Below, piece after piece: positions 1-64,000 of a stretch of 64,000 bases of DNA. Source of the stretch: Marasmitruncus massiliensis (lineage in GTDB: Bacteria; Bacillota; Clostridia; Oscillospirales; Ruminococcaceae); the NCBI RefSeq assembly GCF_900186535.1, contig NZ_FYDE01000005.1:410895-474894 (forward strand). Reading direction: 5' to 3'. Position numbers and translations under genes: made by a program. How positions within the stretch are numbered: the stretch's first letter is position 1; each line of letters opens with the position of its first letter. Under the pieces are notes generated by a model. The model was not told the DNA's origin, searched no databases, and was given only the letters and a program-made list of their open reading frames with translations.

Positions 1-23
1 GACAGCGCGTTCAGTTCCAGCAT
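1..23 (-). CDS. Start of a truncated downstream gene (possible fructuronate reductase)
   Basis: On the minus strand an ATG at 23 opens a frame (MLELNAL...) that runs off the window edge. It follows uxuA by 43 bases in the same orientation, so it is probably the next gene of the hexuronate operon. UxuA is usually partnered with a mannitol-dehydrogenase-family fructuronate reductase (UxuB), but seven residues cannot establish that, and the upstream GAGTGG is only a weak ribosome site. Confidence 0.35.
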
Positions 24-66
24 ACAATCCACTCACTTTCTTGCTTTTATAAATTTAGAAAAGAAA

Positions 67-1149
67 TCACGCTTTGCAGTTTTTCACGATGGCTTCCCAT
101 AAGCCGTTCAGGTAGGTGGCACCCAACGCGCGGTCGTACAGGCCATAGCCGGGACGGCCAACCTCGTCCCAGATCATACGCCCGTGGTCGGGACGCACAT
201 AGGTATCGGGGCAGGTTTCGTAGATGGCTTTCATGATCTCGTACATATCCAAATCGCCGGTACTGGAGAGATGCGCACTTTCCCTGAAGCAGCGGTCGCT
301 TCCCAGGTGTTTGATGTTGCGCACATGCATCGCGCCGATGCGGTCCATTTCGCCGAAATGACGGATGAGCGCCGGGATGTCATTGTTTACATTGCTGCCT
401 AAAGAGCCGGTGCAGAGGCAAACCGTATTGCAGGGGCTGTCGTGAAGAGCAACGATTTTATCATAGCCGGCCTGATCGTGTGCCAGACGGGGCAGCCCGA
501 AAATCGGCCAGCCCGGATCGTCCGGATGGCAGGCCATTTTTACGCCCACTTCTTCGCATACGGGAATGATGCCGTCCAGAAAATATTTGAAGTTTTCCAG
601 CAGCTTTGCCTGGTCCACACCTTTGTACAGTTCCAGGGTTTTTTCCAGTTCGGAAAGACGATCCGGTTCCCAGCCCGGCAGAGTGAACCCGTTGCTCTGG
701 GATGCGGTGCGTTTCACGATCTCGATCGGGGTGAGATCGCCAAGTTCCTTTTCGTCAAAATACAGACTATTGCTGCCATCTTCGGGGATTTCCCGGGCCA
801 GATCGGTGCGCAGCCAGTCCAGCACCGGCATAAAGTTATAAATGATTACCTTAATACCGTATTTTGCCAGGTTGCGGATTGTGATTTTGTAATTTTCAAT
901 GTATTGGTCGCGTGTGGGCAGCCCCAGTTTGATATCCTCGTGAACATTCACGCTTTCAATTACTTCACATTCTAAACCGGCCGCATGTACCTCATCAACG
1001 TAGGACTTGATCTCATTTTCTTCCCATACCTCGCCGGCAGCTTTATAGTCCAGCAGACCCATAATGCCGCTCATGCCGGGAATCTGTTTAATTTGTTTCA
1101 GGGTAATTGAATCGCTGCCAGATCCATACCAGCGGAATGTCATTTTCAT
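67..1149 (-). CDS. uxuA: Mannonate dehydratase UxuA
   Basis: Dehydrates D-mannonate to 2-keto-3-deoxygluconate in cytosolic hexuronate breakdown. The 360-residue length and the N-terminus [17 protein letters not shown] are typical of the family. The barrel carries the expected metal-site segments [27 protein letters not shown] and RPDHGRMIW. The start at 1149 has GGGAG upstream; an ATG at 1143 is an in-frame alternative. It is the last complete gene of a minus-strand operon behind a manA-like gene and a TRAP transporter, so the transporter probably imports a hexuronate or aldonate. A hairpin precedes it, which may lower its expression relative to the transporter. Confidence 0.96.
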
Positions 1150-1180
1150 AGTGGGATTCTCCCTTCCAGTATTTTTTTAA

Positions 1181-1216
1181 TAAGGCACAGAAACCGGGAC
1201 CGGATTCTGCGCCTTA
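1181..1216 (-). terminator. Hairpin between dctM and uxuA
   Basis: Imperfect inverted repeat (TAAGGC/GCCTTA and CAGAA/TTCTG arms around CCGG) in the 103-base gap. On the minus strand it is followed by a short T- and A-rich stretch. It could be a partial terminator or a processing hairpin between the transporter genes and uxuA. Confidence 0.5.
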
Positions 1217-1252
1217 AAAAGCGACGAAGTCTTATCAAGCGCGAAGTTGCGC

Positions 1253-2533
1253 TTACGCGCCGTAAACCAGATTAGGCAGCCAAAGCACAGCCTGCGGGAA
1301 CAGCACCATAAACACGACCACCAGAAGTACTGCCAGATAGAACGGCCAGCCGTATTTTACGGTCTCCTCAACCGGACAACCCATGATATCCGAGGTGGTG
1401 TATAAGGCAGTGCCCACGGGCGGGGTCATAACGCCAAAAGTAACGCAGGTCATCATGATCATTCCAAAGACGACCGGATCGACGCCAACGCTCTGCATAA
1501 CGGGAAGCAGGATCGGCGTAAGGATCAGGGCGATTACGGTAGTTTCCATGAACATGCCGCAGAACAGGAGGAAAAGGATGACCAGCACCAGCAGGGCGGT
1601 GGGGTTAGAGGTGATGGCAACCAGACCGCCTGCAATTGTGGTGGTCAAATCGTCATACACTACGCCGTAGCCAAAAATACCGGAAAAAGCCAAAATAATG
1701 GTAATAACGGTAACATCCTTCACGGAATCCTTCATGGTAACCATAAAGGTTTCCCAGTTCAGCTCACGATAGACCACCACGCCCACAAACAAAGCGTACG
1801 CCACAGCGAACGCCCCGGATTCGGAAGGGCTCATAATGCCGAACCGGATCAGTGCGATGAGCATGAAGGGAAAGATCAGCGCCCAGATACTCTCGATAAG
1901 CGCCTTCCCGATTTCTTTAAAGCTGGCACGCTTTGCGTGTTCGGGCTTGTAACCGAAGTGCCGGGCAGAAAGGCTGCATGCGACCATCAAAAAGGCGCAC
2001 ATCAGAAATCCGGGGACCCACCCTGCCAAAAACAGACGGCCAATGGATACTTCACCCACAGTACCGTAGATAATCAGCCCCATGCTGGGCGGTATGGTAG
2101 CAACGATGAGACCGGATAAACCGTTAATGGCTGCGCTCCAGCCTTTTGCATAACCCAGGCGGTTCATCTCGGGGCCCAAAATGCGTGTTTCCATTGCGGC
2201 ATCGGCCACAGCGGAACCGGATACGCCGCCCATCAGGGTTGACATGACGCAGGAAACCTGACCCAGATTGCCGTACATATGTCCGGTGCACACGTTTGCC
2301 AGCTTCATCAGCCGCTTTGTGATGCCACAGCTGTTCATCAGGTTACCCGCCAAAATAAACAGCGGAATTGCAAGCATCGTGAAGCTTTGGCTTGTGGAGA
2401 TAGATTTCTGTACTAAAACGCTCATTGGCAGGTCGCGAACAACAAAAAATGTGAAGCCTGAAAGGCCAATCGAAAAGGCCACAGGCATGCCCAAAATCAA
2501 AAATACTAAAAAGACTGCAATCGCTATGCCCAT
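1253..2533 (-). CDS. dctM: TRAP transporter large permease (DctM family)
   Basis: Large membrane subunit (426 residues) of a tripartite ATP-independent periplasmic-type transporter, driving substrate import with an ion gradient. The sequence is hydrophobic throughout, with DctM signatures such as LMGGVSGSAVADAAM, IPPSMGLIIYG and TPPVGTALYTT. I place the start at 2533: the dctQ stop and this start form TAATG, and GGGGGG lies seven bases upstream. The ATG at 2548 would lie within that ribosome-binding stretch. It works with the dctQ and dctP genes directly upstream. The substrate is inferred from the neighbouring uxuA to be a sugar acid. Confidence 0.94.
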   Translation of the reverse strand: MGIAIAVFLVFLILGMPVAFSIGLSGFTFFVVRDLPMSVLVQKSISTSQSFTMLAIPLFILAGNLMNSCGITKRLMKLANVCTGHMYGNLGQVSCVMSTLMGGVSGSAVADAAMETRILGPEMNRLGYAKGWSAAINGLSGLIVATIPPSMGLIIYGTVGEVSIGRLFLAGWVPGFLMCAFLMVACSLSARHFGYKPEHAKRASFKEIGKALIESIWALIFPFMLIALIRFGIMSPSESGAFAVAYALFVGVVVYRELNWETFMVTMKDSVKDVTVITIILAFSGIFGYGVVYDDLTTTIAGGLVAITSNPTALLVLVILFLLFCGMFMETTVIALILTPILLPVMQSVGVDPVVFGMIMMTCVTFGVMTPPVGTALYTTSDIMGCPVEETVKYGWPFYLAVLLVVVFMVLFPQAVLWLPNLVYGA

Positions 2534-3015
2534 TAGTTTGCCCCCCATTCGTTAACAGGTGTTTTGATGGCCTGTACCATACGGATCGCTTGCGAAACAA
2601 TCATCAGCAGCGCACCGACCGGAACCGACGCGGTAACCCAGGCATAGCTGATCCTCAGTGTGGAGATGCTGCGCTGAATGCCGGTCATGACCATTGTGTA
2701 ACCATATCGCACCAGTATACATAAAAACGCAAGGATGATGATTTGAAACAGAATGCTTAGCCATTTTTGAATTGTTTGGGGAAAATACTTCACGATAACA
2801 TCGATTCCAATCAGGCGTGTGTTGCGAATTGCCAAATCACTGCCCAGGAAAATCATCCAGGCAAACGCCACCAAAGCGGCGTCCTGCGCCCAGTTCAGCG
2901 GATGCTTAAATGCGCGAAACATGGCAGATATGAAAACCAATGCCGCGATGCCGAAAAGAAGGACGATTGCAAATATCTGCTCAAATTTGCAGAATGTTTG
3001 ATATATTTTTTTCAT
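2533..3015 (-). CDS. dctQ: TRAP transporter small permease (DctQ family)
   Basis: Small membrane subunit of the TRAP transporter, about 160 residues with four predicted membrane spans (roughly residues 16-35, 50-68, 88-110 and 128-150). It has the DctQ-typical FAWMIFLGSDLAIRNTRLIG segment after span 2. The ATG at 3015 is preferred over the TTG at 3021 because GGGAG lies nine bases upstream of it. It overlaps dctM by one base (TAATG), which implies translational coupling and equal stoichiometry of the two membrane subunits. Confidence 0.92.
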   Translation of the reverse strand: MKKIYQTFCKFEQIFAIVLLFGIAALVFISAMFRAFKHPLNWAQDAALVAFAWMIFLGSDLAIRNTRLIGIDVIVKYFPQTIQKWLSILFQIIILAFLCILVRYGYTMVMTGIQRSISTLRISYAWVTASVPVGALLMIVSQAIRMVQAIKTPVNEWGAN

Positions 3016-3068
3016 CTTCAATATCTCCCATAAGTAGGTTTCGGTTTATTGAATTCGAATAGAAAAAG

Positions 3069-3106
3069 AAAAGCCTGAACGAGCGGTAACGCCCGTCCAA
3101 GCTTTT
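3069..3106 (-). terminator. Intercistronic hairpin after dctP
   Basis: Long imperfect stem with AAAAGC/GCTTTT arms and a GCG-TTAC-CGC apex between dctP and dctQ; the minus strand continues as CTTTTTC. This fits a leaky terminator or mRNA-stabilising structure that leaves the binding protein in excess over the permease. Confidence 0.55.
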
Positions 3107-3152
3107 GTTCCCTTGACTCGGGTTCCGGCAAATTTTGTTTAGGAAAACAAAA

Positions 3153-4196
3153 TCAGGCTTCTTTGCCGATCTCAGCGTAGATCTTCTCGCGCAGCTCGGT
3201 CCAACCCATTTTCTCGTAAGCGGCCTTGGCGGCTTCCTTGAAAGCTTCTTTGTCCACTTCCACAATTTCCATACCGTTGTCTACGAGGGTTTTCTCCATC
3301 TCCGGCTGCAGGCTCTCTACCTTCTTGGCATTTTCATAAGCGCTGCCATAAGCGTCATTCAGAAGGATTTCCTGATACTCTGCGGGCAGGGAGGAGAACC
3401 AAGCTTCACCGGTAATCAGGCAGTTGACCAGATTGATGTGCTCGGTCTTATCCACGTATTTGCAGACCTCATAGATATGGGTGGAAACAGCGCTGGTGTT
3501 TTGCACTTCGCAGCCGTCGATGACCTTGGTCTGAATGCTGTTGTACACTTCGCTCCATGCGACAGAGTAAGCGGTAGCCCCCATGCTTTCGATGCTGTTG
3601 ACCCAGGGATCAGCGCCGGGGGTACGGATGACCTGCCCCTTCAAGTCGGCGGGAGTGGTAGCTTTCTTGTTGGTCATGAAGGAGCGGGCGCCGTCATAAA
3701 AGTTAAAGCACAGTACGCGGATACCCTGATCTACCAACTCATCCTGCCAGCCCTGGAAAATGTCGGTATCCATTACTTTGCATGCCTCGTCATAGTTGTC
3801 GACCAGATATGCCATGTTGAAAATTCCCATGTCGTAAACATAGTTGCTCATACGGGCGGCATCGGTCAGAACAGCAATGTTCATGCCCTGCAGCGCCTGA
3901 TCAATCATGTCCTCTTCCGCGCCCAGCTGGCTGGAAGGATAAATGGTGATCTTCACGCCGCCGTTGGTGTCTTCTGCAACCCTGTCAGCAATGGCCTGCA
4001 GTCCCTCTACGATAGGAGCGGTCTCAGCCTGGGTAGTGGAAACTTTCAGCTCATAGACCTTATCGGGCGCGGCATCCTTCGCGGAATCTGCGCTCTCCGA
4101 GGCGGCGGCAGAAGAACTGCCGGAAGCAGAACCGCCACAAGCGGCCAGGCTTAGTGACATCGTCATTGCCAAAACTAATGCAAGAGTCTTTTTCAT
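3153..4196 (-). CDS. dctP: TRAP transporter solute-binding lipoprotein (DctP family)
   Basis: Extracellular substrate receptor of the TRAP system, 347 residues. It has a lipoprotein signal (MKKTLALVLAMTMSLSLAAC, cleavage before the Cys), a Ser/Ala-rich linker, then the DctP fold. Family marks include the SSQLGAEEDMIDQALQG segment and LKGQVIRTPGADPWVNSIE, which carries the conserved Arg that clamps the substrate carboxylate. The start at 4196 has AGGAGG twelve bases upstream. It sits between the manA-like gene and dctQM, with a hairpin behind it. Ligand identity is not readable from sequence; a hexuronate or aldonate is inferred from uxuA. Confidence 0.94.
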   Translation of the reverse strand: MKKTLALVLAMTMSLSLAACGGSASGSSSAAASESADSAKDAAPDKVYELKVSTTQAETAPIVEGLQAIADRVAEDTNGGVKITIYPSSQLGAEEDMIDQALQGMNIAVLTDAARMSNYVYDMGIFNMAYLVDNYDEACKVMDTDIFQGWQDELVDQGIRVLCFNFYDGARSFMTNKKATTPADLKGQVIRTPGADPWVNSIESMGATAYSVAWSEVYNSIQTKVIDGCEVQNTSAVSTHIYEVCKYVDKTEHINLVNCLITGEAWFSSLPAEYQEILLNDAYGSAYENAKKVESLQPEMEKTLVDNGMEIVEVDKEAFKEAAKAAYEKMGWTELREKIYAEIGKEA

Positions 4197-4277
4197 GGGT
4201 AATAGTGTCCTCCTTATTCATATCTGCAAACGGCATAATGCCGAATACATCATTTAGTATGGTTTGCTGAATCCGGG

Positions 4278-5351
4278 TCAGTCCAGCGCAGGGGGCAGGC
4301 ATTCTACCAAGTGGAAACTTTCACCTGCTAATTGGAGGTTTTGTACGCCCGCAGGTACAACCAGATAATCGCCCTGTTTCAGGGAAAGCGTTTCTTCTCC
4401 GTTGGAAGCGCTTCCGCTTCCGCTAAGTACGGCGAATGCCGAAAGCCGCTGCGGTCGTTGCAGAATGCATTTCCCTTCCACCAGCAGGCTGCGCATGGAA
4501 AACAGCTTTGTGTAACGCGCGTCAATGAGCGATGTTATGGTACAGCAGGGCAAGCTGGTTACTTGCGGCTCTACCTTCCAGCGTTTCCGGGTCTCCTCCA
4601 GTGAAAGCCCTTCATAATGGAAGCAGTCCAGCATTTTTTCAAATCCGACGCCCTGGTGGCACTGATTTAAATGGATGTGCAGGCCGCCGGGGGTCACAAG
4701 CTCGGTGCGCATGGTGTAATCGGTGGGCTCCTGCACTTCCGCCAGAAAGCATCCCTGTCCGATGGCATGGGGTACGCCGCCGCAGATGAGGTAAGAATCT
4801 CCCGGCTTCACCGGGATGCGATGCAGACATTCCAGCATACCGGAAATGTCCTGCTGATCAAACAAGGCCTTCCATCGCTGGCGGGTAATGCCCGGTTTGA
4901 AGCCAAAGTAAATGCAGGCGTCTTCGCCGCCCAGAATATACCACGCCTCGGTCTTGCCATAATCCGAATGAAATACCTGTTTTGCATAGTCCTTGTCCGG
5001 GTGCACCTGAATGGTAAGCCGTTCGCCGGCATCAATCATCTTAATTAGTATACCCAGAACACTGCCAAATTTTTCAGCATGTGCCGCGCCGAACCAGCCT
5101 TCCGGGTCTTCTTCAAACAACGTTTTCAGTTTGGGCTGTCCCGGCAGATTCAGCACCCGGCTCAGTCCTTCCGGGATTTTTTCCCGGCCGGGGTTGCTGG
5201 CCATTACCGTAGACGCAATCCAATCCTCGGGAAAGTTGCCGTCGGCTCCAGCGGAGCGGCCACGCCATTCATCAATACGCTTTCCGCCCTTGTATGTACG
5301 CCAGACGCGGGTTTCGCCCACCTGCAGCAGCTTGGTTTGCAATTGCTTCAA
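4278..5351 (-). CDS. Class I mannose-6-phosphate isomerase-like protein
   Basis: Cupin-type zinc isomerase family, 357 residues. Zinc ligands are visible in QVHPDKDYAKQ, GKTEAWYIL and GGVPHAIGQGCFLAEVQEP. The N-terminus contains KGGKRIDEWRGRS and EDWIASTV, as in the class I family found beside sugar operons in Clostridia. The start is TTG at 5351, with GGGAG nine bases upstream; no ATG fits better. It is the first gene of the operon with dctPQM and uxuA. A mannose-6-phosphate isomerase has no obvious step in mannonate degradation, so its true substrate may differ. Promoter and operator lie 70-100 bases upstream. Confidence 0.82.
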   Translation of the reverse strand: MKQLQTKLLQVGETRVWRTYKGGKRIDEWRGRSAGADGNFPEDWIASTVMASNPGREKIPEGLSRVLNLPGQPKLKTLFEEDPEGWFGAAHAEKFGSVLGILIKMIDAGERLTIQVHPDKDYAKQVFHSDYGKTEAWYILGGEDACIYFGFKPGITRQRWKALFDQQDISGMLECLHRIPVKPGDSYLICGGVPHAIGQGCFLAEVQEPTDYTMRTELVTPGGLHIHLNQCHQGVGFEKMLDCFHYEGLSLEETRKRWKVEPQVTSLPCCTITSLIDARYTKLFSMRSLLVEGKCILQRPQRLSAFAVLSGSGSASNGEETLSLKQGDYLVVPAGVQNLQLAGESFHLVECLPPALD

Positions 5352-5419
5352 TTTATGGGTCTCCCTTCCAATCTATAGCAGGTTATGAATGAACTATTTC
5401 AACTCTATGAACATTCTAA

Positions 5420-5448
5420 ATAATAACACTAGTATACTAGAAAATCAA
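5420..5448 (-). promoter_or_regulatory. Promoter of the uxuA operon with GntR-type operator
   Basis: On the minus strand, TTGATT (5448-5443) and TATTAT (5425-5420) are separated by 17 bases. The spacer contains the perfect 12-base palindrome CTAGTATACTAG (5429-5440). TAGTATACTA fits the TNGT-N-ACNA pattern of FadR/UxuR-type GntR repressors. No GntR gene lies in the window. The remaining 5449-5680 stretch upstream of the VOC gene shows no convincing gene. Confidence 0.72.
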
Positions 5449-5680
5449 TTATAAGTATCGCTAAATATCTGAATCGAGTTTTGTGCATATTATTTAAAAA
5501 TTATGAGATTTACAGACCACGTGAAAATGCAGAGAATGGGTTTACAGTTTGCTTCGGGCGGATTTCCTATGAGCTTAAAAATGACATGCTTTGTCGGTTC
5601 ATTTTTGTTGAAATAGTGGTAAACTGGAGTGGAGAAATCCAAAATAATGCAATCTATTTGAAAAGTGGAGGAGAACTGAG

Positions 5681-6157
5681 ATGAATTATCAATGTACCCT
5701 GCTCGCCGTTCGTGATATGGAGCGATCAAAACGCTTTTACTGTGACCTTCTGGGTATGACGGTCACCGCTGATTTCGGAGCAAACGTCACGCTTTCAGAC
5801 CGCATCGCGCTTCAGACGTTCGACACCTGGAAAAGCTTTATCCAAAGGGAAGAAAATAGTATTACCTTAGGGCATAATTCCACAGAACTATACTTTGAGG
5901 AAAGCAATATGGACGGTTTTCTGGCGCGTCTTGCCGAAACACCGGGTATTGAATATGTCCACACACCCCAAGAACATGCATGGGGACAGCGGGTGGTCCG
6001 CTTTTATGATCCCGACCGGCACATCATCGAGGTGGGTGAAAATATGGGCATGGTGGTAAAAAGGTTTCTCAACAGCGGCCTTTCGGCCGAGCAGACAGCG
6101 AAACGCATGGATGTGCCGGTGGAGTATGTGCAATCGTGCGTTGAGGGACTCTTTTAA
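5681..6157 (+). CDS. VOC superfamily (glyoxalase/bleomycin-resistance-like) protein
   Basis: 158 residues. The beta-alpha-beta-beta-beta layout of a VOC domain fills residues 1-125 (CTLLAVRDMERSKRFYCDLLGM; VRFYDPDRHIIEVGENMG). The usual N-terminal metal-ligand His is Gln or Cys here, so a glyoxalase reaction is doubtful, though the C-terminal Glu (IIEVGE) is present. A helical tail (SAEQTAKRMDVPVEYVQSC) resembles a short helix-turn-helix. GGAGGAG lies nine bases before the ATG. It is a single gene divergent from the uxuA operon. Function unknown; binding of a small molecule or antibiotic is possible. Confidence 0.85.
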   Translation: MNYQCTLLAVRDMERSKRFYCDLLGMTVTADFGANVTLSDRIALQTFDTWKSFIQREENSITLGHNSTELYFEESNMDGFLARLAETPGIEYVHTPQEHAWGQRVVRFYDPDRHIIEVGENMGMVVKRFLNSGLSAEQTAKRMDVPVEYVQSCVEGLF

Positions 6158-6320
6158 TCTGCATTCCAGGATGTCAATGAAATTTCTCCGGCTATGGCGG
6201 CTTTGTTATTTATAAGACAGCGAAGATTATCGCATACTTTGCGACCATACTATATAATATATAGAAAGGATAAGCCGGTAACATACCCGTACATACAAGA
6301 TAAAAAAGGATGATGATTTC

Positions 6321-7034
6321 ATGTATCACGCAGGGTTGTTCTGGGTTTCGGTGTTTCTTTCGTCCGCTTTTTCCTATCTGATTGGAAGCATCAGCTTTTC
6401 GATTCTGTTTACACGGCTTTTTTACAACAATGTGGATATCCGGACGCTGGGGAGCGGCAATGCGGGCCTGACCAATGTCCTGCGCTCTGTGGGGTGGAAG
6501 GCAGGCGTTTTTACATTCCTGTTTGATTTCCTAAAAGGAGCGGTTTCTGTGATTGCGGGCAGGGCGATTTTTCAGTATTATTGCCAGCAGAGCGGCGCAC
6601 CCGCCTATTTTCAGCAGTACGGCGCGTTAATCGCCGGACTGATGTGCGTGGTCGGACATGTCTATCCGCTTTACTTTCATTTTAAGGGCGGAAAAGGGAT
6701 TTTATCATCGGCCGCGGTAGTTGTCTTTTATGACTGGCGGCTGTTTGCGATTGTGTTCATCGTATTTGCGGCTGTGTTTATTATTTCAAAAATTGTATCT
6801 CTTTCCTCAATCATCGCGGCGTTCAGTTTTCCATTTGTGCACTGCCTGGTTCTTTCTTTCTGGGACTACCGCACCGGCAGATTTCCTTACGGAACACCCC
6901 CGATCTCTTATCTGTGGATTACGACGGCTCTGGCGGCAGGGATTTCCGGTCTGCTGATCTATAAGCACAAACCCAATATCAAGCGATTAAAGAACGGAAC
7001 CGAAAAAAAGTTTACCTTGAAGCGGCAATCATAA
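6321..7034 (+). CDS. plsY: Glycerol-3-phosphate acyltransferase PlsY
   Basis: Membrane acyltransferase that moves an acyl group from acyl-phosphate to glycerol-3-phosphate, the first step of phospholipid synthesis. 237 residues with several membrane spans. The three PlsY motifs are visible: the GSIS region near residue 22, LGSGNAGLTNVLRSVG near residue 50, and GHVYPLYFHFKGGKGI near residue 115. There is a C-terminal basic tail. It converges on the glycerol catabolic operon, which consumes the same substrate, and ends in a shared bidirectional terminator. Slightly longer than the usual 190-220 residues. Confidence 0.94.
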   Translation: MYHAGLFWVSVFLSSAFSYLIGSISFSILFTRLFYNNVDIRTLGSGNAGLTNVLRSVGWKAGVFTFLFDFLKGAVSVIAGRAIFQYYCQQSGAPAYFQQYGALIAGLMCVVGHVYPLYFHFKGGKGILSSAAVVVFYDWRLFAIVFIVFAAVFIISKIVSLSSIIAAFSFPFVHCLVLSFWDYRTGRFPYGTPPISYLWITTALAAGISGLLIYKHKPNIKRLKNGTEKKFTLKRQS

Positions 7035-7067
7035 AAGAACGGCCTGCATTATGCGGGCCGTTCTTTT
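7033..7067. terminator. Bidirectional terminator between plsY and the glp operon
   Basis: 17-base stem AAAAGAACGGCC(T)GCAT with a G-T wobble, overlapping the plsY stop codon. The terminal A/T runs give a U-tract in both directions between two converging genes. Confidence 0.85.
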
Positions 7068-7075
7068 ATGTCTTT

Positions 7076-7429
7076 TCACAGGAGTTCTTTTGTCGCGATA
7101 ATATTTGCCGGTGAACCGCACACGTTGGGGAGAACGACGTCCCCAAGATGTACCGGCAGGGTAACCGAGTGTCCTGCAACCTCGTTCAGGCAGTCGAAAA
7201 TTTTGCTTTTATCAATCGGTTCGGAAGTCCTGACCGGAAGCGGATGGCGGCAGCCCCTCACCGGCATGAGCGCCGTAACCGTTCTTTTCGGCGCGGTCAA
7301 TTCCTCCTGCGCGTATTTTTTTCCGACATTGCAGGTATACCCGCTGAGCGAATGGATTTCCCCGTTTTCCAGAACCGCGGAAATACGGCATCCGATCGGG
7401 CATCCGATACAAGTGATTTCCTTCACCAT
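7076..7429 (-). CDS. DUF1667 cysteine-rich redox protein
   Basis: 117 residues with an N-terminal cysteine motif CIGCPIGC plus a further Cys about 18 residues on, resembling the [4Fe-4S] site at the N-terminus of molybdopterin oxidoreductases. The C-terminus has a conserved-looking GDVVLPNVCGSPANIIATKE. It follows the FAD oxidoreductase by one base. In Firmicutes this family travels with a GlpA-like and a FAD/NAD oxidoreductase as a three-gene anaerobic glycerol-3-phosphate dehydrogenase. A role as electron-transfer or Fe-S subunit is inferred from that context only. Confidence 0.87.
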   Translation of the reverse strand: MVKEITCIGCPIGCRISAVLENGEIHSLSGYTCNVGKKYAQEELTAPKRTVTALMPVRGCRHPLPVRTSEPIDKSKIFDCLNEVAGHSVTLPVHLGDVVLPNVCGSPANIIATKELL

Positions 7430-7430
7430 C

Positions 7431-8696
7431 TCATGACGCCTCCACTTTCACGGTAAGATCATCGGCATCCGCAATCTGCCTGAGCACTTCCGGCTTCAGT
7501 TTGAGGCTGACCATTTCCCCCGGTGTGAGGATGCGGCTGGTACGCCTGTAGATCTCTTTTTCACCCGCTGTCACACAGACTTTCGCGTTTTGATAGACGT
7601 TTTTGGGACGGAACATGAGGGTGATCGGCTGATCCGCGTTTCCCACATGGATTTTCTGCGGTACGGCGCCCGACACGCCGAACCCGCTGATGACCGGCAC
7701 AGTTTTCAGGTCTTGGTTCAGGGTATCGGCGATATACCGCCATGCTGTCGCTCCTGCCTTTTCGGCTTCTTCCGAGACGAAATCCACCAGGTCATGCACA
7801 TGCAGGACATTGCCGCAGGAGAAAATGCCTTCCACCGAGGTTTGCAGAGTTTCGTCCACCGTCGGGCCGCCGGTCGCGCCGCACAGTTCAATCCCTGCCA
7901 TCCGGCTGAGCTCGTTTTCCGGAATCAGGCCGACGGAAAGCAGCAGCGTGTCGCACGCAAAATACTGTTCGGTGCCCGCAATTGGCAGTTTGGTCTCGGG
8001 GTCTACCTGCGCGACCGTTACTCCTTCCAGCCGTTCCCGTCCGGAAATATCCACCACCGTATGGTTCAGCAGGAGCGGGATATCGTAATCGTCCAGGCAC
8101 TGCACAATGTTTCGCTTGAGGCCGGAGGAAAACGGCAGAAGCTCCACGCAGGCGAGCACTTTCGCGCCCATGAAGGTCATTCGTCTCGCCATAATCAGGC
8201 CAATATCCCCGGAGCCCAGAATCACAACGCGCTGCCCGGGCATGATCCCTTCCAGATTGACAAACTTCTGCGCGGTGCCCGCCGTATAAATGCCCGAACA
8301 TCTCCAGCCCGGGATGGCAAGCGCCCCGCGGGGACGTTCCCTGCATCCCATTGCCAGGATGACCGCCTTCGCCTGAAAATGCTGCAGCCCGTTGCTGCGG
8401 TTGACGGCGGTCACCTGTTTCCCTTTGGTGATTTCAATGACCATGGTGCTGCACTGATAGGGTATTTGACAGGCGATGACCCGGTCGATATACTTCTGCG
8501 CATATTCGGGTCCGGTCAGCTCTTCCTGAAAGGTATGCAAGCCGAACCCGTTGTGGATGCACTGCCGAAGGATTCCCCCCAGCGTATCTTCCCGCTCCAG
8601 AATCAAGATATCCCGACAGCCCTGCTCGTAGGCGGAAACAGCGGCAGCCAGACCGGCAGGCCCGCCGCCGATAATCAGCAGATCGACATTACGCAT
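7431..8696 (-). CDS. NAD(P)/FAD-dependent oxidoreductase, glp operon
   Basis: 421 residues. An N-terminal FAD Rossmann motif (LLIIGGGPAGLAAAVSAYEQG), a second nucleotide-binding motif (VVILGSGDIGLIMARRMTFMG, near residue 160) and a FAD-site ATG-type segment SVEGIFSCGNVLHVHDL match the pyridine nucleotide-disulfide oxidoreductase class without the disulfide. The start at 8696 (MRNVDLL) is chosen over the 8750 ATG because homology begins there; it overlaps the upstream glpA-like gene by 8 bases. It probably passes electrons from glycerol-3-phosphate oxidation to NAD or another acceptor, together with its two neighbours. Confidence 0.9.
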   Translation of the reverse strand: MRNVDLLIIGGGPAGLAAAVSAYEQGCRDILILEREDTLGGILRQCIHNGFGLHTFQEELTGPEYAQKYIDRVIACQIPYQCSTMVIEITKGKQVTAVNRSNGLQHFQAKAVILAMGCRERPRGALAIPGWRCSGIYTAGTAQKFVNLEGIMPGQRVVILGSGDIGLIMARRMTFMGAKVLACVELLPFSSGLKRNIVQCLDDYDIPLLLNHTVVDISGRERLEGVTVAQVDPETKLPIAGTEQYFACDTLLLSVGLIPENELSRMAGIELCGATGGPTVDETLQTSVEGIFSCGNVLHVHDLVDFVSEEAEKAGATAWRYIADTLNQDLKTVPVISGFGVSGAVPQKIHVGNADQPITLMFRPKNVYQNAKVCVTAGEKEIYRRTSRILTPGEMVSLKLKPEVLRQIADADDLTVKVEAS

Positions 8697-10140
8697 GGCG
8701 CTGTTCCCTCCCTTCAAACAAATAGCTGTCCAGCAGCCTTGAACTTTCACCGAATTTCGTAATTTCCAGCGGCGACAGGTTCAGCTCCTCGCACAGGATC
8801 TGGACGGTCCTGGGCGTGCAGAAGCCCGCCTGGCACCGTCCCATGCCTGCCCTTGTCCGCCGCTTAATGCCGTCGACCGTCCGCGCACCCACCGGCCTGC
8901 GGATGGCTTCCCGGATTTCCGCTTCCGTCACGGTTTCACAGCGGCACACGATTTTGGCGTAATCGGGATTGGCGGCGATCGCCTTAAAGCGTTGGAGATC
9001 ATCCATCTCCCTGAACTTCGGAATCGCTTTCCGGATAGGGTTGAATTTCGGGTTTTTTTTGGCCCCCAGCCGTTTCGCAACCAGATTGGAGAGGTCCAGC
9101 GCAATCGCGGGTGAGGAGGTCAGGCCGGGGGATTCAATGCCGCCCGCATTGAAAAACAGCGGCGCGTCCGGCGCTTCTCCCAGGATAAAATCGTTTTTGT
9201 CACTGTGGGCGCGGATTCCCGAAAAGGTGGTAATCACATCACGCAGCGGGATGTTCTCCCAGGTCATGCTGCCGAATTTCAGGGCTTTTGCAAGCCCTTC
9301 CGGCGTGGTGCGGCTGTCCGATCTGTCCTCAATATCCTCCGCGGTCGGGCCTACCAGAATTGTGCCGTCGACGGTCGGGCTCACGAGAATCCCTTTCCCG
9401 AGGTTGGTCGGCAGCTGGAAGACCGAGGCGTGAAACACGTCGGCGTATTTTTTATCCAGAATATAGTATTCCCCTCTGCGGGGCAGGATTTTAAAAGCAT
9501 ATTCGGATACCATGCTGTTGATGACGTCGGAGTAGAGTCCCGCGCAGTTGGCGACAGCTTTTGTCTCAAAGGTTCCCGCCTTGCTTTGCACAATCCAGCA
9601 GCCGTCTCCCCTTTCCATTCCGGTGACTTCGGCGTTCCGGTAAAACTGCACGCCGTTTTCCGCCGCGTTTTCAGCGTTCGCAATCGTCAGCTCATAGGGG
9701 CAGACAATCCCCCCTGTTTCCACCAGCAGCGCCGCACAGGCGTTTTTGCTGAGACCGGGTTCCCGCTTTTGCAGTTCTTCCCGGCCGATGACGCTGAGCT
9801 TTGGCACCCCGTTAAGTTCCCCCTGTTTTTTCAGCTCTTCCAGCTTGGGAATTTCATCCTCTGAAAAACAGACAACCAGGGACGTGTTCCATTTAAGCGG
9901 AACATCCAATTCGGAGCAAAGCTCCTGAAACATCCGGTTGCCCAGTACATTATATTTTGCCTTCAGTGTATGAGGCTTTGCGTCATAGCCTCCGTGCACG
10001 ATCGCTGTATTTGCCTTGCTTTGTCCTTCACAGATATCGGCGGCTTTTTCCAGCAGGGCAATTTTGAGGTCATATCTGGCCATGTTTCGCGCGACAGAGC
10101 AGCCGATGACTCCGCCGCCGATCACAATGACATCTAGCAT
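8689..10140 (-). CDS. glpA: GlpA-like glycerol-3-phosphate dehydrogenase (FAD)
   Basis: 483 residues. A FAD-binding DAO domain starts at VIVIGGGVIGCSVARNM and continues through KANTAIVHGGYDAKP and FNAGGIESPGLTSSPAIA. A C-terminal BFD-like [2Fe-2S] domain has four cysteines (CRC near residue 410, then GRCQAGFC). Oxidises glycerol-3-phosphate to dihydroxyacetone phosphate. The start at 10140 (MLDVIVIGG) is preferred; the longer ATG at 10233 adds a 31-residue segment without homology. It lies in the operon after glpK and glpF, and product feeds glycolysis. The family also includes other 2-hydroxyacid oxidases, but context favours glycerol-3-phosphate. Confidence 0.9.
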   Translation of the reverse strand: MLDVIVIGGGVIGCSVARNMARYDLKIALLEKAADICEGQSKANTAIVHGGYDAKPHTLKAKYNVLGNRMFQELCSELDVPLKWNTSLVVCFSEDEIPKLEELKKQGELNGVPKLSVIGREELQKREPGLSKNACAALLVETGGIVCPYELTIANAENAAENGVQFYRNAEVTGMERGDGCWIVQSKAGTFETKAVANCAGLYSDVINSMVSEYAFKILPRRGEYYILDKKYADVFHASVFQLPTNLGKGILVSPTVDGTILVGPTAEDIEDRSDSRTTPEGLAKALKFGSMTWENIPLRDVITTFSGIRAHSDKNDFILGEAPDAPLFFNAGGIESPGLTSSPAIALDLSNLVAKRLGAKKNPKFNPIRKAIPKFREMDDLQRFKAIAANPDYAKIVCRCETVTEAEIREAIRRPVGARTVDGIKRRTRAGMGRCQAGFCTPRTVQILCEELNLSPLEITKFGESSRLLDSYLFEGREQRHA

Positions 10141-10275
10141 CTTCTTGAACACCACCTTTTGATTCCCCTGTTTCGGTAAAACAAAGAAATCAGATGTAAA
10201 AATTGAAAAAATTCCATAAGAATGCAGGGGCATACAGGACGATGTTTGCCCCTGCAGATTAAATCGCTTGGGTAC

Positions 10276-10992
10276 TTACCAGGGAATGACGCTAAACAGG
10301 AGAACCGCGAGGATTCCGCCCACAATCGGGCCAAATACAGGGACAACCAGGCCGTAGCTGAAATTGGAGCTGCCTTTGTTTTTAATCGGCAGCACCGCAT
10401 GCGCAAGGCGCGGGCCAAGGTCACGGGCCGGATTGATCGCATATCCGGTCAAACCGCCAAGGGACATACCAACGGATACGATGATTCCGAAAACGAGCAG
10501 GTAGTTCACGCCGACCGTGCCCGCGCCCACAACGTTTCCGGTGCCGAGGATGGCGAATACCAGCACAAAAGTACCGACCAGCTCGGAGAAGAAGTTCCGC
10601 GGGGTGTTCGGAATGGACGGGCCGGTTGAGAAGCATCCGAGGATGGTCCCCGCGTTTTCCGTCGCGTCGAAGTGATCCTTAAAGAGCAGGTAAACAATAA
10701 TCCCTCCGCAGAAGCCGCCAAGCATCTGGGAAATGATGTATCCCGGTACCAGGCTCCATGCAAGGCCCCCGTTCATTGCGATTGCAATGGTTACCGCCGG
10801 ATTAAAATGCGCTCCGGACGCCGCCCCGAAGATAAACGCGGGCAGCAGGACGGCAAGGCCCCATGCAAAGGTGATCTGGACAGAGCCGGCGCCTTTCATA
10901 CCGGACTTTGTGAGTGTAACATTTGCAACAACACCGTCGCCGAGAATAATCAGAAGAGTCGTTCCAATAAATTCCGCAATAAATGGCAGCAT
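10276..10992 (-). CDS. glpF: Glycerol facilitator GlpF (aquaglyceroporin)
   Basis: 238-residue MIP-family channel for facilitated glycerol entry. Six spans and two half-helices carry the NPA boxes GAHFNPAVTIA (near residue 65) and GYAINPARDLGPR (near residue 190); the Asp after the second NPA box marks a glycerol-type rather than water-type channel. The start at 10992 (MLPFIAEFIG) has GAGGTG seven bases upstream, better placed than the 11007 alternative. It lies 41 bases downstream of glpK, a tight uptake-and-trap pair. Confidence 0.95.
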   Translation of the reverse strand: MLPFIAEFIGTTLLIILGDGVVANVTLTKSGMKGAGSVQITFAWGLAVLLPAFIFGAASGAHFNPAVTIAIAMNGGLAWSLVPGYIISQMLGGFCGGIIVYLLFKDHFDATENAGTILGCFSTGPSIPNTPRNFFSELVGTFVLVFAILGTGNVVGAGTVGVNYLLVFGIIVSVGMSLGGLTGYAINPARDLGPRLAHAVLPIKNKGSSNFSYGLVVPVFGPIVGGILAVLLFSVIPW

Positions 10993-11033
10993 GCGATTAC
11001 ACCTCAATTCTTGATATTTTATGGTTTACCGGG

Positions 11034-12548
<1,515 letters not shown>

Positions 12549-12569
12549 TTAACATTAGGATTTCGTCCA

Positions 12570-12636
12570 ATATTTTGTGAAATTAATACAAAATATCTTG
12601 CAGAAATATCGTAGCATTGTTTAATATCGAAGTAAA
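12570..12636 (-). promoter_or_regulatory. Candidate glpK promoter and operator
   Basis: On the minus strand TTTACT (12636-12631), a 17-base spacer and TACGAT (12613-12608) make a modest promoter. Just downstream is a perfect inverted repeat ATATTTTGT-N9-ACAAAATAT (12570-12596), a good candidate repressor site. The rest of the 440-base gap to dhaL holds the repeats listed next and no gene. Confidence 0.45.
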
Positions 12637-12650
12637 TGAACAATGAGGCC

Positions 12651-12681
12651 GTTTTGTCTATACAGTTTTCTGTTTTGTCTA
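12651..12681 (+). repeat. Direct repeat GTTTTGTCTA, two copies 21 bases apart
   Basis: Identical 10-mers at 12651-12660 and 12672-12681, two helical turns apart, in the glpK/dhaL divergent region. They may be tandem half-sites for a regulator such as the DhaS-like protein at 17287; this is an inference from spacing and position. Confidence 0.45.
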
Positions 12682-12684
12682 ATT

Positions 12685-12717
12685 AAAGAGCGGGGAGCCC
12701 CGATGAACAGGCTCTTT
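12685..12717 (+). other. Inverted repeat in the dhaL upstream region
   Basis: AAAGAGC (12685-12691) and GCTCTTT (12711-12717) enclose a small GGGGAGCCCC hairpin. There is no U-tract after it, so it may be a leader structure or operator rather than a terminator. Confidence 0.35.
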
Positions 12718-12967
12718 GCACAATTTAAGGTCATCTGAACGCGGTGCGGTTCATCGTTTCGTCCTATAAAAAGCGCTCATGATATGTTCGCAAATTGAAA
12801 AATAATAGAATAAGCGGCCGATCTTTTTGAATAGAATTAGAACAGAGCCGGGGTTCCCGGGATTTCACGTTCGTTTGCAGATGAATTCCGGACATACCCC
12901 CTAAGCAGGATTCCGCTGTTGGGTTCGGGTCGACAGACTGTATGCAAAAAAACAGGAGGCGAATTTT

Positions 12968-13594
12968 ATGGACAAATCCTTTTTGGGCGCAATGGAGGCC
13001 ATCACCGGTACGATTCATGAAAACAAGGAGTTCTTGACAGACTTGGACCGGGCCATCGGAGATGCCGACCATGGCCACAATATGGCGCGCGGGTTTCACG
13101 CTGTTATGGAAAAATTAAGAGCTTCGCCCCCCGCCGATCTGTCAACCGGGCTGAAAACGACAGCTATGACACTGATTTCCACTGTCGGAGGTGCGTCCGG
13201 CCCGCTTTACGGAACCGCTTTTCTGCGCTGCGCTAAGGTCATGCAGGGAAAGGACTCGATTGATAAAACCGATGCGGTGCAGCTCCTGGGTGAATCGCTG
13301 GATGGAATTGAAAGCCGCGGAAAAGCGCAGCCGGGTGACAAGACTATGATCGATGCGCTCAAACCCGCTTATGATACGTTTGCTGCCGCCTCAGAACAGA
13401 ACCGGACTTTTCTGGAATGTCTGGAAGAAGCGTGCAAGGCCGCGGAAGAGGGAGTCAACTATACCAAGACTATAGCGGCCAGAAAAGGGAGGGCAAGTTA
13501 TCTGGGGGAGCGGAGCATCGGGCATCAGGACCCGGGCGCCACTTCCGTCATGCTGATCCTGAAGGCGCTGACGGAATATTATAAAAGTCTGTAA
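12968..13594 (+). CDS. dhaL: Dihydroxyacetone kinase subunit DhaL (ADP-binding)
   Basis: 208-residue nucleotide-binding subunit of the PTS-dependent dihydroxyacetone kinase. It holds ADP as a bound cofactor that is re-phosphorylated by DhaM. Motifs: GDADHGHNMARGF (metal-binding aspartates), VGGASGPLYGTAF, QPGDKTMIDAL and GERSIGHQDPGATS. AGGAGG precedes the ATG. It opens an operon dhaL-dhaM-HPr-EI-dhaK, an unusual order compared with the common dhaK-dhaL-dhaM. Confidence 0.95.
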   Translation: MDKSFLGAMEAITGTIHENKEFLTDLDRAIGDADHGHNMARGFHAVMEKLRASPPADLSTGLKTTAMTLISTVGGASGPLYGTAFLRCAKVMQGKDSIDKTDAVQLLGESLDGIESRGKAQPGDKTMIDALKPAYDTFAAASEQNRTFLECLEEACKAAEEGVNYTKTIAARKGRASYLGERSIGHQDPGATSVMLILKALTEYYKSL

Positions 13595-13666
13595 GAACAA
13601 AGCCGGGATAGAAAAAACCGGCTGACAAGCGAAGTGCCGGCGAAAGCCGGCGGAATGGAGAGGCTT

Positions 13667-14059
13667 ATGGTAGGACTTGTCATTGTGTCCCACAGTGCGA
13701 AACTTGCGGAAGGGGTTGCGGAAATCGCGGCCCAGATGGCGGGCAGGGAGCTGAAGCTGGTTGCGGCCGGCGGCTTGCAGAACGGCGGGGTCGGCACAGA
13801 TGCGGTGCGTATCAGCAACGCGATTGCACAGGCGGACTCTGGGGACGGGGTGGTCATTCTGGCGGATCTCGGAAGCGCGATTCTCAGCGCTCAAACAGCG
13901 CTGGAGTTTTTGGAGGAACCGGCGCGCGAACGAGTCCGGATTGCGGATGCCCCGATTGTGGAAGGGGCGGTCAGCGCGGCGATTCAGGCAACCATCGGCT
14001 CGCCGCTCGGGGAAGTCGCGGACGCGGCCGAACAGGCGCGCACACTGCGCAAATTGTAA
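13667..14059 (+). CDS. dhaM: PTS-dependent dihydroxyacetone kinase phosphotransferase DhaM (EIIA domain only)
   Basis: 130 residues with the EIIA-mannose-like fold. The phospho-accepting His lies in VGLVIVSHSAKLAEG, followed by AAGGLQNGGVGTD and GVVILADLGSAILSAQTAL. It relays phosphate from HPr to the ADP held by DhaL. ATG 13667 is chosen because GGAGAGG lies just upstream; 13634 and 13655 would give non-homologous extensions. E. coli DhaM is an EIIA-HPr-EI fusion. Here those parts are three adjacent genes in the same order. Confidence 0.92.
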   Translation: MVGLVIVSHSAKLAEGVAEIAAQMAGRELKLVAAGGLQNGGVGTDAVRISNAIAQADSGDGVVILADLGSAILSAQTALEFLEEPARERVRIADAPIVEGAVSAAIQATIGSPLGEVADAAEQARTLRKL

Positions 14060-14077
14060 GGAACAGGGGCTAATGGG

Positions 14078-14341
14078 ATGAGACAGGTTATGTTGACACT
14101 TACAAATCCGGCGGGGCTGCACGCAAGGCCGGCGGCGGAACTGGTAAAGGCGGCGGCCAGATTCAAGAGCAGAATCGTCCTGGAGGGAAACGGGAAAAAA
14201 GCCGACGCCAAGAGCATTATTCTGGTTCTGGGGCTGGGGCTCAGGCAAAACGATTCCATTACGATCCGCGCGGATGGCGAAGACGAGGAAGCGGCTGTAC
14301 AGATGCTGGCGGAATTGGTAAAACAGCGGTTTCATGAATAG
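14078..14341 (+). CDS. ptsH: HPr phosphocarrier (dha operon)
   Basis: 87-residue HPr. The active-site segment GLHARPAAELV carries His15, and DAKSIILVLGLGL keeps the regulatory Ser46 that HPr kinase phosphorylates in Firmicutes. It transfers phosphate from the EI encoded next to DhaM encoded just before. The stop and the following ribosome site lie within 15 bases of the EI start, so it is tightly coupled. It may be dedicated to dihydroxyacetone phosphorylation or also serve other PTS sugars. Confidence 0.94.
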   Translation: MRQVMLTLTNPAGLHARPAAELVKAAARFKSRIVLEGNGKKADAKSIILVLGLGLRQNDSITIRADGEDEEAAVQMLAELVKQRFHE

Positions 14342-14355
14342 GAGGGCGCCGCGTC

Positions 14356-16062
14356 GTGAATGAACTTAAAACAATCCGTGCAGTAGGTGCTGTTGCGGGA
14401 ATTGCCCGGGGGTATCTCCATTTTCTGCGCAGGGATCTTCAAAAGGAGCTGGAATCTTATCGCCAGCAGGACCCGCCGCTGGAACTGCAGCGGTTTTATT
14501 ACGCGCGCGGCGTCGCCGCCGCGCGTACCGACCGACTGGTTGAAAAACTGCGGGAAGGACACCAGGAGGGGCAGGCGGCGATTCTGGAAACGCGCGGCCT
14601 GATCCTTTCAGATCCCGGTTTGGGGTCTCTGGTGAGTGAAAAAATACAAGCTTCCGGGCTGTCCGCCCCTGCGGCTGTCCTGCAAAGCTGCGAGGAGATG
14701 GCAGGCCCGATTTTGGAACTGGAGGACGCCTATCTGAGGGAACGGGCACTTGACATTCAAAATGCCGGGATACAGATTGCCGAAATCCTGCTTGGAATTC
14801 AGGAAACGGAACTCAAGACGCCCGCAATCCTGTTCGGAGAGGAAATCGACCCGTCGCTGATCATCGGCCTGTCGCAGGAGACCGCCGGGCTCATCATCGG
14901 AAGCGCCAGCATGACCTCACATGCGGTGATTCTCGCAAGGTCCAGAGGCACCCCGACACTGGTGGGAATCACAGACCTGCGCGAGCAGATTCCGGACAAC
15001 ACCCCGGTCATCCTGGACGGCGGGGAAGGGCTTCTGATTGCTAACCCCGATGAGCGGACGATTCAGAGCTATCAGGCAAAGATGGAGGAACAGCAGCGGG
15101 AGGAGCAGGAATACCGCCGCCTCGCGTCGGTTCCGGCCCGCACAAAAGACGGATTCAGAGTCACGCTGGCGGCCAATATCGGGTATCCCGAGGAGCTTGA
15201 ACAGGCACAGCGGTACGGCTATGAAGGGGTTGGGCTCTACCGCACGGAATTTCTGTTTCTGGGGAAAGGCAGTTTCCCGACGGAGGAGGAACAGTTTCAA
15301 GCGTACCGGCGTGTCATCGAACGGTGCGAAAACCGCCGCTGCATCATCCGCACAATGGACATCGGCGGAGACAAGCAGCTTCCCTGTCTGGAAATTCCTC
15401 CGGAACGAAACCCGTTTTTAGGCTGGCGGGCGATCCGGATCAGCCTGAAGCGGACCGATCTGTTCCAAACCCAGATTCGCGCAATCCTGCGCGCCGGGGT
15501 TTACGGGAAAGCGGCGATCATGCTCCCCATGATTTCCGGCCTTGAGGAACTGCGTCAGGCGAAGCGGCTGATTTCACAGGCCGTGCATTCACTTGAGCAG
15601 GACGATATTCCGTTTGCTGAGGATATGGAAGTGGGCATGATGATTGAAACGCCCGCGGCGGCGGTTCTGGCAGGGCAGTTTGCCGAAGAATGCGATTTTT
15701 TCAGCATCGGGACCAACGACCTGACACAGTACACACTGGCTGTGGACAGAGGCAACCCTCTCATCAGCCAGCTTTACAGCTATTTTCACCCGGCGGTGCT
15801 GCGGCTGATCCGCCATGTGGTGGAACAGGCGCACAGCCGGGGGAAATGGGTCGGTATGTGCGGGGAAATGGCGGGCGACCCCGCTGCCGCAAGGCTTCTG
15901 TGCTCCTGGGGAATCGACGAGCTGAGCATGAGCCTTCCCCGGATCCCATTGGTGAAACAGGCGGTTCTCGCATGTGAAACGGACCGGCGCTGGGCCGACG
16001 CGGTACTCTCCCTTTCGGATGCGAAACAGGCGGAAGCCTATCTGAAAGCGCAAACAGAGTAA
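14356..16062 (+). CDS. ptsI: Phosphoenolpyruvate-protein phosphotransferase, PTS Enzyme I (dha operon)
   Basis: 568-residue full-length EI that takes phosphate from phosphoenolpyruvate and passes it to HPr. The N-terminal phospho-His domain contains ASMTSHAVILARSRGTPTL. The C-terminal barrel has YRTEFLFLG, RTMDIGGDKQLP, the ENPFLGWR-like ERNPFLGWRAI, MIETPAAAV, FFSIGTNDLTQYTLA and the catalytic GMCGEMAGDP. Start is GTG with AGGAGG ten bases upstream. E. coli DhaM carries only the N-terminal part of EI; this one is complete, so it can prime the chain itself. Confidence 0.96.
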   Translation: MNELKTIRAVGAVAGIARGYLHFLRRDLQKELESYRQQDPPLELQRFYYARGVAAARTDRLVEKLREGHQEGQAAILETRGLILSDPGLGSLVSEKIQASGLSAPAAVLQSCEEMAGPILELEDAYLRERALDIQNAGIQIAEILLGIQETELKTPAILFGEEIDPSLIIGLSQETAGLIIGSASMTSHAVILARSRGTPTLVGITDLREQIPDNTPVILDGGEGLLIANPDERTIQSYQAKMEEQQREEQEYRRLASVPARTKDGFRVTLAANIGYPEELEQAQRYGYEGVGLYRTEFLFLGKGSFPTEEEQFQAYRRVIERCENRRCIIRTMDIGGDKQLPCLEIPPERNPFLGWRAIRISLKRTDLFQTQIRAILRAGVYGKAAIMLPMISGLEELRQAKRLISQAVHSLEQDDIPFAEDMEVGMMIETPAAAVLAGQFAEECDFFSIGTNDLTQYTLAVDRGNPLISQLYSYFHPAVLRLIRHVVEQAHSRGKWVGMCGEMAGDPAAARLLCSWGIDELSMSLPRIPLVKQAVLACETDRRWADAVLSLSDAKQAEAYLKAQTE

Positions 16063-16140
16063 ATCCGGAAAAGCAGGAACGTATGCAGAAGCAATTCACT
16101 TGCTGCTCATAAATGAAAAAAGGAAAGAGAGGCCTCTGTG

Positions 16141-17136
16141 ATGAAGAAAATAATCAATCATCCGGCGAATGTGGTTGACGAAATGCTGGAAGGGCTTACA
16201 TTGGCGTATCCCCAATATGTGCGCCGTCTGGAAGGGCTGAATGTGATCGTGCGCGCCGATGCCCCGGGCGATAAAGTGGCGCTGATCAGCGGCGGGGGCA
16301 GCGGGCATGAGCCGTCCCATGCCGGATGGGTCGGGGAAGGGATGCTGGATGCGGCGGTTGCGGGCGCGGTATTTACCTCTCCCACTCCCGATCAGATCTA
16401 TGAAGCGATTAAAGCGGTGGACTCCGGAAAGGGCGTATTGCTGGTCGTCAAAAACTATACCGGCGACGTGCTGAATTTTGAGATGGCTGCGGAGATGGCC
16501 GAAGCGGACGGCATCCGGGTGGAGCAGGTCGTGGTAAATGACGACGTGGCTGTGGAAAACAGCACCTGGACCAGCGGGCGCAGGGGAATTGCGGGCACAG
16601 TGTTGGTACATAAGATCGCGGGTGCGAAAGCGCAGGCCGGAGGAACGCTGGAAGAAGTGAAAGCGGTCGCCGAAAAGGTGATTGCCAATGTGCGTTCGAT
16701 GGGCATGTCCATTTCCCCGTGCACGGTGCCGGAAGCGGGCAAACCAAGCTTTGAGCTGACGGAAAATGAAATGGAAATCGGTATGGGAATCCACGGCGAA
16801 CCGGGAACCCATCGCGAAGCCATCCATCCGGCGGATGAAATTACCGACCTGCTGCTGGAAAAGCTGTTCGCCGATCTTCCGCTGGGAAGCGGCGATGAGA
16901 CTGCCGTTATGGTTAACGGCCTTGGGGCGACCCCGCTGATGGAGCTGTTCATTGTCAACCGCAGGGTCGCGCATGTATTTGCTGAAAAAGGAATCCGGAT
17001 TGTCAAAACGTTTGTCGGAAACTATATGACTTCCCTTGAGATGGGCGGATTTTCTGTTTCAGTTGTGAAGCTGGATACGGAACTGAAGGAATTGCTGCTG
17101 GCGAAAGCAGACACACCGGCGCTTGCGCAGTTCTGA
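16141..17136 (+). CDS. dhaK: Dihydroxyacetone kinase subunit DhaK (substrate-binding)
   Basis: 331-residue subunit that binds dihydroxyacetone covalently through a His hemiaminal and receives phosphate from DhaL-bound ATP. The family segment ISGGGSGHEPSHAGWVGEG lies near residue 50, and the substrate-anchoring His is within GMGIHGEPGTHREAI near residue 220. ATG 16141 is chosen; the GTG three bases earlier is equally placed relative to AGAGAGG. It is separated from the EI gene by 78 bases, the largest gap in the operon, so a second ribosome or processing control is possible. Confidence 0.96.
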   Translation: MKKIINHPANVVDEMLEGLTLAYPQYVRRLEGLNVIVRADAPGDKVALISGGGSGHEPSHAGWVGEGMLDAAVAGAVFTSPTPDQIYEAIKAVDSGKGVLLVVKNYTGDVLNFEMAAEMAEADGIRVEQVVVNDDVAVENSTWTSGRRGIAGTVLVHKIAGAKAQAGGTLEEVKAVAEKVIANVRSMGMSISPCTVPEAGKPSFELTENEMEIGMGIHGEPGTHREAIHPADEITDLLLEKLFADLPLGSGDETAVMVNGLGATPLMELFIVNRRVAHVFAEKGIRIVKTFVGNYMTSLEMGGFSVSVVKLDTELKELLLAKADTPALAQF

Positions 17137-17173
17137 TCTTATTGCTGCTGAATACCCGACAGTTCCAAGATGC

Positions 17174-17202
17174 CCCGGCCGGACTGGAAAACCCCGGCCG
17201 GG
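17174..17202 (+). other. GC-rich hairpin between dhaK and dhaS
   Basis: CCCGGCCGG (17174-17182) pairs with CCGGCCGGG (17194-17202). There is no U-tract. It lies in the 150-base gap before the regulator gene and may separate its expression from the operon. Confidence 0.4.
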
Positions 17203-17286
17203 CAGCTGCCTGCGCCGGCGAGGCTGTGTTGTGTTCCGTTCAGCTGGAATTTAAGTGGAATCATCCGTATGACAGGGAGGATTTTC

Positions 17287-17943
17287 ATGGTACGAGTATC
17301 TCAGACCAAAATACAGCTTGCAAATTCACTGAAAGAATTAATGAAAAAAGTACCTTTTCATAACATTACCGTGCAGAATGTCGCGGACCACTGCGGAGTC
17401 AACCGTCAGACTTTTTATTATCACTTTAAAGATATGTACGATCTGTTGGAATGGATCTATCAGAATGATATCTTCTGCGGATTTCAGGAGCTTTCGGGTA
17501 AAAACTGGCAGGCCGTGCTGCTGGATACGATAAAATACGCGAAAAAAAACAAGTCTTTTTTACGAAATACCAACCGGTCCCTGCGGAAAGAAACGATCGA
17601 AAAATATCTATATCCGTTTATCAACCAGCTGTTTGTGCTGATTTTTGACGATGTCTGCAAGGATGCCTATATCAGAACGGAAGAAAAGGATTTTATCCTC
17701 AAATTTTTTACGCATGCCTACGTTAATGTGATTATTCAATGGATTGGAAACGGCATGCAGGAGGAAGATTCCTTCCTGTTCGAAAAGGTGCAGATCCTGC
17801 GCAGGATGCTGCAGTCGTACCGCAGCTGTCAGGCAGTCCCCAACACGATTACCATTTATAACGGGCTGCAGAATATGGACATCAAAAATAGCAGGAAGAC
17901 ACTTCGGACAAACTATTCTTATGCTGCCGGAGGCCGTAAATAG
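17287..17943 (+). CDS. dhaS: TetR-family regulator, DhaS-like
   Basis: 218 residues. The N-terminal helix-turn-helix reads TVQNVADHCGVNRQTFYYHF (residues about 30-50), very close to the DhaS/DhaQ-controlled activators of dihydroxyacetone kinase operons in lactic acid bacteria. The C-terminal half is helical with no other motif. ATG 17287 has GGGAGG six to seven bases upstream; the 17170 frame start lies in a GC-rich gap. Position at the end of the dha operon supports local control. No DhaQ partner is present, so it may sense dihydroxyacetone another way. Confidence 0.86.
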   Translation: MVRVSQTKIQLANSLKELMKKVPFHNITVQNVADHCGVNRQTFYYHFKDMYDLLEWIYQNDIFCGFQELSGKNWQAVLLDTIKYAKKNKSFLRNTNRSLRKETIEKYLYPFINQLFVLIFDDVCKDAYIRTEEKDFILKFFTHAYVNVIIQWIGNGMQEEDSFLFEKVQILRRMLQSYRSCQAVPNTITIYNGLQNMDIKNSRKTLRTNYSYAAGGRK

Positions 17944-17971
17944 TGACTGCAGCGGCCGCCGTAATATAGAA

Positions 17972-18004
17972 AAAAGCCGCCCATTTTCAGGGTGGCTTTC
18001 TTTT
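17972..18004 (+). terminator. Terminator of the dha operon
   Basis: Stem AAAGCC(G)CCC / GGG(T)GGCTTT with a 7-base loop followed by CTTTT, just after dhaS and before the converging aroD. Functions mainly on the plus strand. Confidence 0.8.
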
Positions 18005-18021
18005 ATCCATCGTACGTTCCG

Positions 18022-18786
18022 TTATTCGATCAGCCTGTGAAATTCCTGCATGATGCGAAAGAGTTCCTCCGAATCGATCTGCCCCGGCGCGGACGCTTTT
18101 TCCACCGTGCCGAAGGTCAGCGCGGACCCGGACCATTCCCCGAACAGGCGGCTGGCGACGCCCAGTTTCGTCATGGAGATTGCCGCGACCGGCCTGTCCG
18201 CGTAAATTTCACTCATTGTTACAGTGGCTTCGAGCAGCCTTAACACATCGGATTTACTGTGCGGTGTCACCGCGATTTTGCAGATGTCCGCGCCCGATTC
18301 CTGTATTTTTCTAAGACGGTCAATAATTTCCTGTGTTGGCGGAGTTCCGTCAAACTGGTGATTGGAACCGATCACTTTTGCACCGGCAGCATGAACGCTG
18401 TCGATGATTTCTTTGGCGGCTTTTCCCGACGAAAAGACCTCGACATCCACAAGATCGGGCAGGCCGGTCTCTGCGGCCGCCTGATTGATCTTCGCGTAAC
18501 GATCCGGCTCAACGGCGAGGTTCCCGCCTTCTTTGGCGGTACGGACGGTAAACAGCAGCGGAATGTTCCCTAAAATGCAGGAGAGCTCCCGCAGAACGTC
18601 CGCAACCATTGAGGCGTCGGTGACAGTTTCGAACCAGTCGGCGCGCCATTCCACGATATCCGCCCTGCCATCAATGATTTTGTGCGCATCCGCAAGGATT
18701 TCCCGCTTTGTGCCCGCGACAATCGGGACGCAGATTTTTGGTACCCCATCCCCGATGATCACATGTTTGACTGTAACTGCCTGCAT
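18022..18786 (-). CDS. aroD: Type I 3-dehydroquinate dehydratase AroD
   Basis: 254 residues. Dehydrates 3-dehydroquinate to 3-dehydroshikimate through a Schiff base. Active-site pieces: VEWRADWFE (Glu), IGSNHQFDGTPP (His) and DICKIAVTPHS (Schiff-base Lys), with the closing loop SAPGQIDSEEL near the C-terminus. Start 18786 has AGGAG six bases upstream; the 18831 alternative precedes it. It stands alone without other shikimate genes, and lone type I enzymes in Clostridia often serve quinate/shikimate use or a dispersed aromatic pathway. Confidence 0.94.
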   Translation of the reverse strand: MQAVTVKHVIIGDGVPKICVPIVAGTKREILADAHKIIDGRADIVEWRADWFETVTDASMVADVLRELSCILGNIPLLFTVRTAKEGGNLAVEPDRYAKINQAAAETGLPDLVDVEVFSSGKAAKEIIDSVHAAGAKVIGSNHQFDGTPPTQEIIDRLRKIQESGADICKIAVTPHSKSDVLRLLEATVTMSEIYADRPVAAISMTKLGVASRLFGEWSGSALTFGTVEKASAPGQIDSEELFRIMQEFHRLIE

Positions 18787-18921
18787 CTGTCTCTCCTCTT
18801 TCCTGCTCCAGTCGCTGACGGAAGCTGTCAAGGCCGGATTCCAGCACTAAAGGACATCCGGCTTGACCAATAGGAAAATTTTACTGTGATTTCGGCAGTT
18901 TGTCAATCTTCTCTGCGATTT

Positions 18922-19281
18922 TCAGTGCGCGTTGCTGCGCTGCGTATCCTCATCAAGGATATCGCGAAGCACAAGAAGCCCCCGCATGGTCTTCGGGAAA
19001 CCGGCCGTGGGGGCAACCAGAAGCAGGGCGTGCTCGATTTCCTCGCGGGAACATCCGCTTTTCAGCGCTTTCAGAATATGCGTTGTCAGGGCATATTCGT
19101 TCTGGCAGTCGGTTGAAAGCGCCACTTTGATCAGCCAGCGCGTTTTTTCATCCAGCGGTCCACACTCTTCGTGGACCAGTCGGCCAAAATGCTCGTAAGC
19201 CTGATAAATTTCACCGTGTTTTGCAATCAGATAATCCAGATTGCGTTCGATCTCATCCCGATTGTCAAAATAATCATGCAT
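18922..19281 (-). CDS. Carboxymuconolactone decarboxylase family protein
   Basis: 119 residues in the AhpD/CMD all-helical fold (LDEKTRWLIKVALSTDCQNE followed by THILKALKSGCSREEIEHAL). The CxxC-xxx-His peroxidase centre of AhpD is not complete: one Cys sits in STDCQNEY and the second is missing, although the His of THIL is present. It is therefore unlikely to be a classical AhpD reductase. It lies upstream of aroD on the same strand with a 135-base gap, and its leader contains the very strong inverted repeat at 19303-19356. Role unknown. Confidence 0.82.
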   Translation of the reverse strand: MHDYFDNRDEIERNLDYLIAKHGEIYQAYEHFGRLVHEECGPLDEKTRWLIKVALSTDCQNEYALTTHILKALKSGCSREEIEHALLLVAPTAGFPKTMRGLLVLRDILDEDTQRSNAH

Positions 19282-19302
19282 TGTTTTTTCACCCTATTCT
19301 AT

Positions 19303-19356
19303 CTATTTTCGGTATCAGCCGCGGCTGTTCATAGCCGCGGCTGATACCGAAAATAG
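19303..19356. repeat. Perfect 24-base inverted repeat with 6-base loop
   Basis: Arms 19303-19326 and 19333-19356 are perfectly complementary and enclose GTTCAT. It lies between divergent genes, 21 bases upstream of the CMD-family start codon, with no U-tract, so it is not an obvious terminator. On the minus strand it would form a leader hairpin; as DNA it could extrude a cruciform or bind a protein. Confidence 0.85.
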
Positions 19357-19420
19357 TATGGGGAAAGCTCCGGCCTTATAAACTTGCCGCCAAAAAAATT
19401 CGCGCAATTTGAAAAATTGC

Positions 19421-19449
19421 TTGACAGATAAAATCTTTCGGAATATACT
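19421..19449 (+). promoter_or_regulatory. Promoter of the TetR gene
   Basis: TTGACA (19421-19426), 17 bases, TATACT (19444-19449): close to the vegetative consensus. The overlapping/downstream stretch has repeated GTCAAT (near 19459 and 19474) that could be the regulator's own site. Confidence 0.8.
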
Positions 19450-19482
19450 GGCTATACAGTCAATGATTTAGAGGTCAATAGT

Positions 19483-20082
19483 ATGAAGAAGACATCCAGA
19501 CAGATGCAAAAGGAACACACAAAGGAGCTTCTGCTCAAAACAGCCTATGAAGTGTTCTCCGAAAGGGGAATTATGAATACTCGCATGTCGGATATCGCGC
19601 AGGCGGGGGGCGTTTCACACGGCACGATGTTCGTCCATTTTCAGACGCAGGAAGCGCTGATTGAAGAGGTCGTTGACACCTATGCGCAGAAGATTGCCCT
19701 GCGCACCCACGAACTTGCGCAGTCGTGCGAAAGCGTGGAGGCAATTCTGCGCGCCCATCTCAGTGGCATCATGGAATTTGAGCCGTTTTACAGGCGGCTG
19801 GTCATCGAAAGCCCGCTGCTCCCGACCGGCGCAAGGGACTGTATGGTGATGATTCAGTCCGCTGTTTCCCTGCATTTCAGCTCGGCAATGCAGCGGCGGG
19901 AAAAAACAGCCGAAGAAGGCGATGTTCCTGTATCCATCCTGTTCAATATGTGGATCGGGCTGATACATTATTACCTTGTCAATAACGATCTGTTTGCGCC
20001 GGACGGTCATGTGATCGAGCGCTGGGGGGAAACCCTGCTTCAAAATTTCTTGAAGTTGCTGCCGAAAGCAGCTTTATCATAA
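19483..20082 (+). CDS. TetR/AcrR family transcriptional regulator
   Basis: 199 residues. The N-terminal DNA-binding domain is typical (LLKTAYEVFSERGIMNTRMS, then IAQAGGVSHGTMFVHF as the recognition helix region). The C-terminal ligand domain (FNMWIGLIHYYLVNNDLF) resembles regulators of drug or stress genes. Likely partner is the small zinc-ribbon gene 27 bases downstream, probably co-transcribed, and possibly the divergent CMD-family gene. Ligand unknown. Confidence 0.92.
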   Translation: MKKTSRQMQKEHTKELLLKTAYEVFSERGIMNTRMSDIAQAGGVSHGTMFVHFQTQEALIEEVVDTYAQKIALRTHELAQSCESVEAILRAHLSGIMEFEPFYRRLVIESPLLPTGARDCMVMIQSAVSLHFSSAMQRREKTAEEGDVPVSILFNMWIGLIHYYLVNNDLFAPDGHVIERWGETLLQNFLKLLPKAALS

Positions 20083-20109
20083 TTCAGAACGAGGAAAGGA
20101 AGCAGTTCA

Positions 20110-20367
20110 ATGAAAACATGTATTGCCTGCGGCATGCCGATGACCAAGCCCTCCGATTTCGCGATGGGGGATGAAAGCAAGGATTACTGCGTCTACTGTG
20201 CAAGGCCGGACGGCACGATGCAGTCCTACCCCGAAAAGGTGGAGGGTACAACCGAATTTCTCATCCGCACACAGGGACTCGATCAGGAAGCGGCGCATGA
20301 AATGGCGATCAGAACGCTCGCCAAGCTGCCTGCGTGGAAAGGAATGGCGGAGGGTGCCTGCGAATAA
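20110..20367 (+). CDS. Zinc-ribbon domain protein
   Basis: 85 residues with two CxxC knuckles, CIACGMPM at the N-terminus and YCVYCARPDG about 24 residues later, fitting the putative zinc-ribbon family PF12674 seen in gut Clostridia and other anaerobes. The remainder is a helical tail (TTEFLIRTQGLDQEAAHEMA). A ribosome site GGAAAGGA precedes the ATG. It is in an operon with a TetR regulator. Metal binding is supported; biological role is not known. Confidence 0.85.
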   Translation: MKTCIACGMPMTKPSDFAMGDESKDYCVYCARPDGTMQSYPEKVEGTTEFLIRTQGLDQEAAHEMAIRTLAKLPAWKGMAEGACE

Positions 20368-20384
20368 CCGCAGGCGCCTTTTTT
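20353..20384 (+). terminator. Terminator overlapping the zinc-ribbon stop codon
   Basis: GGTGCCTGCG / CGCAGGCGCC (one G-U pair) with loop AATAAC, followed by TTTTTT. The stop codon sits in the loop. Confidence 0.9.
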
Positions 20385-20396
20385 AAAAACAGGCAT

Positions 20397-20432
20397 AGGA
20401 AACGGCCCATATGAAAATATGGGCCGTTTCCT
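20397..20432. terminator. Bidirectional terminator, 16-base stem with GAAA loop
   Basis: AGGAAACGGCCCATAT / ATATGGGCCGTTTCCT is perfect and closed by a GAAA tetraloop. It lies between the converging zinc-ribbon gene and rpiB and most likely ends the allose operon transcript. Confidence 0.8.
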
Positions 20433-20448
20433 GTTTATGGGAGAGAGA

Positions 20449-20901
20449 TTATTTGCCGATTTTTCCGGTTTCTTCGATTTCTTTCATCTGGTCGACGCGT
20501 ACCTGATGCCGCCCGCCCTCATATACACCGGTAAGCCACTGTTCGACGATCATCTTTGCCAGATCACCGCCGACGACGCGGGAGCCCATTGCCAGCATGT
20601 TGGTATTGTTGTGTTGGCGCGAAAGCAGTGCGGAATAGGGTTCGCTGCACACAACGCACCGGATACCTTTCACCTTGTTGGCGGCAATTGAGATGCCGAT
20701 TCCGGTTCCGCAGCACAGAATGCCTTTGTCACATTCTCCGCTAACCACCGCGTTTGCCGCCTTCAGCGCATATTCGGGGTAGTTGCAGCGCTCGGTGTCA
20801 AAGGTGCCGAAGTCCTTATAGGCCAGTCCCTTTTCCTCCAGATACTGCATAATCACCCGTTTGAGTTCAATCCCCACATGGTCGCTTCCCAAAGCTATCA
20901 T
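20449..20901 (-). CDS. rpiB: Ribose-5-phosphate / allose-6-phosphate isomerase RpiB
   Basis: 150 residues of the RpiB/LacAB family. Catalytic Cys in GILCCGTGIGISIAANK, His in SRQHNNTNMLAMG, and N-terminal IALGSDHVGIELK. In allose catabolism RpiB converts D-allose-6-phosphate to D-allulose-6-phosphate, the substrate of AlsE; it also interconverts ribose- and ribulose-5-phosphate. Its start overlaps the alsK stop as TAATG. It is the last gene of the operon, matching the als/rpiB association in E. coli. Confidence 0.95.
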   Translation of the reverse strand: MIALGSDHVGIELKRVIMQYLEEKGLAYKDFGTFDTERCNYPEYALKAANAVVSGECDKGILCCGTGIGISIAANKVKGIRCVVCSEPYSALLSRQHNNTNMLAMGSRVVGGDLAKMIVEQWLTGVYEGGRHQVRVDQMKEIEETGKIGK

Positions 20902-21821
20902 TATCTGTAATCCTCACTTTCCAGTCGTTTGAATGCATAAATCCCCGCACCGATTACCCCGTTTTCCTGCTTCGGGATGGAATATAAAATCTCCAGATTT
21001 AGAGCAGGATAGGGTTTGCGCAGGTGGCGGTGGATGGATTCTTCCAGATACTGCATGGGGAAATCCGGCATTTGCGGGATTCCTCCGCCGATGATGACAT
21101 AGTCGGGGTCGAAAATGTTGACTTCGGTGGCAATCGGGATCGACAGGCCGTCGATAAATTCCAGTATCGCAGGCTCGTCCCTGTGGCGGGTAAACATCTC
21201 CCGGATAGAAGTGTCCGGGAAAAGGTCCGACTGGATTTTCTCAAGCCGGACGCCGGAGGCAACAGTTTCGGCGCAGCCATAGTTGCCGCAGCCGCACAGG
21301 TCGGTGGCGCCGAGCATCGGTATGTGGCCAAGCTCCGCCGCAACGCCGTTTTTGCCGAGCAGCAGATTGCCGCCGATGGAAATCGCATTCCCCAAGCCGG
21401 TACCGAGATAGAATCCCAGAACAATTTTCTGATTTTCCAGATGATGGTGGAGAATGTCGTAGAGCATAAGAAAATTGACATCCCGGTTGATATACACGGG
21501 AATTTTGAATGCCCTTTCCATAAAGTCCGCCACGGCAATATTCTGGAGGGCACGGACGTTGGGGGTTGAGGTGACAATACGGCGGGTTTTATCGATTGTG
21601 GAGGGAAATCCCATAGAAATCGCGTCCGGAAGCTTTCCGTCCAGATGTTCATCGCAATACGCACGGATGCGTTCTTTGATCATGTCCATCGGGTCGGCAC
21701 AGCAGAATACTTCCTGCGTCGGCTCAATGACGAAATGGGAAAGGCAGTATCTCTCATCCACCAGTCCGAAACGCATGTTTGTTCCGCCAATATCCATCCC
21801 GAGGATGAGTTTGTTCGCCAT
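20901..21821 (-). CDS. alsK: ROK-family D-allose kinase AlsK
   Basis: 306 residues. ATP motif LGMDIGGTNMRFGLV at the N-terminus, ROK signature and zinc motif around LGHIPMLGATDLCGCGNYGCAET. Internal segments SMGFPSTIDKTRRIVTSTPN and INRDVNFLMLYDIL closely parallel E. coli AlsK. Phosphorylates D-allose at C6. ATG 21821 with AGGTG five bases upstream is preferred over the GTG at 21827. It is separated from the alsE stop by two bases. Confidence 0.92.
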   Translation of the reverse strand: MANKLILGMDIGGTNMRFGLVDERYCLSHFVIEPTQEVFCCADPMDMIKERIRAYCDEHLDGKLPDAISMGFPSTIDKTRRIVTSTPNVRALQNIAVADFMERAFKIPVYINRDVNFLMLYDILHHHLENQKIVLGFYLGTGLGNAISIGGNLLLGKNGVAAELGHIPMLGATDLCGCGNYGCAETVASGVRLEKIQSDLFPDTSIREMFTRHRDEPAILEFIDGLSIPIATEVNIFDPDYVIIGGGIPQMPDFPMQYLEESIHRHLRKPYPALNLEILYSIPKQENGVIGAGIYAFKRLESEDYR

Positions 21822-21823
21822 TC

Positions 21824-22513
21824 TCACACCTGCATTTCTTCTTTTGTTTCCGCCTGATACTGCATAAGCATCTTGTCATAGGCGGTATTGAGGTCCGCGT
21901 CCAGCCCAAACAGCCCGGAGGAGCCGAGAATGAACACATCCGCTCCCGCTTCCCGCAGGCGCCCAAAGGTTTTCACGTTACAGGACCCGTCAATCTGGAT
22001 TTTGTAGTTGTATCCCTTCTTTTCCCGCAGGCGCTTTGCTTGGGCAATTTTATCAAGCATTTCCGGGATAAACGGCTGGCCCGCATACCCCACGTCCACA
22101 GTCATGATGGTAATCATGTCCAGACGGCCCATATAGTGTTCAATCGCCTGGAGCGGTGTCGCCGGATTGAGTACCACGCCTGCTTTGCATCCAAGTTCTT
22201 TAATGCGTGCCAGCACGCGAAACGCATCGGTATTGATTGTTTCCGCATGAGGCGCAATATAGGTCGCTCCGGCCTTCGCCACCGGCTCCAGCCAGTCGTT
22301 GGGGTTCTCGGTCATCAGGTGCACATCCATCGGCAGCTTTGCCGCGCGGCCGGCTGCCCGGATAAAATCCGGGGAGAGGGTAATATTTTTGCAGAAATGC
22401 CCGTCCATGATGTCTATATGGTACATATCCGCACGTTTGTTTAAGATTTCCAGCTGATTCTTGATGTCAAGAAAATCCATGCACATCAGGCTTACAGAGA
22501 ATTCCGGTTTCAT
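21824..22513 (-). CDS. alsE: D-allulose-6-phosphate 3-epimerase AlsE
   Basis: 229 residues of the ribulose-phosphate 3-epimerase fold. SLMCMDFLDIKNQLEIL, HIDIMDGHFCKNITLSPDF, VMTVDVGYAGQPFIPEMLDK and IQIDGSCNVKTFGRLREAG follow E. coli AlsE segment by segment rather than Rpe. Converts D-allulose-6-phosphate to fructose-6-phosphate, which enters glycolysis. The start at 22513 has AAAGGAA upstream; the 22582 frame start lies inside alsC. Confidence 0.93.
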   Translation of the reverse strand: MKPEFSVSLMCMDFLDIKNQLEILNKRADMYHIDIMDGHFCKNITLSPDFIRAAGRAAKLPMDVHLMTENPNDWLEPVAKAGATYIAPHAETINTDAFRVLARIKELGCKAGVVLNPATPLQAIEHYMGRLDMITIMTVDVGYAGQPFIPEMLDKIAQAKRLREKKGYNYKIQIDGSCNVKTFGRLREAGADVFILGSSGLFGLDADLNTAYDKMLMQYQAETKEEMQV

Positions 22514-22541
22514 AGATAAATTCCTTTCATACGGCAAATGA

Positions 22542-23525
22542 TTACTTGCGGATTTTGCTGCTGGCACCAAAGAACCGGTCAAGTGTAACGGCGACGATGA
22601 TCAGCGCGCCCATCGCGATCTGCTGGTAATAGGAGGAGACTCCCACCATGTTCAGTCCGTTGTTGATTACACCGATGATCAGGCCGCCCACGACCACCTT
22701 CGGAATGACGCCCTGCCCGCCGAAGAAGCTCGTGCCGCCGATGACAACCGCCGCAATTGCGAAGGTTTCATAGCCGGTGCCCGCGTTTGGTTCCGCGGCG
22801 GCCAGACGGGCAATGTTTACCATTCCGGCAAGACCGGAGCAGACGCCCGAAATCACAAAGGCAAGTATTGTATGTTTTTTCACGTTAATGCCGGCGAACC
22901 ATGCGGATTGCGAGTTTCCCCCGATTGCGTAGAGGTTGCGTCCGGCCTGCGTTTTCATCGTAAAGAATACAAGGACGAGGGCTGTCACCAGAGCGACGAT
23001 AATCGGCATCGGGATGATACCGAAAATTTTGCCGCCCACTGCTTTTGTGAACGAAGCCGGCACCCCGGAAACTGTGCGCGCATTTGCCATAATCATGGTT
23101 ATGCCGCGAAGAATAGACTGCGTGCCCAATGTAATAATGAATGGGGGGAGCCCTGTCAGGTTGATCAGCCCGCCGTTCACCGCGCCGATTGCCGCGCCAA
23201 GCAAAAGCGTCCCGATCAGAACCGCAACGGTGGGGTGATAACCCAGCACCATCAGCTTTGCGGTGATTACGCCGGTCAGAGCCATGGTGGAACTGACCGA
23301 CAGGTCGATACCGGCAAGCAGGATGGAGAAGAACTCACCGCAGGCAAGCAGGATGGTAATGGCGCTCTGTTCCACAATTTTAACGAGGTTGGTTCCGCTC
23401 AGGAAAGCCTTGGGCTGCATTGCGCCGAATACCAGTACCATTAAAATCAAAATGGATACCGTGCTGTACTTATCCCAAAAGTCGCTGAATGTCATTTTCG
23501 TTTTTGAAGCTGAATTATTCTGCAT
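22542..23525 (-). CDS. alsC: Allose/ribose-type ABC transporter permease AlsC
   Basis: 327 residues, about 8-10 membrane spans, RbsC/AlsC family. Conserved segments: GEFFSILLAGIDLSVSSTMAL, LINLTGLPPFIITLGTQSILRG, YAIGGNSQSAWFAGINV and VVIGGTSFFGGQGVIPKVVVG. ATG 23525 has GGGGGG seven to eight bases upstream and overlaps the alsA end by 11 bases; ATG 23531 is too close to that site. It forms the membrane channel for the sugar delivered by AlsB. Confidence 0.94.
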   Translation of the reverse strand: MQNNSASKTKMTFSDFWDKYSTVSILILMVLVFGAMQPKAFLSGTNLVKIVEQSAITILLACGEFFSILLAGIDLSVSSTMALTGVITAKLMVLGYHPTVAVLIGTLLLGAAIGAVNGGLINLTGLPPFIITLGTQSILRGITMIMANARTVSGVPASFTKAVGGKIFGIIPMPIIVALVTALVLVFFTMKTQAGRNLYAIGGNSQSAWFAGINVKKHTILAFVISGVCSGLAGMVNIARLAAAEPNAGTGYETFAIAAVVIGGTSFFGGQGVIPKVVVGGLIIGVINNGLNMVGVSSYYQQIAMGALIIVAVTLDRFFGASSKIRK

Positions 23526-25062
23526 ATTCATTCCCCCCGGCTTCATTCATATCAACTGTAGCCGCCTTTACAAGTTTTTCTTCCGTTGCTTCCGCGGCGC
23601 TGAACTCTGCGCTGATTTTTCCCTCGTTCATCACGATCATCCGGTCACAGACGGAAAGCAGTTCCGGAAGCTCGGAGGATACGACGATAACACCAATTCC
23701 GTTTTCGGTGAGTGTCCGCATCAGCTTATAGATTTCCGCTTTTGTGCCCACATCGATTCCCTTGGTCGGTTCGTCAAAAATAATCAGCCTGACGCCCGCG
23801 GCCATCCATTTCCCAAGAATGACTTTCTGCTGATTGCCTCCCGAAAGCTGTGTAATTCCCTGCTCCAGGGACGCGCACTTGATCTGAATAGCGGTTCGCT
23901 GCTCCTCCGCGACCTTCTGCTCGTCTTTAAAATCCACAAGGCCCCACAGTCCGCCAAAGCCTGTATGTTTGAGCTGGCGTGCGATGGAGATGTTGCGCTT
24001 GATGCTGAAGTTATGGAAAAATCCCGTTTCCCGCCGGTTTTCCGTTACCAGCCCGATGCCGCATTTCAGCGCGTCATAGGGATTTTTAATATGCAGCCGT
24101 TTGCCCTGCAGATAGATTTCCCCCGAAGAAATGGGGTCGGCTCCAAAAATGGCGCACATTGTTTCGCTCCGCCCCGCGCCGATCAGCCCGGAAAACCCGA
24201 GCACCTCGCCTTCGCGCAGGTTGAAACTGATGTTTTTGACATATCCGTCCCGGCGCGTCAAATTTTTGACCTCAAAAATCACCTTGCCCAGTTCATGGAT
24301 ATCGCCGCTGCCCAGATATTTGTCCTTCAGCTCCCGCCCAACCATCATGGTCACCAGTTTGTCCATGGTAATATCTTTCACGTCATGTGTGCCCACATAG
24401 GTGCCATCCTTGAGTACGGTGACACGGTCGCCGATCTGCATGATCTCCTTGAGCTTATGCGAGATGTAAACAATCCCCTTGCCTTCGGCTTTCAGCCGTT
24501 CAATGATTTTGAACAGCCGCGCCACCTCGTCATCACTCAGGGAGGAGGTTGGCTCATCCATTACGATGACCTGCGCATTGAAGGCAACGGCTTTCGCAAT
24601 TTCCACCATCTGTTTTTCCGAAATGCTCAGGCTCCCCACCAGCGCAGAGGGCTTCCGGTTCAGGTCGATGCTTTCCAGCAGTTCCCGGGTCACCTTGCGC
24701 ATTGCTTCTTGATCTATTACGGTTACGCCTGCGACCTTTTTTTTCAGCATCTTTCCTACGAAAATGTTTTCCTGAATGCTCAGCTCGTTAATCACACTGA
24801 GCTCCTGATAAATGATGCTGATTCCGCTTTCCGCGGAAAGCTTCGGTGTCAGACGGTTATATTCTTTGTCATGAATGGATATGGTGCCCTCGTCCGGTTC
24901 GTAGGCACCGCTCAGAATTTTCATCAAAGTCGATTTTCCAGCACCGTTTTCGCCCAGCAGGATATGGACTTCGCCCGGCCTGATATCAAAGGAGATATCG
25001 CTGAGGGCCTTGACGCCGGGGAAGCGCTTGGTAATATGGCTCATCTTTACAAGTGTATCCAT
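23515..25062 (-). CDS. alsA: Allose/ribose-type ABC transporter ATPase AlsA
   Basis: 515 residues with two fused ATP-binding domains, as in RbsA and AlsA. First domain: Walker A GENGAGKSTLMKIL, signature LSISEKQMVEIAKA, Walker B VIVMDEPTSSLSDDE. Second domain: degenerate Walker A SGLIGAGRSETM, signature LSGGNQQKVILGKW and Walker B LIIFDEPTKGIDVGTK. Powers import through AlsC. A strong hairpin lies between it and alsB. Confidence 0.95.
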   Translation of the reverse strand: MDTLVKMSHITKRFPGVKALSDISFDIRPGEVHILLGENGAGKSTLMKILSGAYEPDEGTISIHDKEYNRLTPKLSAESGISIIYQELSVINELSIQENIFVGKMLKKKVAGVTVIDQEAMRKVTRELLESIDLNRKPSALVGSLSISEKQMVEIAKAVAFNAQVIVMDEPTSSLSDDEVARLFKIIERLKAEGKGIVYISHKLKEIMQIGDRVTVLKDGTYVGTHDVKDITMDKLVTMMVGRELKDKYLGSGDIHELGKVIFEVKNLTRRDGYVKNISFNLREGEVLGFSGLIGAGRSETMCAIFGADPISSGEIYLQGKRLHIKNPYDALKCGIGLVTENRRETGFFHNFSIKRNISIARQLKHTGFGGLWGLVDFKDEQKVAEEQRTAIQIKCASLEQGITQLSGGNQQKVILGKWMAAGVRLIIFDEPTKGIDVGTKAEIYKLMRTLTENGIGVIVVSSELPELLSVCDRMIVMNEGKISAEFSAAEATEEKLVKAATVDMNEAGGNEYAE

Positions 25063-25097
25063 AGCATCCTCTTCTTTACATCGGATTCTTTGGGAAG

Positions 25098-25127
25098 CTC
25101 CTGTCCCCGGGTTCCCGGGGACAGGAG
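25098..25127 (-). terminator. Intercistronic hairpin after alsB
   Basis: CTCCTGTCCCCGGG / CCCGGGGACAGGAG, a perfect 14-base stem with a 2-base formal loop, between alsB and alsA and without a U-tract. It fits a 3'-end stabiliser or leaky attenuator that raises binding protein over ATPase. Confidence 0.65.
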
Positions 25128-25145
25128 AAGGAGAAAAGAGAACAA

Positions 25146-26174
25146 TCAGTCTTTCTTGATCAGGATTGCGTCGATTCCTTCGGTGATGGGTTCCGCGTCC
25201 TTGTCGATCTGGCCGCCCTTCTCGACTGCTTCAATCAGCATCTGCAGGCCGCGCGCACCGATCTTCGCCGGGTCCTGCGCAACAGTTGCGGCAAGTTCGC
25301 CGGCCTGAACGGATGCCATTGCATCGTCGTTACCGTCGGTGCCTACAACAAGAATGTCTTTACCTGCATTCTTGACAGCTTCCAAGGCGCCCATCGCCAT
25401 TGTGTCGTTGCAGCAGTAAATACCCTTCAGGTCGGGATATTTATTGATATAGTTGGTTGCAAGGTCATAAGCCTTGGTACGGTCCCAGTCGGCAGGCTGG
25501 CTCTCAACAAGTTTCAGCCCATCGGCGGAGAATGCTTCGGTCGCACCCTGCTTGCGGTCTTCTCCGGAAGCGGCGCCGGCTTTGCCTTCGATGATTGCAA
25601 CTTCGCCTTTTCCGCCGATCTGATCAACAATGTACTGCGCACCCACACGGCCGACAGCAACGTTATCGGTGGAAACAAACGAATAGACAGCGCCGCCGAG
25701 AGCTTTCAGGCCGTCCATGTTGATCTTTTCATCGATGTTTACAATATAAATGCCTTTGGAAGTTGCGTCAGCAACCGCGTTATTCAGGTTATCAGCGGAA
25801 ATCGGCGCCACGGCGATTGCTTTGTAGCCTTTGGAAATGGCATTTTCCAGCAGTGTAACCTGTCCTTCTACATCGTCTTCGGTGTTTGCAGCATAGATAT
25901 CCACTTTGACGCCCTGCTTTTCTGCTTCTGCTTCCACGCCTTCTTTCATAGTCTGCCAGAACTGGCTGGAAAGCACTTTCAGGACAACTGCATATTCCGC
26001 GGTCCCGCCGGCTGCCGGAGATGCTGTCTCGGAAGCAGCTGCGCTGCTTGCCGGAGCAGCTTCGCTTGGAGCGCTGCTTTCATTTTTGGATGTGGAGCCG
26101 CCGCAGGCGGCCAGGGAACCTGCCATGGCGATTGAGAGAATCGCCGCGGTCATTGTTTTTAGAACTTTACGCAT
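25146..26174 (-). CDS. alsB: Allose/ribose-type ABC transporter substrate-binding lipoprotein AlsB
   Basis: 342 residues. Lipoprotein signal ending in AGSLAACGGS, a Ser/Ala-rich linker, then a periplasmic-binding-protein-1 fold with KVLSSQFWQTMKEGVEAEAEK and GKAGAASGEDRKQGATEAF, as in AlsB. Binds the sugar outside the membrane. ATG 26174 lies eight bases after AGGAGG; an ATG six bases earlier is too close. First structural gene of the operon, 216 bases after the lacI-type gene, with its own promoter and operator. Confidence 0.93.
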   Translation of the reverse strand: MRKVLKTMTAAILSIAMAGSLAACGGSTSKNESSAPSEAAPASSAAASETASPAAGGTAEYAVVLKVLSSQFWQTMKEGVEAEAEKQGVKVDIYAANTEDDVEGQVTLLENAISKGYKAIAVAPISADNLNNAVADATSKGIYIVNIDEKINMDGLKALGGAVYSFVSTDNVAVGRVGAQYIVDQIGGKGEVAIIEGKAGAASGEDRKQGATEAFSADGLKLVESQPADWDRTKAYDLATNYINKYPDLKGIYCCNDTMAMGALEAVKNAGKDILVVGTDGNDDAMASVQAGELAATVAQDPAKIGARGLQMLIEAVEKGGQIDKDAEPITEGIDAILIKKD

Positions 26175-26340
26175 TTTCATTTCCTCCTTAGATTTGTTTG
26201 TGTCAATCCTGTTTATATAAATGAAATAAACAGACATCGTTCATGCATTATTCCGGCTAGAGTAATCGTTTTCGCACTCGGCACAAAATAATAGCACTTT
26301 AGTTTCCCCAAATTTTGTGAGAAAACGCAGTTGAATAAAC

Positions 26341-26389
26341 GAGTAAACGTTACCGCAAAGGCTATAATGTTGCTATCTGTCAAAATCAA
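26341..26389 (-). promoter_or_regulatory. alsB promoter with LacI-type operator
   Basis: Minus strand TTGATT (26389-26384), 17 bases, TATAGC (26366-26361), followed by GGTAACGTTTACTC (26354-26341) at about +1. The operator shares GTTTACTC and GGTAA with the site at the regulator's own promoter, lacking one central base. Confidence 0.62.
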
Positions 26390-26390
26390 A

Positions 26391-27395
26391 TCAGGTTGTA
26401 TCTCTGCGAATCAGTTCAACCGGAAGCAGGTACCGGTTTCTTTCCAACGGAGCCCCATCAAGGATCGAAACAAGCGTATTAGCCCCAAGCAGCCCGAATG
26501 AATTCACAGACTGCCGGATCGTGGTGAGCCGGGGGCTGCACATAGACGAATAGGAAATGTCATCGAATCCTACAATGCGGACGTCCTCCGGAACAGATTT
26601 TCCCTGCTCCCGAAGCAAATCCAACAGGCCGTATGCCAGGCGGTCGGTGGTGCAGAAAATGCCGTCTATTTCCGGATGTTCTGAAAACAGTTCCATCATC
26701 CGCTGATAGCCGCTTTCTGCGTCGGCCTGAACAGCCTGCGCGACATGAATTTCACTTTCCGGGACACCATACGCCTTTAGCCCCCGCCGGAACCCGGCAA
26801 CCCGGTCCGCATGGGAGGAAATTTCAAAGCGGTACGTGAGTGCCGCGAAATGCCGCGCGCCGCTTTTCATCAGCTCATCGGCCGCATAAACACCGCCGTT
26901 TTCATTATCGCTTTCAATCAGGACAAATTCGCCTTCGCGCGAAGAGAACGGGGGCTTGCGGTCGATATAAACGGTAGGCACCTGCAGAACCTGCTGCTCA
27001 TCTGCGAAGTCACCCGAGATATAGATCAGCCCGCTGACCTGCTGGGACTTGAGCATAGTGATATGCCGCCGCTCAATGTCGTATTCTTCATTGGTATTGC
27101 AGATCATGGTAGAATAGTTGAGTTCAAACAGATTGTTTTGCAGTTCAAGCGTAACCTTGGCGAAGAATTCGTTGGTAATATCGGGTACGATGATCCCCAC
27201 AACCTGCAGTTTGTTGGTCCGCAGGCCGCGGGCAAGCTGATTCGGCTGATACCCATACTGTTCGATGATCTGCTTGACGCGTTTTTCAGTCTCGCTGGAA
27301 AAGCGCCCGTTCTGGTTAATTACTCTGGAAACCGTTGCAACGGAAACTCCGGAAAGCGCAGAAATTTCTTTAATGGAGATATTCCGTTTTGGCAT
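26391..27395 (-). CDS. LacI-family regulator of the allose operon
   Basis: 334 residues. Helix-turn-helix SIKEISALSGVSVATVSRVI with hinge RVKQIIEQYGYQPNQLARGLR, then a sugar-binding core (VGIIVPDITNEFFAKV; GIFCTTDRLAYGLLDLLREQ; RIVGFDDISYSSMCSPRLTT). Probably a repressor relieved by allose or its phosphate. ATG 27395 lies eight bases after GGAGG. It is encoded on the same strand just before alsB. The E. coli als operon uses an RpiR-type repressor instead, so this is a regulator swap. Confidence 0.92.
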   Translation of the reverse strand: MPKRNISIKEISALSGVSVATVSRVINQNGRFSSETEKRVKQIIEQYGYQPNQLARGLRTNKLQVVGIIVPDITNEFFAKVTLELQNNLFELNYSTMICNTNEEYDIERRHITMLKSQQVSGLIYISGDFADEQQVLQVPTVYIDRKPPFSSREGEFVLIESDNENGGVYAADELMKSGARHFAALTYRFEISSHADRVAGFRRGLKAYGVPESEIHVAQAVQADAESGYQRMMELFSEHPEIDGIFCTTDRLAYGLLDLLREQGKSVPEDVRIVGFDDISYSSMCSPRLTTIRQSVNSFGLLGANTLVSILDGAPLERNRYLLPVELIRRDTT

Positions 27396-27425
27396 CTGCG
27401 GTTCCTCCAATCGGCAAACAGTAAG

Positions 27426-27470
27426 GGTAAAGGTTTACTCAATCATACTGACTTCCCGTGGGGTTGTCAA
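27426..27470 (-). promoter_or_regulatory. Autoregulated promoter of the allose LacI gene
   Basis: Minus strand TTGACA (27470-27465), 17 bases, TATGAT (27447-27442), then an operator GAGTAAACCTTTACC (27440-27426) covering about +1. GTAAA-GG-TTTAC is a near-perfect LacI-family palindrome. Confidence 0.75.
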
Positions 27471-27603
27471 GACTCATCCAGCAAGATTGTATAAACCACT
27501 AAATGTTCTTTTCGGCATTTAGTCAATTTGATCTCTCCGAACTCATGATATCTGTGTAAAAAAGGACGCCGCGGGTTAAAGCTGGCGAGAAAGAGCGATG
27601 GAC

Positions 27604-28143
27604 CTATTTCTTAAAAATGCTTCGCCGGTTGACGTCAAGCTGTGCCGAAGAGATATGGATGATTGTCTCCTCCGCGGCGGATAGAAAGGCAACGGCACAG
27701 ACCAGCCAAAGCAGCGAAATCTGATTCCAAATCAAAAGGATTGGCGCTGTGAAAACAAGGAATCCCGTCAGTTTGTTTCCCCATGTATGCAAAATCGCGA
27801 AGGAACGGTATTTACACGCGGCGATTGCCATGTTTACAAAGCGGACAAGCGTGATGAGCACAAGGCAAGGGACAAAACGGCGGATTTCTCCGCCGTAATG
27901 CATAACCGCCCAGATGATGACGGCCGCAAAGAAAAGCAGGTCCGCGGCGGAATCCAGCCTTGCGCCGAGCTCGCTCTGCGTCTGCGTTTTGCGCGCGATA
28001 TAGCCGTCCAAAACATCTGTAAAACCGCAGAGAAGGTAAAGAAACAGGAACAGAGTCTGCCGTTGTGCCGCGAAAAGCAATGGCAGAAAAAGTACGATTC
28101 TTACAGCCGTAATGATATTTGGAATATGTTTCAATCCGATCAC
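27604..28143 (-). CDS. CDP-alcohol phosphatidyltransferase family protein
   Basis: 179 residues with five to six membrane spans. The family catalytic motif DG-x2-AR-x8-G-x3-D-x3-D is present as VLDGYIARKTQTQSELGARL followed by DSAADLLFF. Makes a phospholipid head group by displacing CMP from CDP-diacylglycerol. Could be phosphatidylglycerophosphate synthase or a related enzyme; the acceptor alcohol cannot be read from the motif. Not in an obvious operon. Confidence 0.88.
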   Translation of the reverse strand: MIGLKHIPNIITAVRIVLFLPLLFAAQRQTLFLFLYLLCGFTDVLDGYIARKTQTQSELGARLDSAADLLFFAAVIIWAVMHYGGEIRRFVPCLVLITLVRFVNMAIAACKYRSFAILHTWGNKLTGFLVFTAPILLIWNQISLLWLVCAVAFLSAAEETIIHISSAQLDVNRRSIFKK

Positions 28144-28251
28144 CTTTTTACTTGATTTTTATTTCTCTGTAATGAAACAGGACATTCTGCTGTCTGGTTT
28201 TCAATGCTATGATCATGCTGTCAAAGAAAAACAAGAAAAGAGGATAGCAGC

Positions 28252-28362
28252 ATGCAGTATGAAATGGCGGAGTTGGATCAAAAGATTATAGTAAGGGTAT
28301 GCGCCCGCACCCAAAACAGCGACCCGGCAGGCGCGGTTTCTATTGATGTGGCTGTCAAATAA
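28252..28362 (+). pseudogene. Remnant of a GyrI-like (AraC effector-binding) domain gene
   Basis: A 36-codon frame starting MQYEMAELDQKIIVRVCART, with AGAGG before the ATG. The start resembles the N-terminus of GyrI-like domain proteins (M-x-YEIVELEEKIVVGL-type), which are normally about 150 residues. The frame ends after SDPAGAVSIDVAVK; that end also looks like the C-terminal strand of the family, so an in-frame internal deletion is possible. The rest of 28144-28692 holds a terminator and the lacI promoter but no other gene. Confidence 0.5.
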
Positions 28363-28451
28363 CGGAAGGATTAAGATACTTGAAGCGATGCCTCAAAAGG
28401 AAGAATTGGTGCGTTTCTCAACCTGTGGATAACGTTTTAAATTTCATTTTT

Positions 28452-28481
28452 AAGAGCGTGATACCATTCATGCTCTTTTTT
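28452..28481 (+). terminator. Rho-independent terminator
   Basis: AAGAGC(G)TGA / TCA(T)GCTCTT with loop TACCAT followed by TTTT; it insulates the second LacI promoter from upstream plus-strand transcription. Confidence 0.75.
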
Positions 28482-28610
28482 CCCAGTATATCATTCATGT
28501 GGTGTTGCGAAAAGGATATTTAATTTTGTTAAATTTATATCAAAAAATTGTCATCCTGTACCAATATTTTACCTGAGGTTTGTATTTTCTTCTGATTCTT
28601 TTGAGATTTC

Positions 28611-28659
28611 TTGACAAACTCAAAAATAAGTATAAAATTGCATTAGTCAATCGATTGCC
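28611..28659 (+). promoter_or_regulatory. Promoter and operator of the second LacI gene
   Basis: TTGACA (28611-28616), 16 bases, TAAAAT (28633-28638). The perfect palindrome CAATCGATTG (28648-28657, with CC following) lies at about +3. The same core recurs twice upstream of the TRAP operon at 29829 and 29908. Confidence 0.78.
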
Positions 28660-28692
28660 ATAGCAAATTGTTTGACTGATAGAGGAGACACC

Positions 28693-29769
28693 ATGAAAAA
28701 CAATGTAACGATTTATGATATCGCAAAGCGATTGGGAATATCCCCCAGCACGGTTTCGCGTGTGCTGAACAATTCTTCCCATCCCGTAAAGCAGGAAGTC
28801 CGCGAGCGTGTGCTGGCCGCCGCAAAAGAGATGGACTATGTGCTCAACGCACAGGCGCGCAACCTGAAAAAACAGATGAACCCAACCGTCGGTGTGATCC
28901 TTCCCTCTATCGCAAATCCATTTTACCCTTCGATTGTGCGGGGCATTGAAGACGAGGCTATGCGGCGCAACTATTATATCGCGATTTCCAGCTGTGACAA
29001 AGACCCCCGCCGCACCGACCAGTATGTGCAGAGCATGTTGGAGCAGAATATGCGCGGGATCATAGCCATCTATCTGGAATATCTGCCGCAGAGCCTTGCC
29101 AATTATGTGCAGCGGGGGGGGCAGGTCATCAGTGTTGTAACTGACGGTGTACTGTGCGAAAACGCGCATAACATCGTGGTTGATAAGGTCTTGGAAGCGC
29201 GGCAGGCAGTGGAACACCTGATCGGGCTTGGCCACCGCCGTATTGCAAATCTGATGAATGAACTTGACAGCCAGCTCCGCCGCAAAAGGCTGGAAGGCTA
29301 TTTTACCGCGCTGAAAAATGCCGGCATTGAAATCAAGAAAGATTACCTCTATATATATGGGCAGGACATCCCCGCCTTTGGGGATGAATCTGCGGAAAGT
29401 GTAAAAGTCGGCTATGAGCTGGCCCGGAAAATGCTTGAACGAACCCCTGAAGTCACCGGTATCCTGTGTATGAACGATATGATGGCGTTAGGCGTCATCA
29501 AGGCGCTGAGGGAGAACGGCAGGCAGATTCCCGAGGATTATTCGATTGTCAGCTTCGACGACCTGTTTTTTGCCGACTGTATCGAGCCGAGCCTCACTAC
29601 CATGCGGGTGGAAAAATACCAGTGGGGAAAGGCGATGGCCCGCTACCTGTTTGAAATCTTGGAGAATCCCGGTGCGGAATCAGGTACTGCCATGAAGGTG
29701 CAGAAAGTTCTGACGCCTTCCGCTCTTGTTGTTCGCGGCAGCACTGCCCCGCCCAGATGCGAAAACTAG
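28693..29769 (+). CDS. LacI-family regulator of the second TRAP/isomerase operon
   Basis: 358 residues. Helix-turn-helix TIYDIAKRLGISPSTVSRVL and hinge followed by a periplasmic-binding-like core (GVILPSIANPFYPSIVRGIE; GILCMNDMMALGVIKALREN; YSIVSFDDLFFADCIEPSLT). ATG 28693 has AGAGGAGA upstream. A G8 run (29114-29121) lies within codons for Arg-Gly-Gly. Operators of a common AATCGATTGCC core at its own promoter and at the downstream dctP promoter support autoregulation and control of the TRAP/isomerase operon. Confidence 0.92.
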   Translation: MKNNVTIYDIAKRLGISPSTVSRVLNNSSHPVKQEVRERVLAAAKEMDYVLNAQARNLKKQMNPTVGVILPSIANPFYPSIVRGIEDEAMRRNYYIAISSCDKDPRRTDQYVQSMLEQNMRGIIAIYLEYLPQSLANYVQRGGQVISVVTDGVLCENAHNIVVDKVLEARQAVEHLIGLGHRRIANLMNELDSQLRRKRLEGYFTALKNAGIEIKKDYLYIYGQDIPAFGDESAESVKVGYELARKMLERTPEVTGILCMNDMMALGVIKALRENGRQIPEDYSIVSFDDLFFADCIEPSLTTMRVEKYQWGKAMARYLFEILENPGAESGTAMKVQKVLTPSALVVRGSTAPPRCEN

Positions 29770-29822
29770 GGGTATCCTTCCGGCAGAGCGATTTTTGAAA
29801 ATCTGTCGGGGTTGCTCGTAAG

Positions 29823-29921
29823 AAAAAAGGAAATCGATTGCCTAAATAATACTTTTGCTATTTTATTTTGAGAATGTAATTCTTTTGAGAATGTAATTCT
29901 TAAAAAAGGAAATCGATTGCC
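29823..29921 (+). promoter_or_regulatory. Double operator and tandem-repeat promoter of the second TRAP operon
   Basis: Two exact copies of a 20-base unit ending in GGAAATCGATTGCC (29823-29842 and 29902-29921) flank two exact tandem copies of TTTTGAGAATGTAATTC (29866-29882, 29883-29899). The tandem repeat supplies TTGAGA (29868-29873), an 18-base spacer and TGTAAT (29892-29897). The second operator then covers about +1 to +17, and the first lies 79 bases upstream, a geometry that suits looping repression. Confidence 0.7.
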
Positions 29922-29995
29922 ATTAATTCTGGTCCAAAGAGGCGCAAGCCTCTGGAAAATATAATTCCCCTAATCAGGGAAAGGAGAAAACGTTC

Positions 29996-31075
29996 ATGAA
30001 AAAGCATGTATCAGTCTTTGCTATGATGATCGCACTTTCCATGCTGGCTACCGGATGCGGCGGTTCAGCCGCGTCAACCGCACCCGCGGTTTCCTCCGCG
30101 CCTGCGTCTTCTTCCGCGAATGCCGAATCCGCGGCATCTTCCGCGGATTCCAAAGCGGCTCCGCAGGTTGTCCTGATCGGCGCTCACGTCAACACGGTGG
30201 ACAGTTCCTATCAGGCGGGCATGGAAGCCATGAAGGAAAAGCTGGAAGAACTCTCCGGCGGCACCATGACCATGGAGATCCACGGCAACGGCGAGCTCGG
30301 CGGGAACGAAGCCGAACTGGTTGAAAAAATGGCGACCGGTACTGTGGACATCATTGTTTCCGCGCCGAATTTCGTTGCCACGAGCGGCGTACCCGAAGCC
30401 GACCTGTTTAGTATCCCGTTTCTTTACTCCAGCCTTGACCACTGGAAAAAAGTAGTTACCGGCGAAGTAGGGCAGACCATTTCCGACAAGATCGACCAGG
30501 CAGGCGCATTCCATTCCCTCGGCTACTGGAGCTGCGGCACCCGCCAGTATTTCGGCGTAAAGCCCATTACGCAGGCTGCCGACCTTAAGGGTGTTAAAAT
30601 CCGTGTGCAGGATTCCGAAGCGGTTCGTAACGTCTGGAGCGCGCTTGGCGCAAACCCCACCACGCTTGCTTACAACGAACTGTACAGCGGTTTGCAGAAC
30701 AACGTCATCGACGCCGCGGAAAATGACCTTGGTAATATTCTGCTGCAGAAATTCTATGAGGCCGGCCCCTATGTCTCTTTGACCAACCATGATATTGCGA
30801 CCCGCATCTATCTGATGGGCGCGAACAACTACAACACCCTCACCGACGAGCAGAGAGCATGGGTGGACGAGGCCGCGAAATACAGCTGCGAACAGGAATG
30901 GGCCTTTGATGAAAAGCTGAATCAGGATGCGCTCGAGAAGATTAAGGAGAACGGCGGTATCGTAAATGAGCTTGACACCTCCGAACTGATCAATCTCTGT
31001 GCAGATGCGCGTGCCAAAGCAGCTGAAAAGCTTGGCGTTTCCGATCTGCTCGATAAAATCAACGCGGCGGCTTAA
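29996..31075 (+). CDS. dctP: TRAP transporter solute-binding lipoprotein (DctP family), second system
   Basis: 359 residues with lipoprotein signal (lipobox LATGC), a Ser/Ala-rich linker and DctP fold. Segments: EIHGNGELGGNEAELVEKMA, DLFSIPFLYSSLDHWKKV, and DLKGVKIRVQDSEAVRNVW with the carboxylate-binding Arg. AGGAGA precedes the ATG. Shares an operon with dctQ, dctM, an isomerase-family enzyme and an AEC transporter, so the ligand is probably an acidic or sugar-derived compound, not identifiable from sequence. Confidence 0.94.
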   Translation: MKKHVSVFAMMIALSMLATGCGGSAASTAPAVSSAPASSSANAESAASSADSKAAPQVVLIGAHVNTVDSSYQAGMEAMKEKLEELSGGTMTMEIHGNGELGGNEAELVEKMATGTVDIIVSAPNFVATSGVPEADLFSIPFLYSSLDHWKKVVTGEVGQTISDKIDQAGAFHSLGYWSCGTRQYFGVKPITQAADLKGVKIRVQDSEAVRNVWSALGANPTTLAYNELYSGLQNNVIDAAENDLGNILLQKFYEAGPYVSLTNHDIATRIYLMGANNYNTLTDEQRAWVDEAAKYSCEQEWAFDEKLNQDALEKIKENGGIVNELDTSELINLCADARAKAAEKLGVSDLLDKINAAA

Positions 31076-31081
31076 TCAGAA

Positions 31082-31123
31082 AAAATCTGCCCTGCAGCGG
31101 CGAAACGCTGCAGAGCAGATTTT
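31082..31123 (+). terminator. Intercistronic hairpin after the second dctP
   Basis: AAAATCTGC-CC-TGCAGCG / CGCTGCA-GA-GCAGATTTT with loop GCGAAA, between dctP and dctQ. Partial terminator or stabiliser. Confidence 0.65.
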
Positions 31124-31167
31124 AAAAACAGTCATTTCATTCAACACACGGATAGGAGTTGAGTTCC

Positions 31168-31686
31168 TTGCTGAGAAAGATCTGCAACTTGTTTGAAAAG
31201 GCAGAAATTTTCCTTGGCGCTGCTGCGATTGTATTGTTTTTCCTGTGTACCGCATGGCAGGTAATTTCCCGTCTGATCGGGGTGCCCGCGGCATTTACTG
31301 AGGAAATCGCCAACACAAGCTTTGCATGGGCGACTTTTATGGGAGCGGCTGTACTGCTGCGGCACAATGAGCATTTCAGCTTTTCCGCTTTCAGTGCCAA
31401 GCTGAATGGCAAGGCATTTCTGGTTAACGAGTCCATCATTCTGATTCTTCTGCTTGGGTTCAGCGCTTTAATTGCTGTTCACGGCACACAGCTGACCATG
31501 CAGTTTGCCACATGGAGATTTACGTCGCTGCCCAAGGTCAGCAGGGCATGGGGCTGGCTCTGCATGCCGGTATGCGGCTACACATCTGTTCTGTACTGCG
31601 TTGAGAATATCATCAAATTCGTAAAAGACCCGTCCAGCAGAAAGATTCACGATGAGCTGGAAGAAATTGAAAGCGAGGTGGCGTAA
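31168..31686 (+). CDS. dctQ: TRAP transporter small permease (DctQ family), second system
   Basis: 172 residues, four predicted spans, with TSFAWATFMGAAVLLRHNEH after span 2 as expected for DctQ. I choose TTG at 31168, nine bases after AGGAG; a TTG at 31159 abuts the ribosome site. Ends in a charged tail (DELEEIESEVA). Two bases separate it from dctM. Confidence 0.9.
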   Translation: MLRKICNLFEKAEIFLGAAAIVLFFLCTAWQVISRLIGVPAAFTEEIANTSFAWATFMGAAVLLRHNEHFSFSAFSAKLNGKAFLVNESIILILLLGFSALIAVHGTQLTMQFATWRFTSLPKVSRAWGWLCMPVCGYTSVLYCVENIIKFVKDPSSRKIHDELEEIESEVA

Positions 31687-31688
31687 CC

Positions 31689-32972
31689 ATGTGGGTTTTA
31701 GTAATCGTATTTCTGCTGCTGCTCGCAATGGGCATGCCCATTGCTTATATCCTGGGCGTAGTAGCGGTAGTCGGCATCTCACAGCTGGGGAGCATCCCGC
31801 TCATCACGGTTGTGCAGAAGATGTTTACCGGCCTGAACAGCTTCACGCTGCTGGCGGTTCCCCTGTTTGTTCTGGCCGCCAATATTATGAACCGCGGTAA
31901 AATCAGTGAAAAGCTGATCGAATTTTCCGATGGCGTTGTGGGGCATTTTGCGGGCGGCCTTGCCTATACGAACGTGCTGGTCTCCATGCTGTTCGCAGGC
32001 ATTTCCGGCTCCTCCCAGGCCGACACCGCCGGTATCGGCAAAATCCTGATCCCCGGCATGATCAAAGAGGGCTATTCCAAGGAAACCTCGGTTGGCGTTA
32101 CGGCGGCGTCCTCTACCATAGGAATCATCATTCCGCCCTCCATTCCGATGGTCGTTTATTCCAGCGTGGCGGGTGCTTCCATCGGCGCGCTGTTTCTGGG
32201 CGGCATCGTCCCGGGTATCCTGATCGGTCTGGGGCAGATGTTTATCATCTGGATGGGCAATAAGAAATATCACTACCCCAAGCATGAACGCCTGACATTC
32301 AAAAAAATGCTGCGGCTGACACTGGTAAGTGTTCCTGCCCTGCTTACCCCGGTTATCATCATCGGTGGAGTGTCTGCGGGTATCTGCACCGCTACGGAAA
32401 GCGCCTGTGTCGCCTGTATCTACGCGCTGATCCTTGGTGTATTTGTGTTTAAGACCATTACGCTGAAGGATGCCAAACCGCTGCTCCTGGATACGCTCAA
32501 AGTCAGCGGCGCGTCGCTGTTTGCTTTGGCAACCGCCAATGCGCTCGGACAGCTGCTCAGCTACTACAATGTCAATCAAATGGTGGGCAGTTTCTTCACC
32601 AGCAACCTCAACAATAAATTTGCCTTCCTCATCGCGGTTATTCTCTTCTATTTATTCCTTGGGACGTTTATGGACGCAATCCCGGCCATGATCCTGTTTG
32701 TTCCGGTGCTGCTGCCTGTAGCAACATCTTTCGGAATCTCCGCCGTACAGCTTGGCCTTATCATCGTTATCACGCTGGCTGTGGGACAGGTTACACCGCC
32801 TTACGGCCTCTGCCTGCTGATCGCCGGCAAAATTGGCAATATGCCTGTACATAAAGCATTTGTGGCAGTTGCCCCCTATATTGCGGTGTCCGTGGTTGTG
32901 GTCACAATCATTGCGTTCTTCCCGGATATTGCGTTTGGTATCCCAAAATTGCTGCAGCCCACATGGTTTTAA
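31689..32972 (+). CDS. dctM: TRAP transporter large permease (DctM family), second system
   Basis: 427 residues, hydrophobic throughout. DctM signatures: LFAGISGSSQADTAGIGKIL, SSTIGIIIPPSIPMVVYSSV and VGQVTPPYGLCLLIAGKI. GAGGTG lies upstream within the dctQ end. Works with the preceding dctQ and dctP as an ion-driven importer. Confidence 0.94.
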   Translation: MWVLVIVFLLLLAMGMPIAYILGVVAVVGISQLGSIPLITVVQKMFTGLNSFTLLAVPLFVLAANIMNRGKISEKLIEFSDGVVGHFAGGLAYTNVLVSMLFAGISGSSQADTAGIGKILIPGMIKEGYSKETSVGVTAASSTIGIIIPPSIPMVVYSSVAGASIGALFLGGIVPGILIGLGQMFIIWMGNKKYHYPKHERLTFKKMLRLTLVSVPALLTPVIIIGGVSAGICTATESACVACIYALILGVFVFKTITLKDAKPLLLDTLKVSGASLFALATANALGQLLSYYNVNQMVGSFFTSNLNNKFAFLIAVILFYLFLGTFMDAIPAMILFVPVLLPVATSFGISAVQLGLIIVITLAVGQVTPPYGLCLLIAGKIGNMPVHKAFVAVAPYIAVSVVVVTIIAFFPDIAFGIPKLLQPTWF

Positions 32973-32990
32973 GACAAGGAGACTCATTGA

Positions 32991-34385
32991 ATGGAAAAAA
33001 CAAAAGTTGCGGTTGTCACGCTGGGTGATACCCGCAGAGAATTTTACCAAAAGCGCGCGCAGATTGCCGAGGCGGAAATTGCCAAGGTAAAAGAGGTCTT
33101 CGGCGGCAAATACGACCTGTTTATGCCGGATATCGTATTTGATACCGAGGAATGCCAGATAGCCGCGGACCAGATCCGCAGCCGCGGCATCAGCGCTGTA
33201 ATTCTGCACGTTCCGATCTGGGCAACACCCAGCCTTGCATTTCGCATTGCGTACTGCACGGAACTTCCGGTTCTGCTGCTGGGTAATAAAAAGCGCGATA
33301 CGTCAAGCCTCGTAACACTGCTGGCTGTGGCCGGTATGCTGGACCAGACCGGCAAAAGCTGTATCCGTGTTTCGGGCGAGTTCTTTGACGATACCATCCA
33401 AAAGCAAGTGGACGATTATGTTGCGGCCTGTTCGCTTGTGGACGGTATCCGCCGCTCAAGCTACGGCATGATTGGGGGGCGAAGCATCGGCATCGGTACC
33501 ACGGTTGCTGACCCGAGCCAGTGGCAGGCCGTTTTCGGCACGGAATTTGACCACTGCGACCAGTTTGAAATTGTCTACCGTGCGCAGACACTGGATGACG
33601 CAAGGGTGCAGCAGCATCTGGATTGGGTCAAAGCCAACATTCACACAATCGAGTTCGGCGGCCTTTTCACAAAGGACACCCTTGAACTTCAGGTGCGCAG
33701 CTATCTGGCGCTCAAGGATATGGCGGCTGAGAAACATTACGATTTTATGGGAATCAAATGCCAGCAGGACATGAGCGACCATTTTGTCCTGCAATGCCTC
33801 GGTGTGGCCCTGCTCAACAATACCTATGACGCGGAGGGTCCCAAGCAGGCAATTCCCACCTCGTGCGAATGCGACTGCGACGGCGCCATGACCATGCGCA
33901 TTCTGAACCTGTGCGCAAAGGGCCAGCCATCCTGCCTGCTCGATATTAAATATTTTGACGGCAAGGAAAAAGAGTTCGTCCTGGCCAACTGTGGCAGCGT
34001 TGCCCCCTATTTCGCAGACCCCGATGATTCCGGCAGCGCCTTAAAGAAGGTTGCTCTGCTGCCCCATATTTTCGGCCTCGCGGGCGGCGCCTCCATCCAG
34101 ATGATCGCCAAACCCGGAAAGGTGACTGTCGCCCGCCTGTTCCGCAGCAACGGCAAGTATGTGCTGGGATGCTTTGAGGGCGTCACTGAAATGCGTCCCC
34201 TTGAAGAACTGAAAAAAACCACCTGGTGTTATCCCCACGCGTTTGTACGCGCCGATGCGGACTATGAGAAGTTTTTCCAGACCATCAACTCCAACCATCT
34301 GCACATGGCTTACGGGAGCTATGCAAAGGTGCTGGAACTGTTCTGCCGGATGGTGGGTATCGAATATATCTGCTACAACAAATAG
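32991..34385 (+). CDS. L-fucose/L-arabinose isomerase family protein
   Basis: 464 residues of the FucI/AraA fold. A Rossmann-like N-terminal part (KVAVVTLGDTRREFYQK; ILHVPIWATPSLAFRIAY) is followed by GIKCQQDMSDHFVLQCLGVAL and PTSCECDCDGAMTMRILNLC, which carries candidate Mn-binding acidic residues. The C-terminal domain includes HIFGLAGGASIQMIAKPGKV. It should interconvert an aldose and ketose or a related sugar derivative. It is co-transcribed with a TRAP importer, which usually takes up acids, so an unusual substrate is possible. No kinase or aldolase partner lies nearby. Confidence 0.85.
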   Translation: MEKTKVAVVTLGDTRREFYQKRAQIAEAEIAKVKEVFGGKYDLFMPDIVFDTEECQIAADQIRSRGISAVILHVPIWATPSLAFRIAYCTELPVLLLGNKKRDTSSLVTLLAVAGMLDQTGKSCIRVSGEFFDDTIQKQVDDYVAACSLVDGIRRSSYGMIGGRSIGIGTTVADPSQWQAVFGTEFDHCDQFEIVYRAQTLDDARVQQHLDWVKANIHTIEFGGLFTKDTLELQVRSYLALKDMAAEKHYDFMGIKCQQDMSDHFVLQCLGVALLNNTYDAEGPKQAIPTSCECDCDGAMTMRILNLCAKGQPSCLLDIKYFDGKEKEFVLANCGSVAPYFADPDDSGSALKKVALLPHIFGLAGGASIQMIAKPGKVTVARLFRSNGKYVLGCFEGVTEMRPLEELKKTTWCYPHAFVRADADYEKFFQTINSNHLHMAYGSYAKVLELFCRMVGIEYICYNK

Positions 34386-34411
34386 GCGCGTCCGCAAAAA
34401 GGAAGTAGGCT

Positions 34412-35356
34412 ATGCAAATTGATATGCAGGTCCTGATCAGACAGCTTGAGACCTTTCTGGTTCTGATCTTGTTCGGGTTTCTGGCAAACAAAATACATCT
34501 GCTTACAGATGAACTGCACGACAAACTCAATTCGATTCTGATGCGGGTTGTCATACCGGCGCTCCTCATCTCCACCATGGCGGGCGGCAGCGGGGAGGAG
34601 AATTTTCGTCTGCTGCTCCCCATGCTGGCGGGAGGCGTTCTGCTGTTCGGTTTTCTGGCGGCTGCCGGCCTGCTCAGCGCCAAGCTGATGGGATTTTTGG
34701 GAGATAAGCGGGATGTCCAGATCGCCGTTATGTCATTCAGCAGCCTTGGGTTTTTCGGAATTCCGCTTGTGTCCGCGCTGCTTGGCGGCACCGGGACCGC
34801 TGCGTTTGGGATTTTCTCCATCGTGGATAACCTTACCGTGTGGACCATCGGGCTGGTGCTCTCGCGCGGAGAATCTGGGAAAGGAAGCGGTACGTCCTTC
34901 CGGCAGAGTTTTCAGAAATTCATCCAGCCGGCGACCATTGCCGTTTTTATCGGCCTGCTGCTGATGGTCTTGCGTGTTCCGTCTGACAACCTGTTGATGC
35001 AGTCGCTTTCGGGCATCGGGAACTGCTCCAACCCGCTTGCAATGCTGTGCATCGGCGCAAGCATTGCGCGAAGCGACCTGCGCCGTCTCTATCTGGGTTG
35101 GCCTTCGCTGAGCGTCGTACTGGTTAAAATGATTCTCAGCCCGCTGCTGGTATATCGTGTTGCCGTATGGCTCGGTGTGTATCCGCCCGCGGCCGTCTCT
35201 CTGACGCTGATCGCGTGTCTGCCTTCCAGCAGCATGTTTTCCCTGATGTGCCGGGACAACGGCAACACAGAGGTGGACTATGCAACGCAGGCAGCCATTA
35301 TCACGGTGTTTTGCAGCCTGTTCACCATCCCGCTGGTGGCATGGCTGCTCCGGTAG
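34412..35356 (+). CDS. AEC family transporter (auxin efflux carrier-like permease)
   Basis: 314 residues with about ten membrane spans in two inverted halves. AEC family features include the N-terminal LFGFLANKIHLL and the C-terminal TLIACLPSSSMFSLMCRDNG. Members export or exchange small organic acids such as malate. The position at the end of the TRAP/isomerase operon suggests it exports a product or provides a second route for the same compound. Direction and substrate unknown. Confidence 0.88.
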   Translation: MQIDMQVLIRQLETFLVLILFGFLANKIHLLTDELHDKLNSILMRVVIPALLISTMAGGSGEENFRLLLPMLAGGVLLFGFLAAAGLLSAKLMGFLGDKRDVQIAVMSFSSLGFFGIPLVSALLGGTGTAAFGIFSIVDNLTVWTIGLVLSRGESGKGSGTSFRQSFQKFIQPATIAVFIGLLLMVLRVPSDNLLMQSLSGIGNCSNPLAMLCIGASIARSDLRRLYLGWPSLSVVLVKMILSPLLVYRVAVWLGVYPPAAVSLTLIACLPSSSMFSLMCRDNGNTEVDYATQAAIITVFCSLFTIPLVAWLLR

Positions 35357-35378
35357 TATGGCTTGAAAAGTGAGGAGC

Positions 35379-35412
35379 AGCCGGCAGGATTTCTTTTGGA
35401 ATCCTGCCGGCT
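35379..35412 (+). terminator. Hairpin after the AEC gene
   Basis: AGCCGGCAGGATT / AATCCTGCCGGCT, a perfect 13-base stem with an 8-base loop, but no immediate U-tract; a weaker GCCG/CGGC hairpin with TTCTTTT follows at about 35417-35437. Together they probably end the operon. Confidence 0.65.
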
Positions 35413-35448
35413 GTGTGCCGTTAAAATGCGGCTTCTTTTATCTGCCCC

Positions 35449-35477
35449 TTGAAAAAAGAGAAAAAATAAAGTATACT
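35449..35477 (+). promoter_or_regulatory. Promoter of the peptide ABC operon
   Basis: TTGAAA (35449-35454), 17 bases, TATACT (35472-35477). Transcription should start near 35484, giving a leader of about 139 bases. Confidence 0.75.
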
Positions 35478-35484
35478 ATAAGAA

Positions 35485-35580
35485 ATGCAACTATGGGGTT
35501 GTGGAAGATGACAATGTCACTACGCAGCTCCTTATTTTTTACAGGCCGTGGTTTATCACATTAAATCGGTGCTTTTTTTG
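35485..35580 (+). other. Leader of the peptide ABC operon with tiny ORFs and a terminator-like end
   Basis: The leader contains two very short frames (ATG at 35485, 8 codons; ATG about 35514 encoding MTMSLRSSLFFTGRGLSH) and, near 35540-35580, a weak stem followed by TTTTTTT. This could be an attenuator, but the stem is poor and no known riboswitch pattern is recognised. Confidence 0.3.
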
Positions 35581-35622
35581 CAGAATGGTGTTTAGTTTGA
35601 TTCATTTTTGGAGGGCAGACCA

Positions 35623-36618
35623 TTGGATAATCTGTTGGAAGTGCGCAACCTGAATGTAGATTTTTCTAACGGTGACGGACAGATCAGGGTGATCTCAGAT
35701 CTTTCGTTCACCCTTGTCCGCAACGAGGTTTTGGGCATTGTGGGAGAATCCGGCAGCGGGAAAAGCGTAACCTCCCTTTCCGTGATGCGGCTGCTGCCGA
35801 CGGCCGGTGCGCAGACGCAGGGAGAAGTCCTTTTTGAGGGGAAAGATCTGCTTTCCGTCAGCGAACAGGAAATGCAGCAGATCCGGGGGAACCGGGTTGC
35901 AATGATCTTTCAGGAGCCGATGACTTCCTTAAACCCGATACATACCTGTGGGAGGCAGATTACGGAATCGATTCTGCTCCACAGCAAAATGACTAAAAAA
36001 GAAGCGCAGGCAAAGGCGCTGCAGCTGCTGGAGCTTTGCGGCATCCCGGATGCTCCGCAGCGGCTGAAGGAATACCCGCACCAGCTTTCGGGCGGGATGC
36101 GCCAGCGCGTTATGATTGCGATTGCGCTGGCGTGCGATCCCGATCTGCTGATTGCCGACGAGCCGACCACCGCGCTGGATGTGACCATCCAGGCGCAGAT
36201 TCTCAAGCTGATGAAGGACATCCGCAAACAGCGGAATATGAGTGTCATTATGATTACGCATGACCTCGGAATCGTATCTGACTTCTGCGACCGGGTGGCC
36301 GTCATGTATACGGGCGAGATTGTGGAGACCGCTCCGGTGAAACAGCTGTTTCGTGATCCGCTCCACCCCTATACAACCGGTCTGATCAACGCGCTGCCCA
36401 GACTTACCGGGCCTGCCGGCAGGCTTGAGGCAATCGAGGGCATGGTGCCCGACGCCGGTCAGATGCCGGAGGGCTGCCGGTTCAATCCGCGCTGCAAACA
36501 GGCTACCGAACGCTGCCGGCGGGAGCATCCGATGCTGAAAACGCTTTCGGACGGCCGCTGTGTGCGGTGTTTCCTGTTTGAAGACAAGGATCAAGGAGAA
36601 AAGCAACATGGAGAATGA
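35623..36618 (+). CDS. dppD: Oligopeptide ABC transporter ATPase (DppD/OppD family)
   Basis: 331 residues. Walker A GIVGESGSGKSVTSLS, signature QLSGGMRQRVMIAIA, Walker B LLIADEPTTALDVTIQ, and the C-terminal oligopeptide/dipeptide domain with its four-cysteine cluster (GCRFNPRCKQATERC). Start is TTG at 35623, eight bases after GGAGG; a TTG at 35608 overlaps that site. Pairs with the next ATPase to power peptide import. Confidence 0.94.
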   Translation: MDNLLEVRNLNVDFSNGDGQIRVISDLSFTLVRNEVLGIVGESGSGKSVTSLSVMRLLPTAGAQTQGEVLFEGKDLLSVSEQEMQQIRGNRVAMIFQEPMTSLNPIHTCGRQITESILLHSKMTKKEAQAKALQLLELCGIPDAPQRLKEYPHQLSGGMRQRVMIAIALACDPDLLIADEPTTALDVTIQAQILKLMKDIRKQRNMSVIMITHDLGIVSDFCDRVAVMYTGEIVETAPVKQLFRDPLHPYTTGLINALPRLTGPAGRLEAIEGMVPDAGQMPEGCRFNPRCKQATERCRREHPMLKTLSDGRCVRCFLFEDKDQGEKQHGE

Positions 36619-37579
36619 AGTTCTGCTGAAAGCGGAGGGTGTAAAACAGCATTTCACCGTGAAAAAAGAAAAGGGGCGCAAAGCGACCCTTTATGCGGTC
36701 GACGGCGTGGATCTTTCCATTTATAAAGGCGAAACCTTCGGCCTTGTCGGAGAATCCGGCTGCGGGAAATCCACCCTCGGGAAGATGTTTCTGAGGCTTT
36801 ACCCGCTGACAGCCGGAAAAATCAGTTTTGACGGTGCCGACATTTCGGGGCTTAAGGGCAAAGAATTGAAGAACTTCCGGTGCAAGTCCCAGATGATTTT
36901 TCAGGACCCGTCCTCGTGCCTCAACCCGCGGCGCAAAATCATGGACATCCTTCTGGAGCCGTTCATCATACATAACCTGTACACAAAAGAGGAGCGCCGC
37001 CAAAAGGTGCTGGAGCTGTGCGACATGGTCGGGCTTTCCCAGACCTATCTGGACCGCTATCCGCACGAAATGTCCGGCGGGCAGAAGCAGCGGGTCGGGA
37101 TTGCGCGGGCGCTCGCCCTGCAGCCCAAACTGATTATCTGCGATGAGCCGGTCTCGGCGCTGGACGTGTCGATTCAGGCACAGGTCATTAACCTGCTGGA
37201 GGACCTGCAAAAGCAGCTCGATTTGACCTATCTGTTCATCTCGCACAATCTCAGCGTGGTGAAGCACTGCTGTCAGCGCATTGGCGTGATGTATCTCGGA
37301 AAAATCGTGGAGCTTGCCCCGGCGGAACGCATCTACCAGTATGCGAAGCACCCGTATACCAAGGCGCTGATTTCAGCCATTCCGCTGATTCATGACGGCA
37401 GCGGCGAAGCGGGACCCGAACGGATCGTGCTGTCGGGCGATCTGCCAAGCCCGATCAATCCGCCGCTCGGGTGCGCGTTCCACACGCGCTGTCCCAATGC
37501 CACCGAGCGGTGCAGGCAGGAAAGGCCGGTCTTAAAAGAGCTGGAACCCGGCCACTTTGCGGCCTGCCATCTTTATTAA
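36608..37579 (+). CDS. dppF: Oligopeptide ABC transporter ATPase (DppF/OppF family)
   Basis: 323 residues. Walker A GLVGESGCGKSTLGKMF, signature EMSGGQKQRVGIARAL, Walker B LIICDEPVSALDVSIQ, and a C-terminal cysteine cluster (GCAFHTRCPNATERC). ATG 36608 lies nine bases after AGGAG and overlaps dppD by 11 bases, suggesting coupled translation of the heterodimer. Confidence 0.94.
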   Translation: MENEVLLKAEGVKQHFTVKKEKGRKATLYAVDGVDLSIYKGETFGLVGESGCGKSTLGKMFLRLYPLTAGKISFDGADISGLKGKELKNFRCKSQMIFQDPSSCLNPRRKIMDILLEPFIIHNLYTKEERRQKVLELCDMVGLSQTYLDRYPHEMSGGQKQRVGIARALALQPKLIICDEPVSALDVSIQAQVINLLEDLQKQLDLTYLFISHNLSVVKHCCQRIGVMYLGKIVELAPAERIYQYAKHPYTKALISAIPLIHDGSGEAGPERIVLSGDLPSPINPPLGCAFHTRCPNATERCRQERPVLKELEPGHFAACHLY

Positions 37580-37627
37580 AACAGGATCAATAAAGGAAGC
37601 CATCCTTTATGATATAGGAGGAATAAG

Positions 37628-39265
37628 ATGAAAAGAATACTTGCAGTTTTAGTGACATGTACCCTTCTTTTAACGACTGCCTGCGCCAGCGGGAGCAGCG
37701 GGCGTGTGACATCCCAGCCGGAAGCGGGAGCATCAGGATCCGATTCGCAAACGGCGCAGCCCAAGACCGTCGTGATCGGCGCGCAGTCCGACCTGATTAC
37801 GCTTGACCCGGGCAACATGTATGAGCCGTACGCGAACATGATTTCCTACGCGGCTTATGACATGCTCTACCGCGTGAAGTCCGGCACGATGGGAACCCCG
37901 GAGCCGTCGGTTGCAACCGAGGTCACGATTGACGACACCAAAACCGTTTATACCTTCAAGCTGCGCGACGACGTGGTTTTCGCAAGCGGGAACAAGCTGA
38001 CCTCCAAGGATGTCGCCTGGAGCGTCAACCGTGTGCTGAATATGAAGGACAGCAACGCCTATTCAAACGTCAAGAACGTGAGCAAGGTGGAAGCGCCCGA
38101 TGACTACACGGTCGTGTTTACCCTCGCGGAGCCGGACGCGTCGTTCCTCGTGAAGTTGACCTCCAACGCGTTCTGCATCCTTGACAGCGAAGTGGTCAAG
38201 CAGCACGGAGGCTCCGATTCCGGCAGCGACACCGCCAAAACATGGCTCGACACGACCTCCGCAGGCTCCGGCCCGTATGTGATCAAGAGCTGGACGCCCA
38301 AGGAGCAGCTTGTTCTGGAGAAAAACTCCAACTATTGGGGCACAGCAAGCAACATTGACACCATCATCCTGAAAGAAATGCCCAGCGTGGACGCGCAGAT
38401 TACCGCTCTGCAGAATGGTGAAATTGATATCGCGCTCGGACTCAACTCCGAAACAGCCAAACAGCTTGAGGGTAAGGAAGGCATTACCATTTCAAACGGT
38501 GCCACCGCCCTGATGACCTTCCTGGTCATGAGCCGCGACCAGTCCCTTTCTCCCGAAATGTCCAATCCCAAGGTGCAGGAAGCCGTCCGCTATGCGCTGG
38601 ATTATGAGGGCTATCTGACACTGGGCGGCGAAGGCTGCACCATCCCGCTGAACTTTGTTCAGGACGGCTTCTCCGGAGCGCTGACCCGCGATTCCGGCAG
38701 CCGCGATCTCGAAAAAGCGAAGGCTTTGATGGCGGAGGCCGGCTATGCCGACGGCTTTGACATCACGCTCACCTGCGCGAACAACAATTCCGAAGGTCTG
38801 GAATGGTCCACCATTGCGCAGAAGGTGAAGCAGGATCTTGCGGAGATCAACATCAACGTGAATATCGAAACCCTTGAGGCAACCCTCGTGTATGAAAAGA
38901 TGCGCGATGCTTCTATGCCGCTCTATGTGATGTTCTGGTCGCCCGACTATTACGACATCAACAACCAGTTTGCGTTCCTGCCGGGAACCGGCGAAGACGG
39001 AACCGCCTACGGCAACCGCACAAAGTGGGAGCTGACCGCCGAGAATCAGCCGCTTTGGAATCTGGCGAACAAGATTCAGACCGAAACCGACCCCGACAAG
39101 CGTGCCCAATATTCCGAGGAGCTTCAGAAGCTGTTTGACCAGGACAACCCGTTTGCGTTCCTGCTGCAGCATCCCAAGACCTTCGCGTATAACTCGAATA
39201 CCCTTGACAACGTAACCTATAACGACCTGTGCAAAATTCAGCTTTGTGACCTGACGGCGAAGTAA
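37628..39265 (+). CDS. dppA: Peptide ABC transporter substrate-binding lipoprotein
   Basis: 545 residues, solute-binding family 5 (DppA/OppA). Lipoprotein signal MKRILAVLVTCTLLLTTAC. The domain starts VIGAQSDLITLDPGNMYEP and contains VFASGNKLTSKDVAWSVNRV, the family signature region. C-terminal half has the typical AKALMAEAGYADGFDITL. Captures short peptides or similar compounds outside the cell. The neighbouring M24 peptidase supports peptides. Confidence 0.93.
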   Translation: MKRILAVLVTCTLLLTTACASGSSGRVTSQPEAGASGSDSQTAQPKTVVIGAQSDLITLDPGNMYEPYANMISYAAYDMLYRVKSGTMGTPEPSVATEVTIDDTKTVYTFKLRDDVVFASGNKLTSKDVAWSVNRVLNMKDSNAYSNVKNVSKVEAPDDYTVVFTLAEPDASFLVKLTSNAFCILDSEVVKQHGGSDSGSDTAKTWLDTTSAGSGPYVIKSWTPKEQLVLEKNSNYWGTASNIDTIILKEMPSVDAQITALQNGEIDIALGLNSETAKQLEGKEGITISNGATALMTFLVMSRDQSLSPEMSNPKVQEAVRYALDYEGYLTLGGEGCTIPLNFVQDGFSGALTRDSGSRDLEKAKALMAEAGYADGFDITLTCANNNSEGLEWSTIAQKVKQDLAEININVNIETLEATLVYEKMRDASMPLYVMFWSPDYYDINNQFAFLPGTGEDGTAYGNRTKWELTAENQPLWNLANKIQTETDPDKRAQYSEELQKLFDQDNPFAFLLQHPKTFAYNSNTLDNVTYNDLCKIQLCDLTAK

Positions 39266-39303
39266 ACAGCCGCTTTTCAGGCGCAAATCATCTGAACCTG
39301 TCC

Positions 39304-39353
39304 CTGATGCCGTGCGGGAACCTGCGCAGGCGCGCTTTCCCGCATGGCATCAG
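39304..39353 (+). terminator. Intercistronic hairpin between dppA and dppB
   Basis: CTGATGCC(G)TGCGGGAA pairs with TTCCCGCA(T)GGCATCAG over 17 bases (one G-U) around a 15-base loop. No U-tract; fits a processing or attenuation hairpin favouring binding-protein synthesis. Confidence 0.65.
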
Positions 39354-39387
39354 ATTTACTTTCATCAAACAGAAAGGAAGTGCCCGC

Positions 39388-40401
39388 TTGTTCCGGTATA
39401 TCATCAGACGTCTGCTCCTGATGGCCGTTTTGCTGCTTGGGGTTTCTGTCATGGTTTTTCTGATTTCGCATATGGTGCCCAGCAATCCTGTCGCGGCCAA
39501 CCTCAGCCAGACCGCCCTGAACGACCCAGAAATCGTTGCGGCATATGAAGCAAAATGGGGGCTTGACAAGCCATTATATGAGCAGTATATCGTTTATGTT
39601 TCCAATATGTTGCACGGCGATTTCGGCACTTCCATCCGGACCGGAAGACCGGTGCTTCAGGATTTGATGCAGTATTTTCCCGCCACGGTGGAACTGTCGG
39701 TCTTCGCTATGATCATCGCCATCCTGCTGGGCGTAAGCTTCGGCATTCTGTCCGCGATCTTCCAGAATAAGCCGGCTGATCAGATTCTGCGTGCGATTTC
39801 CGTAAGCGGAGTCTCCCTGCCGAGTTTCTGGTTCGCGCTGCTGGTCATGTCGGTCTTCTGCGGGAAACTGAAATGGTTCCCCAGCGGCGGGCGCATCGAC
39901 CCGCGCGTTTTTAACCCGACAGGGGGAACCGGTTTATATGTCATTGACGCTATCTCGTGGGGAGACTGGGGAATGCTTGCCGATTCGATGGCGCATCTTG
40001 TTCTTCCCGCGATTGTCCTCGGATTTTTTACCATGGGCCTGATTACGCGCCAGACCCGCTCCAACCTGCTGGAAGCAATGTCGATGGACTACATACGGAC
40101 CGCGCGCTCCAAGGGGATGCGCGAAAGCAGGGTCGTCATCGCACATGCGCTCAACAACGCGCTCATTCCGGTGATTACTGTCAGCGGTATGGGGTTCTGC
40201 AACCTGCTCGGCGGTATGGTGTTTGTGGAAAAAATCTTTTCGTGGCCCGGCATTGGTCAGTATGCCTACCTGTCGGCCACCACACTGGACTTTCCCGCGA
40301 TCTGCGGCGTTTCCCTGCTGATTGCGGTCACCTATGTTGTGATCAATCTGCTGATTGACATTCTTTATGGTGTCATTGATCCGAGAATCCGATATCAGTA
40401 G
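39388..40401 (+). CDS. dppB: Peptide ABC transporter permease (DppB family)
   Basis: 337 residues, six spans. N-terminal FRYIIRRLLLMAVLLLGVSV is typical of DppB. The EAA-like loop TRSNLLEAMSMDYIRTARSKG contacts the ATPase. Start is TTG 39388 after AGGAAG; the frame upstream to 39307 lies in the hairpin region and lacks homology. Confidence 0.93.
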   Translation: MFRYIIRRLLLMAVLLLGVSVMVFLISHMVPSNPVAANLSQTALNDPEIVAAYEAKWGLDKPLYEQYIVYVSNMLHGDFGTSIRTGRPVLQDLMQYFPATVELSVFAMIIAILLGVSFGILSAIFQNKPADQILRAISVSGVSLPSFWFALLVMSVFCGKLKWFPSGGRIDPRVFNPTGGTGLYVIDAISWGDWGMLADSMAHLVLPAIVLGFFTMGLITRQTRSNLLEAMSMDYIRTARSKGMRESRVVIAHALNNALIPVITVSGMGFCNLLGGMVFVEKIFSWPGIGQYAYLSATTLDFPAICGVSLLIAVTYVVINLLIDILYGVIDPRIRYQ

Positions 40402-40416
40402 GAGGGAAAACACAGG

Positions 40417-41256
40417 ATGAATACGCTAAAACAACTATTTAAACAGAAAAACTTCATGTTCAAGCTCGGCATCGTCATCTGCGCCGCATGGATTCTGGTG
40501 GCAATTTTTGCCCCGGTGCTTGCCCCCTACCATCCCATCACCGATCAGAATATTGCGAACCGGTTTCAGCCGCCGGACATGGAACACCTGTTCGGGACGG
40601 ACAGCCTCGGCCGGGATGTGTTCAGCCGCGTGCTTTACGGAAGCAGGATTTCTATTACAGCCGGCATTGTCACGGTAATGATTTCATTCGGAGTCGGAAT
40701 CCTGTTCGGCGGCATTTCAGGCTATCTGGGCGGAATCGCGGACGACGTCATGATGCGTTTCAGCGAAATGGTACAGTCCTTTCCGCCGCTCATTCTCGCA
40801 ATGGTGATTGCGGCTGCTCTGGGACCCAATATCAGCAACTCGATTTTTGCAATGGCTATCATCTGGTGGCCCAACTATGCGAGGCTGACAAGGAGCATTG
40901 TCATCTCGGTGAAGGAAAACGATTATGTTACCGCGGAGCGGATTCTCGGCGCGTCGCATCTGCGGATTCTTTATAAAGAAATTCTGCCAAACAGCATCGG
41001 CTCGATGGCGGTCATGTCCACGCTCGACCTCGGCAACGCGATCCTGATGTTTTCCGGGCTGTCCTTTCTGGGGCTCGGCGTCCAGCCGCCGATGGCGGAA
41101 TGGGGCGCGATGGTGAGCGACGGTGTCCTGACCTTTAACTACTGGTGGATTTCCACCTTCCCCGGGCTGGCGATTTTCAGCGTCGCCATCGGCGCCAACT
41201 TTATCGGCGACGGGCTCAGGGATTACCTCGACCCCAGAATGCGCAAACGGGTCTAA
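40417..41256 (+). CDS. dppC: Peptide ABC transporter permease (DppC family)
   Basis: 279 residues, five to six spans. The N-terminal extracytoplasmic part has HLFGTDSLGRDVFSRVLYGS, the DppC hallmark, and the ATPase-contact loop reads KENDYVTAERILGASHLRIL. GGAGGG precedes the ATG, 15 bases after dppB. Confidence 0.94.
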   Translation: MNTLKQLFKQKNFMFKLGIVICAAWILVAIFAPVLAPYHPITDQNIANRFQPPDMEHLFGTDSLGRDVFSRVLYGSRISITAGIVTVMISFGVGILFGGISGYLGGIADDVMMRFSEMVQSFPPLILAMVIAAALGPNISNSIFAMAIIWWPNYARLTRSIVISVKENDYVTAERILGASHLRILYKEILPNSIGSMAVMSTLDLGNAILMFSGLSFLGLGVQPPMAEWGAMVSDGVLTFNYWWISTFPGLAIFSVAIGANFIGDGLRDYLDPRMRKRV

Positions 41257-41277
41257 GAAAAAAGGAGACAGTCAATC

Positions 41278-41607
41278 ATGGAAAAAATCAGTCTTGATCA
41301 GATCCCCGTAACCGGACTTCCGCTGTATGAGATGCAGCAGCTGTTCCGCGTTTCCGGCAGCTACAGCGATGTAAAAATCAGCTATATTACGCTGCTCCCC
41401 GGCAACCGCGTGCCTGTCAGCGGGACGGGGGCGCATCAGGAGGACGAATATTCGTTCTTTCTGGAAGGAGAGGTCTATACCGAAAGCGGCGGTTTTCAGG
41501 GAATCTGCCGCAAGGGGGACGCCACGCTGATTCCCAGAGGGGAAGCGCACTGGTGTGAAAACCGCACAGATAAACCATGCAGGCTGGTCTGTGTTCTGAT
41601 GAAATAG
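41278..41607 (+). CDS. Small cupin-domain protein
   Basis: 109 residues, one beta-barrel cupin. Motif 1 is GAHQEDEYSFFLEGEV (metal-binding His and Glu), motif 2 IPRGEAHWCENRTDKPC. AAGGAGA precedes the ATG. It lies between dppC and the M24 peptidase. Probably a ligand-binding or small isomerase-type cupin; no specific reaction can be given. Confidence 0.85.
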   Translation: MEKISLDQIPVTGLPLYEMQQLFRVSGSYSDVKISYITLLPGNRVPVSGTGAHQEDEYSFFLEGEVYTESGGFQGICRKGDATLIPRGEAHWCENRTDKPCRLVCVLMK

Positions 41608-41621
41608 CGGGAGATGGCTTT

Positions 41622-42692
41622 ATGAATCAACAGCGGCTGAGCCGTGTCACAGCGTATATGAAACAAGAGGGTCTGGAGCAGATTATCGTTTCCTCAACGG
41701 CTTCTGTCTATTACCTGACCGGTTGCTGGGTGGAGCCGCATGAGCGCATGCTCGCACTGTATCTCGACGCGTCAGGGAAAGCGGTTCTGTTCGCAAATGC
41801 GATCTTCGGGCTTTCGGATACGCCGGAACTGCCCCTTGTCTGCCATACAGACTCCGACAACCCGGTAGAGGCGCTTGCAAAGGCGATAAAACCCGGAAAA
41901 CTGGGAATCGACAAGTTCTGGTTCAGCAAATTTCTGATCGGCCTGATGGGGCTGCGCGGGGATATTGTGCCTGTGCCGGGTTCTGCTCCGGTTGACCTTG
42001 CGCGCAAACGTAAGGATGCGGACGAGCAGGAGCGTATGCGGGCAAGTTCCCGTGTCAATGATCTGGTTGTCGGGTCGGTTATCGGAATGATCAGGGATGG
42101 AATCACGGAAAATGAACTTGCCGGACAGGTTAATAAACTGTTTCTCCAAAACGGCGCGGACTGTGAGGGAACGCAGCTCGTCTGCTTCGGTGCAAACTGT
42201 GCCGATCCCCACCACAACGCGGGCAATACGGTTCTGAAGCCGGGAGACAGTGTCATTTTCGATATCTTTACCCCTATCGGCCGCTACTGGTGCGATATGA
42301 CCCGTACGGTTTTCTACCAGACCGTTTCCGAAAAACAACGCGAAGTCTATGAACTGGTGAAACGCGCCAACGAGACGGCGATTTCCAGAATCAAGCCGGG
42401 GATGCTGCTTTTCGAAATCGACCAAACAGCGCGGGAGATCATTGCGCAGGGCGGCTACGGCCCCTATTTCACCCACCGGCTGGGGCATGGAATCGGGCTG
42501 GACTGCCATGAACCGCCCGATGTGAGCAGTGCCTCGAATACCCCGCTTGAGGCAGGGATGGTCTTTTCCGTGGAACCCGGGATTTATCTGCCGGGTGAGT
42601 TCGGTGTCAGAATTGAAGACCTTGTGCTGGTAACAGAAGACGGCTGCGAGGTGCTCAACCGTTATTCAAAGGATTTGCAGGTAGTCGGCTGA
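41622..42692 (+). CDS. M24 family metallopeptidase (Xaa-Pro dipeptidase-like)
   Basis: 356 residues. Creatinase-like N-terminal domain, then the pita-bread catalytic domain with five metal ligands: two Asp in VIFDIFTPIGRYWCDMTRT, His in THRLGHGIGLDCHEPPD, Glu in FSVEPGIYLPGEFG and Glu in VRIEDLVLV. ATG 41622 has GGGAGA seven bases upstream and lies 14 bases after the cupin stop. It probably cleaves Xaa-Pro dipeptides imported by the upstream transporter. Confidence 0.92.
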   Translation: MNQQRLSRVTAYMKQEGLEQIIVSSTASVYYLTGCWVEPHERMLALYLDASGKAVLFANAIFGLSDTPELPLVCHTDSDNPVEALAKAIKPGKLGIDKFWFSKFLIGLMGLRGDIVPVPGSAPVDLARKRKDADEQERMRASSRVNDLVVGSVIGMIRDGITENELAGQVNKLFLQNGADCEGTQLVCFGANCADPHHNAGNTVLKPGDSVIFDIFTPIGRYWCDMTRTVFYQTVSEKQREVYELVKRANETAISRIKPGMLLFEIDQTAREIIAQGGYGPYFTHRLGHGIGLDCHEPPDVSSASNTPLEAGMVFSVEPGIYLPGEFGVRIEDLVLVTEDGCEVLNRYSKDLQVVG

Positions 42693-42731
42693 ACGGTTAT
42701 CGGCAGGATTGTGATTGTCATGAGGTGAACC

Positions 42732-43406
42732 ATGATTTCAAAATTAAGCAGGTGCCCCTTGTTTGCCCAAATGACTGCCGATGATATCGGCCATTGCCTG
42801 GCGTGCAGCCGTTCTGAACTGGTGGCCTATGAAAAAGACCAGCCGATCTTTTTTCAGCAGGATAAGCCTCAAAAACTGTTTATTTTAGTGGAGGGGTCGG
42901 TCGCCATCTGCCGGGACACCGCGTCGGGCCAGAGAAACAGGATTACGACCATCAGCCAGCCCGGCGAACTGTTCGGGGAGGTGTTCCTGTTCCTGAATAA
43001 GCAGGAATACGACAATTATGCTGTCGCTGTCAGTCCGTCAAAGGTTTTGCAGATGCCCAGGGAATATCTTTTTCACAGCTGCGGCAAAAACTGCGATTAC
43101 CATACGCTGCTGATTTCCAACATGCTGTCGGTCCTTGCGCAGAAAGCGTACTACCTCAATCAGAAGCTGCAGATTATGGCCAGCCCCACCCTGCGCCAGA
43201 AAATTTCGAAAATCCTGCTGCAGAATGCTTCTGCGGACGGAACCGTAGCTCTGCACATGAACCGGGAGGAACTGGCGGACTTTTTGAACACCGCCCGGCC
43301 TTCGCTGTCCAGAGAACTGATGAAAATGCAGACGGACGGGCTGTTGAAAATCGACGGGAAGCGAATCCGGGTTCTGGATTTTGAACAACTGCAAAGAAAT
43401 TTATAA
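42732..43406 (+). CDS. Crp/Fnr family regulator, putative HcpR type
   Basis: 224 residues. An N-terminal cyclic-nucleotide-binding-like barrel (FFQQDKPQKLFILVEGSVAI; ISQPGELFGEVFLF) and a C-terminal winged helix (MNREELADFLNTARPSLSRE). It lacks the N-terminal four-Cys cluster of true FNR, though a CxxC pair near residue 22 exists. Directly precedes hcp, and a GTAAC-N4-GTTAC palindrome stands between them, which suggests an HcpR-type activator of nitrosative-stress genes. It lies 39 bases after the M24 gene. Confidence 0.88.
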   Translation: MISKLSRCPLFAQMTADDIGHCLACSRSELVAYEKDQPIFFQQDKPQKLFILVEGSVAICRDTASGQRNRITTISQPGELFGEVFLFLNKQEYDNYAVAVSPSKVLQMPREYLFHSCGKNCDYHTLLISNMLSVLAQKAYYLNQKLQIMASPTLRQKISKILLQNASADGTVALHMNREELADFLNTARPSLSRELMKMQTDGLLKIDGKRIRVLDFEQLQRNL

Positions 43407-43413
43407 AAAGATG

Positions 43414-43461
43414 AATTCCGTAACATTGGTTACGGAATTTTTTTGTTTCTCCTGATAAGAT
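43414..43461 (+). promoter_or_regulatory. hcp promoter with Crp/Fnr-type site that doubles as a terminator hairpin
   Basis: AATTCCGTAAC-ATTG-GTTACGGAATT (43414-43439) is a perfect 11-base inverted repeat followed by TTTTT, so RNA would form a terminator. Its core GTAAC-N4-GTTAC also fits HcpR-type sites. Its centre (43426.5) lies 41.5 bases before an expected start at 43468, and TAAGAT (43456-43461) is then correctly placed as the -10. That is the class II activator arrangement. Confidence 0.7.
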
Positions 43462-43535
43462 AAGGCTATCGAAGCAATCTGCCGGAGCAGATGCCCGGCA
43501 GTCATTTCATAAAAACAGATCAGGAGGAATCAAAC

Positions 43536-45173
43536 ATGGAAAACAAAATGTTCTGCTATCAGTGCCAGGAAACCGCCGGATGTACCGGCTGTACACAGGT
43601 GGGTGTCTGCGGAAAGAAACCGGAAGTCGCTGCCATGCAGGATCTGCTGGTTTATGTGACCAAGGGAATTTCTGCTGTCACGACCCGTCTGCGCGCACAG
43701 GGCAAACCGGTCAGCCGCGAGGTCAACCATCTGGTAACGCTGAACCTCTTTACCACGATTACCAACGCAAACTTTGATGAGGATGCAATCGTTGCCCGCA
43801 TTGTAAATACCTTGGAACGCAAAAAGGAACTGCTCGTACAGCTCGGCAGCGCCGAGAATCTGCCCGACGCGGCTGTCTGGGAAGCCTCCCGCGAAGAATT
43901 TGCCGGCAAAGCGGCAAAAGTCGGTGTGCTTTCCACGCAAAACGAGGACATCCGCAGTCTGCGTGAACTGATTACTTACGGCCTGAAAGGGCTTTCCGCT
44001 TACAGCAAGCACGCAAACGTTTTGCTGGAAGATAACGAGGAGGTTGACGCGTTCCTGCAGAGCGCGCTGGCGAAGACGCTGGATGACACGCTGGGTGTCA
44101 GCGAGCTGGTTGCCCTGACGCTGGAAACCGGAAAATACGGTGTGGACGGCATGGCGATGCTTGATAAGGCAAACACCACCGCCTACGGCAATCCCGAAAT
44201 CACCAAAGTGAGCCTTGGCGTCGGGAAAAATCCGGGCATCCTGATCTCCGGACACGACCTGCGCGATATGGAGATGCTGCTCAAACAGACGGAAGGCACC
44301 GGCGTGGATGTTTATACGCATTCCGAAATGCTGCCTGCCCACTACTATCCGGCTTTCAAGAAATATCCGCATTTTGTCGGCAACTACGGAAACGCGTGGT
44401 GGAAGCAGAAAGAAGAATTTGAAAGCTTCAACGGCCCGATTCTGATGACGACCAACTGCATTGTTCCCCCGAAGGACAGTTATAAAGACCGGCTGTACAC
44501 CACCGGTGCCGCCGGATTCCCGGGCTGTAAGCACATTCCGGGCGAAATCGGCGAGGAAAAGGACTTCTCCGCCATCATTGAACACGCAAAGAAGTGCGCG
44601 TCCCCGACCGAGCTGGAAACCGGCGAGATCGTCGGCGGATTCGCCCACAACCAGGTGCTTGCTCTGGCGGATAAGGTTGTCGATGCGGTTAAAACCGGCG
44701 CGATTAAAAGGTTTGTTGTCATGGCGGGCTGCGACGGCAGAGCCAAATCCAGAAACTATTACACTGATTTTGCAAAGGCCCTGCCCAATGACGCGGTGAT
44801 CCTGACCGCCGGCTGCGCAAAATATAAGTATAACAAGCTGAATCTGGGCGACATCGGCGGTATCCCCCGCGTGCTGGACGCCGGGCAGTGCAACGACTCT
44901 TACTCTCTCGCTGTGATCGCCCTCAAGCTGAAAGAGGTATTCGGTCTGGACGATATCAACGACCTGCCGATTATCTACAATATTGCCTGGTATGAGCAGA
45001 AAGCTGTGATTGTCCTGCTGGCCCTGTTGTATCTCGGTGTTAAGAACATCCACCTTGGCCCCACTCTTCCCGCGTTCCTTTCTCCCAATGTTGCAAAGGT
45101 ACTGGTGGAAAACTTCGGCATCGCCGGCATCGGTTCCGTTGAGGACGATCTGGAGCTGTTCTTCGGGAAATAG
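43536..45173 (+). CDS. hcp: Hybrid-cluster protein Hcp (hydroxylamine/NO reductase)
   Basis: 545 residues. The N-terminal cluster motif [20 protein letters not shown] supplies four Cys for a [4Fe-4S] cluster, and later [24 protein letters not shown] and [12 protein letters not shown] provide hybrid-cluster ligands. Reduces NO or hydroxylamine and is linked to protein S-nitrosylation in E. coli. ATG 43536 follows AGGAGG by eight bases; the ORF could extend to 43491 but that start lacks a ribosome site. No Hcr reductase gene follows, so the electron donor is elsewhere. Confidence 0.96.
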
Positions 45174-45211
45174 GAACCCTCTGCCCCACCCCGGTGGTTG
45201 GAAACGATAGA

Positions 45212-45249
45212 AAGATCTCCGTGCCAATGATCATTGGCACGGAGATCTT
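45212..45249. repeat. Perfect 38-base palindrome downstream of hcp
   Basis: AAGATCTCCGTGCCAATGA is followed directly by its exact reverse complement. As RNA the stem would close with a small loop. The next bases CTAAAAAATTTT do not form a clean U-tract, so this may be the hcp terminator or a protein-binding palindrome. Confidence 0.75.
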
Positions 45250-45350
45250 CTAAAAAATTTTAATTAAACTCTTTGATAATTCGATTTTTAGCCGATATAG
45301 TAATTAAGAACCGAATATTGTCGAAAATTGCTTTTTCTCATTTCCCTCCT

Positions 45351-45386
45351 GCCAAAACGCCGCCAATTGCCTGGCGGCGTTTTGGC
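45351..45386. terminator. 15-base stem hairpin after the secreted helical protein gene
   Basis: GCCAAAACGCCGCCA / TGGCGGCGTTTTGGC around ATTGCC, 25 bases beyond the end of the minus-strand gene. The T-run lies inside the arm, so termination strength is uncertain. The rest of 45174-45410 holds no gene. Confidence 0.6.
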
Positions 45387-45410
45387 GTAATGAGATCAAT
45401 GGCGTTGAGG

Positions 45411-45899
45411 TTAATTCAAAATATCGCTGATCTCGTCCAGTAAGTTCTGAACATCGGTCTTTTTATCCAAACGCGTATCCTGAATGTTGGCTGCCTCTTC
45501 AAGCGCGGCGATTGTGGCGTCATAGTCCATATCTTTGATATTCTCCTTATTCGCCGTCAGGATCTCTTTGATCATCCCCTTTGTGTCCCCATAGGAGGCG
45601 CGGACATCTTTGATTTCCTGCCGCAGAGCCTGAACCTGCTGCAGCTGCTCTTCGGTAAGATTCGGGGTTTCTCCGGATTTGCTGGCCCTGATGATTTCTT
45701 TGATTGCGGCGCGGAGTTCTTTGTTGGATTCCGAAAGTGCTTTCAGCCCGGCGCGGTTATCTTTGATTTGCTGTTTTTGCGCGGCAATAGATTCCCGGAA
45801 TGCCTGCCTGGCTTCTTTGTCGGAATCTGCGGCAAAAGCGGGCAGAGACATGCCGCAAAGGATTGCGGCGGCACATAAGACGGACAATGTTTTTTTCAT
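45411..45899 (-). CDS. Secreted helical protein of unknown function
   Basis: 162 residues. A clear signal peptide (MKKTLSVLCAAAILCGMSLPAFA, cleavage after AFA) is followed by an almost entirely charged, helical mature part (QQIKDNRAGLKALSESNKEL; TEEQLQQVQALRQEIKDV), probably coiled coil. The layout recalls CpxP/Spy-type envelope stress chaperones, but no LTxxQ motif is seen and I assign no function. It is divergent from a two-component system, and the shared intergenic region carries CGGCA tandem repeats near both promoters, so it is probably a target of that regulator. Confidence 0.8.
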   Translation of the reverse strand: MKKTLSVLCAAAILCGMSLPAFAADSDKEARQAFRESIAAQKQQIKDNRAGLKALSESNKELRAAIKEIIRASKSGETPNLTEEQLQQVQALRQEIKDVRASYGDTKGMIKEILTANKENIKDMDYDATIAALEEAANIQDTRLDKKTDVQNLLDEISDILN

Positions 45900-45978
45900 G
45901 ATAACGCTCCTGTTACTTTAAATTGGGAAACGGCTGCTCAAAAGGCTCCTGTTTCCCTTGCATTCAGCATAGCATCTG

Positions 45979-46014
45979 CGGCAGGGTTAAATCCACGGCA
46001 AAAATGCGGCAATT
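45979..46014 (-). promoter_or_regulatory. CGGCA repeats upstream of the secreted protein gene
   Basis: CGGCA at 45996 and 46007 (11-base period) plus one at 45979. On the minus strand a TATGCT -10-like box lies in GATGCTATGCT (near 45976-45966) with a weak -35. The 20-base stretch 45995-46014 recurs exactly at 46143-46162. Confidence 0.55.
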
Positions 46015-46142
46015 GTGTGGTTAAATTTAAAATCATCTATAAAATGTTCATGTGCAGGACAGAATTTGCACTCTCCAAATACAAACCCTGTCCTGCATTA
46101 CATGGAACAATTTTATTTTAACACCAGTCATGGAATCATAAA

Positions 46143-46203
46143 ACGGCAAAAATGCGGCAATTTTGCGGCAAGTATTTACGGGAGGACTGCCGGATGCTAT
46201 AGT
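46143..46203 (+). promoter_or_regulatory. Response-regulator gene promoter with three CGGCA repeats
   Basis: CGGCA at 46144, 46155 and 46166, an exact 11-base period, ends just before TTTACG (46175-46180), 17 bases, TATAGT (46198-46203). Head-to-tail repeats on one face of the helix next to a weak -35 are characteristic of OmpR/PhoB-type activation, so autoregulation is likely. The 333-base region 45900-46232 holds only these elements. Confidence 0.65.
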
Positions 46204-46232
46204 GAGTCTATTAAGATAAAAGGAGAACCGGG

Positions 46233-47018
46233 ATGTCCAAGCGAATTTATATAGCAGATGATGAAAAGAATATCCGGCTGCTGATCCAGACCTTCCTGTC
46301 GAAAGAGGGCTACGAAACAACCTGTTTCGCGGACGGAACCAACCTTTTTTCCGCTTTTACAGAAAATCCGCCCGACCTGATTATTTTGGATATTATGATG
46401 CCGGGCATTGACGGATTGAGCCTGTGCGCGATGATCCGGCAGAAAAGCGACATCCCACTAATGATCGTTTCCGCCAAAGACAGTGAGCTGGACCGGATTA
46501 CCGGTATTAATCTGGGCAGCGACGATTATCTGGTGAAACCTTTTTCGCCGCTGGAACTGGTGGCGCGCGTAAAAGCGCTGTTTCGGCGTATGGAAATGAG
46601 CAAAACTTCTGCCGCCAATCCGGAAATTTTGCATTACGGCGACCTTGAACTGTCGCTCCAGAAACGCATCGCAAGGAGAGGGAACGATCTGTTTTTGGCA
46701 ACGCCTACCGAATTCGATTTTTTGACTTACCTGATCAAAAACAGGGAACGCGCGGTAAGCAAGTCGGAACTTCTGAAAGTCCTGTGGCAGTTTGACTTTG
46801 ACGCGGATACCCGCGTTGCGGACGATCTGGTAAAAAGGCTGCGCAGAAAACTGAAAGAGCAGGACAGCTCTGTTCAGATCGAAACGGTATGGGGTTTTGG
46901 CTTCCGGCTTAGCGGGGGGGGGGAGACAGATGAGAAAGATGAGCATCAAAAGCCGGATTTTCCTCCCGGTGCTACTCCTGCTGCTGCTTTTCCCGCTGGC
47001 TGCGTATCTGGTTTTTGA
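46233..47018 (+). CDS. OmpR/PhoB-family response regulator
   Basis: Receiver domain residues 1-118 with acidic pocket ADDE, phospho-acceptor Asp53 in LIILDIMMPG and Lys102 in DDYLVKPFSPLE. A winged-helix domain (about residues 133-228) ends in ETVWGFGFRL, where family members normally stop. In this sequence the frame continues through a G10 tract and 29 further residues that read the kinase gene out of frame, giving 261 residues and an 89-base overlap with the kinase. One base more in the tract would end the protein at a TGA overlapping the kinase ATG. AGGAGA precedes the start. Confidence 0.92.
   Translation: MSKRIYIADDEKNIRLLIQTFLSKEGYETTCFADGTNLFSAFTENPPDLIILDIMMPGIDGLSLCAMIRQKSDIPLMIVSAKDSELDRITGINLGSDDYLVKPFSPLELVARVKALFRRMEMSKTSAANPEILHYGDLELSLQKRIARRGNDLFLATPTEFDFLTYLIKNRERAVSKSELLKVLWQFDFDADTRVADDLVKRLRRKLKEQDSSVQIETVWGFGFRLSGGGETDEKDEHQKPDFPPGATPAAAFPAGCVSGF
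46914..46923 (+). repeat. Ten-G homopolymer at the regulator/kinase junction
   Basis: Ten consecutive G at the 3' end of the response-regulator domain, also forming the ribosome site of the kinase (GGGGAG, five bases before ATG 46930). As written the regulator reads through for 29 codons. G11 or G8 gives a stop at TGA overlapping ATG (ATGA). G9 or G12 fuses regulator and kinase in frame. Confidence 0.85.
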
Positions 47019-48396
47019 TGTAACGGCAAAGGCCTATGTGCAGGGGTTGGCGGAAGCGGATCTGAAAAAAATGCTGCAGACCGTCCAGCCCCTTGCGGAC
47101 CAGATCTTTCAGGCGCCGGCGGGTACAGACGCCGTGACGCGCAGAGAGCAAAGGCGCGAAGAAATCGCGCAGGCGAAAGAGTTTCTCGACCAAATGAAGA
47201 CCCTGCTGCGCAAGGAAAAAAACGACACCTATCTGATCATTTTAAACGCAAAATTTGAGCCGGTTTATCCAAAAGAATTTGATAGCCAGCCGGGTACCGA
47301 AAGTCTGTACGCCCATTATGCGGCGCAGTTGGCGGACGGCGGACAGATTGTATCGGAAAAACACACCGAGCGCCTTACGCTGGACGATCGGCAGTATATT
47401 GCATATTTCCAGCAGATGGACAACGCGAGGGCCCGGGCAAATTATCTGATCGCTTATACTCCGGTGAATAATACAGACTCCCTGCTCAGTGGCGTCGCAA
47501 AGCTGGTGCTGCTGATTACCGCGTTTCTCGCGGCGCTGTCGCTGCTTGCCATGTGGCTGGTAGCGGGGAGCATTTCCCGGCCGATCAGGCGGCTCTGCAA
47601 CCATGCGGCACAGATCGGCGCCGGCGATTTTCGCTTGTCGGAAGAAAAAAGCAGCCTGAAAGAAATTGATGCGCTGAACCTTGCAATGAACCAGATGTCG
47701 CAGCAATTGAGTAATTATGACACGGCGCAAAAAACCTTCTTCCAGAATGCTTCACACGAGCTGAGGACCCCTTTGATGTCCATCCGGGGATATGCGGAAG
47801 GAATCCAATGCGGTGTTTTCAGCAATCATCAGGAAGCGGCAGGGGTAATCGTATCGGAAAGCGCCCGCTTGACGGAATTGGTTGACGGCTTGCTGACGCT
47901 GTCCCGTCTGGACAGCGCAAAACAGACTCTGGACCTGCAGCCTGTTCAGCTTTCCGACTTCTTAAGCGGCTATTTAAAAAAGATTGAGGGACTGGCGATT
48001 GGCCGCGGAATCACGCTGTCTCTGAAGGAACGCCCCGCGATTTGTGCACAGGCGGACGGCGAGCTGCTTGGAAAGGTCTTCCTCAACCTTGTCTCCAACT
48101 GCATCCGCTATGCGAAAACAACTGTCGGGGTTGACGTGAAAAAAGAGGGACGCTTTGCTGTGATTACCGTGGAAGACGACGGGCCGGGGTTTGCCCCGGA
48201 AGATGCGGCGCATCTGTTTGAGCGTTTTTATAAAGGAAAAGACGGGAATTTTGGGCTGGGGCTGGCAATTGCCAAATCCTCCGCCGAATATATGGGCGGA
48301 AGCATCCGGGCATTTAACGGTTCCTGTGGCGCCGTGTTTGAGCTGAAGCTGTTGCTGTGCGGCTCAGACAACAGGGAACGATTCGGCCGTCCATAA
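46930..48396 (+). CDS. Sensor histidine kinase
   Basis: 488 residues. Membrane span 1 about residues 10-30, an extracellular sensor of about 160 residues, span 2 about 192-212, HAMP 213-265 (SISRPIRRLCNHAAQIGAG), HisKA with phospho-His276 in NASHELRTPLMSIRGYAEGI, and ATPase N-box NLVSNCIRYAKT, G1 EDDGPGFAPEDA, F-box LFERFYKG and G2 GLGLAIAKSSAEYMGG. Start ATG 46930 follows the G tract. Signal unknown; an envelope or antimicrobial stress is plausible because of the secreted protein divergent from it. Confidence 0.93.
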   Translation: MRKMSIKSRIFLPVLLLLLLFPLAAYLVFDVTAKAYVQGLAEADLKKMLQTVQPLADQIFQAPAGTDAVTRREQRREEIAQAKEFLDQMKTLLRKEKNDTYLIILNAKFEPVYPKEFDSQPGTESLYAHYAAQLADGGQIVSEKHTERLTLDDRQYIAYFQQMDNARARANYLIAYTPVNNTDSLLSGVAKLVLLITAFLAALSLLAMWLVAGSISRPIRRLCNHAAQIGAGDFRLSEEKSSLKEIDALNLAMNQMSQQLSNYDTAQKTFFQNASHELRTPLMSIRGYAEGIQCGVFSNHQEAAGVIVSESARLTELVDGLLTLSRLDSAKQTLDLQPVQLSDFLSGYLKKIEGLAIGRGITLSLKERPAICAQADGELLGKVFLNLVSNCIRYAKTTVGVDVKKEGRFAVITVEDDGPGFAPEDAAHLFERFYKGKDGNFGLGLAIAKSSAEYMGGSIRAFNGSCGAVFELKLLLCGSDNRERFGRP

Positions 48397-48457
48397 ATTC
48401 ATAACGTTCTATATATAATTAATGTATGAAATTCATACGCAAAAAACAAATTTTATA

Positions 48458-48486
48458 TTGACATCATATAAGTCCGATGCTATAGT
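48458..48486 (+). promoter_or_regulatory. Promoter of the nag PTS operon
   Basis: TTGACA (48458-48463), exactly 17 bases, TATAGT (48481-48486). A palindrome GTATGAAATTCATAC (48424-48438) lies just upstream and may be an additional regulator site. Transcription should begin near 48493, just before the RAT. Confidence 0.85.
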
Positions 48487-48502
48487 TAAGACAATAGATG
48501 TT

Positions 48503-48574
48503 GGGTTGTTACTGTTAAGTCAGGCAAGACCAAATTTTGCAGGGATGTGTATCTCTGTGAAATTTGGTCTTTTT
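48503..48574 (+). promoter_or_regulatory. RAT antiterminator overlapping an intrinsic terminator
   Basis: The stretch 48503-48531 (GGGTTGTTACTG ... CAGGCAAGACC) matches the ribonucleic antiterminator targets of BglG/LicT proteins. It overlaps a terminator whose arms GACCAAATTT (48528-48537) and AAATTTGGTC (48560-48569) are followed by TTTTTG. Binding by the antiterminator encoded next would prevent the terminator and allow read-through into the operon. Confidence 0.9.
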
Positions 48575-48603
48575 GTTTTTTAAGGAGGTGAGCTGGGACG
48601 CCT

Positions 48604-49449
48604 ATGAAAATTCTCAAACCGATCAACAATAACATTATCAGCGCATACGACGAAGACGGACGGGAAATTGTCGTAATGGGGAAAGGAATCGGTTATCGGG
48701 CCAAGGGCGGCGGAGAAATTCCCCGGGAGCAGATTGAAAAGATTTTCCGCATGGACAATCAGGATGAAACGGACCGGCTTAAAACTTTGTTCGCCAGCCT
48801 GCCGATGGAGCATGTGCGGGTTTCCGACAGCATTATCACCTATGCGAAAAACAGCCTGGACAAACGTCTGAATCAGAGCATCTACATAACGCTGACCGAC
48901 CACATCAGTTTTGCGGTATACCGGTATCAGCATGGAATGGAGTTTCACAATGCACTTCTGATGGAGGTGCGCAGATTTTATCATCCGGAGTATCTGATTG
49001 GCGAATATTCACTGGACCTGATGGAAAAAGAGTTGGGAATCCGTTTTCCCGACGATGAGGCGGCATCCATCGCGCTGCACATTGTCAATGCGGAATATGA
49101 CGCCTCCATTAGCGAGACAATCCATATTACCCGGTTGATTCAAACAATCCTGGAGCTTGTCAAGGGTACGCTCGGTGTGGTGCTGAACGAGCAGTCCTCC
49201 AGCTGTGAGCGGTTTGTAATCCATTTGAAATTTTTGGCGCAGAGGGTGCTCAAGTCCGAAACGCTCAAAGTGCATGACCCTGATCTGGTAAGGATCACTT
49301 CGAGCCAATACCCGGAGGAGTTCCGCCACAGCGAAAAAATTGCCGATCTCATCGAACAGCGGTACAGCCACCGCATTTCCGATGAGGAAAAAGCCTATCT
49401 GGCCCTGCATATCAGAAGAATCAGGACTGAGGAGCAGGAGAAAGAATAA
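48604..49449 (+). CDS. licT: BglG/LicT-family transcription antiterminator
   Basis: 281 residues. The RNA-binding CAT domain is residues 1-55 (MKILKPINNNIISAYDEDGR), followed by two PTS regulation domains with candidate phospho-His in LTDHISFAVYRYQHG, SIALHIVNAEYD, CERFVIHLKFLAQRVL and LALHIRRI. AAGGAGGTG lies upstream. It is the first gene after the RAT/terminator, so it controls its own synthesis and the whole crr-ptsI-ptsH-nagE-nagB-nagA operon. Phosphorylation by the linked EII and HPr is expected to set activity by N-acetylglucosamine availability. Confidence 0.94.
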   Translation: MKILKPINNNIISAYDEDGREIVVMGKGIGYRAKGGGEIPREQIEKIFRMDNQDETDRLKTLFASLPMEHVRVSDSIITYAKNSLDKRLNQSIYITLTDHISFAVYRYQHGMEFHNALLMEVRRFYHPEYLIGEYSLDLMEKELGIRFPDDEAASIALHIVNAEYDASISETIHITRLIQTILELVKGTLGVVLNEQSSSCERFVIHLKFLAQRVLKSETLKVHDPDLVRITSSQYPEEFRHSEKIADLIEQRYSHRISDEEKAYLALHIRRIRTEEQEKE

Positions 49450-49965
<516 letters not shown>

Positions 49966-50000
49966 TCTGCGCGCAAGAGCAACATAAAGGGGTACGGTGA

Positions 50001-51653
50001 ATGATAACAGGAAAGGGCCTGCCGGTATTTTCCGGTATTGCCGAGGGCAAAATTTTTTATTTACGAAAACACGCTTTCAAGACGGAGCAGAATCTTTCCC
50101 TTCCGGACATGGAATCGGAGAAAGCACGGTTTTCAGCGGCTAGAAAAGCGGCGGACGAGCAGCTGTCGGCCTTGTTCGAAAAGGTACGCTCGGAAGTCGG
50201 CGAGCAGGAAGCGATGATCATCGATGTTCAGCGGATGATGCTGGACGATCCGGATTTCAATGATGCGGTTATTTCGAGACTTGAGGCCGGAAGCAGCGCC
50301 GAACAGGCGGTTGACAGGGCCGGACAACAGTTTGCGGAATTTTTCGGCAACATGGAGGATGCCTACATGCAGGCGCGTTCCGCTGACATTCTGGATGCGG
50401 CGAACCGGCTGCTGCATATTCTAAACGGCGGGACAGCCGCTGATTTCCAGCTGACAGAGCCCTGTATCGTGGCTGCGGATGACATTACTCCCAGTGAAAC
50501 GGTTCAGCTGGATAAAAGCAGGGTGCTGGGGATTGTGACACGGCTCGGTTCCAGCCATTCCCACGCGGCGATTCTGGCACGTACGCTGGGAATTCCCACG
50601 CTTGTACAGGCAAAACTGCCGGACGGACAGCCGCTCGATGGGCGAATGATGATCGTCGACGGCTGTGACGGGCAGTTTTACATAGACCCGGATGAGCAGA
50701 CATTTGACCGGATGCGGCAGAAGAAGCTTGACGCGGCCGGCAGGCGGTACGGCCTGGAAGAACTGCGGGGGATGGAAAGCGTCACCGCGGACGGCAAAAA
50801 AATAGAGCTGTACGCGAATATCGGAAGCGTCGACGACGTACAAATTGCTTTGGCGAACGACGCGGAGGGGATCGGCCTTTTCCGCAGCGAGTTCCTCTTT
50901 CTGGGCAGAACGGCCTGCCCCTCCGAGGAAGAGCAGTTTGCCGCTTACCGCGAGGTGCTCGAGGCAATGGGCGGCAGACGAGTCATCATCAGGACGATGG
51001 ACATCGGCGCGGATAAAAAGGCAGATTATTTGGGCTTTGCACCGGAGGAAAATCCGGCGCTCGGATTTCGGGGCGTTCGCGTTTCTCTCGACTATACCGG
51101 ATTGTTTAAGACCCAGTTGAGGGCGATCTGTCGGGCGGCCGCATTCGGTACCGCCGCTGTGATGTTCCCAATGATTATTTCAGTGGATGAGGTAAGGCGG
51201 TGCAGAGAGATGCTGCGGCAGGTTCTGCATGAACTCGCGGAGCAGGGGGTTCTGGCCGGTAATGTGGAAGTCGGAATTATGATTGAGACGCCCGCCGCGG
51301 TCATGCTCAGCGAGGAACTCGCATATGAGGTGGACTTTTTCAGTGTCGGTACCAACGACCTTACGCAGTACACACTGGCGGCTGACCGCCAGAACCCAAA
51401 GGTGGAAAAACTTTACGACGCCGCTCATCCTGCGGTGCTGAAAATGTTGTCGCTTGTCGCACAAAGCGCACGCGGGGCGGGTATCTGGGCAGGAATCTGC
51501 GGGGAGCTGGCGGCGGATACGCGCTTCACCGAGACCCTGCTGCGTATGGGATATACGGAACTGTCTGTTTCTCCGGCATATCTGCTGGAGTTGAGAAAAA
51601 CGGTCAGGGAAAGCACAATGGACCTGATTTCAAAAGGAGGCGAAACCGAATGA
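50001..51653 (+). CDS. ptsI: Phosphoenolpyruvate-protein phosphotransferase, PTS Enzyme I (nag operon)
   Basis: 550 residues. Phospho-His domain LGSSHSHAAILARTLGIPTL, barrel segments FRSEFLFLG, RTMDIGADKKADYLG, EENPALGFRGVRVSL, MIETPAAVML, FFSVGTNDLTQYTLAAD and catalytic Cys in WAGICGELAAD. It shares the family architecture with the EI at 14356 but the two are clearly diverged, not a recent duplication. Overlaps the HPr start by four bases (ATGA). Confidence 0.95.
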   Translation: MITGKGLPVFSGIAEGKIFYLRKHAFKTEQNLSLPDMESEKARFSAARKAADEQLSALFEKVRSEVGEQEAMIIDVQRMMLDDPDFNDAVISRLEAGSSAEQAVDRAGQQFAEFFGNMEDAYMQARSADILDAANRLLHILNGGTAADFQLTEPCIVAADDITPSETVQLDKSRVLGIVTRLGSSHSHAAILARTLGIPTLVQAKLPDGQPLDGRMMIVDGCDGQFYIDPDEQTFDRMRQKKLDAAGRRYGLEELRGMESVTADGKKIELYANIGSVDDVQIALANDAEGIGLFRSEFLFLGRTACPSEEEQFAAYREVLEAMGGRRVIIRTMDIGADKKADYLGFAPEENPALGFRGVRVSLDYTGLFKTQLRAICRAAAFGTAAVMFPMIISVDEVRRCREMLRQVLHELAEQGVLAGNVEVGIMIETPAAVMLSEELAYEVDFFSVGTNDLTQYTLAADRQNPKVEKLYDAAHPAVLKMLSLVAQSARGAGIWAGICGELAADTRFTETLLRMGYTELSVSPAYLLELRKTVRESTMDLISKGGETE

Positions 51654-51907
51654 AAACAGTTCTGCACATTATCCAGGATAAGCTGGGGATTCATGCCAGG
51701 CCGGCGGGGCAGATTGTAAAGCTCGCGTCGCAGTATTCCAGCGATATTAAGTTCACCACTGCCTCCAAAACGGTGGATGCGCGGCGTATCATGGCACTCA
51801 TGGGACTGGGCGTGCATCAGGGCGACCAGTTGAAGGTCACCTTTGAGGGCACTGATGAAGCGGCGGCGGCCGCCGCGTTTTCGGCATATCTGAAAGAATC
51901 CCTGTAA
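51650..51907 (+). CDS. ptsH: HPr-like phosphocarrier with Arg46 (nag operon)
   Basis: 85 residues. His15 is intact in GIHARPAGQIVK, so phosphotransfer should work. At the position of the regulatory Ser46 the sequence is TVDARRIMALMGLG, giving Arg46. It therefore should not be a substrate of HPr kinase and could not form the CcpA co-repressor. Translationally coupled to the EI gene by ATGA. Followed by a short hairpin before nagE. Confidence 0.93.
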   Translation: MKTVLHIIQDKLGIHARPAGQIVKLASQYSSDIKFTTASKTVDARRIMALMGLGVHQGDQLKVTFEGTDEAAAAAAFSAYLKESL

Positions 51908-51916
51908 TTCCGTATC

Positions 51917-51939
51917 AAACCCGACCATTCGGCGGGTTT
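51917..51939 (+). terminator. Small hairpin between ptsH and nagE
   Basis: AAACCCG / CGGGTTT with a 9-base loop and a following T; a weak attenuator or stabiliser separating general PTS genes from nagE. Confidence 0.5.
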
Positions 51940-51992
51940 TATAAACCGTGCGGTATGAGGTTGCCGCACAAGAAAAAGAGGAGGAAAATCGT

Positions 51993-53435
51993 ATGATGAA
52001 GCACCTGCAAAAGCTCGGCAAATCCCTGATGCTTCCAGTCGCCTGCCTGCCTGTCGCCGGCATACTCATGGGCATCGGCTACTGGATCGACCCTACCGGC
52101 TGGGGAGCCAACAACATCATAGCGGCGTTTCTAATCAAAGCTGGCGCAGTCCTGATTGACAACATGGCAATTCTGTTTGCGATTGGTGTAGCGGTCGGCA
52201 TGGCGGATGATAACGACGGGACAGCCGCTCTGGCCGGTCTGGTTTCGTGGCTGTCCATTCAGACAATGTTAAATCCGGCTACCATCGAGATGTTTACCGG
52301 CGCCGAGGCAAACGCGGCGTTTGGAAAAATCAACAATCAGTTTATCGGTATCCTCACCGGTCTGATTGGCGCAATTTGCTACAATCGGTTTAAACACACC
52401 AAACTGCCCGATGCTCTGGCTTTCTTCAGCGGAAAGCGAAGTGTTGCAATTGTAACGGTTCTGATCACGCTTGTGGTTTCGCTGGTTCTGTTCTTTATCT
52501 GGCCGGTAATCTATACGGGGCTGGTCATCTTCGGCGAAAGCATCGTCAGCACCGGCGCTCTTGGAGCGGGTATTTACGCGTTCTTCAACCGGCTGCTGAT
52601 TCCTGTGGGCCTGCACCATGCGCTCAACTCGGTATTCTGGTTTGACGTCGCGGGCATCAGCGACCTGACCAAATTCTGGGATGGTTCCGGCGTTTTGGGA
52701 CAGACTGGCATGTACATGGCGGGCTTCTTCCCTGTTATGATGTTTGGTCTTCCGGGCGCGGCTCTTGCAATGTACCATACCGCAAAGACCAAAAAGAGAA
52801 AGATTGCTGCCGGTTTGCTGGGCGCCGCGGCGCTCTGCTCCTTCTTTACCGGCGTTACCGAGCCGCTGGAATTCTCGTTCATGTTCCTCGCGCCGGCTCT
52901 GTACGTTGTTCATGCGCTGCTGACCGGTATTTCCGCGTTTATCGTCGCGCTGCTGCCTATCCGTGCGGGCTTTAACTTCAGCGCCGGATTTGTTGACTGG
53001 CTGCTGAGCTTCAAGGCACCGATGGCGGTAAATCCCTGGCTGCTCATTCCAATCGGTCTGGTGTTCGGCGTAATCTACTATGTCGTATTCCGCTTCCTGA
53101 TTGTCAGGATGGATCTGAAAACGATCGGCCGTGAGGATGATGAGGAAGACGAAATGAATATAAAACTCGCCAGCAATAACTTTACAGCAATCGCGCAGAC
53201 GATTCTGGAGGGACTGGGCGGTATTGACAATCTTACAAGCATTGACAGCTGTGTAACCCGGCTCCGCCTCGAAATCAAAGATTACACGCAGGTCAACGAA
53301 AAGAAGATCAAATCCGCAGGGGTAGCGGGCATCATCCGTCCGAGCAAAAACAGTGTGCAGGTAGTTGTGGGCACACAGGTACAGTTTGTCGCGGATGAAC
53401 TGAAAAGGCTTGTTGACCAGTATACCGTAAGATAA
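51993..53435 (+). CDS. nagE: PTS N-acetylglucosamine transporter, EIIBC (NagE family)
   Basis: 480 residues. The N-terminal IIC domain (about 1-375) has many membrane spans and segments SLMLPVACLPVAGILMGIGY, GTAALAGLVSW and FTGVTEPLEFSFMFLAP. The C-terminal IIB domain (about 400-480) has the phospho-Cys in SIDSCVTRLRLEIKD. No IIA domain is attached; the upstream crr supplies it. ATG 51993 follows GGAGG by eight bases. Imports and phosphorylates GlcNAc (or glucose; specificity from nagA/nagB neighbours). Confidence 0.94.
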   Translation: MMKHLQKLGKSLMLPVACLPVAGILMGIGYWIDPTGWGANNIIAAFLIKAGAVLIDNMAILFAIGVAVGMADDNDGTAALAGLVSWLSIQTMLNPATIEMFTGAEANAAFGKINNQFIGILTGLIGAICYNRFKHTKLPDALAFFSGKRSVAIVTVLITLVVSLVLFFIWPVIYTGLVIFGESIVSTGALGAGIYAFFNRLLIPVGLHHALNSVFWFDVAGISDLTKFWDGSGVLGQTGMYMAGFFPVMMFGLPGAALAMYHTAKTKKRKIAAGLLGAAALCSFFTGVTEPLEFSFMFLAPALYVVHALLTGISAFIVALLPIRAGFNFSAGFVDWLLSFKAPMAVNPWLLIPIGLVFGVIYYVVFRFLIVRMDLKTIGREDDEEDEMNIKLASNNFTAIAQTILEGLGGIDNLTSIDSCVTRLRLEIKDYTQVNEKKIKSAGVAGIIRPSKNSVQVVVGTQVQFVADELKRLVDQYTVR

Positions 53436-53445
53436 GCTTCCGCAT

Positions 53446-53479
53446 TGAAATCGCGGGCAGGTATCTGCCCGCGATTTCA
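53446..53479 (+). other. Strong hairpin between nagE and nagB
   Basis: TGAAATCGCGGGCAG / CTGCCCGCGATTTCA, a perfect 15-base stem with a GTAT loop and no U-tract. Likely an RNA processing or stability element that sets separate nagE and nagBA levels. Confidence 0.7.
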
Positions 53480-53513
53480 GAACATTTTGATCTGGCACAA
53501 GAGGGGGATTTCA

Positions 53514-54260
53514 TTGAGAATCTATAAAGCGAAGGATTACGCCGACATGAGCAGAAAAGCGGCGAATATTATTTCAGCACAGGTGATCATCAAGCCCAAT
53601 TCGGTTTTGGGACTTGCAACCGGCTCCAGTCCTATTGGAGCCTATCGTCAGCTGATCGAATGGTATCGGAAGGGCGATGTTGACTTCAGAAAAGTTACCT
53701 CCATCAATTTGGATGAATACAGGGGCCTGCCCCAAAGCGACCCCCAGAGCTACAGCTATTTTATGCATCAGTATTTCTTCGATCATGTCAATGTCTGCCC
53801 GCAGAATATTCACATTCCGGACGGTATGGCACCCGACCCGCAGGAGGAGTGCCGGCGCTACGACACGCTGATTCAAGCGTGTGGCGGCATCGACCTCCAA
53901 CTGCTTGGAATCGGCCACAATGGGCACATCGGCTTTAATGAGCCGGGCGAAGCATTTGAGAAGCGCACCCATTGTGTCAGCCTTTCCTCCAGTACAATCG
54001 AGGCAAACAAGCGCTTTTTTGACAACGAGGAAAGCGTGCCGCGACAGGCGTATACCATGGGGATGCGTTCTATCATGCAGGCAAAGCAGATTTTACTGAT
54101 TGTCAGCGGGGAAGAAAAGGCTGAAATCGTGAAGGAAGCGTTCTGCGGCCCTGTCACACCGCAGGTTCCCGCTTCCGCCCTCCAGCTGCACAACAATGTG
54201 ACGCTTGTGGGCGATCAGGCCGCGCTTTCCCTGATTCCGGACGGAGGAATCGACGAATGA
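53514..54260 (+). CDS. nagB: Glucosamine-6-phosphate deaminase NagB
   Basis: 248 residues. Converts glucosamine-6-phosphate to fructose-6-phosphate and ammonia. Family segments: LGLATGSSPIGAYRQLIEWY, SINLDEYRGLP with catalytic Asp, LLGIGHNGHIGFNEPGEAFE and VTLVGDQAAL-type C-terminus. Start TTG 53514 (protein MRIYKAKDYADMS) follows GAGGGGG by six bases; the frame open from 53445 lies in the hairpin. Overlaps nagA by four bases. Confidence 0.95.
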   Translation: MRIYKAKDYADMSRKAANIISAQVIIKPNSVLGLATGSSPIGAYRQLIEWYRKGDVDFRKVTSINLDEYRGLPQSDPQSYSYFMHQYFFDHVNVCPQNIHIPDGMAPDPQEECRRYDTLIQACGGIDLQLLGIGHNGHIGFNEPGEAFEKRTHCVSLSSSTIEANKRFFDNEESVPRQAYTMGMRSIMQAKQILLIVSGEEKAEIVKEAFCGPVTPQVPASALQLHNNVTLVGDQAALSLIPDGGIDE

Positions 54261-55378
54261 AAATTCAAAATGCAAGGGTTTTTTCGGAGAATGGAGCCTT
54301 TGAAGAGCGTGACCTTTTTATCACTGGCTCTTATATCACTTCGTCGGGAGCGGAGGACGAGCTGATTGATGCGCAGGGGTGTTATGCGATCCCCGGACTG
54401 GTCGATATCCATTTCCACGGATGTGTCGGCTACGACTTCTGTGACGGTACCATAGAGGCGGTGTCCGCCATGGCGGACTATCAGGCGGGCAACGGGGTTC
54501 TCGCGATCTGCCCCGCTACCGTCACCCTGCCGGAGGAAACGCTGGCCCGGGTCTGCCGCTGTGCGGCGTCTTTCCGGGCCGCGGATGACAGCGCCGAGTT
54601 GGTAGGGATTAATCTGGAGGGGCCGTTTATCTCTGAGGAAAAAAAAGGCGCGCAAAACCCTGCCTATATCCGAAAGCCGGATACGGGAATGTTCCGCAGG
54701 CTTCAGACGCTTTCTGGCGGCATGATCCGGCTGCTGGATATTGCTCCCGAACAGGAGGGCGCAATCGAATTGATCTCTGAGCTGAAAGGGGAAGTGGTGC
54801 TGTCCGTTGCCCATACAACCGCGGATTATGATACCGCAGCCCGGGCGTTTGCGGCGGGGGCAAGCCACGTAACCCATCTGTTTAACGCCATGCCGCCGTT
54901 TTCCCATCGCAGTCCCGGGGTGGTCGGCGCAGCGTTTGACGCACCCGGCTGCCGCGTGGAGTTGATTGCCGACGGCGTACATCTGCACCCCAGCGTGGTG
55001 CGCGCAAGTTTTTGCATGTTTGGGGACGATAGAATCGTGTTTGTCAGCGACAGTATCGCCGCCACGGGTATGCCGGACGGTGATTACGAGCTGGGAGGCC
55101 TTGCAATCCGGGTAAAAGGCAACCGCTCTGTTCTGCGGGACGGCGGGGCGATTGCCGGTTCCGCTACCAATCTGATGCAGTGTGTCCGCGTGGCGGTCAA
55201 AGAGATGGGCATCCCTCTTTCCAGCGCGGTAAAATGTGCCGCAGTCAACCCCGCCAAAGCAATCGGGGTTTTTGACCGCTACGGCAGTTTGGAGGCCGGA
55301 AAATACGCGAATGTGGTGCTTCTTGATGAAGCTTTGAATATCAGGCATATTCTTTGCAGAGGCAAAATCATCGGCTGA
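54257..55378 (+). CDS. nagA: N-acetylglucosamine-6-phosphate deacetylase NagA
   Basis: 373 residues, amidohydrolase family. Deacetylates GlcNAc-6-phosphate. Motifs: VDIHFHGCVGYDF (the first metal His pair reads HFHG), GINLEGPFISEEKKG, VAHTTADYDTAA, THLFNAMPPFSHRSPG, LIADGVHLHPSVV and FVSDSIAATGMPDGDYELGG with the catalytic Asp. ATGA overlap with nagB. Final gene of the operon, followed by a strong terminator. Confidence 0.96.
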   Translation: MKIQNARVFSENGAFEERDLFITGSYITSSGAEDELIDAQGCYAIPGLVDIHFHGCVGYDFCDGTIEAVSAMADYQAGNGVLAICPATVTLPEETLARVCRCAASFRAADDSAELVGINLEGPFISEEKKGAQNPAYIRKPDTGMFRRLQTLSGGMIRLLDIAPEQEGAIELISELKGEVVLSVAHTTADYDTAARAFAAGASHVTHLFNAMPPFSHRSPGVVGAAFDAPGCRVELIADGVHLHPSVVRASFCMFGDDRIVFVSDSIAATGMPDGDYELGGLAIRVKGNRSVLRDGGAIAGSATNLMQCVRVAVKEMGIPLSSAVKCAAVNPAKAIGVFDRYGSLEAGKYANVVLLDEALNIRHILCRGKIIG

Positions 55379-55479
55379 CTGAAACGCCGGCCTGCTAACG
55401 TTGCGCACATATTTTCCAAAACCGGCATAGAATAAAATGTAATCAGCCGAGGAGAAACGAGAGATTATTTATCCATAGT

Positions 55480-55521
55480 GAACCCGCCCTGCTGCATAAA
55501 ACAGCAGGGCGGGTTCTTTTT
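55480..55521 (+). terminator. Terminator of the nag operon
   Basis: GAACCCGCCCTGCTG / CAGCAGGGCGGGTTC, a perfect 15-base stem with loop CATAAAA, followed by TTTTTC. A bidirectional role with the converging membrane gene is possible. Confidence 0.93.
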
Positions 55522-55574
55522 CTTATATCCAATAGAAAGAGGAAAGAAGTCTGCACCCTAAAAAAATAAACCGG

Positions 55575-55913
55575 TCAGACATAGGCTCTTAATCCATCAT
55601 AGATATCGCCGTTGTTCCACTTTTCGCTTTGATTGTTTTCAATCTTCAGTTTGCGCTTACGAGCAGAAAGCACGATAAATAACAGCATTACGTCTGCGAG
55701 GTGTTTTCTGGCCAGCTTATATGCATCACTTCCGACATCTTCCGAATTTCTCATGAAATAACACCAGATACAAAAGTATAAGCTGAATAACGGGGCGATC
55801 AAACTAGGCAGGAAAGCATGGCTGATTTTCTTTGCGGTCATGACTCTGGCATACATACCAATACAGGTGCCAAGATATAAACTCAATAAGCCATATAACA
55901 AAACCATTGCCAA
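55575..55913 (-). CDS. Small membrane protein of unknown function
   Basis: 112 residues. Two hydrophobic stretches (LLYGLLSLYLGTCIGMYARV and AFLPSLIAPLFSLYFCIWCY) and a polar C-terminal part (SARKRKLKIENNQSEKW). Start is TTG 55913, seven bases after GGAGG; that site overlaps the upstream gene's stop codon, so translation is coupled. Not recognised. Works presumably with the larger membrane protein upstream. Confidence 0.72.
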   Translation of the reverse strand: MAMVLLYGLLSLYLGTCIGMYARVMTAKKISHAFLPSLIAPLFSLYFCIWCYFMRNSEDVGSDAYKLARKHLADVMLLFIVLSARKRKLKIENNQSEKWNNGDIYDGLRAYV

Positions 55914-55917
55914 AACG

Positions 55918-56406
55918 TCACCTCCTTTTTATGTATTGGTTAAGAACTGTTTTGTCAATTCTTTCAGGTTTTGAAGCCTTTAAAATAATAGGAATCGGTA
56001 CAATTAATACCATTGAATAGGCAAGGCCGCTTTTTGACAGTGACAGCCCGCTTTGGATCAGGGTGTTGTCAGACATTACATAATATGCACCTTGATCCAT
56101 TAGAGAACCGGCAATTATCAGAAAACAAGCCATCACAACGACAAAAGCATAAAACAGGAGAAAACATTTGATGCAGAACAGAAAACTGACCGGCATTTTC
56201 TTAAAGCATAAATCGATCACAGGCGGAATGATGTATAAAATGACAGCTAAGGGAGTAAAGCTGGAGGCAGAGGTTGCCAGCACCGCATAGGCAATGAATA
56301 AAAATGCGCTTTGCGTCATGCTGTTCGCCCAGCCACTTTCCAAAACACATTCCTTATACGGGCAGACCCGCTTTTTGACTTTTGCCATATTGGTGTTCAT
56401 CTTCAT
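55918..56406 (-). CDS. Multi-span membrane protein of unknown function
   Basis: 162 residues. A Cys-containing basic N-terminus (KKRVCPYKECVLESG), then about four membrane spans (AFLFIAYAVLATSASSF; LAVILYIIPPVIDLCF; FLLFYAFVVVMACFLIIAG; MVLIVPIPIILKA) and a basic end (NQYIKRR). No family recognised. Start 56406 (ATG) with GAGGG upstream; an ATG at 56400 is also possible. First of a two-gene unit. The region 56407-56660 holds nothing recognisable. Confidence 0.72.
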   Translation of the reverse strand: MKMNTNMAKVKKRVCPYKECVLESGWANSMTQSAFLFIAYAVLATSASSFTPLAVILYIIPPVIDLCFKKMPVSFLFCIKCFLLFYAFVVVMACFLIIAGSLMDQGAYYVMSDNTLIQSGLSLSKSGLAYSMVLIVPIPIILKASKPERIDKTVLNQYIKRR

Positions 56407-56660
56407 CCTTCCCTCTGTAATTTTTTATATAGTAATTTATATCGGAGGCTTGTACAGAATATAACTTTCTGCAAAGATAAAGAATGATTCTTTTCAAACG
56501 TCGTCGGCTCGAGGATCTGGAAGTGGGGCGAGACAAACTTGCTACAATTAAACAGAGAATGCTGTTTTTGAATGCATTTGATCTGCTGGACGCGTGTGAA
56601 TGTTTTGTATGTGCAGTGACGGTAAACGACCGTTGACTTAATTTGACATATGTGCTAAAC

Positions 56661-56686
56661 TTTGATTAAGCAAATGCTTAATCAAA
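56661..56686 (+). promoter_or_regulatory. ArsR-type operator
   Basis: TTTGATTAAGCA-AA-TGCTTAATCAAA is a perfect 12-2-12 inverted repeat located 12 bases upstream of the arsR start and just after TTGACA (56643-56648). The AAGCA-N2-TGCTT form is what ArsR-family repressors bind. Confidence 0.82.
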
Positions 56687-56698
56687 TGGAGGCTACCT

Positions 56699-57127
56699 AT
56701 GAAACAGGCATTGGTCCTGAAAGCAATAGCAGATGAAACCAGGATGAACATTCTCAAACTGCTTTTGCAGCGCAACTATTGTGTCCGTGCACTGGCCCGG
56801 AAGATTGGCATTTCGGAAGCGGCCGTCTCCCAGCATTTGAAGGTTCTGCGTGAAGCGGATTTGCTGGTTGGTGAAAAGAAAGGCTATTTCATGCATTACT
56901 TTGTCAACAGAGGCGTGCTTCATGAATTGGCCGCCGGCATCAAATCGCTCGCTTCCATTGAGAGCCAATCCTGTATGCCGGAACACGACGTCCCTCGCAC
57001 AGGCAGGTTTGAAAATTGTTCCAAAGGCGGCTGCATGAATGAAGCCAAGGATTACTGCCGTGAAAGCCAAATGCATGAAGGCCAACAAAGCCACCGGTGC
57101 AATCATCACAAGAAAAGCGGGGAATGA
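56699..57127 (+). CDS. ArsR-family metal-responsive regulator with Cys/His-rich tail
   Basis: 142 residues. A winged helix (residues 1-85) includes KAIADETRMNILKLLLQRN and ARKIGISEAAVSQHLKVL. The C-terminal extension of about 55 residues is rich in ligands (SQSCMPEH; FENCSKGGCMNEAKDYC; HRCNHHKK), which suggests metal or metalloid binding outside the canonical sites. ATG 56699 has TGGAGG eight bases upstream. First gene of a unit with two half-size permeases; represses through the operator immediately upstream. Confidence 0.9.
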   Translation: MKQALVLKAIADETRMNILKLLLQRNYCVRALARKIGISEAAVSQHLKVLREADLLVGEKKGYFMHYFVNRGVLHELAAGIKSLASIESQSCMPEHDVPRTGRFENCSKGGCMNEAKDYCRESQMHEGQQSHRCNHHKKSGE

Positions 57128-57130
57128 CAG

Positions 57131-57610
57131 ATGTTTACCTATTTCCTATACGGTGCGGCCGGAGGACTGCTGCTTCTTTCTTTCACCAAAGACAAACAGA
57201 AAACCTTCATGGTGCTGAAAAAGGCATGGAGGTCTTTTGAAAACATTCTTCCACAGTTTCTCTGTATCCTGCTCATTATAGGAATGATGCTGTCGGTTTT
57301 GGATGCCGATGCCATCTCTCATCTGCTTGGCAGGGAGTCCGGTGTGCTGGGGATGGCAATTGCGGCTGTATTTGGCTCTATTACGCTGATTCCGGGATTT
57401 GTGGCGTTTCCGCTGGCCGCCTCTCTGCTAAAAGCAGGCGCGGGATATGGCCAGATAACCATGTTTATTACGACGCTCATGATGGTCGGCATTGTGACGC
57501 TGCCTGTGGAAATGAAATTCTTTGGCAGGCGCACAACAATTAAGCGCAATCTGTTTGCATTTATTTATGCCGTCTGCGTCTCCTTGATTATCGGGGGTGT
57601 CATCGGATGA
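57131..57610 (+). CDS. Permease half A (YraQ/ArsP-like, DUF318 superfamily)
   Basis: 159 residues with four to five spans (ILPQFLCILLIIGMMLSVLD; GSITLIPGFVAFPLAASLLK; GQITMFITTLMMVGIVTL). Looks like one half of the usual ~300-350-residue ArsP/YraQ permease, with the SITLIPGFVAFPLAASLL segment in the pore-forming region. Starts three bases after arsR and overlaps half B by four bases. Regulator type suggests export of a thiophilic metal or metalloid compound. Confidence 0.83.
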   Translation: MFTYFLYGAAGGLLLLSFTKDKQKTFMVLKKAWRSFENILPQFLCILLIIGMMLSVLDADAISHLLGRESGVLGMAIAAVFGSITLIPGFVAFPLAASLLKAGAGYGQITMFITTLMMVGIVTLPVEMKFFGRRTTIKRNLFAFIYAVCVSLIIGGVIG

Positions 57611-58149
57611 GAAAGATCTGGATGCTGATTCAGCGATATCGTTTTTTTCTGATTCTGTTTGCCGTCAATATTCTGCTGCTTTTTGCCGCGCCGGAAATTG
57701 GGAAAAACTCTTTTACTGTTACCAAAGAGAACTTTTTGGAAATGATCTCGATTTTACCGCCTATCTTTGTTCTTCTTGGCTTATTGGACGTCTGGGTAGA
57801 GCGTGAAACAATGATGAAGTATATGGGCAAGGACGCCGGAATCAAGGGGGCCGTGATCGCATTTATCATGGGATCTGCCGCCGCGGGGCCTCTCTATGTC
57901 TCTTTTCCGATTGCCGGCATGCTTTTGAAAAAGGGTGTCAATCTGAAGAACGTATTTATTTTTGTCGGTGCGTGGTCGACTACGAAGATCCCAATGATAC
58001 TGTTCGAGGCCTCCAATCTCGGGTGGCGTTATATGCTGCTGCGGCTCGTTTGTAATGTAATCGGCATTGCGGCTATTGCTGTGATTCTGGAAAAATCGAC
58101 ACCCGACGCCGAACGTGACGCAATCTATGAGATGGCGAAGGATCAGTGA
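57607..58149 (+). CDS. Permease half B (YraQ/ArsP-like, DUF318 superfamily)
   Basis: 180 residues with four to five spans. AFIMGSAAAGPLYVSFPIAG and VFIFVGAWSTTKIPMILFEA match the second repeat of the family. Its IMGSAAAGPLYVSFPIAGML segment mirrors SITLIPGFVAFPLAASLL in half A, as expected for inverted or duplicated halves. The overlapping ATGA start suggests both halves are made together and pair as a heterodimer. Confidence 0.83.
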   Translation: MRKIWMLIQRYRFFLILFAVNILLLFAAPEIGKNSFTVTKENFLEMISILPPIFVLLGLLDVWVERETMMKYMGKDAGIKGAVIAFIMGSAAAGPLYVSFPIAGMLLKKGVNLKNVFIFVGAWSTTKIPMILFEASNLGWRYMLLRLVCNVIGIAAIAVILEKSTPDAERDAIYEMAKDQ

Positions 58150-58192
58150 CTGTGTACCTCAAAGCCATAGGATGCCAAGCCGTCTAGAAACA

Positions 58193-58223
58193 AATAAGCC
58201 TGGGGCTCTGCCCCAGGCTTATT
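58193..58223. terminator. Bidirectional terminator between the permease and metY
   Basis: AATAAGCCTGGGGC / GCCCCAGGCTTATT, a perfect 14-base stem with loop TCT between two converging genes. Confidence 0.88.
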
Positions 58224-58241
58224 CTCATAAACGATATGCAA

Positions 58242-59528
58242 TTACTGTCCCTGAAAAGCGCCCTCAAGATCTGCAATAATGTCATCGATATGTTCCGTAC
58301 CGATAGAAAGCCGGATGGTATTTGGCTTGATGCCCTGCTCCAGGAGTTCCTCCTCCGAAAGCTGCGAATGGGTGGTGGAAGCCGGATGGATTACGAGCGA
58401 TTTGACATCGGCCACATTTGCCAGTAGGGAAAAAATCTCGAGCCGGTCAATGAAATCCTGCGCTTCTTTAGCGCCTCCCCGAATCTCAAAGGTGAAAATG
58501 GATGCACCGCCGTTTGGAAAGTACTTCTGATACAGCGCGTGGTGGGGATGATCCGGAAGGGACGGGTGGTTGACCTTTTCCACCTGCGGATGACTGCTTA
58601 AATACGAAACTACTTTCAGCGTGTTTTCCACATGGCGTTCCACGCGGAGGGAAAGTGTCTCCAACCCCTGCAGGAATAAAAACGCATGCAGCGGGGCGAT
58701 GGTCGCGCCGGTATCCCTGAGCAGGATTGCGCGGATCTTTGTGACAAACGCCGCCGCGCCGACCGCTTTTGTAAAGCTGATGCCGTGATAGCTCGGGTTA
58801 GGATCGACAAGGGAAGCAAATTTTCCGCTCTTCTCCCAGTCAAATTTTCCGCTGTCTACGATAACGCCGCCGATGGCTGTACCGTGCCCGCCGATAAACT
58901 TGGTTGCGGAATGCACGACGATGTCAGCACCATATTCGAAGGGCCGGACCAGATAAGGCGTTGCGAACGTGTTGTCCACCACGAGCGGGATGCCATGCCT
59001 GTGCGCAATGTCCGCAACCTGCTCAATATCAATCAGCGTTGCGTTGGGATTCCCGATGGTTTCAATAAAAATTGCCTTTGTATTTTCGCTGATCGCGTTT
59101 TCAAAAGCGCCTTCCTCATCAGGGTCAACAAAGGTTGTGGCAATACCGTATTGCGGCAGGGTATGGGCGAGCAGATTATAGGTGCCGCCATAAATTGTTT
59201 TGGCAGACACAATGTTATCCCCCGCCTGCGCCAGATTCAAAAAAGTATAGGTAACTGCTGCCGCACCTGATGCCACACCAAGCGCCGCAACGCCGCCTTC
59301 GAGTGCCGCAATACGCTTTTCAAATACATCCTGAGTGGAATTGGTCAGGCGTCCGTAAATATTACCGGCATCGGCGAGCCCGAAACGGGCAGCGGCATGG
59401 GCTGAATTTTTAAAAACATAGGAAGTGGTCTGATAAATGGGAACGGCGCGGGAATCGGTAGCGGGATCGGGCTGCTCCTGCCCAACATGGAGCTGCAGTG
59501 TTTCAAATTTATAAGAATGTTTGCTCAT
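58242..59528 (-). CDS. metY: O-acetylhomoserine sulfhydrylase MetY
   Basis: 428 residues of the Cys/Met-metabolism PLP family, of the longer O-acetylhomoserine aminocarboxypropyltransferase type. The PLP Lys lies in [17 protein letters not shown]; other segments are [40 protein letters not shown] and the C-terminal [20 protein letters not shown]. Makes homocysteine from O-acetylhomoserine and sulfide. ATG 59528 has GAGG eight bases upstream. Its start codon region (CTTACAATG) is exactly complementary to codons 20-22 of a leader ORF, so translation is probably controlled. Confidence 0.95.
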
Positions 59529-59565
59529 TGTAAGTACCTCTTTCATTCAAATGATTTATGTTAAG

Positions 59566-59640
59566 TCAGCACCGCTTACAATGGCACATTCGCCCGTTTC
59601 TAAAATTGTGTCTGAGCATTTTGTAAATGATGGAATACAT
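59566..59640 (-). CDS. Cys-rich leader peptide upstream of metY
   Basis: 24 codons, beginning MYSIIYKMLRHN and ending RMCHCKRC, with a strong AAAGGAGG nine bases before its ATG. Three of the last six codons are Cys. Codons 20-22 (CAT TGT AAG, 59583-59575) are perfectly complementary to CTTACAATG (59534-59526), which contains the metY start codon. It lies inside the 177-base metY leader. A function as a cysteine-sensing leader peptide is inferred. Confidence 0.6.
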   Translation of the reverse strand: MYSIIYKMLRHNFRNGRMCHCKRC

Positions 59641-59711
59641 TTGCAGATGCCTCCTTTACAGATTTTAAAATTACAGGCCGCATTCTATATAATTCATATA
59701 AAATTAATATG

Positions 59712-59740
59712 ATTATAACTGTGCAAAGGATTCTTGTCAA
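59712..59740 (-). promoter_or_regulatory. metY promoter
   Basis: Minus strand TTGACA (59740-59735), exactly 17 bases, TATAAT (59717-59712): a full consensus promoter. Start of transcription about 59705. No SAM riboswitch or T-box pattern is visible in the leader. The remaining 59741-59840 stretch holds nothing recognisable. Confidence 0.9.
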
Positions 59741-59840
59741 CTGGAGATTGTATTTTTAAAACAGTCCAAAGGGATAGCGGAGTGTATCCGTAACGGTTAC
59801 CTTCTATCAGCGAACTGGACAGTAATATTTTCTCTTTTCA

Positions 59841-59885
59841 AAAAAATAGGGGATGGCATTCCATTTCTGCCATCCCCTATTTTTT
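59841..59885. terminator. Terminator of the third TRAP operon
   Basis: AAAAAATAGGGGATGGCA / TGCCATCCCCTATTTTTT with a 9-base loop, 45 bases past the dctM stop on the minus strand; a T-run follows in both orientations. Confidence 0.93.
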
Positions 59886-59930
59886 TGTACCTGTATGAAC
59901 GTAGCAATTGAGGTTTGCTAAAGCTACTAT

Positions 59931-61214
59931 TTAATACACCAATGAAACCAAGCCGGTGGACATGAATGGGATAAAAGTAAGAATCATCAAACAGATGAAC
60001 AACATGATGTAAAAAGGGACCGCTTCGCGAATAAAGTCTTTAATTTTACATTTCGTTACGCCGCAAGTGACAAACATCAGTGTGCCCATTGGCGGAGAAA
60101 GGGATCCAATTGCCATATTAAAGATGAAAACCATCGCGAACTGGATTTCGTCTATTCCGTAGGCCGCTGCAATCGGCGCCAATAAAGGCACAAGAACGAT
60201 CATTGCGGCATTCCCCTCAATGAACATGCCGACAATCAGCAGGAACAGGTTCACCACCATCAAGAACAGATATTTGTTGGTAATCACTTGTACAATCAGT
60301 TCTGTCAGTCTTTGAGGAATTCGTTCCCGTGTCAGGACCCATGCAAATGAGGATGCCGCCCCGACAATCAGCATAATGGAAGCTGTGGTGATAATCGTTT
60401 CTTTGATACCCTGCCAAAAGGAGCCCCAGTTCAATTCACGGTAGAGGAGCCCAAGCAAGAGTGCATAAACAATCGCAATCGAACCTGCTTCTGTGGGTGT
60501 AAAGATACCAAGGCGGATGCCGCCGATGATGATAATTGGCAGACAAAGCGGCAGAGAAGCCTTTTTCAGTACACCTGGGAATTCTCCTTTTGGAAGAGGG
60601 CCTGTACGCAAAGGAAGGTAATTACGCTTTTTTGAGATACGGGACACCAGAATCATCATTGCCGCACAGAGTAAAAGACCCACGCCGATTCCTGAAACAA
60701 ACAGTTTGCCGATAGAAACGTTTGCAATTGAACCGTAGAGAATCATTGCAATTCCGGGAGGAATCAAAGGCGTAATCATAGAGGATGTTGCGGTAACCAC
60801 TGAAGAAAATTCTTTGGAAAAGCCCTGGCGTTCCATTTCCGGGCAAAGCATTTTTGCCTCCATCGCGGCGTCCGCAAGTGCCGAACCGGACAGGCCGCCC
60901 ATCAGTGTCGACAGCAGAATGTTCACCTGAGCGAGGCCTCCGGACATCCGGCCTGTAACAACGCTGCAGAAGTCCATAACGCGCTTGGTAACGCCGGAAT
61001 AGTTCATAAACACGCCTGCGGCAACAAAAAACGGAACTGCCAGCAGTGTAATACTTTCCATTCCGGACGAGACACGCTGAGAGAAAATCTGCGCCGGAAC
61101 ACCTGAAGCCAGCATGAAATAGGACATTGATCCCGCCAAAACTGAAATAAAGACCGGGACTTTCATAAACAGTGCCACCAAAAGAACAACAGTAGCAATT
61201 ATAATTGGATTCAT
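59931..61214 (-). CDS. dctM: TRAP transporter large permease (DctM family), third system
   Basis: 427 residues, hydrophobic throughout. Signatures: LMGGLSGSALADAAMEAKML, SMITPLIPPGIAMILYGSI and SLSPPMGTLMFVTCGVTKC. ATGA overlap with dctQ couples translation. Last gene of the alcohol dehydrogenase/TRAP operon. It resembles the first system's DctM more than the second's in these motifs (ADAAMEA versus QADTAGI). Confidence 0.94.
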   Translation of the reverse strand: MNPIIIATVVLLVALFMKVPVFISVLAGSMSYFMLASGVPAQIFSQRVSSGMESITLLAVPFFVAAGVFMNYSGVTKRVMDFCSVVTGRMSGGLAQVNILLSTLMGGLSGSALADAAMEAKMLCPEMERQGFSKEFSSVVTATSSMITPLIPPGIAMILYGSIANVSIGKLFVSGIGVGLLLCAAMMILVSRISKKRNYLPLRTGPLPKGEFPGVLKKASLPLCLPIIIIGGIRLGIFTPTEAGSIAIVYALLLGLLYRELNWGSFWQGIKETIITTASIMLIVGAASSFAWVLTRERIPQRLTELIVQVITNKYLFLMVVNLFLLIVGMFIEGNAAMIVLVPLLAPIAAAYGIDEIQFAMVFIFNMAIGSLSPPMGTLMFVTCGVTKCKIKDFIREAVPFYIMLFICLMILTFIPFMSTGLVSLVY

Positions 61215-61714
61215 TGTTCATCCTCCCCGGCATCAGTCTGCCTTTTAAACAGGTCCCGCCATTCAACAATGGTATAATTGATGATCATGAGCACACATCC
61301 GACGGGAACCACAGAGTATATTAAGGAGCTTGGGACACTTAATACAAAGGTTGACTTATTTGTGGCAATAAATTGCTGTATCATCATCATTCCTTTAAGG
61401 CACAGATAACCAAGCACAATAACAACCAAGGCATAAATCAGGATTTGGATCACTTTCTGTATTTTTTGGGGCAGAAGTTCCACGATCACATCAATTTCGA
61501 CATGGCTCTTCTCTCGAAAAGCGGCGCTTCCTCCAAAAAATGCGATCCAAAGAAACAGCCAAAGCTGGATTTCCTCCTGCCAAACAAAAGGATTACTGAA
61601 AAAATAACGCATAATAACGCCCACAAATGTGATACTCACCAAGATGATCAGGCACACGCCTGCCAGCAGGACATCCACATTTAGAAGACGCTGAAGCAAC
61701 TTTTTCCCAGGCAT
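61211..61714 (-). CDS. dctQ: TRAP transporter small permease (DctQ family), third system
   Basis: 167 residues with four spans, including LWLFLWIAFFGGSAAFREKS, the DctQ hallmark after span 2. ATG 61714 has GGAGG seven bases upstream; the frame to 61753 lies in the intercistronic hairpin. Charged C-terminal tail (RQTDAGEDEQ). Confidence 0.92.
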   Translation of the reverse strand: MPGKKLLQRLLNVDVLLAGVCLIILVSITFVGVIMRYFFSNPFVWQEEIQLWLFLWIAFFGGSAAFREKSHVEIDVIVELLPQKIQKVIQILIYALVVIVLGYLCLKGMMMIQQFIATNKSTFVLSVPSSLIYSVVPVGCVLMIINYTIVEWRDLFKRQTDAGEDEQ

Positions 61715-61740
61715 TTCATACCCTCCATTTCTAAAAGAAA

Positions 61741-61767
61741 GGGGGAAAAGCAAAGTGCTTTCCCCCC
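61741..61767 (-). terminator. Intercistronic hairpin after the third dctP
   Basis: GGGGGAAAAGCA / TGCTTTCCCCC with a single bulge and AAG loop between dctP and dctQ on the minus strand; same position as the hairpins in the other binding-protein operons. Confidence 0.65.
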
Positions 61768-61787
61768 TGATAGTCCCCCAGGGCGAA

Positions 61788-62864
61788 TTACGCCTTTAAA
61801 ATTGCGTTTACGGTATCATAAAGTCCGTCGGTCCAAGCTCCGCAAATTTCCGGATCTTCATAGAATTTAAGCGCAGCTTGACGGAACAGTTCTTTTTCTT
61901 CCGCGGTGGGCTCGTAAATGGTCACACCGTCGGCGATCAGCTTCTCCCGCACTTCCTGCTCTGCAGCCGCCTGGAAATCATTGTTTTTCACGCCGGCTTC
62001 TTCAGCGGTTTCCACCAAAAGTTTCTGCTGTTCCGGAGTCAGGCTGTTAAAAAAGTCTGTGCCCACTGTCCAGGTTGTAAAATTCTTTACATGTCCGTCC
62101 AGAACAAGATATTTTGCAACTTCCTGGAATTTTCCGTTATAAAGAACCGGCAGCGGATTTTCCAGCCCGTCAATGGTTCCCTGCTGTAACGCGGTATAAA
62201 CATCTCCCAGCGCCATAGGGGTAGGGGTTGCACCAAGAACATCGAAGCCCTTTATGAAGATAATGCTGTTCGCAACACGGATCTTCATTCCCTTTAAGTC
62301 ATCCGGAGTATGTACCGGCTTTTTCGTCAGGGTGTGCCGTTCGCCATAAACCCAGTTGGATGCCAGTATTTTCAGCCCCGCATCCTCGAGCTTTTTACTT
62401 TGCTCCTGATACCAGTCGCTCTTTGTCAGCTTCCAGCATTCGTCCCAGGAATCGAAAAGATAAGGGCCAAAGACGATTCCGAAATCAGGAACGCCACGCT
62501 CTGCGTAAAACGCACCGTCCGCTATGGTGCATACCGGTGCACCTGCAAGCATCTGGTCGATCAGATCGGTTTTACTTCCCAGCTGGCTGGAAGGAAACAG
62601 CTCGACTTTCATGGACCCGCCGCTTTTTTCTTCCAGAAGCTTTTTCCACTCGTTGCATGCAAGGTCAATCGGTTCGCCAGGATTATTCTCATACGCAATT
62701 TGCAGCAGGACGGGCTCGGCCCCTTCCGCCGCCGACTGGCTGGCAGAGGATGGCTGCTGCTGTGAAGAAGACGCGGAGGATGCCGGCTTGGAACCGCAGG
62801 CACTCAATAAACCGGCAGTCAATGAGATTGCCAAAACAGAAGACAAGAATGCTTTTAATTTCAT
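61788..62864 (-). CDS. dctP: TRAP transporter solute-binding lipoprotein (DctP family), third system
   Basis: 358 residues. Lipoprotein signal (AISLTAGLLSACGSK), Ser/Gln-rich linker, then the DctP fold with SSQLGSKTDLIDQMLAG and DDLKGMKIRVANSIIFIKGF, carrying the carboxylate-clamping Arg. Operon with a zinc alcohol dehydrogenase upstream and dctQM downstream, so its ligand is probably a sugar acid oxidised by that enzyme. Confidence 0.94.
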   Translation of the reverse strand: MKLKAFLSSVLAISLTAGLLSACGSKPASSASSSQQQPSSASQSAAEGAEPVLLQIAYENNPGEPIDLACNEWKKLLEEKSGGSMKVELFPSSQLGSKTDLIDQMLAGAPVCTIADGAFYAERGVPDFGIVFGPYLFDSWDECWKLTKSDWYQEQSKKLEDAGLKILASNWVYGERHTLTKKPVHTPDDLKGMKIRVANSIIFIKGFDVLGATPTPMALGDVYTALQQGTIDGLENPLPVLYNGKFQEVAKYLVLDGHVKNFTTWTVGTDFFNSLTPEQQKLLVETAEEAGVKNNDFQAAAEQEVREKLIADGVTIYEPTAEEKELFRQAALKFYEDPEICGAWTDGLYDTVNAILKA

Positions 62865-62895
62865 AGTTTCTCCTCACTTTCAATAGCTGGTGATG

Positions 62896-63915
62896 TCATT
62901 CCATGGTTATAACGGCTTTAAAGACTTCTCCTCCTTTAGAAATCCATTCTTCAAGAGCTTCTTTTGATTGATTAAAAGAAGCTTCATGGGTAATAAATCG
63001 TTCCGGGAACAGCTTTTTCTGGGCAATGCAGTCGATCACATATAAGAAATCTTCCCTGCGGGCACCACGGCTCCCAACCAATTCTGCCTCACGCTTATGA
63101 AAATCCAGATGGCGGAAGGTCAGATCAGCCTGCCAGATTCCAACATATACCATGCGTCCGCCCTGGCAGAGGTTTTGAATGTTGGCCTCCATTGAACGGT
63201 TGTTTCCTGTTGAATCAATAATTTTATCAGGGAAATCACCGTTTGTTAACTCGGCAAGCAAATTGCGATAGTCAGATGCAAGCGGATTGAGCGGCTGTTC
63301 ATATCCAAAGCGTTCTTTTACAAATGCTCTTCGCTTTTCATCTGTATCAGCGATTAACACACGGGCGCCATAGGTTTTCGCTATTTCTGCCGCGCCCAGA
63401 CCAATTGGTCCGGCCCCTGCTACAAGCACCGTTTCTCCCGGGTGTATTTGCGCTCTCCAGACCGCATGCGCGCTGATTGCAAGAGGCTCAATCACAGCCG
63501 CAGCACGCGCATCCATTCCATCCGGTATTTTAATTAAGTGCGAAATGGGGGCAGTGATATATTCTGCCATTGCGCCGTCCTTATGAACACCGTAAACAGT
63601 CAGATCTTCACAGCAGTTGCTTTTTCCTTTTCGGCACGCTATGCAGTGTCCGCAATTTAAATATGGTATCAGTACAACCCGATCACCCGGCAGAAATCCA
63701 CCATCGGCAGGAGCTTCAGCAATTTCACCGCAAACTTCATGCCCCATCACGCGCGGATAGGTAAGAAGTGCGTTTTCTCCTTTATAGGAATGAATATCGG
63801 ATCCGCAGACACTGACTGCGATTACACGAATCAGGGCTTCCTGCTCTCCCCTGACTGGCTTGTCATATTCCGCCATTTCAAGCTGATATTTCTCTTTCAG
63901 CAATAAAGCTTTCAT
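62896..63915 (-). CDS. Zinc-dependent medium-chain alcohol dehydrogenase (sugar-acid/polyol type)
   Basis: 339 residues. Catalytic zinc ligands in VCGSDIHSYKG, GHEVCGEIAE and the following Glu; structural zinc cysteines in GHCIACRKGKSNCC. NAD-binding motif VLVAGAGPIGLGAAEIA. Resembles RspB/LgoD-type L-galactonate or related sugar-acid dehydrogenases, but threitol or sorbitol members look similar. ATG 63915 follows GGAGGG closely. First gene of an operon with TRAP dctPQM, which suggests that the imported compound is oxidised at a secondary alcohol. Confidence 0.9.
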   Translation of the reverse strand: MKALLLKEKYQLEMAEYDKPVRGEQEALIRVIAVSVCGSDIHSYKGENALLTYPRVMGHEVCGEIAEAPADGGFLPGDRVVLIPYLNCGHCIACRKGKSNCCEDLTVYGVHKDGAMAEYITAPISHLIKIPDGMDARAAAVIEPLAISAHAVWRAQIHPGETVLVAGAGPIGLGAAEIAKTYGARVLIADTDEKRRAFVKERFGYEQPLNPLASDYRNLLAELTNGDFPDKIIDSTGNNRSMEANIQNLCQGGRMVYVGIWQADLTFRHLDFHKREAELVGSRGARREDFLYVIDCIAQKKLFPERFITHEASFNQSKEALEEWISKGGEVFKAVITME

Positions 63916-63954
63916 TTTTTCCCTCCCGATTGATATATTTGATTCATTTTTCAA

Positions 63955-63978
63955 AATGTTAAAAATTGTAACATTATA
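63955..63978 (-). promoter_or_regulatory. Promoter -10 and operator candidate of the dehydrogenase/TRAP operon
   Basis: Minus strand TATAAT (63978-63973); the matching -35 falls at the window edge. AATGTTA-N7-TAACATT (63955-63975) is a perfect 7-7-7 inverted repeat overlapping and following the -10, a likely repressor site. The regulator is outside the window. Confidence 0.5.
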
Positions 63979-64000
63979 GATGATTCGCAACCTGATTTGC

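Follow-up and report, generated by a model that had tools for sequence, protein, structure and literature searches.

Leader peptides and other devices that control sulfur amino-acid genes

In leader attenuation of the his and trp type, a short ORF carries regulatory codons, and the position of the ribosome on it picks between two RNA structures. Arrest peptides, among them TnaC and the plant CGS1/MTO1 peptide, are short nascent chains, encoded before a sulfur or amino-acid gene, whose last residues are conserved. In Bacillota, genes of the kinds discussed here are controlled by the S-box (SAM-I) riboswitch and by Met/Cys T-boxes. Cysteine leader peptides, with Cys codons near the end of a short sulfur-gene leader, are known, to judge from the accessible portions of the sources, from cys operons of Actinobacteria (PMC1262725), from the polycysteine ORFs of mycobacteria (Canestrari 2020, as cited in PMC13236596) and, as uORFC-8-2, from the region before cysS of Rhodobacterales (PMC8632094).

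The leader described here, which precedes metY in Marasmitruncus massiliensis, has something in common with several of these. It resembles his/trp-type leaders in its short ORF and in the predicted role of ribosome position, and some of its relatives also have a competing antiterminator and terminator; it differs from them in that a single Met codon is fixed behind CGA, in place of a run of regulatory codons, in the conservation of its peptide, and in that this particular leader would act on the start of translation and not on a terminator. It shares Cys codons near its end with the known cysteine leader peptides, but these belong (as far as the accessible text of their descriptions goes) to other phyla and other genes, whereas here Cys is not constant and the leader has a CGA-AUG core and an N-F-R-x-G peptide. 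Conserved residues at the nascent-chain end recall TnaC and CGS1/MTO1, but arrest is here only putative and the sequence is not known to resemble theirs.

The accessible portions of six papers (PMC8632094, PMC2965389, PMC4046918, PMC11805395, PMC1262725, PMC13236596) deal with Cys leaders of Actinobacteria and Rhodobacterales and with His leaders of bacilli, and contain neither a CGA-AUG leader nor a metY leader. A search of the open-licence full-text literature, which takes in neither subscription journals nor preprints, likewise gave no description of the CGA-AUG leader, and the strings FRFGRM, NFRFGR and NFRNGRM were absent from that literature. The CGA-AUG leaders look like an undescribed family of putatively sulfur-responsive switches.

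The leader ORF upstream of metY

In the window (the whole stretch of 64,000 nt analysed here), metY occupies 58242–59528 on the minus strand, as do the promoter and leader described below, and its product is an O-acetylhomoserine sulfhydrylase, scoring 646 bits with TIGR01326, for which the cut-off is 495. The longest listed metY ORF begins at 59546, but the start at 59528 is preferred because of its ribosome site and homologues: the translation start region (59522–59540) has GAGG at 59537–59540 and the start codon at 59526–59528. The promoter, TTGACA-17-TATAAT at 59712–59740, has 12 of 12 consensus matches, as originally predicted. Between promoter and metY lies a leader ORF of 24 codons (59566–59640), MYSIIYKMLRHNFRNGRMCHCKRC followed by a stop, with a strong ribosome-binding site, AAAGGAGG (59650–59657), nine bases before its start. 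A short ORF with a ribosome-binding site in this place, as is expected of attenuation, is present in the window and in 40 of 110 metY loci surveyed. Codons 13–18 of the window's leader encode the conserved core F-R-N-G-R-M (59587–59604), the last two of them being the pair CGA-AUG (Arg17-Met18, 59587–59592), and codons 19–24 a Cys-rich tail, C-H-C-K-R-C (59569–59586).

No Rfam family reached its gathering score within the window, and no SAM riboswitch, T-box or other Rfam element was found in the leader, either here, where the original prediction had seen neither of the first two, or on the sense strand of 33 leader-bearing metY loci scanned with Rfam models, which sets these loci apart from those under S-box or T-box control. 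T-boxes do occur upstream of metY on the opposite strand only (L074, 1555–1810; L135, 203–461, minus), and a SAM riboswitch lies upstream of metY in one (L101, 1157–1271) of 40 scanned loci that lack CGAATG.

Two other features of the genome may be mentioned. Downstream of metY, on the other strand (56699–58149), are genes for an ArsR-like regulator and two permease-like ORFs, named from the look of their translations; and a second MetY-like protein, encoded elsewhere in the genome (G000:C2:359177–360433), is 54% identical to the window's MetY.

Distribution of the leader family and its partner genes

The window's ORF belongs to a conserved family of leaders of sulfur genes, nearly all in Clostridia. 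The survey of 110 MetY-related loci (30 from related genomes and 80 from contigs, with seven, L027–L033, representing a paralogue of 52–54% identity) revealed CGAATG within 300 nt upstream of the gene in 47 loci, against 2–9 loci for each of eleven other hexamers. The hexamer stood in frame inside a plausible leader ORF in 40 loci, one isolate with such a leader being Massiliimalia massiliensis (L077), and was missing from 62; eight CGAATG loci without a plausible leader (L005, L022, L027, L079, L092, L121, L133 and L137) were dropped.

Short ORFs are common in intergenic DNA, so it might be supposed that both the ORF and its complementarity to the metY start are due to chance. Conservation refutes this and leaves it next to no probability: in 391 genomes of the class a DNA pattern for the peptide core had 30 matches, spread over 28 genomes, compared with three for the reversed pattern in the same 391, and 28 of the 30 were leaders immediately preceding metY (26, counting the window's own) or the gene of a MetQ lipoprotein (two), the other two being unrelated. 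The 24-codon Cys-rich ORF of the original prediction is therefore a real leader.

A profile of 28 leader peptides matched in 38 of 197 genomes of the order; among the order-wide matches listed, the leader was present in 29 of 30 loci. Its partners there were metY (20 cases, five of which were read from context, the script having hit a wrong or internal start), genes for MetQ-like lipoproteins (five), MetN (one) and an SsuA-like sulfonate-binding protein (one), and a gene for a DUF2292 small protein (two). Another MetN gene and one for an amino-acid ABC permease came from searches for the terminator-type leaders discussed below. All of these partners function in sulfur acquisition, or plausibly so. 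The DUF2292 protein (PF10055; 54 aa, at L189 and L196) has the same leader peptide before its gene and a terminator-like hairpin after it, and the presence of the leader suggests a role for this protein in sulfur metabolism.

A sample of 299 genomes from the phylum yielded the window's own genome and one further match, which was judged spurious (its Arg codon is AGA and it has no leader context). One leader, L085, is in a metagenome-assembled genome labelled Treponema, which may reflect transfer or misbinning. Four of the leader peptides, searched against Pfam and NCBIfam at E values up to 10, had no match.

How are the remaining metY genes regulated? No common leader ORF was seen in 56 metY loci lacking CGAATG. 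An enriched word in these loci was CCTATTGACA, an operator-like stretch at the −35 box, and CCTATTG overlapped the −35 box TTGACA in 12 of the 56, against 0.8 expected. This word resembles an operator of the Rrf2/CymR type, and metY genes without the leader may therefore be controlled by a repressor.

The constant features: CGA-AUG and the peptide core

On sequence comparison, the constant feature of the family is the codon pair CGA-AUG, not cysteine; it went unremarked in the original prediction. The pair mostly closes a peptide N-[FYW]-R-x-G-R-M, the commonest form being M-x(15)-R-M. In two codon-blind sets, which have two leaders in common, the Arg before Met was always encoded by CGA: a peptide search of the metY set that allowed any Arg codon gave 25 leaders, all 25 with CGA, and the order-wide profile search gave 29, again all with CGA. 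CGA accounts for only 35 of 739 Arg codons (4.7%) in the 41 long ORFs of the window. In the same peptides the Arg of F-R uses all six codons and the Gly all four, from which it appears that the core is kept as a peptide and CGA is kept as a codon.

Altogether 92 leaders could be compared after removal of two duplicates. The FRxG type made up 76 of them, though many of the 92 had been collected with a peptide or DNA pattern for the core N-[FYW]-R-x-G-R-M; the other 16 lack the FRxG pattern, and leaders without N-F-R-x-G retain just CGA-AUG. The leaders thus show conservation at the amino-acid level near the proposed site, with synonymous codons free to vary, as would be looked for in an arrest peptide. 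Exactly 16 codons precede CGA in 58 of the 92.

The codon after Met is a Cys codon in 50 of the 92 leaders and a stop in 24 (19 TGA, 5 TAA), so codons for amino acids of the pathway stand at the supposed stall point, Met throughout and Cys next to it in about half. Conservation of the Cys codons across homologous leaders, by which the cysteine-sensing design was to be checked, did not hold up, and Cys codons were rejected as the conserved feature because so many leaders stop at R-M. Cys is nonetheless frequent where there is a tail (98 of 308 residues in the first five tail positions, against 1.8% of codons in window genes). Tail Arg codons also tend to be CGA when Cys follows: 12 of 21, against 3 of 48 elsewhere (Fisher 9e-6; this and the other P values given here are optimistic, many of the sequences being related). 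In L062, upstream of metY, the leader CGAATGCGAATG has the CGA-AUG pair twice running (R-M-R-M-C).

The host genome carries tRNA-Arg(ACG), which should read CGA via inosine. A pattern search for tRNA-Arg(UCG) in the host gave five places, none of them a tRNA by ARAGORN; the pattern was not exhaustive, and reversed controls gave as many places or more. In Salmonella his-leader assays, CGA was read poorly compared with CGU and CGC (PMC4046918, in its accessible portion). These data together suggest, by analogy, that CGA may slow the decoding of the sensor codon that follows it in clostridial hosts too.

That six bases are invariant in the codon-blind sets would also be explained if CGAAUG were an RNA element recognised by a protein or by another RNA, with the reading frame secondary. 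Such an element would not be expected always to be the in-frame Arg-Met of an ORF with a ribosome site, or to be flanked by a peptide that is kept while its codons vary, and the preference for CGA before downstream Cys codons is more easily understood as a codon effect than as part of a fixed hexamer; we regard this explanation as very improbable. Slightly less improbable, but still doubtful, is a pure cysteine sensor, in which stalling at the tail Cys codons alone would control metY. The 50 leaders with Cys directly after R-M, the Cys-rich tails and the predicted masking of the window's stem by a ribosome at Cys codon 19 all speak for it. Against it stand the 24 leaders with a stop right after Met, the greater constancy of CGA-AUG than of any Cys codon, and the presence of the same leader before metQ and metN, which makes cysteine doubtful as the only signal. 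Of the cysteine-sensing switch originally proposed, the leader and the predicted freeing of the start by a ribosome survive, but not the exclusive role given to a codon that proves not to be invariant.

Predicted masking of the metY start

As had been noted from the sequence, codons 20–22 of the window's leader (CATTGTAAG, 59575–59583) are a perfect 9-nt complement of CTTACAATG (59526–59534), which includes the metY start codon. Addition of the preceding leader codon and metY codons 2–3 gives a helix of 12 pairs, with a single bulged A, between the switch segment UGCCAUUGUAAG (59575–59586) and the masked stretch CUUACAAUGAGCA (59522–59534). When the metY start region is paired with the 30 nt that follow CGAATG, the computed duplex energy is −18.9 kcal/mol; 3 of 5000 shuffles of these 30 nt did as well, and an equally long perfect complement arose in 9 of 5000. 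The whole 236-nt leader folds only modestly better than its shuffles (z −1.94; 8 of 200 as good).

The effect of a ribosome was modelled by masked folding, an equilibrium calculation with an assumed footprint of 29 nt. In the window, predicted access to the start region rose from 0.07 to 0.45–0.61 with the P-site at every tested position from CGA to 24 nt past it, which bears out, in silico, the suggestion that a ribosome held near the end of the leader would leave the metY start open. Among 69 short-spaced leaders (those in which CGA and the start are over 115 nt apart being excluded), the start region was less open (0.41) than when the 30 nt after CGAATG were shuffled (0.48–0.51), and a ribosome at CGA or AUG added 0.12–0.13 to its openness, against 0.01–0.03 in six rounds of shuffling.

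Individually significant complementarity to the start region was present in 15 of the 69 (3.5 expected), with the window among the strongest, and was non-significant in 54; the count leaves out L176, L178, L183, L184, L186, L189, L190, L192, L193, L195 and L196 as duplicates or as having a misassigned main start. Such complementarity is thus present in a minority of homologous leaders, and since five of the 15 are close relatives (L143–L147), the 9-base stem seems to be one of several solutions.

Terminator-type leaders and the position of the putative sensor codons

The leaders have two wirings: masking of the start site, the window's type, here called type (a), and a terminator/antiterminator arrangement, type (b), found in 19 leaders. 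Both occur within one genus, the window and L006 being of type (a) and L013 of type (b). In type (b), the first segment lies 11 nt after CGA and is CUCCCGGGC or a sequence close to it; its partner is a second segment resembling GCCCGGGAG, which pairs alternatively with a third segment, mostly ahead of a U-run (the third segment was picked by a script and looks wrong for L086 and L184). A search with a terminator-type pattern gave 51 places, compared with six for the reversed control; 39 of the 51 were examined (30 loci and nine further places) and yielded 11 leaders, including two that had been found before (L205 = L177, L220 = L184). Members found in this way give no evidence for CGAATG or the spacing, because the pattern fixes both CGAATG and the 11-nt interval.

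Masked folding of the 19 type (b) leaders predicted mainly the antiterminator without a ribosome (antiterminator 0.71, terminator 0.28) and with the P-site at positions from 24 to 6 nt upstream of CGA (antiterminator 0.72–0.84), and mainly the terminator with the P-site from CGA on (0.71–0.79). In silico, then, a ribosome at CGA-AUG opens type (a) and shuts type (b). Two competing RNA structures between which ribosome position chooses, as attenuation demands, are thus predicted for both wirings.

The positions of Cys differ correspondingly. Of the 19 terminator-type leaders, 17 have a Cys codon among the four codons preceding R-M, as do 6 of 84 others (Fisher 1e-12); among the four codons following it, Cys is present in 5 of 19 and 55 of 84, respectively. 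Met occurs within the six codons before R-M in 10 of 19 terminator-type leaders, the other nine having none there, and in 3 of 82 others. With Cys so placed, a stall at Cys would be predicted to open the gene in both wirings. This shift of Cys with wiring to gene-opening positions is the strongest argument that shortage of cysteine, and in many leaders of methionine too, is a signal.

A model for the leader and its main rival

We infer the slowness of CGA in these hosts, the signal and the direction of control, and on balance we think it probable that the leaders work by ribosome-position attenuation, reading the decoding of Met and Cys at a site slowed by CGA. A ribosome translating the leader would reach CGA-AUG, which would be decoded slowly, CGA being read by the inosine-type tRNA-Arg(ACG); were Met-tRNA or Cys-tRNA short, it would wait there or at Cys codons just after. 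In the window, the waiting ribosome would cover the switch segment and leave the metY start open, and more MetY would be made; with both charged tRNAs plentiful, it would run off, the segment would pair with the metY start and translation would fall. In the terminator version, a stall at Cys (often Met) codons before CGA-AUG would free the switch segment for the antiterminator.

Some observations do not sit easily with this. Masked folding predicts that type (b) genes are shut off by a ribosome that waits for Met at CGA-AUG. If Met shortage were simply being sensed, this polarity would be wrong, unless the upstream codons decide first. Either CGA-AUG in type (b) is a site of default pausing, giving the off state whenever the upstream codons are read freely, or the peptide arrests the ribosome in response to a metabolite. 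The leaders that stop at R-M have no Cys afterwards and could sense Met at most, and most short-spaced leaders (54 of 69) have no individually significant complementarity. Nor does a mere codon sensor explain why N-[FYW]-R-x-G is retained, or why so many leaders have exactly 16 codons before CGA.

It is for these reasons (the polarity of type (b), the conserved N-F-R-x-G, the fixed 16 codons and the R-M-stop leaders) that a metabolite-sensing arrest peptide is the main rival. Here N-[FYW]-R-x-G-R would occupy the exit tunnel while CGA stood in the P-site, followed by Met, stop or Cys, and a metabolite such as methionine, SAM or cysteine would arrest the ribosome. The core conserved over varying synonymous codons would suit such a peptide, as would the preponderance of TGA (19 of 24) where the leader stops after R-M; and if ribosomes were arrested at R-M under plenty, genes with terminator-type leaders would be shut off, which is the sensible direction. 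In the start-masking type, though, arrest under plenty would open metY; the Cys-rich tails, the CGA before tail Cys and the shift of Cys between wirings would go unexplained; and the 16 leaders outside the FRxG pattern keep just CGA-AUG. We therefore think it rather unlikely, though much less so than the cysteine-only and RNA-element explanations.

It is tentatively suggested that CGA, never replaced by another Arg codon in the codon-blind leaders, and the conserved nascent peptide may act together to bring the ribosome to a timed stop at one Met codon. This stop would serve as the ruler by which Cys and Met codons are placed, before or after it according to wiring, making the leaders a widespread clostridial family of Met/Cys (or SAM) sensors; this reading we put forward as quite possible, with less confidence than attenuation.

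If this is right, a leader-peptide route would be added to the control of sulfur amino acids in Clostridia, for which the textbook devices are riboswitches and T-boxes. The leaders would also be a clear example of a synonymous codon preserved by selection beside a sensor codon, and the effect of the codon pair on regulation would be testable by single silent changes. Finally, the occurrence of two wirings even within one genus would show how the same stall module can serve RNA switches of opposite logic.
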